Shown here one piece after another: positions 1 through 64,000 of a stretch of 64,000 bases of DNA. The stretch's first letter is position 1. Each line of letters starts with the position of its first letter. This DNA comes from an uncultured Bryobacteraceae bacterium. GTDB lineage: Bacteria; Acidobacteriota; Terriglobia; Bryobacterales; Bryobacteraceae. Below the pieces are notes generated by a model. The model saw nothing but the letters and a program-made list of their open reading frames with translations. It ran no database searches and was not told where the DNA came from. The translations under genes and the position numbers were made by a program. Location of the stretch: positions 1 through 64,000 of the forward strand of contig CALJAM010000030.1 of assembly GCA_938027685.1 (NCBI GenBank), in the 5' to 3' direction.

Positions 1-500
1 TCCCGCGCATTGAGCGCCAGATTCAAAAGCACCTGCTCGAGCTGGGTCGGATCTACCCGCACATTGCCCGCGTCGGGCTCCAGCTCCAGGCGGATCTCGA
101 TGTGCTCTCCGATGACGCGACGCAGCAGTTTGCCGGTTTCCTCCACAAGGGCATTCACCCGCACCACGCGCGGCTGGGCCACTGCCCGCGATCCGGGAGT
201 CATGAACTGCCAGACCTCGCGTCCTATCATCTGCTCGGCGGCGTAACCGAACATGCGGGCCAGGGCCGAGTTCAAATCCCGGATGACTCCCCGCTCGTGA
301 ATCAGAAGGCCCTCGAAGGCGGCCTCAGAAAACAGGCGGAAGCGTTCTTCGCTCCGCTGGAGTTCGTGTTCCACCCGCAGACGGTTTCGCAATTCGCTCT
401 GGAATTGCGCGGCTCTTTTTCTCGCCCGTTGCAGCGCCAGTGCGAGCACCGCGCATCCCGCGGCCGGCAAGCCCGCCAGAAACCAGCTCCACGGTTGCAT
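1..500 (-). CDS. PAS / HATPase histidine kinase fragment, cut by the left window edge; apparently lacks the HisKA H-box
   Basis: Minus-strand translation from ATG at 500: MQPWSWFLAGLPAAGCAVLALALQRARKRAAQFQSELRNRLRVEHELQRSEERFRLFSEAAFEGLLIHERGVIRDLNSALARMFGYAAEQMIGREVWQFMTPGSRAVAQPRVVRVNALVEETGKLLRRVIGEHIEI...VDPTQLEQVLLNLALNAR. PAS start and HATPase N-box are recognisable. Not in the ORF track because it runs off the edge. Confidence 0.8.
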   Translation of the reverse strand, partial: MQPWSWFLAGLPAAGCAVLALALQRARKRAAQFQSELRNRLRVEHELQRSEERFRLFSEAAFEGLLIHERGVIRDLNSALARMFGYAAEQMIGREVWQFMTPGSRAVAQPRVVRVNALVEETGKLLRRVIGEHIEIRLELEPDAGNVRVDPTQLEQVLLNLALNAR

Positions 501-691
501 CGCGCCGTTTTCTACAGTTTCGCTTAACTCTGCGGGGAAGGAAAGGGCCTGCTTTTTCTGGACAGGCAGGGTGAAACCGCTGCCGGAGAGGGGGAAGGGG
601 ATCCCAGAAAGCGCCGAGCCCCGTCAGCTTACAAGCGTCGACGAAGCGGCGCACAGGGCAGGCAAAGCCCGTTCAGCAGGGGGGCAAAAGC

Positions 692-1351
692 TCAATTTTC
701 CGCTTCAAGCCGGAGGACGCGGGTCTCTTGCGAGCCAAAAGCATCCCGCCGCTCCAACGAGGGCTCCTGAGGCGCCAAACGTGCCACCGCCGAAGGCGCC
801 GTGCGCGCCGGGGCACGCGCGCTCGATGCGGTCCGCTGCCCGCCTCGATTGAGCGAGTTCAGCATGGCCAGCAGCCGCGCCTCGAACTTCCCGCTGCTCG
901 ACAGTTTGACCCAGCCGCGCTTCCACCCTAGCGAGCCGCGTGGGGCAGTGTAAGAGATACGCAGCCGGACCTCGCAACCCCGGTTTTTCGGCACGGTTTC
1001 GAGCATGGCCGATTCCACGCGCACGCTGCGCACATCGCCCGTCACGCCGTCTTCAGCGGCAATGAATTCCCGGAGATCCCCGGTCGCCCGCAATCGCGCC
1101 AAACGCCTTTCGTCCGCCCATATGAACGAGGCGATCGTGCCCGCGGGATCCTTGCCGACGAGGCGGAAACCCTCCGAGTTAAGCAGGCGCGCCGCCTCGG
1201 GCCATAGCGCGTCGCAGGAGCGGGCAAACCAGCGCGGATCGGCGGAAGGTTGCGTGCTGGTGCGGAAGCGGGCGCCCGAAAGTTCCAGGCAGCCCTGGCA
1301 GATCAGTCCGGCGGCAATCAGGGCCGTCGCGGTAGGTAGTCGGCGCTGCAT
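692..1351 (-). CDS. hypothetical exported protein (possible lipoprotein)
   Basis: Minus ORF with hydrophobic N-terminus MQRRLPTATALIAAGLICQGC. Alternative upstream start at 1381. Confidence 0.5.
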   Translation of the reverse strand: MQRRLPTATALIAAGLICQGCLELSGARFRTSTQPSADPRWFARSCDALWPEAARLLNSEGFRLVGKDPAGTIASFIWADERRLARLRATGDLREFIAAEDGVTGDVRSVRVESAMLETVPKNRGCEVRLRISYTAPRGSLGWKRGWVKLSSSGKFEARLLAMLNSLNRGGQRTASSARAPARTAPSAVARLAPQEPSLERRDAFGSQETRVLRLEAEN

Positions 1352-1537
1352 ATGCCTGTTTCCGGAAATTCCGGCTCCCACCTACTCAATTAACGCTCAA
1401 GTCCACGAAAAAACAACGGTAATTTCGTACTCGCGGCTCTAGAAGGCGGTACTAATACTTCCGATAGTCCGGCCCTGCCACCCTGCGGGCTACCGCAAGT
1501 GCTATGCTGGGCGCAACACCAGTACCCGGAGGTTGCC

Positions 1538-2755
1538 ATGGGCACCCGCAGGAGCTTTCTCGCCGGCGCACTGGCGGCCCCCGCCGTCGTCTCAGGCAGG
1601 CGCTATTCGGCCGTTGAAATCGGGCGAATGCTCGCGCGGGGCGACGTCCGCGGCAGGCTCAGCAAAGAGGATCTGCCCACGCCGGCCCTGCTGCTGGACC
1701 TCGATGCCTTCGAATGGAACGTCAGCCGCATGGCCGAGCACCTGCGCCGCCACGGCCTGGCTTTTCGCCCGCACGGCAAGACGCACAAGTGCGCCGAGAT
1801 CGCGCGGCGGCTCATTCGCGCCGGGGCCGTAGGATGCTGCGCGGCCAAGATCAGCGAAGCTGAGGCATTCGCCCGCGAAGGCATCGGAGGATTGCTCATC
1901 ACCACGCCTGTGGTCGGCCGCGACAAAATCGAGCGGGCCGTGCGGCTCGCCCGCCGCCGGCCCGACACGATCTTCTCGGTCGACAACCCGCGTAACGTGG
2001 CCGACCTGGACGAAGCCGCCCGCGCCGCTGGGATCCGCCTCAACCTGGCAATCGATCTCCATGTCGGGCGCCGTACCGGGGTGATGCCGGGCGAACCCGC
2101 CCTGCGGCTGGCCGAACAGATCCAATCGCTGCGCCACGTCCGGCTGGCCGGCCTGCAGGCTTACGCGGGCCATGCTTCGCACGTGGTCGGGTTCGAACGG
2201 CGTCGTCAGGTCTCCCGCGAGGCGATGGAACAAGCCGTCCACACGCGCCGCCTGCTCGAGTCCAAGGGCATCCCGTGTCCCCTGTTGAGCGGAGGTTCTA
2301 CGGGAACCTACAACATAGACGTCGAAATTCCCGGCATTACCGAATTGCAGCCGGGCAGTTTCATCTTCATGGACGTGGATTACAACCGCATCGGCGGGCG
2401 CGACGGCGATTTTTACGGCGATTTCCGCAACGCACTCACCGTACTGAGCACCGTGATCAGCAAGCCCTCCGCCGACACCGCCATAGTCGACGCCGGGCTG
2501 AAGGCCTTCTCGACCGACAAGCCGTTTCCGCCCGAATGCCGAACGCGGCAGGGCATCAGCTACAGCTTCGCCGGTGACGAGCACGGCCGGCTCACCTTGA
2601 GCGGCGAAGCGCGCCGTCTCGAACTCGGTGACCGAATCGAGTTCGTCATCCCGCACTGCGATCCCACGGTCAACCTTTACGACAGGATCTACTGCGTTCG
2701 TGGCGAACTCGTCGAGGCCTGCTGGCGTATCACCGCCCGCGGTATGAGCCAGTAG
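1538..2755 (+). CDS. D-threonine aldolase / D-serine dehydratase-like (alanine racemase N-terminal fold) protein with Tat-like signal
   Basis: MGTRRSFLAGALAAP signal; LPTPALLLDLDAFEWNVSRM, FRPHGKTHKCAEIA (PLP-Lys motif) and C-terminal HCDPTVNLYDRIYCVRG metal-binding motif. Confidence 0.85.
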   Translation: MGTRRSFLAGALAAPAVVSGRRYSAVEIGRMLARGDVRGRLSKEDLPTPALLLDLDAFEWNVSRMAEHLRRHGLAFRPHGKTHKCAEIARRLIRAGAVGCCAAKISEAEAFAREGIGGLLITTPVVGRDKIERAVRLARRRPDTIFSVDNPRNVADLDEAARAAGIRLNLAIDLHVGRRTGVMPGEPALRLAEQIQSLRHVRLAGLQAYAGHASHVVGFERRRQVSREAMEQAVHTRRLLESKGIPCPLLSGGSTGTYNIDVEIPGITELQPGSFIFMDVDYNRIGGRDGDFYGDFRNALTVLSTVISKPSADTAIVDAGLKAFSTDKPFPPECRTRQGISYSFAGDEHGRLTLSGEARRLELGDRIEFVIPHCDPTVNLYDRIYCVRGELVEACWRITARGMSQ

Positions 2756-2761
2756 CACGCC

Positions 2762-3919
2762 TCATGCGCGAGCCTCGTAGGCGAGCCGGCCCGCAAGCCA
2801 GGTCCGGCGGACGCTCAGTCGTCCGCGCGAGCCTTCCAGTGTAAACTCCACAACGTCTCCCAGTTCCCCGGCCTCCAGGCCGCGTTGGCGGCCCGCCAGC
2901 CGAACGACACGCGCCGGGTTGAGCGTCGCCATGGTCACCGCCTGAGCGGGACTTAGACCGGCCAGCTTCATGAGGTTCTCGATCCCACGGTCCATGCGCA
3001 GCGCCGATCCCGCCAGCCTGTTCTGACCCGCGAGCACCACCCGATGATCCTCGGTAAGTTCGACCTCTTGCTCGCCAAGCCGGTAGCGGCCGGGCGGGCA
3101 ATCCGCCGGCGCGGTGGCGTCGGTCACCAAGAATGAACGCTCCAGCCCTTTGGCACGCAGCGCGACTTTTAAAAAGCATGTGGGTAGGTGGATGCCGTCC
3201 ACGATGAAACCTGCGGCCAGCCGGTCTTCCGCCAATTGCTCCCAGATGTAATTGGGGTGGCGCGGCAACATCATGTGGGCTCCGTTGCCCAGGTGGGTCG
3301 AAACTGTAGCCCCCGCGCGCACAGCCTCCGCAATATGCGCGCCGTCAGCGGCCGTATGGCCGATCGCCACCGTAACACCCTCGGCCACCAGTGCTTCGAT
3401 GAATGCGGGTGCCTGCGGCCATTCCGGGGCCAGAGTCACCAGGCGGATTGTCCCCTCTGCCGCGTCCTGGAGCCGGTGGAACTCATCGAGATCCGGAGGA
3501 CGCACCCATCGCGCCGGGTGGGCCCCGCGCGGGCCGTCTTCGGGAGAAATATAGGGACCCTCGAGATGAATCCCGGCGATGGCCTCGCCCTCCGGCGCCG
3601 CGCGGCGCGCCCGTACAAGGTTTCGCACCGCGGCCAGCATCTGTTCCGGAGCTCCGGTGATAACGGTGGCAAACACCCGCGTCACTCCCGTCGCGAATAG
3701 CGCACGAAGGGAGCCAAGAATCTGCTCGGGGGAGGTCCGGGGATCGTTGTAATCGACGCCGGCGAATCCGTTGATTTGTAAGTCAACGAAACCGGGCGCC
3801 AGCCAGGTCTCGCCCAGCTCCGCCGCCGATTCCCGCACGGCGCGGATGACGCCGTCGAACTCGATGACGACAGGGGTGCCGCGAAGCACATCCCGACCGT
3901 GACATTGTGCGGGGCTCAT
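2762..3919 (-). CDS. nagA: N-acetylglucosamine-6-phosphate deacetylase
   Basis: WLAPGFVDLQINGFAGVDYN, GIHLEGPYISPEDGPRGAHP, IGHTAADGAHI, STHLGNGAHMMLPRHPN, LVTDATAPADCPPGRY. Alternative start 3943. Confidence 0.9.
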   Translation of the reverse strand: MSPAQCHGRDVLRGTPVVIEFDGVIRAVRESAAELGETWLAPGFVDLQINGFAGVDYNDPRTSPEQILGSLRALFATGVTRVFATVITGAPEQMLAAVRNLVRARRAAPEGEAIAGIHLEGPYISPEDGPRGAHPARWVRPPDLDEFHRLQDAAEGTIRLVTLAPEWPQAPAFIEALVAEGVTVAIGHTAADGAHIAEAVRAGATVSTHLGNGAHMMLPRHPNYIWEQLAEDRLAAGFIVDGIHLPTCFLKVALRAKGLERSFLVTDATAPADCPPGRYRLGEQEVELTEDHRVVLAGQNRLAGSALRMDRGIENLMKLAGLSPAQAVTMATLNPARVVRLAGRQRGLEAGELGDVVEFTLEGSRGRLSVRRTWLAGRLAYEARA

Positions 3920-4172
3920 GTTTTTTCCACACCTTTCGCACAATCCGCGCGGGCCAAACTACTCAACCGGCGCGCGAAAAAACCTGATGAAACCGGTACC
4001 GACGGCCTCCCGAACCTCTGGCACGAAGGTTCCGAGCGGCGCTATAAAGTTCAGAGAGGCTCGGTCGAGTGCGCCCGGGCCTTCCACAATTCTCGGGGGA
4101 GGGAAGGGCCCGCGGCGCACTCTTGACGTTGTCCGCTCCTCCTGCCTGCGCCCGAGTCAAGGACATCCGTGT

Positions 4173-5126
4173 TCACCGGTCTTGAACGGGTTCGGGCGCC
4201 GGCACGGGGGTCAGCCAGCCGTACCGGTCCGGCTTCGACCCTTCGACGATGGCAAAGAACTCTCTCTGCAAGGCCTCGGTGATTGGTCCACGCCGCCCCG
4301 CTCCCACCACGATGCGATCGACGGAGCGAATGGGAGTGATCTCAGCCGCGGTTCCCGTAAAGAAAAGCTCGTCGGCGAGGTAAAGCATCTCGCGCGGTAT
4401 CAGGGTCTCGACCACGGGAATCCCCAGCTCGCCCGCCAGTCGAATCACCGTGTCGCGGGTGATCCCGGGCAGCACCGAGGCCCCCAGGGGCGGCGTGAGG
4501 ATCCGGCCGTCTCGGACCACAAAGAGGTTCTCGCCCGACCCCTCGCTGACATAGCCGGCCGCGTCCAACGCGATTCCTTCGTCGTAGCCGTTCGTCACAG
4601 CCTCCATCTTGATGAGCTGAGAATTCATGTAATTGGCGCCTGCCTTGGCCATGGCCGGCAGAGTGTCCGGCGCCAGCCGACGCCAACTGGAAACACAGAC
4701 GTCGACACCGCGGGCCAGCGCCTCCTCCCCGAGGTAGCGGCCCCACTCCCAACAGGCGAAGAAAACCTCCACGGGATTGCGACAGCCGTAGATGCCCATT
4801 TCGCCGTAGCCGCGGAGCACGATCGGCCGGATGTAACAGGACTCCAGGCGGTTGACCCGGACCAGCTCCACCGCGGCCTCCGCCAGTTGCTCCAGGCTAT
4901 AGCCCACTTCCATGCGGTAAACCTTCGCCGAATCCAGCATCCGCCGCAGGTGGTCGCGCAAGCGAAAGATCGCAGGCCCGCGGGCCGTCGCATAGCAGCG
5001 AATGCCCTCGAAAACCGAACTGCCGTAGCTGACCACGTGCGAAAGGACATGAATGCGGGCTTCCTGCCAGGGAATGAATCTGCCGTTGTGCCAGATCTTC
5101 TCCGTGGGCTTCAACATGCAAGTCAT
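4173..5126 (-). CDS. ilvE: branched-chain amino acid aminotransferase
   Basis: Class IV PLP aminotransferase motifs: [72 protein letters not shown]. Confidence 0.92.
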
Positions 5127-5133
5127 TATAATG
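5124..5133. promoter_or_regulatory. 10-bp palindrome CATTATAATG at divergent gene starts; candidate symmetric (bidirectional) -10 element
   Basis: CATTATAATG is its own reverse complement and carries TATAAT on both strands between ilvE (-) and the HAD hydrolase (+). Confidence 0.4.
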
Positions 5134-5802
5134 GAGGATATCGTCGGCGCGCCCGCGACTAGGACGCCATTGGAGCAGGCAGTGTCCTACGACGCAGTCC
5201 TGTTTGATTTCGACGGGGTCTTGGCCGACACTGAGCCGCTGCACTACGAAGCCTGGCGCGACGCCCTGAAACCGTTAGGTATAACGTTAGATTGGGCATT
5301 CTATCGCTCTGAGCTGATCGGGGTTAGTGATCGAGAGCTCGTCGAGCGCCTTGCGCGCACCCGCCGGCCGCCCCTACAGGCGGCTCTCTTGTGGGCGCGC
5401 TTTGCCAACAAGCAGCGCTTGTTCCTGGAAAAGGCCCTGGCGCGACCGCCCATCCCCAAGGAGAATATCGAGCTAATAAGCTCCTTGAAGAACAGAAAGT
5501 TAGCGCTTGTAACCTCCACCTCCATCTTAGAAATCCGCCCCCTGTTGCAAGCCGCAGACCTGCTTGAACGCTTCCACGTCATAGTCACCGCTGAAGACGT
5601 CAACCGCCACAAGCCGGATCCGGAGCCTTACCTGGTAGCCGCGCGTCGCTTGGGCGCGCGGCGCGCCCTTGCTGTCGAGGACTCCGACGCCGGTGAACGG
5701 GCCGCGCGCGATGCCGGTCTCGAAGTCGTACGCGTCCATTCGGTGGCCGAGGTCCCGAAAGCAGTCCTGAGCCGGCTCGCCGATGGCGGCCAGAATCTTT
5801 GA
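5131..5802 (+). CDS. HAD-superfamily hydrolase (beta-phosphoglucomutase-like)
   Basis: [65 protein letters not shown]. Confidence 0.88.
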
Positions 5803-6119
5803 ACCGCGCCGCAATGTGCCGGAGGGCCTCCAGCTCACCAAGAGGCTGAGTTGGGTCTGAAGCGAGCCCGATTCCGGGCCCGAAGTTCGCCATGGAAGAT
5901 TGGGAGGGGAAACCGTAGGGGTTCGTGGGGTCCCATAGGGCGGCCAGGCAGGCCGGCAAGCGGGTGCGGCGCTGTTGCCGGCCGGTTCAGTGGCGGGCCA
6001 CGAAAGGCGACGTGGATCAGGCAAGGAGACGCAGGCCGCCATCGCTGGTCCGATAATAAGTATTATGTAAACTTCTGCCCGGTGGGTCTCCTCCCTCCTC
6101 CTGTGCTAGATTGGCTCCC

Positions 6120-7496
6120 ATGATCGCAGGCTCCGCGGTCCTCAAGGACCCTTACGGCCTTGACCCTGCCGACATCCAGTCACCGCCCCGCGGCCTTCCG
6201 GCCATCCTTCGCCGCATCGGCCCGGGCATGATCCTCTGCGCGTCCATTGTCGGCTCGGGCGAGTTGATCGCCACGACGGCGTTGGGCGCGCAAGTCGGTT
6301 ACACGGCGCTCTGGGTCATTCTGCTCAGTTGCTTCGTCAAGCCCATCGTGCAGGCCGAGATGGGCCGTTACACGATTGCCACCGGCGAGACGGGCTTGGC
6401 GGCGTTCGATCAGGTTCCGGGACCGCGCTGGCGCGTCAACTGGATCGTTTGGGCCTGGGCGGCCATGGTGTCCATTACTCTGTTCCAGGTCGGCGCCATG
6501 TACGCCGGCGTCTCGCAGGTCATGCACTCGCTTCTGCCGGCGGTTCCCATCAATGCCTGGGTGGTGCTGTTGCTGGCCCTGACGCTGGCGTTGCTTCTCG
6601 GTGGCGGCTACCAACGGATCGAGCGGCTGGCCATGGTCAAGGTCGGCCTGTTCACGATGCTCACGGTTCTCGCGGCGATCCTGATGACGCGGATGCCGCA
6701 GTACTTTTCTTGGCGCCAGCTTCTGGAAGGGCTCAAGTTGAGGTTGCCTCCCGGCGGGCTGACGCGCGCCGTGGGCGTTTTTGGGATCACGGGCGTGGGG
6801 GCCACGGAGTTCTTCATGTACCCGTACTGGTGCGTCGAAAAGGGATACGCGCGTTTCACAGGGCGACGTGACGGAACCGAGTCGTGGCGCGCCCGCGCCT
6901 TGGGCTGGATCCGCGTCATGCAGGTGGACATCTTCGCTTCGATGCTGATCTACACGGTGGCTACAGTCGCTTTTTATCTGCTGGGCGCAGGCATCCTCCA
7001 CGGCATGGGGCTGCGCCCCGCCGCCGATGCCATGATCGCGGTGCTTTCGAACATGTACACGCAGACGCTGGGAGGCTGGGCGCTGTGGGTGTTCTACGCA
7101 GGCGCCATCGCCACGCTCTACGGGACCGTCTTCGCGGCTACGGCGGCGCACTCGCGCCTGTACGCCGACATGGTCCGACTGATGGGTTTCTTCCCTGCCG
7201 GCGACTACCGGGCACGACTGCGCTGGCGCAGTCGCTTTGTATGGCTGCTGACCATCGTGCCGGCCATCCTTTACTGGATCTTTCGCGAGCCCGTGGGTAT
7301 GGTTTTCGTGGGCGGTCTGGCGCAGTTTCTCATGATTCCCGTGATCGCCGCCGGAACACTGTATCTGCGCCACCGCCGACTTCCGCGTGAAGTCAGGCCC
7401 TCGACCCTCACCACTCTGGCGGTCTGGTGCGCCTCCCTGGTCATCGGGGCCCTCATGGTTTACTACGTACTCCGCCAGCTGGGCCGGATCCTTTAG
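6120..7496 (+). CDS. Nramp-family-like divalent metal/ion transporter, non-canonical
   Basis: Polytopic membrane protein of Nramp type (GPGMILCASIVGSGELIATTALGAQVGYTALWVILLSCFVKPIVQAEMGRYTIATGE). Canonical DPGN and MPHN motifs are replaced. Confidence 0.78.
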   Translation: MIAGSAVLKDPYGLDPADIQSPPRGLPAILRRIGPGMILCASIVGSGELIATTALGAQVGYTALWVILLSCFVKPIVQAEMGRYTIATGETGLAAFDQVPGPRWRVNWIVWAWAAMVSITLFQVGAMYAGVSQVMHSLLPAVPINAWVVLLLALTLALLLGGGYQRIERLAMVKVGLFTMLTVLAAILMTRMPQYFSWRQLLEGLKLRLPPGGLTRAVGVFGITGVGATEFFMYPYWCVEKGYARFTGRRDGTESWRARALGWIRVMQVDIFASMLIYTVATVAFYLLGAGILHGMGLRPAADAMIAVLSNMYTQTLGGWALWVFYAGAIATLYGTVFAATAAHSRLYADMVRLMGFFPAGDYRARLRWRSRFVWLLTIVPAILYWIFREPVGMVFVGGLAQFLMIPVIAAGTLYLRHRRLPREVRPSTLTTLAVWCASLVIGALMVYYVLRQLGRIL

Positions 7497-7740
7497 GAGC
7501 CTGTTGAAAAGCCCGCCTGGGCCTTGTGAGTCAAAACATTTTGTGTCATCATTGTTTTATTCGTCCCCGGGACCCCGAGCAAACCCGAATCTTTAGCTAC
7601 GTCTCCCTCGAGCAGCGCATCTCCGCCGATTACCCCTCGCGCACCAGCCGGCCCTTGGTCGACCAAGTCCTCGCCGGCCGCTGATCAATACCATCGGAGT
7701 GAGTCCTCCGTCCCCACGGACCCCTTTGTTCAACAAACTC
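7497..7740. mobile_element. MITE-like/truncated IS derivative (244 bp) with imperfect terminal inverted repeats and an N-terminal transposase remnant
   Basis: Left end GAGCCTGTTGAA, right end TTCAACAAACTC (reverse complement GAGTTTGTTGAA); flanks TTAG/CTAG. Internal frame 7544-7684 reads CHHCFIRPRDPEQTRIFSYVSLEQRISADYPSRTSRPLVDQVLAGR*, resembling the N-terminus of IS5/IS1182-type (DUF772) transposases. Confidence 0.75.
7544..7684 (+). pseudogene. N-terminal fragment of a DUF772/IS5- or IS1182-type transposase
   Basis: 46-codon open stretch: RDPEQTRIFSYVSLEQRISADYPSRTSRPLVDQVLAGR*, ending at a stop where the intact family continues. Confidence 0.7.
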
Positions 7741-9870
7741 CTAGAACCGCAGGCGAATGCCTCCATTGAGGACGCGGCCCTCCAGAGGCGCCCAGGCGTC
7801 CACCGTCCAGCGACCGTCCACACCGCGAGTCGGGCGGAGCAATGGATTCCAACGCGTTTGCCGGACGTCCGTTACATTCTCGGCGTTGAAGAAGAGCCGG
7901 ACGAGGCCGATGCGACGCTCCGCCATCACGCCGAACACAAGGTAGGGCTCCGATTCCGAACGGTAGGGATTGTGCTCGAGACGCTGACGGCCGGTGTAGA
8001 AAGCCTCGAGGCCAACGCGCCAGGCGGCTTCCTTCTCCCATAATACGGTCAGTGCGAGGCTTTGACGGGGCGTCAGCGGGACATCGACGCGTTCGCCCTT
8101 GTCCTCTTTTCGTGAGCGAACGAAGGTGTAGCTGGCCAAGGCGAAAAACGGCGCCTTCTTCCACGTTCCGAGCAGCTCCAGCCCGGCATTCGTGCTTGGC
8201 CGGGGCAGATTCAGGATTTCATAGCGCTCATCGGCCCTCACCTCAATGGGGTGCCGCACGCTGAAACCAAAGAGCGTGGCTGTGAACGAGGCCGGGCCAA
8301 CATTCCGCGTCAGATCGAAGGACGCGCCACGCCCTCGTTCCGGCTCCAGCGGGGCAACCAGGGTTAGGCGCGAGAGCCCTGCGGCCTCGGTTTCTTCGGT
8401 CAAGGGCGTGGGCGCCGAGAAACCCTGACCGGCTGAGAAACGGCTGATCCAGCCCTTCCAGCGCAGCAGCGCGGAAAGTCGGGGACTCAGGAACGTACCA
8501 TAGCGGCCGTGAAAATCGGCGCGTGCGCCGGCCGAAAGCGAGAGCCAGGAACCAAAGTCGACGTCATCCTGGAGAAACACGCCGGGCGTAGTGTAGCCGT
8601 AGGCGAAGCGAGGAACGTCACGAGGCCGATAAGACTCCCGCTCGACCGCCAATCCTGCCACCAGGGTATGGCGGTCAATGGCGCCCCGAACCGCCAGTTC
8701 TCCGAAGAACAAGTCGTGGCGATCGCGCTCCTGAACCTCGCCAAATCGGTGGTCATGTCGCTGAGTGGAGACTGCGAAGCGTGTGGTGACCACGCGTCGG
8801 TTCTCGATCAGCCACTGCACGTTGCCGCCCAGATCGTACCGACGCGTGTGCAACGCTTCCCTGTAAGGCAAGCCGGTGGCAGGCAGAACGGACCCAGCCA
8901 TTGTGCCCCCCTGGCGGTTCTCATACGTAACGCCACCCGTAAGCAAGCTGGTGCGTCCCTGGCCGCCATCCCAGAAGAGCCGCGGCTTCACAACGCGGCG
9001 GGTGTAGCCTGCCAGGTCCGCCCATCCGTCTTCGTCAATGTCGTTTGGCCGCTGGTGGTGGACGCCGGCGAGCAACGAAGCGCTCCATCGGGAGCTCAAA
9101 GGCGAAGCCAGAAACAGCGGTAAATCCGTGGCGCCCCGGCTCGACTGGTTGGCGAGGAACTCCAGCGTCGGCTCCGACCCTGGTCGCCGCGAGATCAGGT
9201 TGATAATGCCGGCCATCGCTCCAGCGCCATACAGGGCTGAGGATACGCCCTTGATCACCTCGACCTGGCCAAGATCCATAGGCGGTATCTGCAGGATTCC
9301 CAGCCCGGCACCCTGTTGGCCGAACAGGGGCAGGCCGTCGGCCAGGAAGCGTGTGTGGCGCCCCTTCATTCCCTGGATGCGGATGCTCGCCGCGCCCAGG
9401 GACGGTGAGTTCGTCTGCACACGCAGGCCTCCCATTTCATTCAGCAGCATCACAATGTCGCCGGGCGTCATCAGCATCTTTTCTTCGATCTCGTCCCGGT
9501 CCAGCACTTCGACCCGCGCCGGCGAGTCCTGAATCCTGCGGTCTGTCCGAGTCGCAGAGACAGTGATCTCTTCTTTGACCGGCTGCATCGGCTGGAGCTC
9601 GATCAGCAGATGCCACACACGCGCTTCGCCTACGGTGAGCGACGCGGATGCCGGAAGGAAGCCCTGCTTCCACACCATGACCTCCACCTTGCCGAGAGCA
9701 ACCGGCACCACGACGATGCCATCCCGATCCGTTTCCGTGGAGACACCGCCAACCCTCACGCTGGCGCCCGGAACGGGAGCTGCGCCCGCCCTTACCTCGA
9801 TGCGGATCGCGGCACTCTCTTGTGGGAGGCCCAACGCCAACAGGCCAAAGGCTGCAACCAAAATGCTCAC
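7741..9870 (-). CDS. TonB-dependent outer-membrane receptor with N-terminal carboxypeptidase-regulatory-like domain
   Basis: EEITVSATRTDRRIQDSPARVEVLDRDEIEEKM (TonB box/plug), ALYGAGAMAGIINLISRRPG, beta-barrel ending in ...NGGIRLRF. ORF extends to an upstream ATG at 9984, but GTG 9870 (VSILVAAFGLLALGLPQESAA signal peptide) is a better start. Confidence 0.92.
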   Translation of the reverse strand: MSILVAAFGLLALGLPQESAAIRIEVRAGAAPVPGASVRVGGVSTETDRDGIVVVPVALGKVEVMVWKQGFLPASASLTVGEARVWHLLIELQPMQPVKEEITVSATRTDRRIQDSPARVEVLDRDEIEEKMLMTPGDIVMLLNEMGGLRVQTNSPSLGAASIRIQGMKGRHTRFLADGLPLFGQQGAGLGILQIPPMDLGQVEVIKGVSSALYGAGAMAGIINLISRRPGSEPTLEFLANQSSRGATDLPLFLASPLSSRWSASLLAGVHHQRPNDIDEDGWADLAGYTRRVVKPRLFWDGGQGRTSLLTGGVTYENRQGGTMAGSVLPATGLPYREALHTRRYDLGGNVQWLIENRRVVTTRFAVSTQRHDHRFGEVQERDRHDLFFGELAVRGAIDRHTLVAGLAVERESYRPRDVPRFAYGYTTPGVFLQDDVDFGSWLSLSAGARADFHGRYGTFLSPRLSALLRWKGWISRFSAGQGFSAPTPLTEETEAAGLSRLTLVAPLEPERGRGASFDLTRNVGPASFTATLFGFSVRHPIEVRADERYEILNLPRPSTNAGLELLGTWKKAPFFALASYTFVRSRKEDKGERVDVPLTPRQSLALTVLWEKEAAWRVGLEAFYTGRQRLEHNPYRSESEPYLVFGVMAERRIGLVRLFFNAENVTDVRQTRWNPLLRPTRGVDGRWTVDAWAPLEGRVLNGGIRLRF

Positions 9871-9946
9871 GCGAAACGCGAACCCCGTGAGCTCATCAGA
9901 GAACGGGCCGTTGCAGGGGCGCAGCGACGTCCCCTGTAACCGAGGG

Positions 9947-10051
9947 TTAGCGGCAGAATGGGCATGGTGGACAAGCGGGGCCAAATGAACCCCACACCCT
10001 AGTCACCAGCGCCACAAACCCGAGGGACAGCAGCAACCAGAATTTTCGCAT
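9947..10051 (-). CDS. 34-aa Cys-rich exported-looking mini-protein (not in ORF track)
   Basis: MRKFWLLLSLGFVALVTRVWGSFGPACPPCPFCR*. Preceded by GGGAAAGGAGGTCAAGGAAATG, i.e. AAGGAGGT about 7 nt from the ATG. Lies between merR-like and tonB-like genes, same strand. Confidence 0.6.
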   Translation of the reverse strand: MRKFWLLLSLGFVALVTRVWGSFGPACPPCPFCR

Positions 10052-10499
10052 TTCCTTGACCTCCTTTCCCGAGCCCTGCGGCCAGTGGGGGTAGACCCTC
10101 GATGACGCAGCAGATCTCCGAGGGCTTCATAGGCGGGCAGGGTAGCTTCGCGGCTGTTTCGAGCCGGAAGAGCTCCAGTCTGCGTCGGACGGCCGAAAGC
10201 AACTTTATCTGCTGCTCAACCGCCAGGATTTTTTCTCCTGTCCACCGTACTACCTCGGGGCACGGGTCCAGGCCTTCCTCAGCCATTCTCAGAACCTTAG
10301 CGATCTGCTTCAAGGTGAGGCCGATGCCCTTGGCCTTCTGGATGAACTCAACCCGCCGGATGCTATCCGGGCCAAAAAGCCTGTAACCGGTGTGAGTCCG
10401 TTTGGCCCGAGGCAGCAGGCCCAGGCTTTCCCAGTATCGGAGCGTTTTGCCTGAAACGCCTGTTGTCTTCGCCAGATCGGAAATCCTTAACGCCCTCAT
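9999..10499 (-). CDS. MerR-family metal-responsive-type transcriptional regulator
   Basis: MRALRISDLAKTTGVSGKTLRYWESLGLLPRAKRTHTGYRLFGPDSIRRVEFIQKAKGIGLTLKQIAKVL; Cys at DPCPEVV and LPCPPMKPSEICCVIEG as in metal-sensing MerR proteins. Alternative start 10511. Confidence 0.93.
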   Translation of the reverse strand: MRALRISDLAKTTGVSGKTLRYWESLGLLPRAKRTHTGYRLFGPDSIRRVEFIQKAKGIGLTLKQIAKVLRMAEEGLDPCPEVVRWTGEKILAVEQQIKLLSAVRRRLELFRLETAAKLPCPPMKPSEICCVIEGLPPLAAGLGKGGQGNAKILVAAVPRVCGAGD

Positions 10500-10514
10500 G
10501 GATCTCCCCATACA

Positions 10515-10545
10515 GAATAAACCTTCCAGCGACGGGAAGGTGCAA
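10515..10545 (-). promoter_or_regulatory. MerR/CueR-like operator-promoter
   Basis: Perfect dyad ACCTTCC-N7-GGAAGGT (10521-10541). On the minus strand it is flanked by TTGCAC (-35) and TTATTC (-10) with the 19-bp spacer typical of MerR-type promoters. Confidence 0.8.
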
Positions 10546-10552
10546 CAGGCTC
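10543..10552. repeat. solo MITE-end-like sequence CAACAGGCTC
   Basis: Exact reverse complement of the left end GAGCCTGTTG of the element at 7497-7740. Confidence 0.4.
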
Positions 10553-10685
10553 AGAGATTGCGAAGCCCTTAGCGGGGACCGGTACTTCGCCCTGCTTCGC
10601 GCGCTCCGGCGGATGGGTCTTTCGGACCGGACGGTCCGCAAACCAGCCCGCTTGGTCGTCCGCATATAGGCGTGCTCGGTTTTTT

Positions 10686-10695
10686 CAATAAGCTC
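10686..10695. repeat. degenerate MITE-end-like sequence CAATAAGCTC
   Basis: One mismatch to CAACAAGCTC, preceded by a T-run like the right end at 10864-10878. Confidence 0.4.
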
Positions 10696-10747
10696 GTGGA
10701 GTCGATTAAAAACATTAAAAACGAAGTTCCGGCCAACACGCCTTTAG

Positions 10748-10878
10748 GAGCTTGTTGACAAATTCTTTGCGGCGCTCCGCGCGGCCGGGTGATCTTGCGT
10801 CCGTTCATGCCAAATCAATCGTTTGTAGCACTTAGTAAGTCTGGCTGTAGTTGTGTGGGCGACTTTTTCAACAAGCTC
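10748..10878. mobile_element. second MITE-like element (131 bp)
   Basis: Left end GAGCTTGTTGACAAA, right end TTTTTCAACAAGCTC: 10-bp perfect terminal inverted repeat GAGCTTGTTG. Flanks TTAG/TGAG. Confidence 0.65.
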
Positions 10879-11514
10879 TGAGCATCTCGCAAGCTTCCGG
10901 CACTTTGATCCTGCCGCGAGTTGCAGGCAGCCCTCGGAACCCGCTCCGCGGGGTTGGGGCATCTTCCGTGACCGGGGCCGTTCCTGTGCACTGGTGGTCT
11001 GAGACGGGCCGTACGCACCTTTGCACTCCGTCCCACGGCCTCTTCTCCGACACCGTGCCCGGCTTCGACTTTGATTACGGGAATGTTGAGGCCGGCGAGA
11101 CCTCGTTCACCGGGGCCTGCCCATGGTAGGCCCGCTGAGCGTTGGCCTTACCGGGCGGGACTAGCTGGAATGCGGTCCGCCGGCAGCGTGGAGGAGCCGC
11201 ATTCGCCGTGGCCCGCCGCAGCCCTGGCGTGCATGATCAGGCCCGACGATTTCCTGCCGAGGCCCGGGGACGGCTTCGGTTGGCCGCTTACGCCCCGCGC
11301 GTGTGCCCGGTTCCCCGGCGCAGCTCAGGGCCGGCACGGCGGCTCCTCACTGCATCGTCGTCCAAGGGCGGAGAGCGCGCAGAGCAATCGGAGCGAGGCC
11401 GGTACCAGACTTACCTTTAAGATCGGATTGGTCTCGGCGTGGTGGGGCGCCAATCGAACAAGTAAGGCGCGGAGTGTCATAGGCGACGAAGTCGAGGCAT
11501 TTTGGGGCCGGGTG

Positions 11515-12438
11515 CTAGTAAAAGAACAGCACGTCGGGCCGCACCGCACTCTTGGCGTCGGCACATGGGCCGCACTCCATGCGGTAGCCGGGCCACGCCG
11601 CGCGCACCAGTTCGGGAATGCGCTTGGGATCGTCTTCCATGTGGTAGGCGGAGATGGCCAACCGCGGACGAAAACGCGCCAGCGTTTCGCGGGCGCCGGC
11701 CAGGGCCCGCTGCTCGGCGCCTTCGATGTCCATTTTGATGAAGTCAACGCGGTCGAGGGCGAGTTCTCGTACAAGCTTGTCGATCGTTGTCAGCTCGACC
11801 CGCGGGCCGGGACGCGCCCGCTCCGGCCGCATGACCACGCTATCGGCCGGCGAGTTGCCGGGATCCACGTAGAGCGTCATGACGTCGTCCTTGTCCCAGA
11901 CGCCCTTGGGATAGATGACGACTCGGCCCGACCGCACATCCTCGCTGAAATTGCGCCGCAGGCATTCCAGATTTTCGGGCGCCAGTTCGATCGCAACCAC
12001 CAGCCTGGCTCCCGCAGCGAGAGCCTCCCTGGTGAAGACCCCCATGGCTGCTCCGCAGTCCAGGACCACGTCGCCCGGACGCACGCCCAAGCGGTGGTCT
12101 CCGTAAATTTTGCGTTCCTGTTCGGCAAGATTGAAGGGCAGCGAGTAATCACTGCCGTTCGGGACCCAGAACAGCCCCTTCGGCGTTTGCCACAGGTTGT
12201 ACCCCTCGGGGTCTCTCCGTACGAGTTTGCTGGCGGCGAGGATCCGGTCCTTGATTTCGATCTGCCGGCGCAGATTGTCCGCGCTGCGCAGCGTCTCCCG
12301 CCAGGGGCACGGCCCGGCGCGCCCGACCATGTACAGGGCCGCCAGGCGCAGCGGCCTGACGAAATAAACGAGCGGACCCGTCGCAGCGAGGCACAGCACC
12401 GCCCACTTGAGTTTCATAGCAGCGAGTTTTCGCTTCAT
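11515..12438 (-). CDS. FkbM-family methyltransferase
   Basis: PGDVVLDCGAAMGVFTREALAAGARLVVAIELAPENLECLRRNF, TTIDKLVRELALDRVDFIKMDIEGAEQRALAGARETL. Confidence 0.88.
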   Translation of the reverse strand: MKRKLAAMKLKWAVLCLAATGPLVYFVRPLRLAALYMVGRAGPCPWRETLRSADNLRRQIEIKDRILAASKLVRRDPEGYNLWQTPKGLFWVPNGSDYSLPFNLAEQERKIYGDHRLGVRPGDVVLDCGAAMGVFTREALAAGARLVVAIELAPENLECLRRNFSEDVRSGRVVIYPKGVWDKDDVMTLYVDPGNSPADSVVMRPERARPGPRVELTTIDKLVRELALDRVDFIKMDIEGAEQRALAGARETLARFRPRLAISAYHMEDDPKRIPELVRAAWPGYRMECGPCADAKSAVRPDVLFFY

Positions 12439-12550
12439 CGTAGCAAAGCCGGAGCGGTCCGAGGCGCGATGGCGTGGCGTGCGGCCCGCCTCGCAAGAAA
12501 GTGCGGCAACTTCCCCGCCCTCCATACGTATTGGTGTTTGGAAGACCCCG

Positions 12551-13054
12551 ATGCTCCGGTTCGTGGATTTGCTGCGGGAGCACCAGGCCATGGTTTACAG
12601 TCTTGCCTGTCACGCACTGGGTGACCCCGTCGCTGCCGAGGATTTGACGCAGGACGTGTTCCTGGCGCTGCACGAGCACATGGACAGGCTGGAATCGGCC
12701 GCCCACGCCAAGGCATGGCTTCTGCGCGTGGCCCCGCGGCGTTGCATCGACGAAATCCGCAAACGCCGTCACCGGGCCGGTCCTCCGCTAGAGGCAATCG
12801 AAGCAGCGTCGGCTCCGCCGCAGGATGAACTCGTGTTGCGTGAACAGGTTCAGGCGATGGTCCGCAGGCTGCCGGCCCGCGCAAGGACCGTGCTGATCCT
12901 GCGGTATCAGGATGGACTGGCCCCGGCTGAGATCGCTAGCCTTCTCGAGGTTCCCGTCGAGACCGTCAAGAGCAGGTTGCATCGAGCGGTAGGCTTGTTG
13001 CGCGGGCGGCTGACGCGAAGGCTCGCAGGCGAGCCCGCAGGGAGGAAGGCATGA
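12551..13054 (+). CDS. ECF-type RNA polymerase sigma factor
   Basis: MLRFVDLLREHQAMVYSLACHALGDPVAAEDLTQDVFLALHEHM...RARTVLILRYQDGLAPAEIASLLEVPVETVKSRLHRA. Confidence 0.92.
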   Translation: MLRFVDLLREHQAMVYSLACHALGDPVAAEDLTQDVFLALHEHMDRLESAAHAKAWLLRVAPRRCIDEIRKRRHRAGPPLEAIEAASAPPQDELVLREQVQAMVRRLPARARTVLILRYQDGLAPAEIASLLEVPVETVKSRLHRAVGLLRGRLTRRLAGEPAGRKA

Positions 13055-13389
13055 CGGACCGCGACCGCTTCGAAAAGCTGCTCTCGGAATCCCTGCGCCG
13101 GATCCAACCGCCGCCGAATCTCGAAGGTCGGATTCTGCGTTCGCTCCGTAGGCGACAGGCCGTCAATCGAAACTTCTGGATACGCGTCGCCGCAGCCGTC
13201 GTCTTGACGATTACGGTCTGGTTCGGTCTGCGCTGGCGTGACGAGCGACGGCGTGAGCAGCAGGCTCTGGAGATCCGGCAGAAGCTGGAACTTGCGCTTC
13301 GGATCGCTAACGACAAGCTTGCGGAGGCGGACCGTGAGTTGAACCGCATCGGGGTGCGCGAAGTTCGCTTCGAGGAGGTCGGCCCATGA
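13051..13389 (+). CDS. small single-TM protein, putative anti-sigma-type partner
   Basis: ATGA overlap with the sigma gene; one TM helix (NFWIRVAAAVVLTITVWFGL) followed by a charged coiled coil. Confidence 0.6.
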   Translation: MTDRDRFEKLLSESLRRIQPPPNLEGRILRSLRRRQAVNRNFWIRVAAAVVLTITVWFGLRWRDERRREQQALEIRQKLELALRIANDKLAEADRELNRIGVREVRFEEVGP

Positions 13390-13946
13390 GAACATGGTTG
13401 CGGCTGGTAGGGGTCCTGCCCCTTGCGTTGGCGGCGCAGGACATCGACTGGAGCGTTTTCGATAAGTTAGGTCAGAAAGCCGCCAGATCCGCCGAAGTCA
13501 GCATCGGCGCCGAGCAGCTGGCGCTGCTAACAGGCGCCAAGGGCCAGCCGGACGCGGAGCCGTTGGGGGACTTGATCGGACAACTGAAGTCGGTTTTCGT
13601 GCGAAGTTTCGAGTTCGAAGCGCCCGGCATGTACGACCTGGAGCCGCTGCGGTCGCTCCGCGACAAAGTGAAAGCCTCGGGCCAATGGTCCAGCCTCGTT
13701 TCGGTGAAGGAAAAGGACCGTTTTACGGAAATCCTGATGAAGAAATCGCCCGAAGGTAAGTCCGGCGGCTTGCTCATCATTGCAGCCGAGCCCAAAGAGG
13801 TAAGCGTTGTGCACATCGAAGGCATTTCGGACCTGAGTGCGCTCGGCCGGTTAGGGGGGATCGCAGGCATTCCCGCGGTGAGCTCAGCCGGCAAGAAGGC
13901 GCCTGAGACAACAGCCCCGGAATCGCCGAAGGGCAGGAAGGAGTGA
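13386..13946 (+). CDS. DUF4252-like exported protein
   Basis: Signal peptide MRTWLRLVGVLPLALAA; architecture and motif EILMKKSPEGKSGGLLIIAAEPKEVSVVHIEG; overlaps the upstream gene. Confidence 0.65.
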   Translation: MRTWLRLVGVLPLALAAQDIDWSVFDKLGQKAARSAEVSIGAEQLALLTGAKGQPDAEPLGDLIGQLKSVFVRSFEFEAPGMYDLEPLRSLRDKVKASGQWSSLVSVKEKDRFTEILMKKSPEGKSGGLLIIAAEPKEVSVVHIEGISDLSALGRLGGIAGIPAVSSAGKKAPETTAPESPKGRKE

Positions 13947-14310
13947 GTCGGGGCGCGCTGGTCGAGCGCCGCTCGATCTGAGGTTGCTTCTCGGCGACGC
14001 AGCTTACCGCCCCGATCTTGCGCCCAGGCCTCGCCCGATGGCAATCTCGCAGCGACCCGCAGGAAGGTGAGCGCAGAATTCGGCAGCCTACCGCGCCGTG
14101 GAACAAGCCTTCGAATTGGGGAACAAGACAGAGCGCGATGAAGGCCGGCCGGAAATCTCCCGTCGTGAGCTCATGCCCGCGAGGCGGCGGCCGGCCTCAG
14201 CCTGAGACGCGTTGAAGTCCGAACGGCCGGGCCCATTCGCGCGAACTCGCGGGGCCGTCCCTTCCTCTTACCACAGGTGCGCGGGATCCCAGCCGTCGAA
14301 TGCATCCGAT

Positions 14311-14319
14311 TGGTATAAT
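14311..14319 (+). promoter_or_regulatory. extended -10 promoter element (TGGTATAAT)
   Basis: TGn-TATAAT match upstream of the DUF2961 gene, followed by AGGAGG before its ATG. Confidence 0.5.
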
Positions 14320-14362
14320 CCATCGAGCCGGAAACCAGCTGTAAGAAGGAGGAACTCGTTTC

Positions 14363-15496
14363 ATGCCTACCATGATTGCCACCCCCGAGCGCCGCAGTTT
14401 CTTCAAGCGCCTTATGGCGCTGGCAGGGCTTACTACAGCCGCGCGCGGGACCGCGGAGGCGCAGCCCGCTCCGCCGGAGCGCTGCGACTTTCTGCCGGCC
14501 TACGCCCGCGCGCAGAACCACCGCTCGCTCAAGCAATCCAGCCACGACCGCACGGGCGGCAACGCCGACCGCTGGCAGATCCCGCCCGGCGCCACCCAGG
14601 AAATCTTCAATTCCGACGGCCCCGGCATCATCACGCATATCTGGTTCACCATCTCCTCGCCCAGTGCGATGCACCTGAAAGAAATCGTGCTGCGCATGTA
14701 TTGGGAAGGCAATCCGAAACCGAGCGTAGAGACGCCGATCGGCGATTTCTTCGGCCTGAACCTCGGCCAGTACGTCATTTATCAGTCCGCCTACCTTGCC
14801 TGCTCACCGGCGCGCTCGCTGAATTGCTACTTCGCTATGCCCTTCCGCCGCTCGGCGCGCATCACGGTGACCAACGAAGGTGCGCAGCAGGTCAACGCTT
14901 TTTACTCCAACATCGACTACATGCTCGTGGAGGCGCTGCCTCGCGACGCCATGTACTTCCACGCCCAGTACCGCCAGGCGGCGCCCTGCAAGGCCAACCG
15001 CGAAGCGAAGGTGAATCCCGACGGCAGGGACAACTACGTCTACGCCGAAGCGCGGGGCCGCGGTCAGATCCTGGGCTGCACTCTGGGCGTGCTGCTCAAC
15101 GCTGACGGCTGGATGGGCGAAGGCGACGACATGATTTTTATCGACGACGAGAGCAAGCCCGTGATCATCGGCACCGGGTCCGAGGATTATTTCCTCGGGA
15201 GCTGGAACTTCGGCGGCCGCGACGGCGCCACGCCTTTCGCTCATCACTATTACGGCGCTCCACTCATCGTGATGCCCGAGCGCACCGGCGGTCGTTACTG
15301 CTGCTACCGCTTCCACGGAGACAACCCGGTGACCTTCACGCGCTACATGAAGTACACCATGGAGCACGGTCACGCCAACGATCGCGGAGATAACTTTTAC
15401 TCGGTGGCTTACTGGTATCAGACCGAGCCCTACACCGACTTCCCCGCCCTGCCCCCGCCGGCCGAACGCATTCCGCGCGTGAGGCTGCCGGGCTGA
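14363..15496 (+). CDS. DUF2961 (GH172-like) glycan-active protein
   Basis: GPGIITHIWFTISS, ETPIGDFFGLNLGQY, SLNCYFAMPFRRSARITVTNEG, GSEDYFLGSWNFGG; AGGAGG RBS. Confidence 0.85.
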   Translation: MPTMIATPERRSFFKRLMALAGLTTAARGTAEAQPAPPERCDFLPAYARAQNHRSLKQSSHDRTGGNADRWQIPPGATQEIFNSDGPGIITHIWFTISSPSAMHLKEIVLRMYWEGNPKPSVETPIGDFFGLNLGQYVIYQSAYLACSPARSLNCYFAMPFRRSARITVTNEGAQQVNAFYSNIDYMLVEALPRDAMYFHAQYRQAAPCKANREAKVNPDGRDNYVYAEARGRGQILGCTLGVLLNADGWMGEGDDMIFIDDESKPVIIGTGSEDYFLGSWNFGGRDGATPFAHHYYGAPLIVMPERTGGRYCCYRFHGDNPVTFTRYMKYTMEHGHANDRGDNFYSVAYWYQTEPYTDFPALPPPAERIPRVRLPG

Positions 15497-15551
15497 GGCG
15501 GGACTTCCCGCGGCTTCTCAAGTTCGGCCCCCGGTATCCGATAAGTCCCGC

Positions 15552-15836
15552 GTGCCGGCGTACCTCCAACTGTTCCTCTATCTGCAACTGCTGGACTTTC
15601 TCACCACGATCGTCGGCATCCGTCTCGGTCTGGTCGAGCTCAGCCCGTTCATTCGCCGGCTGATGAGCGTCGGGCCGGTCTGGGGCGCACTGCTCTCGAA
15701 ACTGATGGCCGTCGCGCTAGCTGCGTTCTGTTTGTGGATTCACCGGCGCCGCCTGATCCGGTGGCTGAACTACTGGTACGCCGCCCTGGTAGTCTGGAAC
15801 CTTTCCATCATCTGGATCGCACTGGCGCGTTCCTGA
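15552..15836 (+). CDS. DUF5658-like small membrane protein
   Basis: Three hydrophobic segments; LLDFLTTIVGIRLGLVELSPFIRRLM. Confidence 0.6.
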   Translation: MPAYLQLFLYLQLLDFLTTIVGIRLGLVELSPFIRRLMSVGPVWGALLSKLMAVALAAFCLWIHRRRLIRWLNYWYAALVVWNLSIIWIALARS

Positions 15837-15862
15837 GCCCCGCCGTATTAGACTGGGGAGCG

Positions 15863-17068
15863 ATGCGCGCCCTCACTGTCCTTCTGAGCTGTCTGCTCTG
15901 GCCTGCGCTGTCGAGCGGCCAGCAGCCCCTCTACGAAGCCGAGCTGATTTTCCCGCTGGATGCACTGCATAATCATTCCTCCTCCATCGTTGAATTGCCC
16001 GACGGCGAGCTGATGGCCTGCTGGTATCGGGGCTCGGGCGAGCGCACGGCGGACGATGTACAGATCATGGCCGCTCGGCGTCGTCCGGGCGAGTCTTGGA
16101 GCGATCCCTTCGTGCTGGCGGATACGCCGGGCTTTCCCGATTGCAATCCGGTTCTTTTCGTCGACTCGCGGGAACGCCTCTGGCTGGTCTGGCCGGTCAT
16201 CGTGGCCAATGAATGGCACACGGCGCTGCTCAAGTACCGCATCTCGACCGACTACAAGCGGCCCGGTCCCCCGGCTTGGCAGGTGAGCGAACCCTGGCTG
16301 GTCGTGCCGCGCAACTTCCCGGAGAAGGTCCGCCGGACATTGGAGCCCCTGATCACCCCGGGCGCGCCGGAGCTCCAGATCCAGTGGGCGAAACGGATGC
16401 TCGAGCGTGCGGCGGACAAATACTTCACACGCATGGGCTGGATGCCGCGCAACCACCCCATCGAACTTCCTTCCGGGCGCATCCTGTTGCCACTGTACTC
16501 GGACGGTTTCAGTTTCTCGCTCATCGGCATTACCGACGACGGCGGCCTGACGTGGACGACGAGCGAGCCCTTGGTGGGCCCGGGACCCGTTCAGCCTACG
16601 TTGGCACGCAAGCGCGACGGCACGCTGGTCGCATATATGCGCGATAACGGGCCGCCGCCCAAGCGTGTCATGATGAGCATCTCGCAAGACGATGGGCTCA
16701 CGTGGTCGCCGGTCACGGATTCCGAGATTCCCAATCCCGGCTCCAGCCTGGAAGTTCTGGTGCTACGCGATGGGCAATGGGTGATGATCTACAACGACAC
16801 CGAGCGCGGTCGTCACTCCCTCGCGGTGGCCCTCTCCGACGACGAAGGCGCAACGTGGAAGTGGAAGCGCCATCTCGAGCTCGATGGCCGCGAACAAGGG
16901 GCCGGTTCCTATCACTACCCTTCGATCATCCAGGCGCGCGACGGTACGTTGCACGTGACGTACAGCTATTTCCTGAATCACCTGCCCAACGGCGAACCCC
17001 GGAAGTCCATCAAGCACGTCCGCTTCAACACGGCCTGGATCCGTCAGGGCGACCCGCCAGGACGTTGA
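15863..17068 (+). CDS. exported sialidase/BNR-repeat (exo-alpha-sialidase-like) protein
   Basis: Signal peptide; NHSSSIVELPDGELMACWYRGSGE, SDDEGATWKWKRHLE, SQDDGLTWSPV Asp-box motifs. Confidence 0.87.
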   Translation: MRALTVLLSCLLWPALSSGQQPLYEAELIFPLDALHNHSSSIVELPDGELMACWYRGSGERTADDVQIMAARRRPGESWSDPFVLADTPGFPDCNPVLFVDSRERLWLVWPVIVANEWHTALLKYRISTDYKRPGPPAWQVSEPWLVVPRNFPEKVRRTLEPLITPGAPELQIQWAKRMLERAADKYFTRMGWMPRNHPIELPSGRILLPLYSDGFSFSLIGITDDGGLTWTTSEPLVGPGPVQPTLARKRDGTLVAYMRDNGPPPKRVMMSISQDDGLTWSPVTDSEIPNPGSSLEVLVLRDGQWVMIYNDTERGRHSLAVALSDDEGATWKWKRHLELDGREQGAGSYHYPSIIQARDGTLHVTYSYFLNHLPNGEPRKSIKHVRFNTAWIRQGDPPGR

Positions 17069-17093
17069 GCTACGGCGGGACAATGAGGACGCA

Positions 17094-18764
17094 ATGAGCA
17101 CGATTTTTCGCACCCTGATCGCAAGCGGTCTCTTGATGGCTGCGGCGGCTGCCGCCCGCCAGCCGGTTCGCGCCCGTCATGCAATGGTGGTGACGCGCGA
17201 GCCGCACGCTACCGAGGTAGGCGTCGCCGTGCTCCGCGCGGGCGGCAATGCCGTGGATGCCGCGGTCGCCGTGGGTTTCGCGTTGGCAGTGACGCACCCC
17301 GCCGCCGGCAACTTGGGCGGAGGTGGCTTCATGCTGATCCGCTTCGCGGACGGCCGGGCTGCCTTCATCGACTTCCGTGAGCGTGCGCCCGCGGCAGCTT
17401 CGCGCGACATGTACCTGGGCCCGGACGGCAAGCCGACGCGTGAGAGCATCGAGGGCTGGAGAGCGGTGGCCGTCCCAGGCACGGTGCGCGGCCTGGAGTA
17501 CGCTGCTCGCAAGTACGGTACGCGGCCGTGGGCCGATCTGCTGGCGCCGGCCATCCGGCTGGCCCGCGACGGTTTCCCGGTCTCGTGGGGATTGGCGGAA
17601 AGCCTGCGCCGCAGCCAGTTGCTGGCCCGCTTTCCTGAATCGCGCCGCATTTTTCAGCGCGACGGACGCTACTTCGAGCCCGGCGAGCGACTCGTTCAGC
17701 CGGAATTGGCCCGCACGCTGGAACGCATCGCGCGCGCAGGCGCGGACGAATTCTACCAAGGCGAGACCGCGCACAGGCTTGCGGCTGCGATGCGCGAAAA
17801 CGGCGGACTGATCACGCTCGAGGATATGAAGGCGTATCGCCCGGTGGAAAGGGCGCCGCTGCGCGGCCGCTACCGCGGCTGCGAGATCCTGACCGCTCCT
17901 CCGCCTTCCTCGGGAGGCATCGGCATCCTGCAGATGCTCGGCATCCTCGAGGGTAGCGGTTTCGAAAAGCACGGGGCGGGCTCGGCTGCCTCCATCCACT
18001 GGATGGCGGAAGCCATGCGTCGATACTTCGCGGATCGCAGCGAGTACCTCGGCGATCCGGACTTCGTGCGCATTCCTGTGCGCGGTCTGCTGGATCCCCG
18101 CTACCTTGCCCAGCGTCGCGGCTCTATCGATCCCGAGCGCGCCACACCCAGCGAGCGCCTGGGGCCGGGACGTCCGCCGGGTTACGAGAGTGCCGAAACC
18201 ACGCACTACTCGATCGTGGACGCTCAGGGCAGCGCCGTCGCCGTCACGTACACGCTCAACGGCAGCTACGGATCCGGCGTCACGGCGCCTGGGCTCGGCT
18301 TCCTGCTCAACAACGAGATGGACGACTTCGCCGCTAGGCCCGGCTACCCTAACTATTACGGCCTCGTGCAGGGCGAAGCCAACGCGATTGCGCCCGGCAA
18401 GCGTCCTCTCTCCTCTATGACGCCCACCATCCTGCTGCGGGACGGGCGGCTGTACATGGTCTTGGGATCGCCGGGCGGTCCCCGCATCATCACCACCGTC
18501 CTCCAGGTCATCGTCAACGTGCTGGACTTCCACATGAACATCCGGGAGGCGACCGACTGGCCGCGTTTCCACCACCAGTGGCTACCCGATAAACTGTACA
18601 TGGAGCCCGGAATTTCTCCCGACACGCGCGCCTTGCTCGCCGCGCGCGGCTTTCAGATCGAACCGGCGCGCTCGATCGGTGAAGTGGCGGCGGTGTTGGT
18701 GGAGGGAGGTTGGCTGCACGGCGCCGCCGATTCGCGCGTGGAAGGCAAGGCGGACGGGTTCTGA
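17094..18764 (+). CDS. ggt: gamma-glutamyltransferase
   Basis: AVDAAVAVGFALAVTHPAAGNLGGGGFM, catalytic ESAETTHYSIVDAQGSAVAVTYTLN, PLSSMTPTILLRDG. Confidence 0.92.
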   Translation: MSTIFRTLIASGLLMAAAAAARQPVRARHAMVVTREPHATEVGVAVLRAGGNAVDAAVAVGFALAVTHPAAGNLGGGGFMLIRFADGRAAFIDFRERAPAAASRDMYLGPDGKPTRESIEGWRAVAVPGTVRGLEYAARKYGTRPWADLLAPAIRLARDGFPVSWGLAESLRRSQLLARFPESRRIFQRDGRYFEPGERLVQPELARTLERIARAGADEFYQGETAHRLAAAMRENGGLITLEDMKAYRPVERAPLRGRYRGCEILTAPPPSSGGIGILQMLGILEGSGFEKHGAGSAASIHWMAEAMRRYFADRSEYLGDPDFVRIPVRGLLDPRYLAQRRGSIDPERATPSERLGPGRPPGYESAETTHYSIVDAQGSAVAVTYTLNGSYGSGVTAPGLGFLLNNEMDDFAARPGYPNYYGLVQGEANAIAPGKRPLSSMTPTILLRDGRLYMVLGSPGGPRIITTVLQVIVNVLDFHMNIREATDWPRFHHQWLPDKLYMEPGISPDTRALLAARGFQIEPARSIGEVAAVLVEGGWLHGAADSRVEGKADGF

Positions 18765-18770
18765 CGGCAT

Positions 18771-19601
18771 ATGATACGCGCTCTATCCACGCACCTGTTT
18801 GTCAACTATCGCCTCACGACGGCCCTGCTGGACAAGATCCAGAAGGCGGGCATCCCCGCGGTCGAAATTTTCTGCGCGCGCCAGCATCTGGATTATCGCA
18901 ACCGCGCGCAGATCACCGAGCTGGCCCACTGGTTCCGCGATTCCGAGCTCCGCTTTCATGCGCTGCACTCGCCCATTTACAGCGACGACGTGTGGGGGCG
19001 TTCGGGACCGAACGCCGTCCTCAACATCGCTGAGCCGTCCAAAACCCGTCGCATCCAGACCGTAGACGAGATCAAGCGCGCAATCGAGATCGCCGAATCC
19101 GCGCCCTTCCGCTTCCTCATCCAGCACATGGGACTGCCCGAGGAGGAATTCGACGAGCGCAAAGTGGAGGCGGCCTTTTCCTCGCTCGACGAACTCTCCG
19201 TTTTCGCACGGCAGCGAGGTGTGGAAATTCTGCTCGAGAACATTCCCAACGGACTCTCCACCGCTGACCGGCTGGGCGCCTTCTTCGAGCTGACGCATCT
19301 GAATCTGGGGGTCTGCTTCGACGTCGGCCACGCGCACCTGGACGAAGGGATCCCGCAGGCCTTCGGCAAGCTCAAAGAGCGCATTCGATCGACTCACCTT
19401 CACGATAACGACGGCCGGGAGGATGCCCACCTGATGCCCTTCCTCTCGTCGGGCGGCACGGTGGACTGGACAAGAACCGTCTCGCTGCTGCGCACGTGCG
19501 GCGACGATGTGCCCCTGCTGCTGGAAGTGCGCGAGACGCCGGAGATTCACAATCCCCTCGAGGCGGTGCAAGAGGTTTTCGAGCGCCTGGAGATGCTCTG
19601 A
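18771..19601 (+). CDS. sugar phosphate isomerase/epimerase (xylose isomerase-like TIM barrel)
   Basis: [62 protein letters not shown]. Confidence 0.88.
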
Positions 19602-20923
19602 TGGCTGCACCTTCGGTTCCTCCCCGAATGGCGATCAGCGATGCGGCCCGCCATGTGGGACAGAGGGTCCGCATCGCGGGCTGGCTATACAACCTGCGTG
19701 AGAGCGGCAAGATTCTCTTCCCGCTAGTGCGCGACGGTACGGGCATCATGCAGTGCGTGGCGGTCAAAAGTGCGCTGCCGGAGGAAGTCTTCGAAACCGT
19801 CCGCGATCTGACGCAGGAATCCTCCATCATCGTCACCGGCGTGGTGCGGGCCGAACCGCGCGCGCCCGGCGGCTACGAGCTCGAACTGGACGGCATCGAG
19901 GTCATCCAGCGCGTGCCCGAAAGCGACCCCTATCCGATCACGCCCAAGGAGCACGGCATCGAGTTCCTGATGGATCGCCGCCATCTTTGGCTGCGCAGCC
20001 GGCGCCAGCACGCCATCCTGCGCATCCGCCACGAGGTGGTCCGCGCCGTCCGCGATTATTTCGATTCACACGGCTTCACCCTGGTGGACACCCCCATCTT
20101 TACCCCTTCAGCCTGCGAGGGAACCACCACGCTGTTCGAGGTGAATTACTTCGACCACGACAAGGTCTACCTGACGCAGTCCGGACAGCTTTACAACGAA
20201 GCTACGGCCATGGCCTTCGGCAAGGTGTACTGCTTCGGGCCCACCTTTCGCGCCGAGCGGTCCAAGACGCGCCGTCACCTGACCGAGTTCTGGATGGTCG
20301 AACCGGAGATGGCCTACGCGACGCTCGACGACGTCAAACAGGTGGCCGAGGAACTGGTCTGCTACGTGGTGGCGCGCGTGCTGGAAAACCGACGCGCCGA
20401 ACTGGCCGTGCTGGAGCGCGACGTCTCGAAGTTGGAGAACGTCAAGCCGCCTTTCCCGCAGATCAGCTACGACGAGGCTGTGCGGCGTTTACAGGCCAAG
20501 GGGAGTTCCATCCAGTGGGGCACGGACTTCGGGGGAACCGACGAGACGCTGCTCAGCGAGGATTTCGATCGGCCTTTCATGGTCGATCGCTTCCCGGCAG
20601 CGGTCAAGGCCTTCTACATGCAGCCAGACCCTGAGCGGCCCGAAGTCGTGCTGGGGGTGGACGTGCTGGCTCCCGAAGGCTACGGCGAGATCATCGGCGG
20701 GGGCCAGCGCATAGACGATCTGGAGCTGCTGCTGCGCCGCATCGAGGAACACAAGCTGCCGCGCGAAGCATTCGAATGGTACATCGACCTGCGCAAATAC
20801 GGTACGGTCCCGCACGGCGGCTTCGGCATGGGAATCGAGCGCTGCGTGGCCTGGATCTGCGGTCTCGACCACGTGCGCGAAACGATTGCCTTCCCGCGCA
20901 TGCTTTATCGCACGCGCCCCTGA
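19601..20923 (+). CDS. asnS: asparaginyl-tRNA synthetase
   Basis: OB-fold N-terminus [79 protein letters not shown]. Confidence 0.93.
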
Positions 20924-20927
20924 GCCC

Positions 20928-21842
20928 ATGCCCTCAGCCCAGATCGCCATCATCGGGGCGCCGCTGGACCTGGGCGCCAGCCGCCGCGGCGTGGACATGG
21001 GACCTTCGGCCATTCGGGTGGCCAACATCGGGCCGCGCCTGGCTTCGCTCGGCTACCAGGTCGAGGATCTGGGCAACGTGGCCGTCGAGCAGCCCGAACG
21101 GGCGCCTCAAGGCCCCGCCAACGCCCGCTACCTGCCGCAGATCGCCGAGACCTGCCGGAAGCTGGCCCGCGCTGTCGAGCAGGCCGCCGGCCGCGGCCAA
21201 CTGCCGCTCGTATTGGGCGGCGACCACTCGGTGGCGGTGGGAACCATCGCCGGCATCTCGCGGCACTTCCGCAAGCGCAAAGGCCGAATCGGAGTGATCT
21301 GGATCGATGCGCATCCGGACATGAACACGCCGCAGACCAGCCCGAGCGGCAACGTACACGGCATGCCGCTGGCTTGTTCGATCGGCATGGGCCCACGCGC
21401 TCTCACCCACATCTATGGTTACGCACCCAAAGTGGATCCCAAGAACGTCGCCCTGATCGGATTGCGCGACGTGGATAGCCTCGAGAAGCCGCACGTCAAG
21501 CGGTCCGGCGTGCGCGCCTTCACCATGCGCGACATCGACGAGCGCGGCATGCGCGCCGTCATGGCCGAAGCCATCGAAATTGCGGGCGCCGGCACCGAGG
21601 GCTTCCATGTCTCGCTCGATATGGACAGCGTGGATCCCCAGGAGGCGCCGGGGGTGGGGACCCCCGTGAAAGGCGGTCTCAATTACCGGGAGGCCCACTT
21701 GGCCATGGAGATGATTTGCGATTCCGGCCGCATGATTTCCCTGGAAGTCGTCGAAGTCAATCCGGTGATTGACGAGGCCAACCGCACCGCGGTGCTGGCC
21801 GTGGAGCTGGTGATGTCCGCACTGGGGAAGCGCATCCTATGA
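20928..21842 (+). CDS. rocF: arginase
   Basis: [79 protein letters not shown]. Confidence 0.93.
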
Positions 21843-22816
21843 AGCTGCGCGTGGCGGTGCTGTACGGCGGGCGCAGCGGTGAGCACGAGGTGTCGATCCG
21901 GTCGGCCGAGAGCGTGATCGCGGCCATGGACCCTGCCCGCTACGAGGTCCTGCGCTTCTTCATCAGCAAGGAGGGTCGCTGGGAGCCGCACGCCCTCGTG
22001 CCTGAGCCGGGCGCCAATCCCGGAATCGACGTCGTCTTCCCGGTGCTGCACGGCACTTTTGGTGAGGACGGCACCGTGCAAGGCCTGCTGGAGTTGGCCG
22101 ACCTTCCGTACGTGGGTGCGGGTGTGCTGGCCAGCGCCGTCTCCATGGACAAGGACGTTATGAAGCGCCTCTGCCGGGAGGCCGGTTTGCCGGTGGTCGA
22201 ACACATTGTGCAGAGGCGGGGTGCGCTCGACGCTACGGCCATCGAGCAGCGCTTCGGGTATCCCGTTTTTGTGAAGCCCGCCAACCTGGGTTCCTCGGTC
22301 GCCGTCAGCAAAGCGCACAACCGCGCGGAACTGGAAGCTGCGCTGGAACTGGCCGCCCAGTACGACCGCAAAGTGATCGCCGAGCGCGCCATTCACGGAC
22401 GCGAACTGGAGTGCTCCGTGCTGGGCAACGACCGGCCGGAGGCTTCCCTGCCCTGCGAAATCGTCCCCTCGCGCGAGTTCTACGACTACGAGGACAAGTA
22501 CGTCCTGGATGCCGCGCGCCTGATCGTGCCGGCCGAACTCTCCGAGGAGCTGACGCGCGAGGTACGCCGGCTGGCGGTGGAGTGCTACCGCGTGGTGGAA
22601 TGCGAGGGCATGGCGCGTGTGGATTTCCTGCTGGAAGTGCCCGGCGAGAGGCTGTATATCAACGAAATCAACACCATTCCCGGCTTCACCTCCATCAGCA
22701 TGTTTCCGCGCATGTGGGAGGCGACCGGCCTGCCCTACCCGCGGCTGATCGACCGGCTGATCGAGTTGGCGCTCCAGCGCCACGCCGCGCGTCGCCAGAC
22801 CCGCTACAGCATCTGA
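21839..22816 (+). CDS. ddl: D-alanine--D-alanine ligase
   Basis: [91 protein letters not shown]. Confidence 0.95.
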
Positions 22817-22822
22817 TCATCC

Positions 22823-23296
22823 ATGCCGGGATGGGTGCGGCACCTCTGGTATCCGGCGCTCGTCGTGCTTGTGATCTGGTCTTGGACATGGCTGGATGCA
22901 GCCATGGGTTGGAGCGGCCCGCGCATCCGCTGGCTGGGCGCGACGCTGCTCGCGGCGGGCGGGTCGCTCGCGGGTTGGTGCTCGTGGCTGCTGGTTCGTC
23001 GGGGCCGCGGCACGCCGCATCCGTTCGCTGCCAAGACCAAGCAGCTGGTAACCGGCGGTCCCTACGCGGTCGTCCGGAACCCCATGATGTATGCGGTCGG
23101 TGCAATTTTGGCCGGGCTGGCGCTGTGGCGCGGCTCCGTGGGCCTGTGGTTGTGTCTAGGCGGCTTCATCGTCTATAGCCGCTGGTTCATACGGGCGTAC
23201 GAGGAGCGTGACATGCTCCGCCGCTTTGGCGAGGAATACCTGGAGTACTGTCGGCGGGTCCCGCGGTGGTGGCCGCGCCGCCGTCGCGAAAACTGA
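22823..23296 (+). CDS. isoprenylcysteine carboxyl methyltransferase (ICMT/PEMT) family membrane protein
   Basis: LVTGGPYAVVRNPMMYAVGAIL...YEERDMLRRFGEEYLEYCRRVPRWWP. Confidence 0.88.
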   Translation: MPGWVRHLWYPALVVLVIWSWTWLDAAMGWSGPRIRWLGATLLAAGGSLAGWCSWLLVRRGRGTPHPFAAKTKQLVTGGPYAVVRNPMMYAVGAILAGLALWRGSVGLWLCLGGFIVYSRWFIRAYEERDMLRRFGEEYLEYCRRVPRWWPRRRREN

Positions 23297-23335
23297 GCTG
23301 GAGACCGTGTGCCGGCGTCGAGTAAAATGCTGGCC

Positions 23336-24055
23336 ATGAAACTGCTCGCGCTCGTTATGCTGACGATGACCGTTTTCTGCAGCCAGGCCCAGCGGCCGAC
23401 CGACGAGTTCCCGACTGCCGCCGGCCCGGTTCGCATCACTCCCATCCAGCACGCCAGCCTCATGCTGGAAGCCGGCGGCCAAGTCATTCACGTCGACCCG
23501 GTCGGCGAGCAGAATTACGCGAATTTACCCGCGGCGGACCTCATCCTGATCACGGACGTTCACGGCGACCATCTCGACGCCAAGGCTATCGCGCGAGTCC
23601 GCAAGAGCACCACGCAGATCTTCGCGCCGGAGGCTGCCCTGAAGACGATCCCCGAGGCGACCGTCATCCGCAATGGCGAAACCAGGAACTTCGGTAAGTG
23701 GACAATCGAGGCCCTCCCCGCTTATAACATACAGCGCGGACCTGCGCCCGGCCGCGTCTATCACGAGAAAGGTCGCGGCAACGGATACGTGCTTACCTTC
23801 GGCGGTAAGAGATTCTATATTTCCGGGGACACGGAAGGAGTGCCGGAAATGAAGGCGCTCCGCAATATCGACGTTGCCTTCGTGTGCATGAACCTGCCTT
23901 ACACGATGCCCCCGGAAGAAGCTGCGGAGGCCATCCGCGCCTTCAAGCCGAAAGTAGTCTACCCCTATCATTACCGGAATTCCGACCTTTCCGTACTCGA
24001 GAAGGCCCTGACCGGCACGGGCATCGAAGTGCGCCTGCGCAACTGGTATCGCTGA
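23336..24055 (+). CDS. exported MBL-fold metal-dependent hydrolase (UlaG-like)
   Basis: Signal peptide; ITPIQHASLMLEAGGQVIHVDPVG, LILITDVHGDHLD, FYISGDTEGVPEM, PKVVYPYHYRNS. Confidence 0.87.
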   Translation: MKLLALVMLTMTVFCSQAQRPTDEFPTAAGPVRITPIQHASLMLEAGGQVIHVDPVGEQNYANLPAADLILITDVHGDHLDAKAIARVRKSTTQIFAPEAALKTIPEATVIRNGETRNFGKWTIEALPAYNIQRGPAPGRVYHEKGRGNGYVLTFGGKRFYISGDTEGVPEMKALRNIDVAFVCMNLPYTMPPEEAAEAIRAFKPKVVYPYHYRNSDLSVLEKALTGTGIEVRLRNWYR

Positions 24056-24063
24056 GGAGGACC

Positions 24064-25422
24064 TCAACGGTAGAGCGCGGGCCCGCGAGCGCGCAGGCGG
24101 ATGCCGCCCCCGGTGCCCGCGGGCAGGCTGAGAATTCCGCCGCCGTCGGTGTGCTCCTCTCTCATCTCCTCGTCGTCCACCTCGACGTCGTAGGCATGGC
24201 GGGGCTTGAGCCCCAGAAGGAACAGGGGGCCGTCGTTCCGGGGCACGCGCAGGCGGTCACGATTCCCGACGCAGATTACCCGTGCCTCGCCGACCTTGAT
24301 CAGCTCGGTGGCCTTGCCGGGGGATAGACGTTTTGGACGCCCTTCCTGGAAGGTCTGGAGGGATTCCTCGAAGTGGCCGAGCCAAACGGCATCATCATCC
24401 CAACTGGAGCGAAGAAAGAGGTAACCCGATTGGGGCTCGTGATAGAGAAGCGGCAGACTGTGGTAAGTGAGTCCCGGATGGTAGGGATTGGCCCACAGAA
24501 ACTCATACGGGACCCCGAAGGGGTGCCGCATCAGGAAGCGATCTTGCATGACCCATCCCTGCAGGAACTGGGTCTCGCGCGCATTGGGATCATAGGCCAC
24601 CATGGCCATGTCGGCCGCACGGGAAACCATGGCAGCTTCCAGGTCCGGCTCGGCCGCAGGCGATGCGGGGATTCTGTAGTCGTTTTCGCCGCCCGGGTAG
24701 GCTGCAGGGTAGTAACTCATCAGACGGAAGAACGGTAGTTGGATGAAGTACGCGCGGGCATCCTCGCGAAGGTCCAGATCGAGGTTATCGCGTAGGGCGT
24801 GCAGCAGCTCCAGCAGCGCGTAGTGCTCGTTGCGCGGAATGGGCCGCCCGGCGCCGAGACCCGGCGCAACCCTGCCGCGCCACCAAGTTTCAACGACCCG
24901 GCGCAATTCGGCCGCCGCCGTCCGCGGCTGGGAATCGGCCAGCGCCAGGGCGGCGAAAACACGTGAGCGCGTTTCGCTTACTCCTTCTCCCGCGGGCCGC
25001 CGCAGGGCTTCTTCCAGGCGCGCGGCCAGGCGACTCGTCTGCTCCGCGTTCATAACGGGGCTGCACCAATCCATCACCAGAGCGAGCTGCCGCAGATCGC
25101 TGGAGCGCGCCAGCGCCCACTGCACCGCTCTCCTGCCGATCTCCTCCTCGCCGCTCACGCGGTAGTAAAGCCCCAGGGCGAATCCCGGTTCGGGCAACGA
25201 GGCGCCGCCCCGCACCAAGGCGTCGAACTGTTCCCACCGCATGGATTGCCGTTGGCGCTCGCGCTGGAGCAGACGCAAACGCTGGGGGCGCAGCAGCAAG
25301 CGCGGCGGAGCTGTGCCAGGCAGATATTCGGTGTCGTTGCCGGGCGGCGGGCCGGGCTGCGTGAGCAGGACCGCCGGCAGCAGCCATGCGAACGTCAGGC
25401 CAGTCAAATCAGATTGTGTCAC
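24064..25422 (-). CDS. hypothetical exported protein, heparinase II/III-like architecture (tentative)
   Basis: Long ORF: alpha-helical N-terminal half, then GYLFLRSSWDDDAVWLGHF and a beta-rich C-terminus. Confidence 0.6.
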   Translation of the reverse strand: MTQSDLTGLTFAWLLPAVLLTQPGPPPGNDTEYLPGTAPPRLLLRPQRLRLLQRERQRQSMRWEQFDALVRGGASLPEPGFALGLYYRVSGEEEIGRRAVQWALARSSDLRQLALVMDWCSPVMNAEQTSRLAARLEEALRRPAGEGVSETRSRVFAALALADSQPRTAAAELRRVVETWWRGRVAPGLGAGRPIPRNEHYALLELLHALRDNLDLDLREDARAYFIQLPFFRLMSYYPAAYPGGENDYRIPASPAAEPDLEAAMVSRAADMAMVAYDPNARETQFLQGWVMQDRFLMRHPFGVPYEFLWANPYHPGLTYHSLPLLYHEPQSGYLFLRSSWDDDAVWLGHFEESLQTFQEGRPKRLSPGKATELIKVGEARVICVGNRDRLRVPRNDGPLFLLGLKPRHAYDVEVDDEEMREEHTDGGGILSLPAGTGGGIRLRARGPALYR

Positions 25423-25988
25423 AGCGACACAGCCCTTGTGTCATCGGCCCGCTTAGCGGCCGCCCTGGATACCAACCACGTGCTTTGTTTTCATGAACTT
25501 GCGGTATGCAAGGGTCGGGCATGCTGCGTGCATCGCACTCTGGCGAGTTGATGAAAGATCTCCGATAAAGCCTGCCCTCTGCTGCGCCAGGGAGGCCGGG
25601 AGCGAGCGGTTGGCAGTGAGACAACGTGCTTGCGGGAGCCGATGTTTCTTAAGAGCGCCGCTCGAGATCCCCGACCACCGGTCGCAACAGAGGGTTCTTT
25701 TTTGCACTCATAGGGTTTCCCTTTCCGGAGCCGAAGGTTCCGGGTGCAGTTCGGCCTTGCCGGCGATGTATTTTTCGGACGCGGGCTTCGTCGGTGAGGA
25801 AAGCGAAGTGGGTGCTCGCAACTCCGGACCGCCCCGGCGCCCGGCTCCAGCCCCTCAAGGGGCACCCGCGCTGAGGTCCCACCCCGTCGCGCGGGCCTCC
25901 TCCCTGCCCGTAAAACGTGTCAGCGCCGCTTCCCGAGGCGCCGCCCGACGGACGGTCTTCGACCGCTCTTCATGCGGGCTGGTCTGCC

Positions 25989-26291
25989 TTACCAGCAGAG
26001 CGTTCCGCTGCGGGGCTCTTCGTCCGGATTGGGCAGATACAGCGTCTTGCAGCGCTCGCAGCGGTAGATTTCGGCATCCTCGCCGAAGCGTCGCTTGATC
26101 TCGTCGCCGAAGAAATACCAGCGCTTAAGGTGACCGGCGCAGAGCTTGCCTTTGGAGTCTTTCTCGTTGCAGGCCCGCTGCCGTAGCAGGCGACGCTTGA
26201 CCTTGGTGCCGTCGCTGAGCTGATCCACCAGGTTGGGGTCGCGGAGACCGGCTCCGGCGGCTGCGTGCGCGGCGTCGTTGGTAGTCGTCAT
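25989..26291 (-). CDS. small protein with C-terminal CxxC zinc-ribbon-like motif
   Basis: MTTTNDAAHAAAGAGLRDPNLVDQLSDGTKVKRRLLRQRACNEKDSKGKLCAGHLKRWYFFGDEIKRRFGEDAEIYRCERCKTLYLPNPDEEPRSGTLCW. Confidence 0.7.
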   Translation of the reverse strand: MTTTNDAAHAAAGAGLRDPNLVDQLSDGTKVKRRLLRQRACNEKDSKGKLCAGHLKRWYFFGDEIKRRFGEDAEIYRCERCKTLYLPNPDEEPRSGTLCW

Positions 26292-26382
26292 GGGAGTAAG
26301 CGAGTATAACATCGCCCGGCAATCCCACGCGCTGGACCGGGCGGCGCCGGCTTTGTTACGCTGTAAGGTACGCCGATCGCGG

Positions 26383-27018
26383 ATGCCGGCCCGTGTGAGC
26401 GAAGCCCTCGTGCTTCGTACCTATCCCTTCCACGAGGCCGATTTGATCGTGAGTTTTCTGGCGAGGGACGCGGGCAAGCTGCGCGGGACGGCCCGACGCG
26501 CCCGGACGACCAGGAGCCGTTTCGGCGCCGGGCTGGAGAGACTATCGCACGTGCGGATGGCCTATTTTCAACGCGAGACACGGGAACTGGTGACGCTGGA
26601 TTCCTGTGAACTGCTGTGGTCCCCCTTCGCGCTGGCCTCGGACTACACCACGGGCCTTGCGCTCGACTACATGGCGGAGGTGACCGAGCAACTGCTGCCG
26701 CCCGCGGAACCCAACGAGCGTTTCTTCCGCCTTCTCCTGGCCGTGCTGGAGCACCTTCGCAGCGGGGGTTCGGTCTGGCAGGCGATCGGCTACTTCACCT
26801 TGTGGGCGGTGAAGCTGGCAGGTTGGCTTCCACCTTTGCGCGTCGAGCCTGCTTCGCAGGCCCTGGCTGAGGAAATGCTTCACACGCCCATCAGTCGCAT
26901 GGCGCCCCGACTGTGGGATCGCGCCACGGCCGCGGACCTGCGACGCTTCCTGGTCCGGCAGATCGAAGAGCACATCGAACGCCGGCTGGTCACCGCGCCC
27001 CTGCTGGAGACGGCGTGA
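26383..27018 (+). CDS. recO: DNA repair protein RecO
   Basis: [73 protein letters not shown]. Confidence 0.85.
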
Positions 27019-27025
27019 GGGTGCG

Positions 27026-27940
27026 GTGATCGGGACGCAAAACGGTGACGGCATGTACGCGTTTCAGGACATTTTGATGAAGCTGAAGCAGTACTGGGGC
27101 GAGCGCGGCTGCATCGTGCAGGAGCCCTACGACCTGGAGGTCGGCGCCGGCACCATGTGCCCGGAAACGTTCCTGCGCGTGCTCGGGCCCGAGCCTTACC
27201 GCGTCGCTTACATCCAGCCCAGCCGTCGGCCCGCCGACGGCCGCTATGGAGAGAATCCCAATCGGCTCTACAAGCACTGGCAGCTCCAGGTCATCCTGAA
27301 GCCGTCACCCGACGACATTCAGGAGCAGTACTTGGAGAGTCTCCAGGCAATCGGCATCGACCTGCGCAAGCATGACATCAAGTTCGAAGAGGATAACTGG
27401 GAATCGCCGACGCTCGGAGCCTGGGGCATCGGCTGGCAAGTGATGCTGGACGGACTAGAAATTACGCAGTTCACTTACTTCCAGCAGTGCGGCGGTCTCG
27501 ACCTGGAGGTAGTCCCCGTCGAGCTGACTTATGGGATGGAACGGCTGGCCGCCTTTCTTCAGAATAAGTCCAGCGTGTATGAGATCGAATGGGCCCCGGG
27601 CGTGACTTACGGCGACGTCCGGCTCGCGGACGAACTCCAGTTTTCGGTTTATAACTTCGAGCTGGCCGATATCCCCACGCTCTGGAAACTGTTCGATCTG
27701 CACGAGGGCGAATGCCGCCGGTTGCTGGATGCCTGGCCCGGCTATCCGGACAAGCGCCGCTTTCCGCTGCTGGCGGCCTACGACCACGTGCTGAAGTGCT
27801 CCCACCTGTTCAACCTGCTCGATTCCCGCGGAGCCATCAGCGTAACCGAGCGCGTGGCGGTCATCGGTCGCGTGCGCAAGCTGGCGGTGGGAGTGGCCGA
27901 AGCGTGGCTGGAGCAGAAGCGAGCGGAGGCAACAGCGTGA
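27026..27940 (+). CDS. glyQ: glycyl-tRNA synthetase alpha subunit
   Basis: [83 protein letters not shown]. Confidence 0.97.
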
Positions 27941-29994
27941 GGCGGTTACCCTTCCTGCTGGAAGTCGGCGTCGAGGAGATCCCGGACCGGATGATCCCGT
28001 CCGCACTGGAGGACCTGCGCTCCTCTTTTGAAAGACTGGCAGCAGAGCAGGGACTCGCCGACGGTCTCCTGGTGAGAACGGACGCAACGCCCCGCCGGCT
28101 GGTGCTGCAGGTGGAAAACCTGCCCGAACGCCAAGCCGACCGCGAAGAGTGGGTGCTGGGGCCGCCCCGCTCCGCGGCCTTCCAGGAGGGTCGCCCCACA
28201 CCCGCGGCCGAAGGCTTCGCCCGCAAGATGGGCGTGGCGGTCAGCGATCTGATCGTCCGTGAGACGCCACGGGGAGAGTACGTGGCTTGCCGGCGCTCGA
28301 TACCGGGCCGCCCGGCGCGCGAGATTCTATCCGAGCTGCTGCCGGGTCTGATCCTGGGCATTCATTTTCCGAAAACAATGTACTGGCCCGGCAAGGGCGG
28401 CCCACGTTTCATCCGACCCATCCGCTGGCTGGTCGCGCTGCTCGGCGACCAGGTCGTTCCCTTCGAAATTGCGGGCGTGCGTACCGGCAACATCAGCCGC
28501 GGTCACCGCCTGCTCGGATCCGCGAGCATCCCCGTCACTCCCGCGGATTATGCCGAGCAGCTCCGGCGAAATTACGTGCTGGTTGCGGCGGACGAGCGGC
28601 GTAGGAAGATCGAACAGGATATTGTGCGGCTGCTCGAGGGCACCGGCTTGCGCTTGCGTCCCGATCCCGCCCTCCTGACAACGCTTGTCTACCTGACGGA
28701 ATACCCGACGGCGATCCTGGGCAGCTTCGATGCAGAGTTTCTGACCCTCCCGGAAGAAGTGCTGGTGACCGTAATGCGTCACCATCAGAAGTATTTCTCG
28801 CTGGAAGACGCCCAGGGACGGCTTGCCCCCTATTTCATAGCCGTTCTCAACACCGACGGCGATCCCGAAGGTCTCGTGCGCCAGGGCCACGAGCGCGTGC
28901 TGCGGGCCCGTTTCAACGATGCACGCTTCTTCTGGGAAGTGGACCAGCACAGGAAGCTCGAAGATCGCGTACCGATGCTGGCCCAAGTGACCTACCAGGC
29001 GCGGCTGGGAACTTACCTGGACAAGGCGCGCCGCATGGCGCGCTTGGGACGCCGGCTCGCGCTGCTGCTGAAAACCGATCCGGCGCCCGTCGAACGCGCA
29101 GCGCTGCTGGCCAAATGCGACCTTACCACCGAAATGGTCAAGGAGTTCACCGAGCTCCAGGGCATCATGGGAGGGCTGTACGCTCGGCGGCAGGGCGAGC
29201 CGGAGGAGGTCTGGCGAGCCATCTACGAGCACTACCGGCCCGAGAGCATGGACGACCCCATACCCAGCACGCTGACCGGGTGTCTGGTGGCGCTGGCCGA
29301 CAAGCTGGACGCCCTGCAGGGTTGCTTCCGGCTGGGACTGGTCCCCAGCGGCTCGCGCGATCCCTTCGCACTGCGTCGCGCCGCTCAAGGCGTGGTGCGC
29401 ATCCTCGTGGAAGGGAATCTGGCGCTGCCGCTGCGACGGCTCATCGCGCGCGACGCCGCGCTGGTGGAGTTTTTCGAAGATCGTCTGCGGTATTACTTCC
29501 GGGAAGTTCGCGGCTTCCGCTACGATGAGGTCAACGCCGTCCTTGCAGCAGGCTGGGATGACCTGACGGACCTGGAGAGCCGGTTGACCGCTCTGCGGCA
29601 GGTAAGGCCTACGGAAAACTTCGAGCCGCTGGCGGTAAGCTTCAAGCGGATCAAGAACATTCTTCGACAGGCCGGCATCCTCGCGGCCTCGAGCGAAGCG
29701 CGGGCGGTGCGCGAAGAGATTCTGGAAGCGGGTCCCGAGCGCGAGCTTTGGCAGGCCTTCCAGCGTCTGCGGCGGCAGGTCGCGCGCCGGCGTCGCCGCA
29801 AGCAGTACCGCGAGGCGCTGGAAGCCATCGCTTCGCTGCGCCCGGCAGTGGACCGCTTCTTCGACAAAGTTTTGGTCAACGCCCCGGATCCCGCGATCCG
29901 CGAAAACCGGCTGAACATGCTCAGCCGATTGCTTCAAGAGTTCTCATCCATTGCTGACTTTTCAGAGATCGTAACTACGCAAGAGGAGAATTAG
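27937..29994 (+). CDS. glyS: glycyl-tRNA synthetase beta subunit
   Basis: GTG start overlapping the glyQ stop (GTGA); [69 protein letters not shown]. Confidence 0.96.
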
Positions 29995-29998
29995 CCTT

Positions 29999-32746
29999 AT
30001 GCCAAAGTACGTTTATGCCTTCGGCGGCGGCACGGCCGACGGCGACGGAACGATGAAGGACATCCTGGGCGGCAAAGGCGCCGGCCTGGCGGAAATGTCG
30101 CGGGCAGGCGTTCCCGTGCCTCCCGGATTCACCATCTCCACGAAAGTCTGCAACATCTTCTTCGAACGCGGGGGCGAACTGCCTCCGGAAATCGAAGAGG
30201 AGATCCAGCAGCATCTGCGTCAGCTCGAGGAGCGCATGGGCCAGAAGCTGGGCGATCCCGAGAATCCCCTGCTGGTCAGCGTCCGCTCGGGAGCGAAATT
30301 CTCGATGCCCGGGATGATGGACACCGTGTTGAACCTCGGGCTCAACGACGAAACCGTCAAGGCGCTGGAGGCCAAGAGCGGCAACCCGCGCTTCGCCTAC
30401 GACTGCTACCGGCGATTCATCCAGATGTTCGGCAACGTGGTGCTCGGCATCCCCAAGGAGGAGTTCGAGCGGATTTTCGAAGCGCGCAAGAAGAAGGTCA
30501 AGGCGCGCTACGACACCGACCTGACGGCCGAGGATCTGAAGGCCGTCATCGAGGAGTACAAGAAGCTGGTCGAGAAGAAGACCGGCAAGCCCTTCCCGCA
30601 GGATGCCCACGAGCAACTGAAGATGGCGCGCAACGCCGTCTTCCGTTCCTGGTTCAACCCGCGGGCCCAGCACTACCGCAAGATGAACAAGATTCCGGAT
30701 GACCTGGGGACCGCGGTCAACGTGCAGGCCATGGTCTTCGGCAACATGGGCGAGAACTCGGCCACCGGCGTCGGCTTCACCCGCAACCCTGCCACCGGCG
30801 AGAAGGAGTTTTACGGCGAGTTCCTGATTAACGCGCAGGGCGAAGACGTCGTCGCCGGCATCCGCACACCCAAGCCGATCAAGGAGCTGGAGACGCTCAT
30901 GCCCGACGTGTACAATCAGCTCCGCGAGATCACGGCCATGCTGGAGCGCCACTACCGCGACGTGCAGGATTTCGAGTTCACCATCCAGGAAGGCAAGCTC
31001 TACATGCTGCAGACGCGCAACGGCAAGCGCACCGGCCCGGCTGCGGTCAAGATCGCAGTCGACATGGTGGAGGAGGGGCTGATCACCAAAGAGGAGGCGA
31101 TCATGCGCGTGGAACCGCAGCAGCTGGACCAGCTCCTGCACCCCATGATCGCACCTGAATCGCGCAAGAACCTCCGCAAGATCGCCGAGGGCCTGCCCGC
31201 TTCGCCCGGCGCCGCCGTCGGCCGCATCGTCTTCACGGCCGACGACGCCGTGGCGCAGGCCAAGAAAGGCCCCGTCATCCTGGTGCGCTCAGAGACGGTG
31301 CCCGATGACATCCACGGGATGGAAGTGGCCAAGGGCATCCTGACCTCGCGGGGCGGCATGACCAGCCACGCCGCCGTGGTGGCGCGCGGCATGGGTACGC
31401 CCTGCGTCGCCGGCGCAGGCGCCATCGAGGTCAACGAGCACAAGCGCCAAATGACCGTCAAAGTGGACGAGGAGACCATCACCCTGAAGGAAGGCGACTG
31501 GATTTCGCTCGACGGTTCCACCGGCGAGGTTTTCGCCGGCCAGGCCAAGACCGTGGATCCCGATCCGACCTCCGGCGTGCTGGCCAAGTTCATGAGCTGG
31601 GCCGACGAGTTCCGCGGCTCGTTCGGCGTACGCGCCAACGCCGACATTCCGCGCGACGCGCTGGTCGCCCGCCGCTTCGGCGCCGAAGGCATCGGCCTTT
31701 GCCGGACCGAGCACATGTTCTTCGCCCCGGACCGCATCCCCCACATGCAGGCCATGATTATGGCCCGCGACGAAAAGGAACGACGCAAGGCGCTGAACAA
31801 GCTGCTGCCCATGCAGCGCAAGGATTTCATCGGCCTCTTCAAAGCCATGGACGGCTACCCCGTCGTCATCCGCACGCTGGATCCGCCCTTGCACGAGTTC
31901 CTGCCCAAGCGCGAGCAGCTCATGGTCGACCTGGCCAAACTGCCCCACGCCGACATGAAGACCAAGCGCGAGATGGCCGAGCGCTACGGCGTGAAGGTCA
32001 GCGAGCTCAAGAAGCACCTGCCCGAGCTGCTTCGGCGCGTCGAGGAACTGCACGAGTTCAACCCCATGCTCGGCTTGCGCGGATGCCGCCTGGGCATCAC
32101 CAACCCCGAGATCACCGAGATGCAGGCGCGCGCCGTCTTCGAGGCTGCAGCCGAGTGCCACAAGCAGGGCATCAAGGTGATCCCCGAGGTCATGATCCCG
32201 CTGGTGGGCAGCGTGGCTGAGCTGGCCCACCAGAAGGAGATCGTGGTGCGCGTCGCCCAGGAGGTCCTCTCCAAACACGGCATCACGGATCTGAAGTATA
32301 TGGTGGGCACCATGATCGAGGTGCCGCGCGCCGCTCTCACTGCGGATCAGATCGCGCAGGAGGCGGAGTTCTTCAGCTTCGGCACCAACGACCTGACCCA
32401 AATGGCGCTGGGCATTTCCCGCGATGATTACGTGAAGTTCTCCAAGGTCTACGAGGATCGCAAGATCTTCAAGGCCGATCCGTTCGCCGTCCTGGATCAG
32501 GAGGGCGTGGGCAAGCTCGTCGAGATGGGCGTCCAACTGGGGCGCAAGACGCGACCCGATCTGGAGGTCGGCATTTGCGGCGAGCACGGCGGCGAGCCGA
32601 GCTCGGTGGAGTTCTGCTACCGCGTGGGGATGAATTACGTCTCCTGCTCGCCCTACCGCGTGCCCATCGCGCGGCTGGCCGCGGCTCAGGCCGCCATCGC
32701 AGCCAAGGCGGTCGAGGCCAAAGCCGAGCTGATGCGTACGGCTTGA
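29999..32746 (+). CDS. ppdK: pyruvate, phosphate dikinase
   Basis: KYVYAFGGGTADGDGTMKDILGGKGAGLAEM, GILTSRGGMTSHAAVVARGMGTPCVAGAG, EFFSFGTNDLTQMALGISRDD, GICGEHGGEPSSVEFC. Confidence 0.97.
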   Translation: MPKYVYAFGGGTADGDGTMKDILGGKGAGLAEMSRAGVPVPPGFTISTKVCNIFFERGGELPPEIEEEIQQHLRQLEERMGQKLGDPENPLLVSVRSGAKFSMPGMMDTVLNLGLNDETVKALEAKSGNPRFAYDCYRRFIQMFGNVVLGIPKEEFERIFEARKKKVKARYDTDLTAEDLKAVIEEYKKLVEKKTGKPFPQDAHEQLKMARNAVFRSWFNPRAQHYRKMNKIPDDLGTAVNVQAMVFGNMGENSATGVGFTRNPATGEKEFYGEFLINAQGEDVVAGIRTPKPIKELETLMPDVYNQLREITAMLERHYRDVQDFEFTIQEGKLYMLQTRNGKRTGPAAVKIAVDMVEEGLITKEEAIMRVEPQQLDQLLHPMIAPESRKNLRKIAEGLPASPGAAVGRIVFTADDAVAQAKKGPVILVRSETVPDDIHGMEVAKGILTSRGGMTSHAAVVARGMGTPCVAGAGAIEVNEHKRQMTVKVDEETITLKEGDWISLDGSTGEVFAGQAKTVDPDPTSGVLAKFMSWADEFRGSFGVRANADIPRDALVARRFGAEGIGLCRTEHMFFAPDRIPHMQAMIMARDEKERRKALNKLLPMQRKDFIGLFKAMDGYPVVIRTLDPPLHEFLPKREQLMVDLAKLPHADMKTKREMAERYGVKVSELKKHLPELLRRVEELHEFNPMLGLRGCRLGITNPEITEMQARAVFEAAAECHKQGIKVIPEVMIPLVGSVAELAHQKEIVVRVAQEVLSKHGITDLKYMVGTMIEVPRAALTADQIAQEAEFFSFGTNDLTQMALGISRDDYVKFSKVYEDRKIFKADPFAVLDQEGVGKLVEMGVQLGRKTRPDLEVGICGEHGGEPSSVEFCYRVGMNYVSCSPYRVPIARLAAAQAAIAAKAVEAKAELMRTA

Positions 32747-32761
32747 GAACGTCTTTTGAGA

Positions 32762-32792
32762 GCCGGCCCGAGCCCGCAGGCGCCGGGCCGGC
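32762..32792 (+). terminator. GC-rich hairpin downstream of ppdK (no clear U-tract)
   Basis: GCCGGCCCG-N13-CGGGCCGGC: perfect 9-bp stem 15 nt after the ppdK stop. Confidence 0.45.
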
Positions 32793-33118
32793 ATCCCCGT
32801 CCCGACTCGGCGGCGTTGCCGCGCCGGTGACCGGCGCGGTCAGAGCGAAGCGGGCGAGCTCCTCTTTTGCCGGCTCCGACTTCTGGGCCCCGTCGTGCCG
32901 CCATCGCGCGGGAGCTCGATTTCGAAACCCTCCTCATCCAGAGCACTCTCGGCGTTTCGGTCATCTTCCGCGACGGACCGTGAGCGCGCAGCGTCTCGGT
33001 CGACGAAAACCAAGCCCCTCCGCCCGGAGTTCAACGCAAAACGCGGCTTGAGCCGCCGAGCCGAATCGCGCGCCTGCAGGCGGCAGAAGGGTTTCCCACC
33101 AGCGCAGCGCCGGCTTTC

Positions 33119-34477
33119 CTAGCGCCCCGGCTTGACGGCGATGAGGTCGGTCCGCGTCTTGCCGCCCTCGGTCACGCGCGAGAGGGCGTATACCGTACCG
33201 TCCCTCCCCACGGCGATCGAATTCACGTAAGCGGGTCGATCGCCGTTCTCGAAGAAGATAGGACCGTGATCCTTGTAAGTCGCCGTCGGAATATGGTAAG
33301 TGACCAAGTGCAGATTCTCCCTGCCCTTGGCTTCGCCCATGGCGGTGGTGGCCTTGCCCGTAACCCGCCTGCCTCCCTCGTAAATCGGTCCGCCGGTCAG
33401 ATAGTAGATGGTGTGGCCGTCCGGCCCGAGCGTGAAGCCGAGATAGCCGTAGCTGAACTGGTCGAACATGCCGGCCCGTTTCGAAGGCATCGAGGTGATA
33501 CGCTCGAGCACCTCCACACGAGGGCCGCGAGGATCGAAGGCAAAAAGGTAACCTGAGTTGCCGTGGACGCCGTAGATGCGCTTTTCGGGCTCGTACCAGA
33601 AAGTTTGTCGCCAATTGTAGCCCATGTGCCCCGGCGATGAGGGGTCGTACTGACCGAAATAATCTTTGCGCAAATCTTCTCCCTCCACCGCCTCTACGGC
33701 ATCCTTCTCATAAACGTAACGGAGGATCTGACCGTCGGCGTTGCTGAAATAGGCCGAGCCGTCCGTGGGATCGATGGCGATCGAACGGCAGAGCGTGCGA
33801 TATTCGGCGCCGCGGCCGCTTTCGCCCTTGCGGGCGTACAGTCCCAGGTTTTTCCACTCGCGTCGGGTCACATCGTACCGGAAGAAGTAACCGGTGGGCC
33901 AGGTGATGCCGTAAATGCGCCCTCGCCGCGTATCCATGTTCATCGTCAGTATCCCTTCGCGCCCGGGAGCCACGCCGAAATCCTCGAACGTGCCGGCTTT
34001 CATGTCGTACGCCAGCAGGTGCCCGCCGGGATACGGCTTGTAACCCGGCGGCGGCACTCCCATCGTCTCCATGCCGTCCTTGATCGTGTAGTAGCCGATG
34101 TGCGTGGCGAAGTACAGCTTGCCGCCGCTTTCGACCGGCGTCACGTGAACCTTGCCTTGGGGGATCGCTTTCTCGCCTTTCTCCCCGCAAGCCTCGGTGA
34201 TGTCACCCAGCATCTCGATGCGATCGCGCACGGGGTCATAGACGAACATACGCGCGCCGACGTCCACCGAATCGGTACTGAGGATGTAATAAATGCGCCC
34301 GTCGCTGCCGGTCACGATGCCGTTATAGGTGTCGTGCGCCTCGGGAAAGCCCGAGTCGAACACCCGCGCCCTCAGGTGCGTCGGGCCAGCCGGTTTCGGC
34401 GGAGGAGGCGTCGTAGAACAGCTCGCAAGAAGCAGGACCGAGAGACTCGCAATCAAAAATTCAGGCGTGACCTTCAT
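33119..34477 (-). CDS. beta-propeller lipoprotein
   Basis: Lipoprotein signal MKVTPEFLIASLSVLLLASCSTTPPPP; repeated YNGIVTGSDGRIYYILST / AIDPTDGSAYFSN / GFTLGPDGHTIYYLTGG blades. Confidence 0.78.
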   Translation of the reverse strand: MKVTPEFLIASLSVLLLASCSTTPPPPKPAGPTHLRARVFDSGFPEAHDTYNGIVTGSDGRIYYILSTDSVDVGARMFVYDPVRDRIEMLGDITEACGEKGEKAIPQGKVHVTPVESGGKLYFATHIGYYTIKDGMETMGVPPPGYKPYPGGHLLAYDMKAGTFEDFGVAPGREGILTMNMDTRRGRIYGITWPTGYFFRYDVTRREWKNLGLYARKGESGRGAEYRTLCRSIAIDPTDGSAYFSNADGQILRYVYEKDAVEAVEGEDLRKDYFGQYDPSSPGHMGYNWRQTFWYEPEKRIYGVHGNSGYLFAFDPRGPRVEVLERITSMPSKRAGMFDQFSYGYLGFTLGPDGHTIYYLTGGPIYEGGRRVTGKATTAMGEAKGRENLHLVTYHIPTATYKDHGPIFFENGDRPAYVNSIAVGRDGTVYALSRVTEGGKTRTDLIAVKPGR

Positions 34478-34524
34478 GGTTCTCCCATGATACCGGTAGC
34501 GGTCTGAAATCGCAGACCCCGCCA

Positions 34525-35448
34525 TCAATCGAACCGGGCGCCCCCGCTCCGCTGCTCGGCGGCCAGCCTGGCGAGCCACCCCCGGCAGAGCCGTTGCACA
34601 GCGGCCGCGTCTGTCTGGGGCAACACGGCCAGCAGCGCCCTCGCCACGGCGGTCTCACCCGCCGCGATCGTCCTGCCGAACAGACTCAAATACAGCGAGT
34701 AATGCTGCTCCTGATGATGGGGCATGGCCACGGCGAAACAATCGTCGCGGGGCGCCAGCACCGCCACAGTCAGACCCAGTGCGTGGGCCGTCCGGATGGC
34801 AATGGGTTCGGCGAGCGGGGGCCGGATCGCCCAATCTACCGGGCTGGGTGGAATCTTCCAGCGACCGTCACTCACAAGTGCCAGGGCGGCTGCATCACGC
34901 GGGAACATTTGCCAGACACCCTGGTCCGGGGAGGCGGGAACCCACTGGGGCGGGCTGCCGGCGAGGGCGGCCGCGAAGTTGAAGTCTTTACTTAGATAAC
35001 TCGCCAGAAACGACTCAAAATCAGTCAGTTGTTCCACGGCTCGCACCCGCGTTTCGATCAGCAGTGCCTCCGGCGCAAGCCATCGGTAGCGAGCCTGGAG
35101 TTCAAAGGGCCGATCCCCGGCCGCAGGCCAACGAACTTCAAGTTCTCCTTGAGGATTCAGTCGAGCCTCGCTCGGCCAATGCCACGCCGCGTCCCCGTAC
35201 CGGCGGTTCCGCGTGAACACGCGGTAGTGTCCAGCCAATCCCATTCCGCTCGAAATCGTGACTCCCGTGGGCGTATGCACCACGCGCGAAAGGCCGGTGG
35301 AGCGGCCGCCCTGACGCACCTTGCCGCTGAGCACCCCCGTGTCAAACACAAACTCGGCTCCGGCGGCCTCGAAGCGCGGACTGCCCGTCTGGCTCCAGGC
35401 CGCCGTGGCCAGCACGATGAGCAGGCAGCGCGACCATCGCCCCGCCAT
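34525..35448 (-). CDS. hypothetical exported protein
   Basis: MAGRWSRCLLIVLATAAWSQTGSPRFEAAGAEFVFDTGVLSGKVRQGG; ATGA-coupled to the upstream oxidoreductase. Confidence 0.7.
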   Translation of the reverse strand: MAGRWSRCLLIVLATAAWSQTGSPRFEAAGAEFVFDTGVLSGKVRQGGRSTGLSRVVHTPTGVTISSGMGLAGHYRVFTRNRRYGDAAWHWPSEARLNPQGELEVRWPAAGDRPFELQARYRWLAPEALLIETRVRAVEQLTDFESFLASYLSKDFNFAAALAGSPPQWVPASPDQGVWQMFPRDAAALALVSDGRWKIPPSPVDWAIRPPLAEPIAIRTAHALGLTVAVLAPRDDCFAVAMPHHQEQHYSLYLSLFGRTIAAGETAVARALLAVLPQTDAAAVQRLCRGWLARLAAEQRSGGARFD

Positions 35449-36740
35449 CACAGCAACCTCGTCACCCCGGGCACGAACACCGGGTAGATTCCCTCGGCAT
35501 CGGGACGCACGGGCGGGTCCATGTCCTTGTGGACCTCTTCCGGCCTGGGCGGGTAGTAGAAGTCTGACTGGTTGATCCTCTCCCACGTGATCTCCTCGCC
35601 CGTATAGCAACTGATCTGTCCCATGACGGCGATCAGGGTGCTCCGCACCATGTAATCGCCGTTGTTGATCGGCCTGCCGGCGCGGATCGCCTGGAATAGC
35701 GCCACGTGCTCGAGATCGTAAGGGTTGACCTTGGGGCCTGTGTATTCCCAGCGGGTTTCGCCTTCGATTCGCATCTCGAGGAGGCTGGCGCGGCCCTTGG
35801 ACCCGAAGACGCGGCTCGAGGTTTCGTTGTAGCAGTTGGGTATGGTGCGGCAGAAGGCGTACACGCGTACACTTCCCGGAAACTCGTAGACCACGGCGTG
35901 GTGGTCGAAGACGCTGCCGTAGATCTCGCCACGCAGCGTCGAGCGACCGCCCATGCCGTGGCAGCGGAGCGGTGCGGCTTCGCGCAGGACCCACGAGGCG
36001 CGGTCTAGGTTGTGGATCAGCGATTGCGGCACGTCGTCACCCGAGAGCCAGTGGAAATGATATTGGTTGCTGCCCTGATATTCGACCTCGGTCAGGCCCG
36101 GCCGTCTTGGATAGAGCACGTAGGGCGCCCGCAGGAAATTCTCCTCGATGGCGACGATTTCGCCGATGGCGCCCTCGTGGATCCGCCGCACGGTTTCGAT
36201 GTAACCGGGATGGTAACGGCTTTGCAGCCCCGAGACCACGCATAGATGCTTGCGCCGCGCCAGCTCGCAGGCTGCCGCCACGACCTTCGCGCCGGCGGGA
36301 TCGATGGCGTGCGGCTTTTCGACGAACACGTGTCTGCCTGCCTCGATCGCCGCTCTCATGTGCAGGGGGTGAAACTTGGCGGCGTTGGCGATGAGCACGA
36401 CGTCCGAGCACTCGATGACGTGCTTGTAGGCGTCGAAACCCGTGAAACACCGCTCGTCGGTCACGTCCACCTGCTCCGGCTTTCTGAGCTTCAGCGCGGT
36501 ACGTTTCTCCTGGATGCGGTCCATCAGCAGATCGGCCATGGCGACCAACCGCACGCCCTTATCGGCATTCATGGCGTTGAGCGCCGCCGCCTCGCCGCGC
36601 CCGCCGCAGCCGATCAGGCCCACGCGGATCGTTTCGCTAGCGGCCACATAACCGGCCGCCGCGGGGAGCCAGCCGAGTGCGCCGCCCGCCGTCCTCAGCC
36701 ACGCGCGGCGCGAGACATCACGCGTCGAAGATTCGCTCAC
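35448..36740 (-). CDS. Gfo/Idh/MocA-family oxidoreductase with Tat-like signal
   Basis: GTG start with AGGAGG upstream; SRRAWLRTAGGALGWLPAAAGYVAASETIRVGLIGCGGRG, HVFVEKPHAIDPAGAK. Confidence 0.9.
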   Translation of the reverse strand: MSESSTRDVSRRAWLRTAGGALGWLPAAAGYVAASETIRVGLIGCGGRGEAAALNAMNADKGVRLVAMADLLMDRIQEKRTALKLRKPEQVDVTDERCFTGFDAYKHVIECSDVVLIANAAKFHPLHMRAAIEAGRHVFVEKPHAIDPAGAKVVAAACELARRKHLCVVSGLQSRYHPGYIETVRRIHEGAIGEIVAIEENFLRAPYVLYPRRPGLTEVEYQGSNQYHFHWLSGDDVPQSLIHNLDRASWVLREAAPLRCHGMGGRSTLRGEIYGSVFDHHAVVYEFPGSVRVYAFCRTIPNCYNETSSRVFGSKGRASLLEMRIEGETRWEYTGPKVNPYDLEHVALFQAIRAGRPINNGDYMVRSTLIAVMGQISCYTGEEITWERINQSDFYYPPRPEEVHKDMDPPVRPDAEGIYPVFVPGVTRLL

Positions 36741-36928
36741 CGCTCCCGTCCTCCTTTCAGCAGCATTGTATGACAGCGGCGCGCACCGAACCCGAGGACG
36801 CACGCCGGGCGCAGCCGAGCTTCCCTGGCCTGAGAAGGGACCGTGCCGTTGAGCGCGAAGCGGGGGCCGGGCCGAGCCGGCGCAGGCTTGCGCGGTCGCT
36901 CGCAAACCGCGTCCAACGGGCGACGAAG

Positions 36929-38332
36929 CTACTTCTCGGCAGAGTATTCATGCAGCGGCCGACCATGCACGTCGTGGTGTCGAAACGTAATGCGGCTCTT
37001 GCCTCCGCGGCGCTCGAAGCTGACCGAAAGAAAACCGCCCGCCACGCGGTGAAAGCGGTGGAATGCCGGATCATAGCCGGGCGAGCCGCCGGCGTGTTCG
37101 TCACTGACCGCCCCGGTGCCGAACTCGTGCAGTCCGGTCTCCGGGTGCACCGAGTGATACTGCCAGTGCCGGTCGCCGCAAATCACGAAGAAGTTCGAGC
37201 CCAGGTGCTGCCGGACCCAGTGCCGGAACTGGTTGCCCTCCCAGGCGAAGGCTTGGTTGGCGTGATTGTCGCGCTTGTTGGGGCGATCGGGGCCCACAAT
37301 GGGCGTCGGGCTGATGAGTATTTTGAAATCGGCGTCGCTGGCGAGCAGGGTGTCCATCAGCCATTTCTTCTGCTCCGGGCCCCAGATGGTCTTGTCCGGC
37401 CCGTCGGGCGCCGGGTTGGGAGAACGGAAGTCCCGTCCCTCGGTCAGCCAGATTTCGATGCCGCGGCCCCACCGGAAACGTCGGTAGGTACGCGGGCCCA
37501 TGGGAACCTGCTGGAGGAAGATTCGTTGGCCTTGGGCGAAGGTCATGGGTCGCATCTCGGGCGCGTCCATGCCCGGCCAGCAGTCGTCCCGCAACGTGTC
37601 GTGGTCGTCTTTCTGCCAGTAGGCCGGGAACTGGAGCAGGAAGCGCACGTGACGGGGCAGGCTCCACATGCGTTCCCAGTGGTAACGGGCCAGCGCAGGG
37701 GTCACCGCTCGCGGATCCTCGTTGTCGTAGTAGACGTTGTCGCCGGTGAGAACGAGGAAGCGGGGCATCAAGCGGGTCATCGCTTCGTAGATGTGAAAGC
37801 CTTCGGGATGATCGAGGTGCCGGTACATGTGGCACGTAACCGCGGTGAAGGTCAGATCGGCGTAGCGCTCCTGCGGCGGTGCGGTGCGGAAACGTCCCCG
37901 CAAGGGAGCATGCTGGGGCGCGCCGCCGGGGTCTGCCGTTTCGGCGGAGTAGTAATAGACAGAGTCGGGCCGCAATCCGGTCAGTTGAAACTGATGCGAG
38001 TAATCGCGCTCGGCCGTGACCTCGACCCAGGGAGTGACCCGGGCATCGCGGAGGTCCTCACGCAACCCGTAACGCAGGCGGACCCGGCCGGAAGCGCCGG
38101 GACAGGCGCCCTCGAGCTTGGGGACGAGGTCGTCGTCGGGCGAGGGCAGGCGCACCGGGCCGCGGCGGACGATGCCGCCGCTATTGCGCTCGGCGCGGGC
38201 GGTAACTCTCATCCACACGATCGCTGAAGTGGGCGTCACCTCTCCCACGCGTACGCCGGTGGCCTGTCGTGTTTCAGCGCCGGCGGCGCCGCCCGCCACC
38301 AACAGCATCAGGCTGAGAAACTTCCCTGGCAT
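36929..38332 (-). CDS. PhoD-like alkaline phosphatase D family protein
   Basis: TGVRVGEVTPTSAIVWMRVTA, FLVLTGDNVYYDN, WQKDDHDTLRDDCWPG, FFVICGDRHWQYHS. Confidence 0.87.
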   Translation of the reverse strand: MPGKFLSLMLLVAGGAAGAETRQATGVRVGEVTPTSAIVWMRVTARAERNSGGIVRRGPVRLPSPDDDLVPKLEGACPGASGRVRLRYGLREDLRDARVTPWVEVTAERDYSHQFQLTGLRPDSVYYYSAETADPGGAPQHAPLRGRFRTAPPQERYADLTFTAVTCHMYRHLDHPEGFHIYEAMTRLMPRFLVLTGDNVYYDNEDPRAVTPALARYHWERMWSLPRHVRFLLQFPAYWQKDDHDTLRDDCWPGMDAPEMRPMTFAQGQRIFLQQVPMGPRTYRRFRWGRGIEIWLTEGRDFRSPNPAPDGPDKTIWGPEQKKWLMDTLLASDADFKILISPTPIVGPDRPNKRDNHANQAFAWEGNQFRHWVRQHLGSNFFVICGDRHWQYHSVHPETGLHEFGTGAVSDEHAGGSPGYDPAFHRFHRVAGGFLSVSFERRGGKSRITFRHHDVHGRPLHEYSAEK

Positions 38333-38370
38333 GCGTCGATCGTACCATCCTGTACGGGTACGATAGATTA

Positions 38371-38799
38371 GTGAAGACCATGTTCTTCCGTCGGACCCGG
38401 CCCAGGCGGCCCGGCTTCAGCGAGCGAATCGAGAATCTGAGAGCGTGGGGATTTGAGGTTTTGCCCGAGACCGACGGGAGCCTGCGTGTGCGGCGTGACG
38501 GCTTTGAAGCCCGTGTGCGCCGCGGCGAGAATGACATGCCCGTGATCGAGCAGACCGGTCGCGCGGTGGCGGGCGAACTCGCGCGCCTGGTGGACGCAGG
38601 CTACCAGAAGTTCTGGTCGACTCCCGGCGGTCGCCGCGAACCGGCTCTCGCGGAACAGTTAAAGCGTCTGCATGCTTTCGAAGAGGACATGCGTGAGGCC
38701 CTTGGTTTGACGAGCCTCTACAATACCTCTCTCGGGACGGTCAACGCGTTGCACGTGTATGATCGTTTACACGGCCGCGACAGCGATGCAGGCCCGTGA
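38371..38799 (+). CDS. hypothetical protein
   Basis: 142-aa ORF in a gap between assigned genes with plausible composition. Confidence 0.55.
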   Translation: MKTMFFRRTRPRRPGFSERIENLRAWGFEVLPETDGSLRVRRDGFEARVRRGENDMPVIEQTGRAVAGELARLVDAGYQKFWSTPGGRREPALAEQLKRLHAFEEDMREALGLTSLYNTSLGTVNALHVYDRLHGRDSDAGP

Positions 38800-38938
38800 T
38801 TGCGTGTCAGGAGCGACCCTCCGAGGGCGCAAGCCGCTTGCGATCATTCATGCGATCGCGAGACGGATTTGGTGCTAAAATCAGGTGACGCGGCAGCCGG
38901 TTGCTGCAAGCCGGGGGCATGGGCCGGAGGAGAGCGTC

Positions 38939-39238
38939 ATGGACAAGCCAGCGCAAAACATCCAGGAAGCCTTTCTGAACACCGCGCGCAAGGAGAAGAC
39001 CCTGCTGACCATTTACCTGATGAGTGGGGTCAAGCTGTCCGGCCGCATCAAAAGTTTCGACAAGTACTCGCTGATTCTGGAATCGAACAATCAGGAGCAA
39101 CTTATTTTCAAGCACGCCATCTCGACCGTGGTGGTCCCCAAACCCAGCCACAGCCACATGGCCGCACACCCGGCGGCGCATTCTTCCAGCGAAGCATCGC
39201 ACGCGGCGCCGGGCGCCTCCACCGGCGCCGAAATCTGA
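38939..39238 (+). CDS. hfq: RNA chaperone Hfq with His/Ser/Ala-rich C-terminal tail
   Basis: [60 protein letters not shown], then [33 protein letters not shown]. Confidence 0.95.
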
Positions 39239-39266
39239 TGCGCCTCGGAAGCGGCTCGAAAAGCGG

Positions 39267-40580
39267 GTGATGGAACGCGCCATCCTGGTCGGCCTGGATC
39301 TGAAAGCCGGAGGCGGGCGGCGGAAAATGTCCGCCGATGGCATCGAGTACACTGCGGAGGAATCCCTGCAGGAGCTGACGGCGCTTGCGGAAAGCGCCGG
39401 GGCGCAAGTGATAGGCACAGCTTTGCAGGCTCGCCCGCGCCCTGAGCCGGACACGCTGATCGGCTCCGGCAAGGTTGAAGAGATTGCGCGCTGGGTCGAG
39501 AGCGAGCAGGCCGACCTCGTAATCTTCGACCACGACCTGACGCCGTCGCAGCACCGCAATCTCGAGCGCTTGCTGGGCTGCAAGGTTATAGATCGCACCC
39601 AGTTGATCCTGGATATCTTCGCACGCCGCGCTCGTACGCGGGAGGGGCAGCTGCAGGTGGAACTGGCGCAACTGAATTACATGCTGCCGAGACTGACGGG
39701 CCGAGGAGCGGAGATGTCCAGGCTGGGCGGCGGCATCGGCACGCGCGGGCCGGGCGAGACCCAATTGGAGACCGACCGCAGGCGCATCCGCAGGCGGATT
39801 CGAAAGCTGACCGAGGAGCTGGAGGCGGTGCGTGCCGCGCGAGCCGTGCAGCGTCGACGTCGCCGGGAGGCGCCTCTGCCCACCGCGGCGCTCGTAGGGT
39901 ACACCAACGTGGGCAAGTCCACGCTCTTCAACCGCCTGACGGGCGCAGGTGTCCCGGCTGACGACCGTCTCTTCGCCACCCTCGATCCCACGATCCGCCC
40001 GGTGGTTCTGCCCTCGCGGCGGCGCGTTTTGCTCAGCGACACCGTCGGATTCATCCGCAAACTCCCGGTGACCCTCGTAAAGGCCTTCCGCGCCACACTG
40101 GAAGAGGTCACGGAGGCCTCGCTGATCCTGCACGTGGTGGACCTCGCCTCAGAACAGGCCGCCGGGCAGATGGCGCAGGTGGAAAAGGTGCTGAGCGACA
40201 TCGGCGCGGGCTCGACGCCGCGGTTGCTCGTATTCAACAAGGCGGATCTTTTGCGGCAGAAGGGTGTGGATGTTTCGGCGCACGTCTGGCGGATCATGGG
40301 TGACGGCTCGCAGGGCCCTGTGCGCGCGGTCACCGTGTCGGCGCTGACTGGGGAGGGCCTGGACCGCTTACTGGCCGCAATGGACGAGGCGCTGGAGTTC
40401 GACCCGGTCGCGCCGGCTACTTTCCGTTTCCCTGCCGCGGAAGTCGCCAAGGCGAACCTCATTCATCAGCTAGGCCGCGTGCTATCGGCGCGGTTCGATG
40501 GCGACGGCTACGAGGTCCAGGCCGAAGTTCCGCAATCGCTCAAACTTCGCTTCGCTGCTTACCTGATCGAGAGCGCCTGA
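39267..40580 (+). CDS. hflX: ribosome-associated GTPase HflX
   Basis: DLTPSQHRNLERLLGCKVIDRTQLILDIFARRARTREGQLQVELAQLNYMLPRLTG, GGIGTRGPGETQLETDRR, GYTNVGKSTLFNRLTGA. Confidence 0.96.
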   Translation: MMERAILVGLDLKAGGGRRKMSADGIEYTAEESLQELTALAESAGAQVIGTALQARPRPEPDTLIGSGKVEEIARWVESEQADLVIFDHDLTPSQHRNLERLLGCKVIDRTQLILDIFARRARTREGQLQVELAQLNYMLPRLTGRGAEMSRLGGGIGTRGPGETQLETDRRRIRRRIRKLTEELEAVRAARAVQRRRRREAPLPTAALVGYTNVGKSTLFNRLTGAGVPADDRLFATLDPTIRPVVLPSRRRVLLSDTVGFIRKLPVTLVKAFRATLEEVTEASLILHVVDLASEQAAGQMAQVEKVLSDIGAGSTPRLLVFNKADLLRQKGVDVSAHVWRIMGDGSQGPVRAVTVSALTGEGLDRLLAAMDEALEFDPVAPATFRFPAAEVAKANLIHQLGRVLSARFDGDGYEVQAEVPQSLKLRFAAYLIESA

Positions 40581-40630
40581 ACCGCGTGGGTCCGGCAAGC
40601 CGGAAGCTGGTTTATCATTGAGAATACCGG

Positions 40631-41269
40631 ATGAACGTCCCGACCCTGCTCACGCTGCTGCGCATCTTTTTCGTGCCTCTGTTGGTTGCGCTGCTCGTGC
40701 AGGAAAACGTGTCGGTAAGGTTTTCCGGTTTTCAGGTCACCAACGAATTGCTCGCCTTGGGGATTTTCCTGACAGCGGCCGCAACCGACTTGCTCGACGG
40801 ATACCTGGCGCGCCGCTGGGGCCAGGTCACCACGGTGGGAACGCTGCTGGATCCCATCGCGGACAAGTTGCTGATCTCCTCCGCTTTGATCGCACTCGTG
40901 CAGGTGCACATGGCGCCCGCCTGGATCGTCATCCTTGTGATCGGGCGCGAGTTCGCCGTCACCGGCTTGCGCAGCATCGCCGCCAGCGTGGGTTACACGA
41001 TCCGCGCCAGCGAGCTGGGAAAGACCAAAATGATCACCCAGGTGACCGCCGTCTCGCTCTATCTGCTGGCTATGCGCTGGCCCGAGCTGCATCGCTGGGC
41101 GACGGCGTGGATGTGGTGCGTGGCCGCCTTCGCCCTTCTGTCAGCCGCGGATTACTTCCGCAAATTCTGGCGGGGTGTGGACGAGGGAGTCAAGCGGCGA
41201 CGGCGGCGCGAATTACTGCTGGCCGAGCGTGAGCGGCGCAGGGCGCTCGCTGTCCGTCGCTCCCGTTGA
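40631..41269 (+). CDS. pgsA: CDP-diacylglycerol--glycerol-3-phosphate 3-phosphatidyltransferase
   Basis: NVPTLLTLLRIFFVPLLV, ATDLLDGYLARRWGQVTTVGTLLDPIADKLLI (CDP-alcohol phosphatidyltransferase motif). Confidence 0.94.
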   Translation: MNVPTLLTLLRIFFVPLLVALLVQENVSVRFSGFQVTNELLALGIFLTAAATDLLDGYLARRWGQVTTVGTLLDPIADKLLISSALIALVQVHMAPAWIVILVIGREFAVTGLRSIAASVGYTIRASELGKTKMITQVTAVSLYLLAMRWPELHRWATAWMWCVAAFALLSAADYFRKFWRGVDEGVKRRRRRELLLAERERRRALAVRRSR

Positions 41270-42190
41270 GGGTTGAGTCGGCTCGGAGGCAGGCTCGGAT
41301 TCCGTCGGGGCGGGCTTGGGTTGCGGCGACACCACTCGATGACCTTCACGGCTCAACTCGATCGTGCGCACGTGGCCCTCAGGCCCGATCGGGCCCACGG
41401 GGACCCCGTTCCGCACAATGCGGAGGCCGCCGGCGTTGCCGGTAAGGATTCGCATCCGTTCGGAGGCCCGGAATGTCCGGCCCTGCCCGGCCGCGAGCGT
41501 GCCAACGAAGACGATGCGCCCGTCCGCTCGCACTTCGATCCACGCGTCTTTGTCCGCCGCCACTTCGACCGTGAGGGGGGCCGGCTCCTGAGGTTCTTGG
41601 GGGGTAGGCATTGGCGGGGCCTCGGCGGGCGTAGCCGGTTGAGTTGCGGGAAGGGGAGAAACGGGGGCGGTTTCGGCGCGCGTCTCGGTCGCCTGACCGG
41701 CCTCTGTCACCGTGGTGCTTGTCGCCGCTGAGGTTGTCTCTCTGACTTGGGCGGCCTCCCAATCCGCCTGGGCTCGCGCCCTGATCTGTCGCCAGCTCAG
41801 GTAAACGCCCAGTACTCCTGCCACTACCAGCAAAGCGGCGGTGGCGTAGGCCAGCGTGCGCGAGCTCGGTTGCGTGCGCCAGAGCACCGGGGCCTTCTCC
41901 GGACCGGTCACGCTCAGACCCGAAACCACCTCTTGCGGGCTGACTACAGGGCCGGGCTCGCCGAGCTGACGCTTGATCTCGGCTTCCAGCTCGGGATCTT
42001 CCAAGCCGATGTAGCGGGCGTACTGTCGGATGAAACTGCGAGCGTAGAAGTTACCCGGCAACTGGTCGAAACGGTCGGCTTCAATGGCTTCCAGGAAAGC
42101 GGTTCGGATGCGAGTGAACTCGGAAATATCGGAAAGCTTGATTCCCTTCCGCAGACGTTCCTCGCGCAGCCGCTGACCGATGGAATACAT
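41213..42190 (-). CDS. RodZ-like HTH/single-TM protein (DUF4115)
   Basis: MYSIGQRLREERLRKGIKLSDISEFTRIRTAFLEAIEADRFDQLPGNFYARSFIRQYARYIGLE, TM helix, Pro-rich linker, C-terminal VEVAADKDAWIEVRADG. Confidence 0.88.
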   Translation of the reverse strand: MYSIGQRLREERLRKGIKLSDISEFTRIRTAFLEAIEADRFDQLPGNFYARSFIRQYARYIGLEDPELEAEIKRQLGEPGPVVSPQEVVSGLSVTGPEKAPVLWRTQPSSRTLAYATAALLVVAGVLGVYLSWRQIRARAQADWEAAQVRETTSAATSTTVTEAGQATETRAETAPVSPLPATQPATPAEAPPMPTPQEPQEPAPLTVEVAADKDAWIEVRADGRIVFVGTLAAGQGRTFRASERMRILTGNAGGLRIVRNGVPVGPIGPEGHVRTIELSREGHRVVSPQPKPAPTESEPASEPTQPSTGATDSERPAPLTLGQQ

Positions 42191-42291
42191 CGCTGCTCCC
42201 GGGCCCGCCCCACCGCTATAATACAACACTTCCGCGTACATTCAGCACGGCGCGTGCGGGTGCAGGCAGCCATGGCAGGCGGTCTTAGGAC

Positions 42292-43335
42292 GTGAAAACG
42301 CCGGAAGTGTCGGTCATCGTGGTGAACTGGGACCGGCGCGAGCTCTTGCGCCGGTGCCTGCACTCTCTGGTGCAACAGCAGGGGCTCGACTTCGAGGTCA
42401 TTGTGGTGGACAACGGCAGCCACGACGGATCCGCCGAAATGGCTGAGGCAGAGTTCGCGCGGAGCGGGCTGCTGACCCTGCGCGTTCTGCGCAACGCACG
42501 CAACATGGGGTTTTGCCGCGCCAACAACCAGGGTATCGAGGCTTCGCGCGGCGATTTCATCGCCCTCCTGAACAACGACGCCGAGGCCGCACCCGGATGG
42601 CTGGCGGCCCTCCGGCGCGCATTCGATTGGGGGGAGGACGTCGGGATGGCGGCGTCGAAGATCCTCCTGAAGGAGCAACCTCGCCGCATTGACAAGGTAG
42701 GGCATCTCATCTACCCCGATGGGCAAAACCGCGGTCGCGGCTCGGGCGAGTGGGATCAAGGCCAGTACGACCGCACGGAAGAGGTGCTTTGGCCGGACGG
42801 TTGCGCAGCCATGTACCGCAGACGCATGCTGGAGGAGATCGGCGGCTTTGACGAGGACTTTTTCGCCTACGGTGACGACGCGGAGTTGGGCCTGCGGGCG
42901 CGGCTGGCGGGGTGGCGTTGCCTGTACATTCCGGAGGCCGTGGTCTGGCACCATCGCGGCGCGACGTTAGGCTTGACCTCGATGCGGCGCCTCATGTTGA
43001 TCGAGCGGAATCGCGTGCTTCTGGCCGTCAAGCTCTTCCCCTTGAGCTTGCTGCTTCTCAACCCGGTTTATTACGGGGCGCGCCTGGCTGCAGGCGCCTG
43101 GGCCGCCGTGCACGGCAAGGGCGAAATCGCACGGCACGAGGGCCTGTGGGGCAAGCTCCGCGCGGGCGCCGCGGTGCTCGCCGGGGACCTCGCCGCGCTA
43201 CCCCTGCTTCCCCGCATGCTTCTTAAGCGGCGAAGGTTGCGAGCCATCCGCCGGTTGAGTGACGCGCAACTGCGAAGACTGATTCTCTCGCACCGGATCG
43301 GGTTGCGTGAGCTGATGGAGCGAGCGGCCCAATGA
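42292..43335 (+). CDS. glycosyltransferase family 2
   Basis: EVSVIVVNWDRRELLRRCLHSLVQQQGLDFEVIVVDNGSHDGSAEM, GDFIALLNNDAEAAPGWL. Confidence 0.92.
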   Translation: MKTPEVSVIVVNWDRRELLRRCLHSLVQQQGLDFEVIVVDNGSHDGSAEMAEAEFARSGLLTLRVLRNARNMGFCRANNQGIEASRGDFIALLNNDAEAAPGWLAALRRAFDWGEDVGMAASKILLKEQPRRIDKVGHLIYPDGQNRGRGSGEWDQGQYDRTEEVLWPDGCAAMYRRRMLEEIGGFDEDFFAYGDDAELGLRARLAGWRCLYIPEAVVWHHRGATLGLTSMRRLMLIERNRVLLAVKLFPLSLLLLNPVYYGARLAAGAWAAVHGKGEIARHEGLWGKLRAGAAVLAGDLAALPLLPRMLLKRRRLRAIRRLSDAQLRRLILSHRIGLRELMERAAQ

Positions 43336-44300
43336 GCGCGGATACGGCCCGCCCCCAAGTCTGCCCGGCGTGCGACGAGCCCGGATTCCGCGTCCTCTTC
43401 GAAGTCACCGATCGGCTCTACCGAACGACTTCGGAGCGTTTCCGCATCATCGAGTGCAAGCAGTGCGGCTTGGTCCGACTGGACCCTTGGCCTTCGCAAG
43501 CCGAACTACGCCGCTACTACCCTGACGAGTACTGGTTCGAGCCCGCCGGGACGGCTGCAGACCGCTTGGAGGAGGCCTGGCGCAGACTCGTGCTAACGGA
43601 CCACGTCGAGTTCGTTCGAGGCGCACTGCAACGGGCAGGGGGCGATGGTCTCGTGCTCGACGTGGGTTGCGGCGGCGGTCTGTTCGTGCGGCTGCTCCGG
43701 GAAAGAGGGATCCGCGCTGTGGGCCTCGACGTCTCGCCACGCGCCGCCGCCCTGGCCTGGCGCGCCAACGCCGCCCCGGTAATCTGCGGCACGCTCCGGG
43801 ATGTCCCGTTGACCGAGGGCAGTTGCGCCGCGGTAACCATGTTCCATGTCCTCGAACATCTAGAGGATCCCACCGAGTACCTGGATGTCGCCTACCGCCT
43901 GCTCAGGCCCGACGGCCGCCTCATCGTGCAGACCCCGAACGTCGCAAGTTGGCAGTTCCTGTTGCTGGGCGAGAACTGGAGCGGACTGGATGTGCCGCGC
44001 CACTTGATCAATTTCCGCAGCTCGGACCTCGAATACTTACTAAGTTGTTGCGGCTTCGAGGTAACCCGCAGGAAGTTCTTCTCGCTCCGGGACAATCCTG
44101 CGGGGATGGCCACCAGCCTTGCGCCTTGGTTGGATCCCATGGCTCGCCGCGTCCGCCGCGAAAGCGAGGGTCCCCGCATGCGGCTCTTCAAGGATTTGCT
44201 TTACCTGGGACTGGTCGTCGCCGTACTGCCGTTCACCCTGCTCGAAGCCGCCTGTCGCGCCGGTTCGACCGTCATGCTGGAGGCCCGCAAGAAAAAGTGA
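43332..44300 (+). CDS. SAM-dependent methyltransferase with N-terminal zinc-ribbon
   Basis: CPACDEPGFRVLFEVTDRLYRTTSERFRIIECKQCG; LVLDVGCGGGLFVRLLRERG; FHVLEHLEDPTEYL. Confidence 0.9.
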   Translation: MSADTARPQVCPACDEPGFRVLFEVTDRLYRTTSERFRIIECKQCGLVRLDPWPSQAELRRYYPDEYWFEPAGTAADRLEEAWRRLVLTDHVEFVRGALQRAGGDGLVLDVGCGGGLFVRLLRERGIRAVGLDVSPRAAALAWRANAAPVICGTLRDVPLTEGSCAAVTMFHVLEHLEDPTEYLDVAYRLLRPDGRLIVQTPNVASWQFLLLGENWSGLDVPRHLINFRSSDLEYLLSCCGFEVTRRKFFSLRDNPAGMATSLAPWLDPMARRVRRESEGPRMRLFKDLLYLGLVVAVLPFTLLEAACRAGSTVMLEARKKK

Positions 44301-44983
44301 GATACCGTAACATCCGCCGGCGGCTCCCCCGCGGGCTCCTGCGCCGCCTGCTGCCCTTCGAAGCGGCCATCGAAGACGCCGTGAAGGCTTTCGCCGCCTC
44401 CCTGCCCGCCGGCGCGCGGCTTCTGGACGCCGGCGCCGGCGAAGGCGCCTACGCGGGTTACTTCTCGCGGCACCAGTATGTGGGGGTGGACCTGGCCGTG
44501 GGCGACCCCGGATGGGATTACAGCCGCCTCGACGTGATCGCGGACCTGGCCGCTCTTCCCTTCCCCGACGGTTGCTTTCACGCCTGCCTTAACATCGTCA
44601 CGCTGGAGCATGTGCGCGATCCCGCGCGTGTGCTGGGCGAGATCGCGCGCGTACTTTCGCCAGGAGGCCGCTTGCTGCTGGTCGTGCCCCTGGAGTGGGA
44701 AATACACCAGGCGCCCCACGACTATTTTCGCTTCACGCGCTACGGCGTGGCGTACTTGCTCGAGCGGGCCGGATTGCGCATGGAGAGTCTGGAGGCGGCG
44801 GGAGGCTTCTTCCGGCTGCTGGCCAGGCGTCTGCTGAATGGCCTGCAGTTTTTCCATGGTCCCGGCTGGGCGCTGGCGGCGCTGCTGGTCGTTCCCGCGG
44901 CGCTGGTTCTGCCATGCCTGGACCGACTTGACCGGGAACGCAATTTCACGCTGGGGTACCTATGCACCGCCGTCAAGCCCTGA
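44297..44983 (+). CDS. SAM-dependent methyltransferase
   Basis: GTGA-coupled start; ARLLDAGAGEGAYAGYFSRHQYVGVDLAVGD, LNIVTLEHVRDPARVLGEIARVLSPGGRLLLVVP. Confidence 0.87.
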   Translation: MRYRNIRRRLPRGLLRRLLPFEAAIEDAVKAFAASLPAGARLLDAGAGEGAYAGYFSRHQYVGVDLAVGDPGWDYSRLDVIADLAALPFPDGCFHACLNIVTLEHVRDPARVLGEIARVLSPGGRLLLVVPLEWEIHQAPHDYFRFTRYGVAYLLERAGLRMESLEAAGGFFRLLARRLLNGLQFFHGPGWALAALLVVPAALVLPCLDRLDRERNFTLGYLCTAVKP

Positions 44984-45843
44984 TCGCCGCTGTGGCCTTC
45001 GCGTGGCAGGCCTGCGGGCAAGTTCGGCCCGGCGAGTTCAGCGGGGAGGCCGCCTTGCGCCACGCCCGCCACGCCGCCGCCTTGGGTCCTCGTCCTCCCG
45101 GCTCGGCGGCGCTCGAGCAGTTGCGTTCGTACATCGTGAAAGAGCTGGAAAAGCTGCGCTGCGAGCTATTGCGCGATCGATTCACGGCCGAGACCCCGCT
45201 CGGTCCTATGAAAATGGAAAACCTGATTGCGCGATTCGCGGGCCGCAGCGGTCGGGCGGTGGCCATCACCGGACATTACGAAACCAAATGGATGCCGGAC
45301 ATTCGCTTCGTAGGGGCGAACGACGGGGGCGCCTCCACGGGTTTCTTGCTGGAACTGGCCCGGGTGGTTTCGCAAAGCGGATTTCGCAACGAAATCCTGA
45401 TCGTTTTTTTCGACGGAGAAGAGTCCTTCGGCCCCTGGTCGGAGACGGACGGCCTTTACGGCAGCCGCCACCTCGCCGCCCGGTGGGCCACGGATTCGAC
45501 GCTGTCTCGCCTGAAGGCGCTCATCAACGTGGACATGATCGGCGACCGCGACCTGGGCATCCTGCGCGAGATGCATTCCACGCCGTGGCTGCGCGAACTG
45601 GTTTGGCGAACTGCGGCCGAGCTGGGCCTCGGGCGTCACTTCCTCGACCGCGAAGCCTGGGTGGAGGACGACCATGTTCCCTTCTTACGCCGCGGCGTGA
45701 GCGCAGTCAATCTGATTGACTTCGAGTACGGCCCGGCCAACAGCTATTGGCACACCGAGCAGGACACGCCTGACAAGCTGAGCGCCGAGAGCTTCGCGGT
45801 GGTGGGCCGCGTGGTCCTGGAAGTCCTGCGAAAGCTGGAATGA
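44962..45843 (+). CDS. M28-family peptidase / glutaminyl-cyclase-like
   Basis: NLIARFAGRSGRAVAITGHYETKWM, GANDGGASTGFLLELARV, VFFDGEESFGPWSETDGLYGSRHLA, INVDMIGDRD. Confidence 0.88.
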   Translation: MHRRQALIAAVAFAWQACGQVRPGEFSGEAALRHARHAAALGPRPPGSAALEQLRSYIVKELEKLRCELLRDRFTAETPLGPMKMENLIARFAGRSGRAVAITGHYETKWMPDIRFVGANDGGASTGFLLELARVVSQSGFRNEILIVFFDGEESFGPWSETDGLYGSRHLAARWATDSTLSRLKALINVDMIGDRDLGILREMHSTPWLRELVWRTAAELGLGRHFLDREAWVEDDHVPFLRRGVSAVNLIDFEYGPANSYWHTEQDTPDKLSAESFAVVGRVVLEVLRKLE

Positions 45844-45852
45844 AGCCGCGGT

Positions 45853-46755
45853 TCAGGTCTCCGGACGGTCCCTGCGAGCCGGATCCTCGGGATCAAACAG
45901 CGGCCCGTCCGGGCCCCAATCTTCGGCGGCAAACATCCGGCCCTGCCCGCCGGCGCCGCTCAGTTCCTTCACCGCGAAACGCGCTGTGTCGCCCTGCACG
46001 TGGACCCACACGTGGTGGTAGAAGAAGCCGCGCGAGAAATTCGCCGGGTCGGAGAGATATCGCGCAAGGTTCGCGCCGGAGCTGCCGACGATCATGTACG
46101 TCACGCCGTCCCAGGCAAGGCGCGCGAAGTTATGCGTATGCCCGCTGATGACGTAATCGACGCCGTACTCCCGCGCGAGCTGGTGCAGGCGAAACTCGCG
46201 GGATCCAAGGCGCACCGGCGCGAGCCAGAAGGGCTTGTGCAGGAACACAAACTTCGGCCGACGTCCCCGGTGAGCGCGGAGATCGCGTTCCAGGAACTCG
46301 TACTGCTCGTCGCCAAGCGCGGTCGTTTGACTGTTGTCCAGCACCACGAAATGGGCGTTCTGATAGTCGAAGCTGTACGGCGGCTTCCGCCCTGCGTATT
46401 TTTCGAACAGCCGGCGCGAGTGCTCGCTCCAGATGTCGTGGTTGCCGGGGACCAGAAAGAGCTGGTGACGCCGGTACCGCTCCAGCGTGGGCAGCACCTG
46501 TTGCCAATCGGCTTCGGCTCGGTCGTCCCGCCCGCCCTGAATCGTGTCGCCCACGTTGATCACGAAGGCCGGCCCCAGCAGGGCGATTTCGCGCCAGATC
46601 CGCCCGTAGATTTCCGGAGCTGGGGAGCCCGTGCGGTCGCCGAGGATCGAAAAGTGAAAGTCGTTGGCCTGCGGCTGCGCGGTCGGTAAGGCCCACCCGA
46701 CAAACAGCAGCGCCGCCAGAATCAGGGAAGCCGCCATCCAGGGGTTTCGTCGCAT
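45853..46755 (-). CDS. metallophosphoesterase (calcineurin-like)
   Basis: HFSILGDRTG, VINVGDTIQGG, LVPGNHDIW, DYVISGHTHNFARLAW. Confidence 0.9.
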   Translation of the reverse strand: MRRNPWMAASLILAALLFVGWALPTAQPQANDFHFSILGDRTGSPAPEIYGRIWREIALLGPAFVINVGDTIQGGRDDRAEADWQQVLPTLERYRRHQLFLVPGNHDIWSEHSRRLFEKYAGRKPPYSFDYQNAHFVVLDNSQTTALGDEQYEFLERDLRAHRGRRPKFVFLHKPFWLAPVRLGSREFRLHQLAREYGVDYVISGHTHNFARLAWDGVTYMIVGSSGANLARYLSDPANFSRGFFYHHVWVHVQGDTARFAVKELSGAGGQGRMFAAEDWGPDGPLFDPEDPARRDRPET

Positions 46756-46850
46756 GCCTTCATTGTGCCTGAACAGTGCGCGGGCCTGCGAGTTCGTGAC
46801 CGTCGCGCCCACTATCTTTCGATGAGCCTCTCCGCGCGCGGGATGAAGCG

Positions 46851-48695
46851 ATGAATTGGCTCGACAGCTGGATTGCCGCGTGGATGCTTCCTCTCGCCCT
46901 CTGGCTGCTGGCGAGCGGCCTGGACGACCTGCTGGTGGATCTGGTCTGGCTGGCGTACGTGTTGCGTGGCGGCGCTCGGAGCGCCCCGCCCGATCAGCGC
47001 GAACTCACCGCAGCGCCGCGCCGGCGCATCGCGATCTGGGTGCCGCTCTGGCGGGAGCACCGCGTGATCGGGCGCATGCTCGAGCGTAACCTCGCCGCCT
47101 GCACTTACGAGCCTTTCGAGGTCTTCCTCGGCTGCTATCCCAACGACGAACCCACGCTGGAAGCGGCCAAGGAAGCCGCAGCCCGCCATCCCAATGTGCA
47201 CGTCGCGCTCTGTCCGCACGACGGCCCGACTTCCAAGGCGGATTGTCTGAACTGGATTTACCGGGGCATGCTCGCCTATGAGCGGGAACGCGGCGTGCGC
47301 TTCGAGATCGTCGTCACCCATGACGCCGAAGATTGGATTCATCCGCTCGAGCTTGACTGGATCAACTACTATGCGGCCCGTTACGACATGATCCAGATCC
47401 CGGTCTTCCCGCTGCCGACGCCGCTCCGTCACCTGACGCACGGCATCTACTGCGACGAGTTCGCCGAGTATCAGATGAAAGACGTGCCGGTGCGCCTGCG
47501 GATGGGGGCGGCGCTGCCCGGCAACGGCGTGGGCACAGGTTATACGCGTCGTGCCATCGAGCTGCTGGCGGCGTGCGAGAACGGCTCCGTGTTCGATGCC
47601 GCGGCGCTGACCGAGGACTACGCCAGCGGGCTGCGCCTGTTCAGGCTCGGGTGTCGGCAATGGTTTGTGGGTCCGCACTTTCTAGCACACGCGCCCGTCG
47701 CTACGCGCGAATTCTTCCCGCAATCCTTTCGCTCGGCCGCACGCCAGCGCAAGCGCTGGGTCACCGGCATTGCCCTGCAAGGCTGGCGACGATTCGGCTG
47801 GCGGGGCAGGCTCCCGGAAATTTATTTCCTCTGGAGGGACCGTAAGGGCCTGATCGGTAACCCGCTGTCGGTCCTGGTGAACTTCGTCTTCTTGTACGGA
47901 CTGCTCACGTGGTTGATCGCGCGGGCGTCGGGGACCCAGTGGGGCCTCGGACAGGCAGTCGGGCAACTCTGGCCGTTAACTGCGACGCTGCTCTTTCAAA
48001 TATGGCGGATGGCGGTGCGCTGCGTCTTGGTGGCCAGGGTGTACGGCTGGAAGTTCGCCCTGGGTGCGCCGCTGCGGATCCTCTGGGCGAATCTAATCAA
48101 CGCCGCCGCCACGCTGGGCGCTGTGACGGACTACGCGCACGCGCGTTTGCGCAAGCGACCCTTGCGATGGGCCAAAACCGAGCACCGTTACCCCCGCCGC
48201 GCCGTAACGGTGGAGACCCGGCCTCGCCTGGGCGAGTTGCTGGTCCGGTCAGGCCGGCTGCGTCCGGAGGAAGTGGAAGAGGCCCTGGCACGCAAGCCCG
48301 CAGACCTGCGCCTCGGAGAATATCTGGTGAAGCTCCGACGCGTGGATGAAAAGACCGTCTATGCTGCGCTGAGTCGGCAGCAGGATTTGCCCCTAGTGGA
48401 CCTGCATGCGGACAACGTGCACCGGACGATTGCGCGCAGTCTGCCGGCGGCGGTCATCCGCCGGTGGAAGGTGTTGCCCTTCAGGGTCGCCAGCGGGAAT
48501 CTGTATGTGGCCAGCCCCGAGATTCCCTCCGATGACATGGAGCGAGACTTGCGTCGATACACGAGGCTCGAGATTCGCTTCCACCTCATCCCGCCCGCCG
48601 ATTACGACAGGCTCGAACGTGCCGTACTGGGAAGTGCCCGTCAGGTTGTCCCCACTGATCGCTCTCCCGGCCGTCCCGATGTGCGCTATCGTTGA
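46851..48695 (+). CDS. glycosyltransferase family 2 fused to C-terminal MshEN (GspE N-terminal) domain, NrfB-like
   Basis: IAIWVPLWREHRVIGRMLERNL, EIVVTHDAEDWIHPLEL, TEDYASGLRLFRLG, RQRKRWVTGIALQGW; C-terminus RLGELLVRSGRLRPEEVEEALARKPADLRLGEYLVKLRRVDEKTVYAALSRQ. Confidence 0.87.
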   Translation: MNWLDSWIAAWMLPLALWLLASGLDDLLVDLVWLAYVLRGGARSAPPDQRELTAAPRRRIAIWVPLWREHRVIGRMLERNLAACTYEPFEVFLGCYPNDEPTLEAAKEAAARHPNVHVALCPHDGPTSKADCLNWIYRGMLAYERERGVRFEIVVTHDAEDWIHPLELDWINYYAARYDMIQIPVFPLPTPLRHLTHGIYCDEFAEYQMKDVPVRLRMGAALPGNGVGTGYTRRAIELLAACENGSVFDAAALTEDYASGLRLFRLGCRQWFVGPHFLAHAPVATREFFPQSFRSAARQRKRWVTGIALQGWRRFGWRGRLPEIYFLWRDRKGLIGNPLSVLVNFVFLYGLLTWLIARASGTQWGLGQAVGQLWPLTATLLFQIWRMAVRCVLVARVYGWKFALGAPLRILWANLINAAATLGAVTDYAHARLRKRPLRWAKTEHRYPRRAVTVETRPRLGELLVRSGRLRPEEVEEALARKPADLRLGEYLVKLRRVDEKTVYAALSRQQDLPLVDLHADNVHRTIARSLPAAVIRRWKVLPFRVASGNLYVASPEIPSDDMERDLRRYTRLEIRFHLIPPADYDRLERAVLGSARQVVPTDRSPGRPDVRYR

Positions 48696-48731
48696 ACTGG
48701 GCGCTGAGCTGCGAACTGGGCGCTGAGCTGC
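48694..48731. repeat. perfect 19-bp tandem duplication (GAACTGGGCGCTGAGCTGC x2)
   Basis: Two adjacent identical copies (48694-48712, 48713-48731) starting inside the upstream TGA. Confidence 0.9.
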
Positions 48732-48798
48732 GTCGGGCGCTGCGACGTGATGATTGGGCGCGTCGGCGCGCGTCCGCAACGGGCAGACGGAACGGGAG

Positions 48799-49011
48799 AT
48801 GAGCGCGCGGCATCGCTGGTTTCTGATCGGGGCGTGCTTGCTGCTGTTTCTGGCCTCGGCCGGCCTCGTCATTCACTTCTTGCCCCGTCCGCTCAGCCGC
48901 GGCGACTATCTGGTGGCCGGATCGATAGCGACGCTGCTCACGCTGCTGGCCCTGTTCATTTACTTCCTGGTGGCCGGATTCATCACCGGTCGTTTTGGCC
49001 GGAAGCGCTAG
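48799..49011 (+). CDS. small two-TM membrane protein
   Basis: MSARHRWFLIGACLLLFLASAGLVIHFLPRPLSRGDYLVAGSIATLLTLLALFIYFLVAGFITGRFGRKR. Confidence 0.6.
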   Translation: MSARHRWFLIGACLLLFLASAGLVIHFLPRPLSRGDYLVAGSIATLLTLLALFIYFLVAGFITGRFGRKR

Positions 49012-49951
49012 GCTCCCAGATGCGTCGGGTTTCTACGCCTTTGTAAATCGCGCGGGTCTCGGCCAGCGACGCGAATCGTACGCCCGGCAAGGTCGCCGAG
49101 GCGGTGCCCGCAGCGACGGCCCAACGCAAGGCGTCCACGGAATCCGAACCCTGCCGGCACGCCCACACGAAGGCCGCGGCTAGGGCGTCGCCCGCCCCGA
49201 TCGGACACACGGCCTGGACGGGCGGCGGCACCGCCTCGAAAACGCCGTCCGGGAACGCGCCCACGGCTCCTTGGCTGCCCAGTGACAGCACGACCGAGAC
49301 CGCGCCCATCCGCCGGATGCGCTCAGCGGCGCGCAGGGCGTGCGTCCTCGTCACCAAGGCCGTCTCCAGCAGCCGCTCCGCCTCCTGCTGGTTGGGCGTC
49401 ACCACGGTGGGTCCGGCGGCGATTCCCGCACGCAACGGAGGTCCGTCCGTATCGAGCAGTGTCTTGACGCCACGCTCGTGAGCCATGCGGATCAGCGACG
49501 CGTAGAACGAATCCGGCACCCCGGGCGGTAGGCTCCCGCACAGCATCAGCCACTCCGCGCTGTCCAGCCGCCGCAGCACGGCTGCCTCGATACGCGCCAC
49601 TTCTTCGGGGCGCAGCTCCGGACCTAACTCGTTGAGCTTGATGGTCAGTCCCTGCCGGTCGCTGATCGCGAGGTTGGTCCGAATCTCACTCGCGATCGGC
49701 ACCAGTTCGAAAGGGAAGCCGCATTTCTGGAGGTAGCGCTCGAACCGGCGTCCGGCATCACCCCCTGCAGTGGCCAGAGCGAAAGTGGCCGCTCCGAAGG
49801 AGTGCAGGACGCGCGAGGCGTTGATGCCGCGCCCCCCCGCGGACTCGGTGTTCTCGAGGATGTAAGTGCGGTCCTCGAAAACCAACCGATCGGTGGTGAT
49901 CGTCCGGTCGATCGCCGGATTGATGGTCAGCGTGACAATCAAAACGATCAT
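48983..49951 (-). CDS. 1-phosphofructokinase / PfkB-family sugar kinase
   Basis: MIVLIVTLTINPAIDRTITTDRL, SAGGRGINASRVLHSFGA, LCGSLPPGVPDSFYA, VCPIGAGDALAAAFVWA. Confidence 0.9.
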   Translation of the reverse strand: MIVLIVTLTINPAIDRTITTDRLVFEDRTYILENTESAGGRGINASRVLHSFGAATFALATAGGDAGRRFERYLQKCGFPFELVPIASEIRTNLAISDRQGLTIKLNELGPELRPEEVARIEAAVLRRLDSAEWLMLCGSLPPGVPDSFYASLIRMAHERGVKTLLDTDGPPLRAGIAAGPTVVTPNQQEAERLLETALVTRTHALRAAERIRRMGAVSVVLSLGSQGAVGAFPDGVFEAVPPPVQAVCPIGAGDALAAAFVWACRQGSDSVDALRWAVAAGTASATLPGVRFASLAETRAIYKGVETRRIWEPSASGQNDR

Positions 49952-50009
49952 TCTACCGCCGCAGCAGGCGCCGTGAGATTTCGCGCGATTGTGGTATGCT
50001 TGCCGCGGG

Positions 50010-51422
50010 ATGTCGGGAGCAACAAGACGTGAGTTCTTCAGCGCGCTGGCGGGCGCCATGGTCGCGGCCGCTCGTCCCGCCGGCCGTCGCAACGTGCTTT
50101 TTATCGCGATCGACGACCTGAATGATTGGGTCGGCTGTTTGGGCGGCCATCCGGACGTGCGGACGCCGAACCTCGACCGACTCGCTGCGCGCGGCCTCCT
50201 GTTTACCAACGCGCACTGCGCCGCGCCGCTCTGCAATCCCTCGCGGGCGGCCCTCATGACGGGTTTGCGACCCTCGAGCACCGGCGTCTACGACAACCGC
50301 CAGCCGTTCCGTAAGGCCGCCCCGTCGCGGGATGCGATCACCTTGCCGCAGCATTTCATGACGCAGGGCTACCGCGTGGTAGGCGGAGGCAAGATCTACC
50401 ATGGCAGCTTCCCCGATCCCGTGAGTTGGCAGGAGTATTTTCCCTCCCAACAACAGACCAAGCCGCCCGATCCCATGCCGCGGCAACGACCCCTCAACGG
50501 TATCCCCGACACGGGCCACTTCGACTGGGGGCCGCTCGACGTGCCCGACAGCGAAATGGGTGACTGGAAAGTGGCTGAGTGGGCCCGCCGCGAGCTGGGC
50601 CGCAAACACGACCGTCCCTTTTTCCTTGCGGTGGGTTTTTTCCGACCGCACCTGCCCTGGTACGTACCGCGGAAGTACTTCGAAATGTATCCCGAGGAAA
50701 AAGTGACGCTGCCGCTGGTCAAGGACGACGACCTGGACGACGTGCCGCCCATCGGTCGCAGGTTCGCGCGCCCGGAGGGTGATCACCGGAAGGTCATCCA
50801 ATACGGCCAGTGGCGCAAGGCGGTGCAGGCATACCTGGCCTCCATCAGTTTCGTCGATACTCAGGTCGGGCGCGTGCTCGAGGCTCTGGACGAGGGGCCC
50901 AATGTGCAGGATACGCTCATCGTGCTTTGGAGCGATCACGGCTGGCACTTGGGCGAGAAGCTGCACTGGCGCAAGTTCGCGCTCTGGGAGGAAGCCACCC
51001 ACAACGTGCTCATTTTCGCAGTGCCTGGCCTGACGCGACCCGGCAGTCGCTGCTCCCGGCCTGTGAGCTTGATGGACATCTACCCCACGCTGGTCGACCT
51101 ATGCGAGCTGCCGCGCCGCTCCGGGCTCGAGGGCGTGAGCCTGATGCCGTTGCTTCGGAACCCGGCCGCGGCCTGGGACCGACCGGCGGTGACCACCTAT
51201 CTGAGGGGCAACCACTCGGTGCGGAGCGAACGCTGGCGCTACATCCGCTATCGTGACGGGACCGAGGAACTTTACGACCACCTGAACGACGAGCTCGAGT
51301 GGCATAACCTGGCGGACAAGTCGGAGTATCACACCATCAAGCAGGAATTGGCGCGCTGGCTGCCGGCCGCCGACGCAGCGGACGGCCCCCGGGAAGAGGG
51401 CGTCTCCGAGGCCGAGGACTGA
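50010..51422 (+). CDS. exported sulfatase (iduronate-2-sulfatase-like)
   Basis: Tat-like TRREFFSALAGA; NVLFIAIDDLNDWVGCLGGHPDVRTPNLDRLAARG; sulfatase signature LCNPSRAALMTG (Cys type). Confidence 0.92.
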   Translation: MSGATRREFFSALAGAMVAAARPAGRRNVLFIAIDDLNDWVGCLGGHPDVRTPNLDRLAARGLLFTNAHCAAPLCNPSRAALMTGLRPSSTGVYDNRQPFRKAAPSRDAITLPQHFMTQGYRVVGGGKIYHGSFPDPVSWQEYFPSQQQTKPPDPMPRQRPLNGIPDTGHFDWGPLDVPDSEMGDWKVAEWARRELGRKHDRPFFLAVGFFRPHLPWYVPRKYFEMYPEEKVTLPLVKDDDLDDVPPIGRRFARPEGDHRKVIQYGQWRKAVQAYLASISFVDTQVGRVLEALDEGPNVQDTLIVLWSDHGWHLGEKLHWRKFALWEEATHNVLIFAVPGLTRPGSRCSRPVSLMDIYPTLVDLCELPRRSGLEGVSLMPLLRNPAAAWDRPAVTTYLRGNHSVRSERWRYIRYRDGTEELYDHLNDELEWHNLADKSEYHTIKQELARWLPAADAADGPREEGVSEAED

Positions 51423-51473
51423 CTGCTCGCAGAGCGCCCCTGTCGAGTCATTTGACCCGCTAATCCCGCTAAC

Positions 51474-52470
51474 TTAAGGGCCAAGCATTGGGTCACGAAG
51501 GAGGTAAGCCGGCGGGATGAGGTTACGCGCGCAAACTGCGGCGCTTTGTGCGCGGCCCATGGTTCCGAGTGACTCATTGCGGCGTGGTTCCATCTGCTTG
51601 CGCGGCGTGACCGGATCGAGACTTTCGTAGTGTTGCTCGAACCTCTGGCGGGCCATCCGACTGAGCCGGCCGTGGTCGGCAGGCGTAACTAGGGGGTGGC
51701 CGCCAGCTCGTTACGGCGGTGAAAGTTGCTGCGCGGCCGCGTTTTGACCTCCAGGCGCATCACCGGCTCGAAGTAGTTGCGCCACGGGCTCCAAAGCCGC
51801 TGCAGATCCTTCCAGAGGTCCTGCCATAGGCCGCCGCTCGCCTGGTGCCGGACTAACGGCTTGTGCACTTGAATCCCGTTCTCCTGCTTCACGCAGCTTG
51901 ACTCTTTCCTTTTCAGCGGACGGCAGCGCTACAGGGGGATCCGGTTCGAGCGGTGGTCCGGCAGCAGGCCCTGGATCGCCGAGCTGTCATTGTCGGGATG
52001 GATCTCGCGCAGGTGGGAGGGCAGCGAGAGGCGCATGGCCTCCAGGGTGCAGCGCGTGCTTGCTTGGGTGCGATCGCTGACCCATTCACCCTCCTCCAGT
52101 TCAAGGCGATTTCCGCGCTCGAGAGGGCCCACAAGAAGCTGCATGCGGCGGACTGGCCGCAGTGGGCGACGAAGTCCGGTGACAGCACGCCCACCTGGCG
52201 GCGATCCCACTCCTCGGTCACTTTCAACGGGGTCTGCTCCAGCAACAGCCGCCCGATCGAACCCGGGCGCTGCGGCGCCAACCGCAGCCGGCGCCGTTCC
52301 CCGGCAGGCAAACGGTCGGCCGTCTTGGCCGAGAGGGCTACCGGCTTCTCGGCGACTACCCCGGAGCACTGCCGGTAACCACGCTGCCGCAGGCGAGGCA
52401 CGTGCTCGCGCAATAGGGCCGCCACCGGCTCGCCGCAGGGATAATCGAACAGCGCTCACAACTTCACCAG
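51474..52470 (-). pseudogene. decayed DDE/integrase-catalytic-type transposase (ISNCY-like), several frameshifts and stops
   Basis: Segments in different minus frames read in order: LLVKL*ALFDYPCGEPVAALLREHVPRLRQRGY / RPGSIGRLLLEQTPLKVTEEWDRRQVGVLSPDFVAHCGQSAACSFLWALSSAEIALNWR / LEAMRLSLPSHLREIHPDNDSS / VKQENGIQVHKPLVRH..LWSPWRNYFEPVMRLEVKTRPRS / MARQRFEQHYESLDPVTPRKQM. Confidence 0.85.
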
Positions 52471-53150
52471 AAGTGTATCGAAAAAGTTATTCGGGCATTG
52501 CCATCGAGAGTTACTAAGTGCCGGAAATGGTTGATTTTGAAGATATTTCGGCAAGCCACGCGATCGTCTCGCCGTGCCGGTGGAATTTGCCGACAGGCTC
52601 CTATTACCATCCCCCGAATGCACCTACAGCAGCGGGGCTCCGCGCAATGAAGATACCGATTTTGGGCTGTCAAAGGACTGCGGCGCCTCGCGCTCGCGGA
52701 GGATTCGAGGGCGGACCGATACAATCAAGGCCGCCAGGCTCCGCGCCTACTCGTGATAACGGCGCTCGTGCCGCACGGCTTCGGGCGACGCACGCCTGCT
52801 CGAATGCGGCCGGCGGAATGCGAATCTCTGCGCACCGGACTACCAAGGGACCTCAGCCGTAGCTCCTGCCGGCGGGCGGCCAGGCAATCCCGCGGAGTCG
52901 GCTTCGGCGACACGGGCCTCCAGGGAGAGGGAAGACTGCGAGGCCCGCGGGGTGAGAGGTTTTCAGCATCTACGCCGGAGGTTTGCTTGAACGAAGGCCT
53001 CCGTAAGGATGAATCGCGTTCGCGCGAGGCATGGATCAGGTTGCGGCGAGTCTTTGCAGCCGGGTCTCGTACGGGCCGAAGCAGACAAGGGAGGTTCTTT
53101 CCGGGCGTTGTGCTCCGCGTCATCGGGCGCCGGAATAAGACGATCCTGGC

Positions 53151-55610
53151 TTAGATTTCCTGCGCGTGGCGCTGCGCCGAGCGGTCCAGCTCTTCGACGA
53201 GCGCTTTCGCGTAGTCGCCGCCCGGCGCCTGGCGTGCCGCGTGCAGGTAAGGATTCATGACGCAAGCCCGAAGGACGACCAGGCCCTCGCGCAGATACTC
53301 ATCTTCGGCGCCCGCGTCCAGTCCGCAACGCGTGAAGAAAGCCCGGAGGCTGTCGGCGGAATATTCCGGCGCTTGAATACGCGTGTGCGAGAGGAAAAAG
53401 GCCTGGCCGTAACTGTACTCCCGCTCACCGAGCTCGGAAAGGATGGTGAAGTCCTCGTAGACCGCCTCGGTGAGACGATTCATGGCGGCCAGCGAACCGC
53501 TGTCCTTCCGTTTCACGACGAAGCAGACGATGTTGGTATCGGGCTGCTCGGCGGTCAGGGTAACAAAGCGAGTGGACCGGCGATCACCGCTGAGCGCGTC
53601 CCAGCGGTTGAGCCATTCATAGAGTTCGCGGGCAGCCAGCAGGGACTGCTTGATGATACGGCCGTGGCCGCGAGCAGTCAGCGGGATGGTTTTGACGGCG
53701 AGCCAAAGGGCCGCGGCGGCGGCGCCCGGTTTCGAACCCTCGAGAATGAACGGGCTGAAGGAGTCGATTACGACACGTCCACCCGGGCTGTCGATCTGCC
53801 GGTGTCTTGGCGGGGTGTGCAGGAGGGGATCCACCGTGGCGGCCGTCACGTAAGGGGCGCGTTGGAGTACAAATAGCCGCACCCGGTCATTGCGGAAGGC
53901 AACGCAGCCACAAGGATAAGGCACGTATCCCATCTTGTGCGGGTCCACCGTGATGGAATCTGCTTCCGGGAAGGCGACGAAGGCGTTTCCGACTTCCGGA
54001 CTGGGCCAGTTGATGGCGAATCGCCTGCCAACCCCGTCCAGACGCAAGGCGATTTCTTCGCGCACGAACTCCCGCACCCAGTGGCTGAGATCCGCAGGAT
54101 TCAGGCGGAAATTTTCTAGGGGCGGCTCGGTGGGGTGGTGTTCGAAGCGTTCGGGAAAGCGCTCCAGCGCGCGCAGGTAGGCTTGGTAATCTTGCGCTTC
54201 CAGTAGCTTGCCCATGCGCGTCAGCTCACGCTCGGTGTTGCGCCGGAACCGACTCTCAGCGAGCTCGCTGCGCTCGGGGGCGGAGGCGCCATCCTGCGAG
54301 ACGCGTTCCAGCAGTTCGGCGACGCGCGCTGCGAAGCGGCGGTGCCAGTCTGCAAGGTCGCCCTCGTAAGGCACGTCGAGATGCCGTCCGACCTTCAAGG
54401 CCAGCGCCACCGCGCGGTCCTTGGCTTCGATCGAGAACAGCGCACGGATGAAACCGCCCCAGGCCGCGTCCAGGTGGAGCCAGAAGGAGGCGCCGTGGTT
54501 CTTTTCGAATTCGGCGCGTAGGCGGGCAATCCGGTGCACGGGGTCCACAGCACCTTCCTCGGTCGTGCCCGCCGTTGCGACCACGCACAGCGGCACACGG
54601 CGTTGTTCGACGACTTGCAGCAGACGCCGACCGAGATCATCCACATCCATGCGGAAGGCGGAGTCGGTTTTTACTTGCACCAAGTTGGCCTGGCCCACTC
54701 CGATGACGTCGGCGGCCTTGGCGATCGAATAGTGCCGACTGCCGGCCACCAGAATGACGGGCGGGAAATCCGCGAACCAGCGTCCGACACCGCCTGCCGG
54801 CGCGTAGTCGGTCTCGTTCAGGTACGTCCAGGCCGCCCGCCAGAGCGGGTCGCCCGCCTCGACGATTTTCTGCTTGCGTAAGGCCTGGATGTAGCGGGGC
54901 AGCAGGAAGATCGCCTCGCGGGGCTTGATGAGCAGGAGCCGGTAGGAATCCACATGCCGGATGTCCGAGCGCGCGCCGTCGGGGAGCTGGACGGTGATCT
55001 CAAGCCCGTGCCGCCGTGCCACCTCCTGAACCGCGAGGGGGAAGTACCGGACCTGGCGGGCGATCCAAAGCGCTTCAATGTTCGCCGTGGTACCGCCGGA
55101 GGTGATGTGAGCCCATCCGTACTCCTTGCGACCTGCACGCTCGTAATATCGGCGGGCGTCCTCGCCGGGGGGAGGCGGTTCGGGAGGCGGCTCGTAGCCC
55201 AGCATGGCGAGTACCGCGGCTGTGGCTTCGATTTCCAGCTCGGTGGTGACGGGCGCAGCTTCAGGAGTTACGTTGTTCGGGTTGAACATCAGGCCGGTCA
55301 TAAAGCCCAGGGTCGAAGCCATCGTCGTGTCGGAGAGCATGTGCCCCATGTATCGCGGGCTGTAAAAGGGGAAGTTGCGGCGGAGGGCAGCCAGCAGTTC
55401 GTCGAGGCGCTCGCGGAGGGCATCGTGCTCGGCGGCGAACTCGCGCTGGATACTGCGCGTAATCAGGATCGGATCTCCGGGGAAATAGTTCTTGCGCCAG
55501 TGAAAGTAATCGCGAAGGGCCTGAAGCAGGAGGTTCTCCATGACATCGGCGTTTTCGGCTTTGGGTCCGAGGAACCAGGCGAGGTGGCGTTGAAGGTTGG
55601 CTGCGCCCAT
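53151..55610 (-). CDS. pyridoxal-dependent (group II, glutamate-decarboxylase-like) decarboxylase
   Basis: FPFYSPRYMGHMLSDTTMASTLGFMTGLMFNPNNVTPEAAPVTTELE, AHITSGGTTANIEALW, HLDAAWGGFIRA, SITVDPHKMGYVPYPCG. Confidence 0.92.
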   Translation of the reverse strand: MGAANLQRHLAWFLGPKAENADVMENLLLQALRDYFHWRKNYFPGDPILITRSIQREFAAEHDALRERLDELLAALRRNFPFYSPRYMGHMLSDTTMASTLGFMTGLMFNPNNVTPEAAPVTTELEIEATAAVLAMLGYEPPPEPPPPGEDARRYYERAGRKEYGWAHITSGGTTANIEALWIARQVRYFPLAVQEVARRHGLEITVQLPDGARSDIRHVDSYRLLLIKPREAIFLLPRYIQALRKQKIVEAGDPLWRAAWTYLNETDYAPAGGVGRWFADFPPVILVAGSRHYSIAKAADVIGVGQANLVQVKTDSAFRMDVDDLGRRLLQVVEQRRVPLCVVATAGTTEEGAVDPVHRIARLRAEFEKNHGASFWLHLDAAWGGFIRALFSIEAKDRAVALALKVGRHLDVPYEGDLADWHRRFAARVAELLERVSQDGASAPERSELAESRFRRNTERELTRMGKLLEAQDYQAYLRALERFPERFEHHPTEPPLENFRLNPADLSHWVREFVREEIALRLDGVGRRFAINWPSPEVGNAFVAFPEADSITVDPHKMGYVPYPCGCVAFRNDRVRLFVLQRAPYVTAATVDPLLHTPPRHRQIDSPGGRVVIDSFSPFILEGSKPGAAAAALWLAVKTIPLTARGHGRIIKQSLLAARELYEWLNRWDALSGDRRSTRFVTLTAEQPDTNIVCFVVKRKDSGSLAAMNRLTEAVYEDFTILSELGEREYSYGQAFFLSHTRIQAPEYSADSLRAFFTRCGLDAGAEDEYLREGLVVLRACVMNPYLHAARQAPGGDYAKALVEELDRSAQRHAQEI

Positions 55611-55677
55611 TTCCGGCCTCGCTTCTAGTGTACGACGGAGGGTGGTAGGTATAGCACCACCTGCAGGGGGTGCTATG

Positions 55678-56652
55678 CTAACCGGAGAGTCCCTCCCAGA
55701 TCAGCGCGGCAAAGCGCCGGCGAGTCAGGAAGCCCATCGCCTCGTAGAGGGCTACGGCACGCCGGTTGACCGCGGTCACCGTCAGGCTGACCCTGCGCGC
55801 GCCGAGTTCGGCCAGCGAGATCAGCGAGCGCCGCAGCAATTCATAGCCGATGCCCCGTCCGCGACTCTCGGGCGTGACGCAGACTTGCGTGATGTGACCG
55901 ACGTCGCCGGCGACGAGGCTGACCAGACAAATTCCGCAAAGCCGCCCGCTGGAAGGATCCAACGCCACCCAGGAAGCTTCGCGGCAGAACCTCCCACAGC
56001 CGGGGTACTGAATGATGTTGTGCAGGAAGCGGCGGGCGCCGGCCGCAGAACGATACTGCTCGTTGATCTCCCCGTCTATGTGTCCTTGGTAAGCCTCCGC
56101 GATGACCTGTGCGGCTGCCTCCTGCAGAGGGTCCTGCCAGAGTTGAAAGGCCGCTCCCGTATCGGTGCGCGGCGGCAGCAGACGCGCGGGCGCCGTGTCC
56201 GCCGCCATGAACTGCCGTTCGAAGCGCCTGAGGTGTTCGGCGCCGGGCAGCGGACGCACGAGGGCGTCCTCCAGGAGCATGAGCTGCGATTCGATGCGGC
56301 GCACCTGTCGGCTGGTGCGCAAGGCGTCCAGCACCGCGCCCAGCAGGCGCGCTTCCCCGCCCTGTCGGCGGAAGGCCTGCATGACGTACAGGTCCCCCAC
56401 CAGCCCTTTACGCTCTTCGGCAACGAAGTAGGTGTAGCCTACGGCTCGGTCGCCCTCGATCAGAGCGAACCCGGCCAGCGATGCCGTCCCCACGTAGCGG
56501 CGCACCAGATCGGCAGTGGGTAGGAAATCCCAGTCCAGATCGTCACGCCAGGCGCGTGTCTCCTCGTCGAGCAGCTCGTCCAACGCGCCGGCGCGTATGC
56601 GGGCGAGCGGCAAGAGCCGACTTCCCGCGGTGCTCGGGGATGCTTGCGCCAT
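55678..56652 (-). CDS. GNAT-family N-acetyltransferase
   Basis: GDLYVMQAFRRQGGEARLLGAVLDAL and GHITQVCVTPESRGRGIGYELLRRSLISLAELGARRVSLTVTAVNRRAVALYEAMGF. Confidence 0.88.
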   Translation of the reverse strand: MAQASPSTAGSRLLPLARIRAGALDELLDEETRAWRDDLDWDFLPTADLVRRYVGTASLAGFALIEGDRAVGYTYFVAEERKGLVGDLYVMQAFRRQGGEARLLGAVLDALRTSRQVRRIESQLMLLEDALVRPLPGAEHLRRFERQFMAADTAPARLLPPRTDTGAAFQLWQDPLQEAAAQVIAEAYQGHIDGEINEQYRSAAGARRFLHNIIQYPGCGRFCREASWVALDPSSGRLCGICLVSLVAGDVGHITQVCVTPESRGRGIGYELLRRSLISLAELGARRVSLTVTAVNRRAVALYEAMGFLTRRRFAALIWEGLSG

Positions 56653-56701
56653 CCAAGGCGCATTATAGGCCAGGGAGAACTAGGTCGGACGCACGAGCCG
56701 G

Positions 56702-57898
56702 TCAGGCTCGTCCCTGCAGGAACCGGCGGATGGACCGCGTCGCCTGGCGGATTCGGTGCTCGTTTTCCACTAGTGCGAAACGCACGTAGCCTTCGCCGAG
56801 CGGCCCGAACCCAACGCCGGGGGAAACCGCAACCAGGGCGCGTTCCAGCAGCAGCTTGGCGAACTCCAGCGAACCCATCTCCCGATACGCCTCGGGAAGG
56901 GGGGCCCAGACGAACATCGATGCGCGCGGGGGCGCGACGTCCCATCCGGCACGTCTTAGGCCCTCCACGAGTACGTCGCGCCGTTTCTGGTAGGTGGCGG
57001 CGATCCGGCGGGTCTCCTCCTCGCACTCCCGCAACGCGATGATGGCGGCGATCTGGATGGGCTGGAAGACGCCGTAATCCAGGTAACTCTTGATGCGCGC
57101 GAGCGCTGCGATCATGCGCGCGTTGCCCAAGCAGAAGCCCACCCGCCAGCCCGCCATGTTGTAGGACTTGGACATGGAGAAGATCTCGACCGCGAGCTCC
57201 TTGGCGCCGTCCACCTGCAGGATGCTGGGCGCGCGGTAGCCGTCAAAGCAGATGTCGGCGTACGCGAAGTCGTGCACGACCATGGCCTCGTACTGGCGCG
57301 CCAGCGCGATAAGGCGTCGAAAGAAATCCAGCTCCACGCAGTGGGTTGTAGGATTGTGCGGGAACGAGACCAGGATGAGACGTGGACGCGGGCCGTGCCG
57401 GCAAACTTCCTCGAGGCGTCCGAGGAATTCTTCGGGGCTGGGCATAGGCAACAACACCGTTTGTCCTTCGGCCATGAGCACGCCGTACTGGTGAATGGGA
57501 TAGCAGGGACTGGGCGTGACGACGACGTCGCCCGGACCGACGACCGCAAAGAGCAGGTGAGCCAGCGCGTCTTTGGCGCCCATGGTGACGATGGCTTCCC
57601 GTTCCGGGTCAAGCTCTACTCCGTAGTTGGCCTGGTAGCGCTTGCAGATCTCCTCGCGCAGTTTGCCTATGCCGCGGGATACCGAGTAACGATGATTGCG
57701 CGGGTTGCGGACGGCCTCGATCAACTTGTTGACCACCGGCTTGGGGGTGGCGCCGTCGGGGTTGCCCATTCCCAGGTCCACCACGTCCAGTTGCGCCGCC
57801 CGCAGCCGCGCCTTCATCTCGTTGACCACGGCGAACACGTAGGGCGGCAGTTTCTGGATGCGGTGAAACTCGACAATCGTCTCCTGCATTCCTTTCAT
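56702..57898 (-). CDS. class I/II PLP aminotransferase (AlaC-like)
   Basis: DVVDLGMGNPDGATPKPVVNKLIEA, VTMGAKDALAHLLFAV, SFPHNPTTHCVELDFF, FSMSKSYNMAGWRVGFCLGN. Confidence 0.93.
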   Translation of the reverse strand: MKGMQETIVEFHRIQKLPPYVFAVVNEMKARLRAAQLDVVDLGMGNPDGATPKPVVNKLIEAVRNPRNHRYSVSRGIGKLREEICKRYQANYGVELDPEREAIVTMGAKDALAHLLFAVVGPGDVVVTPSPCYPIHQYGVLMAEGQTVLLPMPSPEEFLGRLEEVCRHGPRPRLILVSFPHNPTTHCVELDFFRRLIALARQYEAMVVHDFAYADICFDGYRAPSILQVDGAKELAVEIFSMSKSYNMAGWRVGFCLGNARMIAALARIKSYLDYGVFQPIQIAAIIALRECEEETRRIAATYQKRRDVLVEGLRRAGWDVAPPRASMFVWAPLPEAYREMGSLEFAKLLLERALVAVSPGVGFGPLGEGYVRFALVENEHRIRQATRSIRRFLQGRA

Positions 57899-57953
57899 TG
57901 TAATAGGAACGTAGGCGCGGCCCCGCGGCGGGCGACACGCTATGATTTAGGTT

Positions 57954-59195
57954 ATGAGCTGGACGCGCAGGCAATTCCTGGCCGCCGCAGCGGCGCCGAG
58001 GGCGGCCAAACCAGCCTATTTCGGCCTGCACCCTTTCATCGAGGCCAACCCCAAGGCGGTTTTCATCCGCCGCACGAAGGTGCGCGACAAGACCGACGCC
58101 GACGCCAAACGCCGCGAAGGGCTCGAGCTGGCCCGCGAGATTTTCCGACTGCGCGATAGCCCCGGCATTCCGCTCACGCACCGTATCGTGCTCAAACCCA
58201 ACCCGACCCCGGTGCGGAGTCCCAGCCGGCCCGAGATCGAGCTATGGGGAGCAGCCACCGATCCAGATTTCTACGAGGGTCTGATCATCGGCCTGAAAGA
58301 GCTCGGCCTGCGCAAATTCTACTTCGCCGACGCCAACCACCGTCATTCGCTCAACTGGCGCGGATTCCTCGACATTCACGACCGTCACGGCGTGGAGACC
58401 GCCGATCCGGATCGCCGCCCGCGGCACTTTCGCGACGGCTTCCAGCTGACCTGGAGCAAGGTGCCCGACCCGGTGATCTTCAAGCGCATCCCGCATTATG
58501 CCCCGGTCAACGAGCCCGACACCTGGCTGCTCAACGTCGCCAAGTGGAAGGCCCACGGCATGTGCATGACGCTTTCGGTGAAGAACGAACAGGGCCTGGT
58601 GGTGATGCCCTTCGTGCGCTTCTGCCAGGGCTGGCGAATGGTCACAGGCGTGCCCGAGTACATGAAGCCGGAGATATGTCCGGACGCCGAGGAGCGCGTG
58701 AAGCGCTACTTCGAGAACCACCGCCGTCTTGGTTACTCACGTTACGACAGCCGCGCCCCGCTGGGGCCCATGGAGCAGGAAATCTGGGCGCAGAAGACCT
58801 GCGACCACATGAGCGTGATGCGCACCGGCCTGGCCGTCATCGAGGGCATTTACGGCCGGGACGGCAACGGCTTTGAAATAGGCAACGACTATATGACGAA
58901 CCTGGTCATGTTCGGCCTGGACAAGTTCCGTCTGGATATTGTGGGCACGTGGCTTGCCGGTCACGAGCCGGGCAACGTCCATCTGTTCCGCATCGCCAAG
59001 GAACGTGGATTGAGCGATACTTTCAACCCGTGGGAGATTCCAGTCTACGAATGGGAGCCTGGGGGACGGCCCGTGCGGCGTAAGCTGAGCGATTTCCCGC
59101 GCACCCCGCTCAAGACTTACTATTTGCAGCGCGAAGGCGAGCCGCTGTTCCACCTGGTAAACGAGCCGTTCGATTACGATAAGGTCAAGGTGTAA
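57954..59195 (+). CDS. DUF362-type Tat-exported protein
   Basis: SWTRRQFLAAAAAPRAA signal; IVLKPNPTPVR, WLLNVAKWKAHGMCMTLSVKNEQG. Confidence 0.75.
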   Translation: MSWTRRQFLAAAAAPRAAKPAYFGLHPFIEANPKAVFIRRTKVRDKTDADAKRREGLELAREIFRLRDSPGIPLTHRIVLKPNPTPVRSPSRPEIELWGAATDPDFYEGLIIGLKELGLRKFYFADANHRHSLNWRGFLDIHDRHGVETADPDRRPRHFRDGFQLTWSKVPDPVIFKRIPHYAPVNEPDTWLLNVAKWKAHGMCMTLSVKNEQGLVVMPFVRFCQGWRMVTGVPEYMKPEICPDAEERVKRYFENHRRLGYSRYDSRAPLGPMEQEIWAQKTCDHMSVMRTGLAVIEGIYGRDGNGFEIGNDYMTNLVMFGLDKFRLDIVGTWLAGHEPGNVHLFRIAKERGLSDTFNPWEIPVYEWEPGGRPVRRKLSDFPRTPLKTYYLQREGEPLFHLVNEPFDYDKVKV

Positions 59196-59226
59196 GTTTC
59201 CTACCGGCGGCGAGAATAGGCTGTCG

Positions 59227-59988
59227 TTGCCTGCCATGACTCCGGAAAAACCAGCGACGGTGACGCCTGTCGCACTGTTGATTTTCGATCTCGACGGCAC
59301 GCTGATCGACTCGCGCGAGGACCTGGCCAACGCGGTCAACGCCACACGGCTCTCCCTGGGTCTAGCCCCGCTGGATTTGAAGCTCATCGCCTCCTACGTG
59401 GGCGACGGCGCTCCGGTGCTGATGCGGCGAGCCTTGGGTCCCGAGTTCTCCGACGAGGAGATCCAGCGGGCTCTTGAGTATTTCCTCACTTACTACGGCG
59501 AGCACAAGCTGGATTGCACTCGACCCTATCCCGGAGTCTCCGAGGCGCTCGAACGTTTCGCCCGGGCGGGCGTCAAGATGGCCGTACTCACCAACAAGCC
59601 GGTACGCATCAGTCGCGCCATCCTGGAGGGCCTGGATCTGGCGCGATACTTTTTCGCGGTCTACGGAGGCAACAGCTTTCCGGAGAAAAAGCCGCACCCG
59701 ATCGGCGTCGAGACGTTATGTCGGGAGGCCGGCGTGCCTCGGGAGAAGACCATGCTGGTCGGCGATAGCGCCGTGGACGTGCGCACGGCGCGCAACGCGG
59801 GGGTGCGCGTCTGCGGCGTTACCTACGGCTTCCAACCCGAAACGCTTACGGCCGAGCCGCCCGATCTGCTGGTGGATTCCCTGGTCGAGCTGGCCGATCG
59901 GCTCGGCATCGTCCCGGCGCCCGGTCTCAGTCAGGCCGAGCCTCCAGCAGCAGATGCCGCTGGAATTCGACCTGCAGAAAAGCCGTAG
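59227..59988 (+). CDS. gph: phosphoglycolate phosphatase-like HAD hydrolase
   Basis: LLIFDLDGTLIDSREDLANAVNATR, YPGVSEALERFARAGVKMAVLTNKP, KKPHPIGVETLCREAGVPREKTMLVGDSAVDVRTARNAG. Confidence 0.92.
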   Translation: MPAMTPEKPATVTPVALLIFDLDGTLIDSREDLANAVNATRLSLGLAPLDLKLIASYVGDGAPVLMRRALGPEFSDEEIQRALEYFLTYYGEHKLDCTRPYPGVSEALERFARAGVKMAVLTNKPVRISRAILEGLDLARYFFAVYGGNSFPEKKPHPIGVETLCREAGVPREKTMLVGDSAVDVRTARNAGVRVCGVTYGFQPETLTAEPPDLLVDSLVELADRLGIVPAPGLSQAEPPAADAAGIRPAEKP

Positions 59989-61993
59989 GGCCCCGCACCG
60001 TGCCCAGGTCGCGCCCGTTCACGTAGTCCGTGACGCGGTAGGCGCGGGCGGCCAGCCCTCGCAACTGGATGGGACCCTTATGATTCGGCGCGAAGAAGGC
60101 GTAATACATCCGGTCCTGCATACGTAGGGCGTGCGCTTCGGGACGGTCGAAGCCGATATCGTAAAGCTCGCCGAGATACTGCCCGCGGGACAACATTCTT
60201 TGCCGATAAATTTCAAGCCACTTGCGGAAATGTTTCTCTCTTTCCGGCGTCAGATCGCCACGACCCTTGCGCTCGCCTCCGGAGCCGGGCGGCCAGCGGA
60301 AGTTACTGCCGGGAACGCCGCCGATCCCAATGACGGAGGCGAAATCGAGACCCTCATCACTCATCTCCACATGGTCCCCGAAGTAGGCGATTCCGTCGCC
60401 GTGCAGCGCCTTGAGCGTCTTACCCTTCAGACGCACCTGCCAGGAGCTGCGAGGGTCGGAAGCCACGGTCATGTTCAGATAAGGCAGGTAGTGGAAGGCA
60501 TAAGCCGTTCCGCAGGGACAGATTTCGATCAGCGCGTCGGGCTTGATCGCGAGGGCGGCGTCGCAGATGGCTCGGAAGAACTCGGGCAGAGCCTCCGCGG
60601 ATTGCTCGGGCCTTGCGTGCTTGTGGGTAGGATTGTAGCAGGGCGGCACGCCGTTGAGGTGCTGACCGTCGATTTTGAGCCCGTCGTAGTTCCACTCGCG
60701 TAGAAACTTGACGACCAGTCGGCGATGATAGTCGACTACGGCGGGATGCGCCGGACAGAGATACCAGGAATCCCACCAGGTGATTTTTCGGGGCGAGCCG
60801 TCGGCGTCGAGCAGTAACAGCTCCCGGTGCTTCTTAAGAAGTTCGGTGTCCGGATCGGCAGCCAGGGGCGCCCACCAGAGTTGCGCCAGGAACCCTTCGG
60901 CATGGAACTTATCGACCATAGCGCGCATGTCCCGATCGCCGCCGGGAAATTTCTGCGGGTCCAGGAACCAATCGCCTTCGGAGGTCTGCCAGCCGTCGTC
61001 GAGCGTAACCCATCCGAAGCCGAGTTTCTTAACCATGGGCAGCGCGCCGTAGATCTGGGCGGGCGTGAAGTGGCGCCCGTAGCCCCATCCGCACCAAAGC
61101 GGCAGAAAGGCGCTTGCGGGAGCGGCGCGGAACCGGAAGCCCAGTCGCGCCATGGCGCGACTGTAATCGCGCAGGGGCTGGAAGTGATCGCCGCGATGCA
61201 CGCCGGCAAACGTCCGCCAGGTGGCGAGCCGCTCGCCCGGTCGGAGCGTGAACGCGACCTTTTGATGGACAGCCAAATGCGCGGCGTTGTCGCCTACCTC
61301 CACCGGCAGGGAAACCAGCCTCGGCACGCGCTCCAAATGGCCCGCGGCCAGCCCCGCATCCCGACGCCAGACGACCACCACCGGCGTGCCTCCCCCGTAG
61401 TCGGTGGCGTTCATGCCCAGGAAGTTCTCCTGGCGGAAGCCGGGTCGCATCGGCAACACCCAATCGGGCCGCTTGCTGTAAGATCCGGGTTGAAACGACC
61501 AGAACGGAGGATCGGACGGCGGCGCACTCGCGGCGAGCGAATAATGGTGGTTCGTCCAGCTCTCGACGGTCAGCTCCCCCGCCCCGATGTTCTGATACTC
61601 GACATCGAGGAACACCTGGCGTGGGAACTCGTCGTAAACGGTGGCCCTCACGATCTTGCGGAGGCTTCCGTTTTCGCCCGTCAGCACGGTTTGCCGACCC
61701 GCGCCAAACTCGTCGCGCACTCTCCGGCGGATGACGCCGCGCAGGGCAAAGTCCCGCAAGTCGCTGCCGGAGGCCCGCAGGTACTCGGAAGGAGCGAAAT
61801 CTCCCAGAAGCACGGGGGACTCTCCGATGCGTGCAATCACGCGGCTGTGGAGGTGACGGTCGAACTCGACGATGATCTGGCGCCCTTCGACGCGCACGAG
61901 CGAGGTCGGCGCCTGCAGGGGCGCTGAAGCCCCCGTAATCACCAGCAGGGCAAGCACAAGCCTGCCTTCCACAGGAACGCTGGTCGATGGCAT
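59927..61993 (-). CDS. exported alpha-galactosidase-like glycoside hydrolase (GH36-type)
   Basis: WCGWGYGRHFTPAQIYGALPMVKKLGFGWVTLDDGWQTSEGDWFLDPQKFPGG, NYDGLKIDGQHLNGVPPCYNPTHKHARPEQS. Confidence 0.88.
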   Translation of the reverse strand: MPSTSVPVEGRLVLALLVITGASAPLQAPTSLVRVEGRQIIVEFDRHLHSRVIARIGESPVLLGDFAPSEYLRASGSDLRDFALRGVIRRRVRDEFGAGRQTVLTGENGSLRKIVRATVYDEFPRQVFLDVEYQNIGAGELTVESWTNHHYSLAASAPPSDPPFWSFQPGSYSKRPDWVLPMRPGFRQENFLGMNATDYGGGTPVVVVWRRDAGLAAGHLERVPRLVSLPVEVGDNAAHLAVHQKVAFTLRPGERLATWRTFAGVHRGDHFQPLRDYSRAMARLGFRFRAAPASAFLPLWCGWGYGRHFTPAQIYGALPMVKKLGFGWVTLDDGWQTSEGDWFLDPQKFPGGDRDMRAMVDKFHAEGFLAQLWWAPLAADPDTELLKKHRELLLLDADGSPRKITWWDSWYLCPAHPAVVDYHRRLVVKFLREWNYDGLKIDGQHLNGVPPCYNPTHKHARPEQSAEALPEFFRAICDAALAIKPDALIEICPCGTAYAFHYLPYLNMTVASDPRSSWQVRLKGKTLKALHGDGIAYFGDHVEMSDEGLDFASVIGIGGVPGSNFRWPPGSGGERKGRGDLTPEREKHFRKWLEIYRQRMLSRGQYLGELYDIGFDRPEAHALRMQDRMYYAFFAPNHKGPIQLRGLAARAYRVTDYVNGRDLGTVRGPTAFLQVEFQRHLLLEARPD

Positions 61994-62110
61994 TGTGCCT
62001 CCATCGTACTACGAGGACGTGGGCCCAACGCCCGGATCTGCATGGCGGAGGCGCGCGGCGGCTGTTGGCTGTTATCATATAACTCTCATCACGCGCAAGG
62101 AGTGATTTTG

Positions 62111-63382
62111 ATGAGCGATGCCGTTTCTCGCCGGAAGTTCGTTCATGGCGCCGCTCCCGTGCTGACGGCTGGTCCGGCCGTCCTGCGAGCCCTGGGCGCC
62201 AATGAGCGCCTGAACATCGGGTTGATCGGGGCCGGAGGCCGCGGCTACTATCTGCTCGAGCGGCTTTACAAAGGCGTCTCCGCCCCCTTCCAGGTGACCT
62301 GGGTGTGTGACGCCTATGACGGGCGGATTGCGCGAGGCAAGGATCGGGTGCAGACCATGGGCGGCAACACCCCCAGGACCACGCGCGAGTACCGCGACAT
62401 CTTGGCCGATCCCGAGGTGGACGCGGTCATCATCGCCACGCCCGAGCATCTGCACCACAGCATGACCATCGCGGCGCTGAAAGCTGGCAAGCACGTTTAC
62501 GTAGAGAAGCCTCTTGCCCATACGATCGAGGAAGGGGCGGAAATCGTCCGGGTGGCGCGCAAGGCCGGCAAGGTCGTGCAGGTGGGCACACAGAACCGCA
62601 GCAACCCCCTGTACATCAAGGCCAAGGAAATGGTCGAGCAGGGACTGCTGGGCGAAATCCATTACGTGCGGGCCTTCTGGTACCGTAACTCGCTGGAAGA
62701 CAATCCCGCGTGGCGTTACACGATCCCGCCCGATGCCGACGAGAGCAACACCGACTGGCAGCGTTTCCTCGGTCCGGCCCCCAAGCGCCCGTTTAACAAG
62801 GCCCGCTTCTATCAGTGGCGACTGTACTGGGATTACTCGGGGGGCATCGCCACCGATCTGCTCGTTCACCAGACCGACATCACCAATTTTGTGTGCAACA
62901 AGACCGTGCCGCTTTCCTGCGTGGCCTCAGGAGGCATTTACCGCTGGGTGAACGACGATCGCGAGGTTCCCGATACTTTGAGCGCGATTTACGAGTATCC
63001 GGGACGTTTCCATATCAATTACAGTTGCTACTTCGGCAACGATCATTTCGGCTACGGCGAGCAGTTCTTGGGGAACGAGGGCACGCTGGAGGTTCTCAAC
63101 CGGCAGTATCTGAACTTTTACCCGCAGAAGTTCGGGGGCAAGGCGCCGCCTCACGTGGCCGCCCGCCAGGAGGTCAAGATGCATATCCCCAACGCGGACA
63201 ATCTCTCGGTCGAGGCGCATCTCCGTAACTGGATCGAAGCCATCCGCGGCAAGGAGAAGGTGCTGGTGCCTCCGGAGGTTGGTCACCAGGGTGCGCTGCC
63301 CGGACACCTGGCGACGCTCTCCTATCGCCACGGCAAAAAGGTGTACTGGGACGAAAAAACCGAGCGCTATCGCTTCGGCTGA
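62111..63382 (+). CDS. Gfo/Idh/MocA-family oxidoreductase with Tat-like signal
   Basis: SDAVSRRKFVHGAAPVLTAGPAVLRALGANERLNIGLIGAGGRG, KHVYVEKPLAHTIEEGAEIVRVARKAGKVVQVGTQNRSNP. Confidence 0.92.
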   Translation: MSDAVSRRKFVHGAAPVLTAGPAVLRALGANERLNIGLIGAGGRGYYLLERLYKGVSAPFQVTWVCDAYDGRIARGKDRVQTMGGNTPRTTREYRDILADPEVDAVIIATPEHLHHSMTIAALKAGKHVYVEKPLAHTIEEGAEIVRVARKAGKVVQVGTQNRSNPLYIKAKEMVEQGLLGEIHYVRAFWYRNSLEDNPAWRYTIPPDADESNTDWQRFLGPAPKRPFNKARFYQWRLYWDYSGGIATDLLVHQTDITNFVCNKTVPLSCVASGGIYRWVNDDREVPDTLSAIYEYPGRFHINYSCYFGNDHFGYGEQFLGNEGTLEVLNRQYLNFYPQKFGGKAPPHVAARQEVKMHIPNADNLSVEAHLRNWIEAIRGKEKVLVPPEVGHQGALPGHLATLSYRHGKKVYWDEKTERYRFG

Positions 63383-63457
63383 GGCGGCCTGCAGGGCCCG
63401 GAGCGTTTTGCTAAGATCGTGGGGCCGCGTTTGCGGCTTCGCTCACGGAGGCTATCC

Positions 63458-64000
63458 ATGCTGATTGCGGCCGCCATTCTGGCCATCTTCGTTTACGGCA
63501 TGATCGCCGCCATGCTGGGCACGATCCTGCCGGACCTTTCACGACGCTTCCAATTGACGCCCGAGCAGAACGGCAACATCGCGCTGGCTCAGGCTCTGGG
63601 TTTGATCATCGCCTCGGTTTCGGTCGGGCCGTTGATCGACAATTACGGAAAAAAGCCGGGGCTGGTGCTCGGCCTGACGCTGATCGCGCTGGCGCTGTTC
63701 CTGCTGCCCAAATCGCGCGGCTACCGCAGCATCATGGTGTATCTGCTGCTGCTGGGACTGGGCGGCGGCATCATCGTGACGGGCGCCAACGCGCTGGTCA
63801 GCGACATCGGCGCCGAGCGTCGCGCCACCGTACTGAACTTCCTGAACCTGTTCTTCGGTCTGGGCGGGCTGGCGACGCCCTTCATCTCCGCCAACCTGTT
63901 GGGCCGCAACTCGACCCGGCTCTGTTACACGGTCTTCGGGCTGGGCGTCATCACCCTGGCGATTCACGCGGTGGCCCCGATCCCGCCACCCAGCGGCGAG
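63458..64000 (+). CDS. MFS transporter, truncated by the right window edge
   Basis: GGAGG RBS then MLIAAAILAIFVYGMIAAMLGTILPDLSRRFQLTPEQNGNIALAQALGLIIASVSVGPLIDNYGKKPGLVLGL. Confidence 0.88.
   Translation, partial: MLIAAAILAIFVYGMIAAMLGTILPDLSRRFQLTPEQNGNIALAQALGLIIASVSVGPLIDNYGKKPGLVLGLTLIALALFLLPKSRGYRSIMVYLLLLGLGGGIIVTGANALVSDIGAERRATVLNFLNLFFGLGGLATPFISANLLGRNSTRLCYTVFGLGVITLAIHAVAPIPPPSGE

Follow-up and report, generated by a model that had tools for sequence, protein, structure and literature searches.

A predicted exported cysteine peptide between a MerR-type regulator and a TonB receptor in a Bryobacteraceae genome, and an apparently undescribed family of CxPC peptides

Periplasmic metal carriers of the MerP/HMA type are exported, contain cysteines and stand under MerR control, and the methanobactin-type copper-binding peptides have a short cysteine-containing precursor near a TonB receptor. 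Promoters of the MerR class follow a spacer rule of 19-20 bp (PMC1526738), and the signal of the copper sensor CueR has been published as ACCTTCCC-(5)-TGGAAGGT, with ACCTTCC-N7-GGAAGGT as its form at E. coli PcopA (PMC1526738, PMC10187127, PMC9004249). The locus described here lies in a stretch of 64,000 nucleotides (the window) from the genome of an uncultured Bryobacteraceae bacterium. It resembles the CueR/MerR metal-sensor operons (COG0789; PMC1526738, PMC10187127) in its MerR-type helix-turn-helix domain, in its metal-site cysteine triad and in an ACCTTCC-N7-GGAAGGT operator set between the promoter elements from which the regulator itself is transcribed. Unlike those operons, it combines the regulator with a 34-aa peptide and a TonB receptor rather than with CopA, ZntA, CadA or MerTPA exporters or enzymes.

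The MerR-family metal-sensor gene (9999-10511, minus strand; true start probably the ATG at 10499) was classified with Pfam and NCBIfam models, the Pfam scores being 6.5e-18 for MerR_1, 6.7e-14 for MerR and 8.4e-11 for MerR-DNA-bind, and its nearest solved relative is 4ua1, a MerR regulatory protein. In the alignment to 4ua1, Cys84, Cys125 and Cys134 (numbering of the 170-aa ORF) fall on the three metal-site cysteines, a cysteine being present at all three of the MerR positions C79, C114 and C123. These three cysteines are the established metal ligands of MerR. On the window protein, the scores of the ZntR, MerR, CadR and CueR models fall within 69-77 bits, under every equivalog cut-off, with ZntR, MerR and CadR slightly above CueR, and no relative above about 42% identity was found in 632 genomes, plasmids and a GTDB contig scan. 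Just upstream of the gene, at its promoter, lies a perfect 7-7-7 dyad, ACCTTCCCGTCGCTGGAAGGT (10521-10541, minus strand), which equals both the published CueR signal and the E. coli PcopA form. With up to two mismatches allowed, for which 0.15 matches would be expected, the window contains no second copy of the dyad, and it is absent from all other loci fetched, including 780 kb of the same genome. A -10-like TATTCT, read from the sequence (10514-10519, minus strand), follows it immediately, and the spacer from TTGCAC at 10545-10540 to TATTCT is about 20 bp, the -35/-10 assignment being approximate; the palindrome at 10521-10541 thus sits within a promoter spacer of the 19-20 bp kind. A generic sigma-70 scan, which covered 16-18 bp spacers only, returned no promoter match. 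The dyad is a probable autoregulatory operator of a MerR-peptide-TonB transcript. Because sensor cysteines, operator dyad and -10-like element are all present, a metal-responsive, autoregulated merR-peptide-tonB transcript is well supported as a design. The metal-sensor class assigned to the regulator in the first-pass annotation is borne out by the retained cysteine triad, by 4ua1 as nearest relative and by the CueR-type operator at its own promoter. Sensor and operator together indicate no one metal, the operator being CueR-like and the cysteine set MerR/ZntR-like. Upstream of the MerR promoter, an 18-nt inverted repeat, GAGCTTGTTGACAAATTC / GACTTTTTCAACAAGCTC, at 10748-10765 and 10861-10878 looks like worn insertion-sequence ends; given this repeat, acquisition of the MerR block from elsewhere is possible.

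Between regulator and receptor, positions 9947-10051 of the minus strand encode MRKFWLLLSLGFVALVTRVWGSFGPACPPCPFCR*, an ORF of 34 codons that the first-pass annotation had reported as unlisted and that is found exactly as described. The start signal, previously called a near-perfect Shine-Dalgarno (SD) sequence some 7 nt before the ATG, is AAGGAGGT (10066-10059, minus strand) with a 7-nt spacer, and it lies inside the 3' coding extension of MerR. The predicted overlap with the MerR 3' end in another frame amounts to 53 nt, and part of the peptide DNA is shared with that frame because the start lies inside the MerR coding sequence. The N-terminus is signal-peptide-like, which supports the earlier impression of export, and the signal-peptidase motif is weak (VWG before the cut and S after it). 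The predicted mature tail, about SFGPACPPCPFCR, holds three cysteines, a CxPCP motif and a terminal Arg; with its third cysteine, CPPCPFC forms an end rich in proline and cysteine. Like the MerP/HMA carriers, the peptide is predicted to be exported, cysteine-containing and MerR-controlled, but MerP measures about 70-90 aa and has an HMA fold, whereas the 34-aa window peptide has no HMA match in Pfam. It also recalls the methanobactin-type peptides as a short cysteine-containing precursor near a TonB receptor; unlike these, it has no recognised modification enzyme among its classified neighbours, and its N-terminus is of the signal-peptide rather than the leader type.

As had been proposed, the peptide ends upstream of the probable receptor start: its stop precedes a likely GTG near 9861 by about 86 nt. 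Such a place between two genes would also suit a leader or coupling ORF, the translation of which carries ribosomes across the MerR-TonB junction or senses the supply of cysteine or proline while the peptide itself is inert, and the CPPCPFC end could slow ribosomes. The distance of about 86 nt to the receptor start argues against this, as do the absence of a conserved RNA family and of a clear terminator or antiterminator there and a signal-peptide-like N-terminus that a leader would not need, and we consider the leader role very improbable. A search of the region for Rfam elements and riboswitches gave only a sub-threshold snoRNA match.

The TonB-dependent receptor ORF (7741-9984, minus strand; plug, barrel and an N-terminal CarboxypepD_reg-like domain in Pfam/NCBIfam) is open from a TTG at 9984. 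Together, merR, the peptide ORF and the receptor gene lie on one strand, overlapping or closely spaced. Their suggested co-transcription is plausible from the shared strand, the only terminator-like match, close to the TonB start, being weak and no better than chance. Eight other genomes of the family, including two of the same genus, encode orthologues of the receptor with 61-74% identity over extended alignments. Where the sequence upstream of an orthologue could be read, it contains neither the peptide nor a co-directional MerR; by names read from sequence, a ThiC-like ORF (G475) and a uroporphyrinogen-methyltransferase-like ORF (G405) are found upstream instead. The sensor-peptide-receptor set envisaged in the first-pass annotation is therefore not conserved, and a conserved MerR-peptide-TonB module was rejected, this gene order being found in this genome only; the genomes searched hold no orthologous MerR-TonB locus in which the frame could be compared. 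In G486 (L043), an orthologue lies near a cation-efflux-like ORF and a divergent MerR-type gene, names again taken from the sequence, which may place the same receptor in a further metal-related setting. In the window, an NRAMP-family transporter gene (6111-7496, plus strand) is convergent with the receptor gene; it was dismissed as a conserved partner, being not within 1.5 kb of the receptor orthologues. The classified neighbours of the peptide are MerR, the TonB receptor, the NRAMP-type transporter and an FkbM methyltransferase, some ORFs being unnamed.

Homologues of the window peptide were found neither in 396 genomes of the phylum Acidobacteriota nor in 237 of the family. The plasmid search likewise gave no match, and a plasmid-borne metal gene was rejected on that result. 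A partial match in G506 (E 0.006; TVALVQ...SCPPCACEYWG) has no SD ahead of its ORF and was taken as chance. In another Acidobacteriota family, at L036 (G323:C2, about 164817-168206), a MerR gene is directly followed by a strong-SD exported peptide, MSRIRRLMLLVFLSAALGTGVLYGFKASGNPSSCPGRIVCPLTGKLICRDACPITK, and further downstream by a second MerR and a MerT-like ORF. This peptide is 56-58 aa long, has four cysteines (CPGRIVCPLTGKLICRDACP), ends in SCPGRIVCPLTGKLICRDACPITK and matches no model in Pfam or NCBIfam; the plasmid search returned nothing beyond weak chance similarities, and the peptide is possibly an unnamed mercury-operon peptide. It shares with the window peptide the position immediately after a MerR gene, a strong SD, a single hydrophobic N-terminus and a Cys-Pro-rich tail, but it is longer, has one more cysteine and keeps other company, so that the likeness is one of layout, not of sequence.

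The host genome itself provides a measure of how rare such a start signal is. In a 780-kb background sample of the same genome, 20 of the 11,722 ATG starts that open at least 20 codons lead into a 20-70 aa ORF behind an SD of at least six bases, and three of these 20 are hydrophobic: a TatA-like protein, the window peptide and, on contig 32, MYRLLFAILLIAQTLGFATVASSSEAEPIPICFPCPDGR, the product of a conserved CxPCP peptide gene, which ends in CFPCPDGR. A frame-free pattern (SD, ATG, then CxPCP 66-96 bases on) matches exactly two places in the whole 3.9-Mb genome, namely the window peptide and the contig 32 peptide, and the reversed-pattern control matches none. The 34-codon ORF could nevertheless be a chance frame, untranslated or non-functional, that runs over the merR 3' extension behind a fortuitous SD-like purine run. 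Its SD does sit in MerR coding sequence, no conservation appeared anywhere searched, and 17 of the 20 strong-SD small ORFs show no gene-like sign; moreover, a selection effect is to be expected because striking ORFs were picked from many windows. This has to be set against the very rare joint occurrence of a near-perfect SD, optimal spacing, a signal-like N-terminus, CxPCP and a terminal R, and against the TatA-like gene and the conserved peptide gene that make up the other two hydrophobic strong-SD ORFs. Those two look like real genes. We judge translation of the window ORF quite likely and a chance frame unlikely, and the product is probably a genuine small exported cysteine peptide, specific to its lineage, within an operon of metal type.

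Our best explanation, tentative as it is, is therefore a real lineage-specific small gene inside a metal-responsive transcript that runs from MerR through the peptide to the TonB receptor, with the peptide in a periplasmic soft-metal or thiol role. The three-cysteine sensor would bind its own CueR-type operator, residues and operator both being visible in the DNA, and binding of a soft metal of the Cu(I)/Ag(I)/Hg(II) class would turn the transcript on. Judging from the strength of the SD and the company it keeps, ribosomes would initiate inside the merR end and produce the 34-aa precursor, the N-terminus of which would direct Sec export and leave about 13 residues as the mature peptide. In the periplasm, the three cysteines might serve as a soft-metal ligand or as a thiol/disulfide peptide beside the receptor, and the peptide may act as a metallophore or metal ligand. 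The L036 locus lends this explanation a precedent in layout, with MerR followed by an SD-preceded exported peptide; the lack of a homologue, the unique gene order, the start inside MerR coding sequence, the weak signal-peptidase motif and the lack of indication of any single metal were counted against it.

The contig 32 peptide belongs to a larger group. When 237 family genomes were searched with the SD-ATG-CxPCP pattern and the listed matches were fetched, at least about 35 short ORFs proved plainly related, with a signal peptide followed by [D/E]xPxPxC(F/L/W/Y/N)PCP and often in tandem; the peptides expected from this family include PIPICFPCPDGR and ILPVPDCWPCADD. The common core of this Bryobacterales CxPC family is P-x-P-x-C-(F/L/W/Y)-P-C. 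One to five gene copies occur per locus, including four nearly identical tandem genes at L147, and a single precursor holds up to eight cores: two at L198, three at L203 and L204, four at L243, six at L238, seven at L240 and eight at L246, as in the repeated KILPVPDCWPCADD with variable linkers. Among 64 cores, P(-2), C(0) and C(+3) do not vary, owing to how the cores were collected, while P(-4) is present in 63/64, P(+2) in 62/64 and F, L, W or Y at +1 in 57/64. Some loci have the loop variants CMPGC, CDPHC or CGAAENPC, and 49 of 81 precursors end in R. An odd variant at the canonical locus L219, MRRKLVLAALLMVQLFLLPAMEGFCCDPPPCPECCPDGDLCPK, has six tail cysteines. The family loci are L174-L250 from a GTDB scan, L135-L165, and the host genome's own copy at G000:C32 (L099, 828-947, minus strand). 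Comparison of this own-genome gene with that of G475 gave pS 0.57 and pN 0.08; between genus mates, purifying selection acts on the CxPC peptide gene.

The canonical locus comprises a UbiX-type flavoprotein, an XRE-type regulator, a divergent 155-aa protein, the peptide gene or genes, a 260-aa membrane protein and a 175-aa protein, and neither the peptide nor the 155-, 260- and 175-aa proteins have a Pfam match. With the 155-aa protein as query, the GTDB scan yielded 77 loci, mostly from Bryobacterales MAGs. Sixty-one have enough upstream sequence; peptide and membrane protein are both present in 49, the membrane protein accompanies slightly variant peptides in two (L182, L186), the peptide occurs without a recognised membrane protein in four, and neither was found by our criteria in six, although one of these, L226, carries a variant of the peptide. 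The 155-aa protein has paralogues at G000:C7:71686-72129 (minus strand) and at L245, L248 and L250, and at these last three loci neither peptide nor membrane protein was found. A dyad, GTTCYGAATTCRGAA, between the divergent 155-aa and peptide genes matches at 13 or more of 15 positions in 35 of 64 loci (L178, L180 and L184 among them), against a maximum of 11/15 in shuffles and 12/15 in coding controls, and may be the operator to which the nearby XRE-type regulator or the 155-aa protein binds. AlphaFold2 models the membrane protein as seven long helices plus a C-terminal helix (7-TM; pLDDT 91.8) and the 155-aa protein as a mainly alpha fold (pLDDT 89.1). A known fold was sought for both, and no PDB entry matched at E <= 0.001; the best matches to the 7-TM model were GPCR and rhodopsin chains at E 0.07-1. 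Literature searches for acidobacterial peptides of this type and for bacterial pheromones with repeated cores yielded nothing relevant. Support for the family as such is good, and it is apparently previously undescribed; in the most economical reading, its peptides would be exported, processed and disulfide-looped, and the 7-TM protein would be their receptor or maturation partner.

This raises the question of whether the window peptide arose from that family by divergence and relocation, in which case it would have shed its canonical neighbours and come under metal control. Precursors of the family are probably processed and disulfide-looped outside the cytoplasm and would act as a signal or effector with the 7-TM partner. 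The same genome holds a bona fide member on contig C32, and the window peptide matches the family in size and in a common architecture of strong SD, signal-peptide-like N-terminus of about 21 residues, short CxPC tail with P(-2), C, P(+2), C(+3) and P(+4), and terminal Arg. No other short signal-peptide ORF with an in-frame CxPCP was seen off the canonical locus among the family-genome matches listed and fetched, nor among the fetched matches from 187 Acidobacteriota genomes of other families. In addition, its DNA from the SD through the spacer to the second codon is identical at 17 of 18 positions to the canonical gene of the genus mate G405, an alignment score that 4.4% of control gene starts match. 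At the level of protein sequence the likeness ends. Membership was examined by a 63-member profile with leave-one-locus-out scores, by shuffles and by DNA alignment. On the profile, the own-genome member scores 49.4 bits and left-out members at least 27.2, but the window peptide scores 2.6, no better than its tail-shuffled versions. It lacks P(-4) and the aromatic residue or Leu at +1, has a third cysteine, and does not resemble the member in its own genome at the DNA level. Near the window, on contig C30, there is no 7-TM or 155-aa partner, the own-genome copies being on contigs C7 and C32, and the GTTCYGAATTCRGAA operator is absent. Filing the peptide in the family by its shared motif was therefore rejected: it belongs by architecture and not by sequence, and we regard its membership, its descent from the family and the loss of canonical neighbours in favour of metal control each as doubtful. 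Somewhat more doubtful still is the fuller proposal that a relocated member of an undescribed exported, disulfide-looped peptide system was recruited into a metal-responsive TonB operon.

If the window ORF is translated, a 34-codon exported cysteine peptide joins a metal-responsive TonB operon, and small genes of this kind are missed by standard annotation. If the peptide is indeed a relocated CxPC member, the same peptide system would work in its own regulon and in the handling of metals as well. The window peptide is of interest above all for having led to an apparently new peptide family, which has a strict P-x-P-x-C-x-P-C core, up to eight repeats per precursor, up to five tandem genes, a high-confidence seven-helix membrane protein and a palindromic candidate operator. 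The layout of the CxPC loci resembles that of repeat-core pheromone precursors, an analogy under which it would offer a testable candidate for peptide signalling in a phylum where we found none described.
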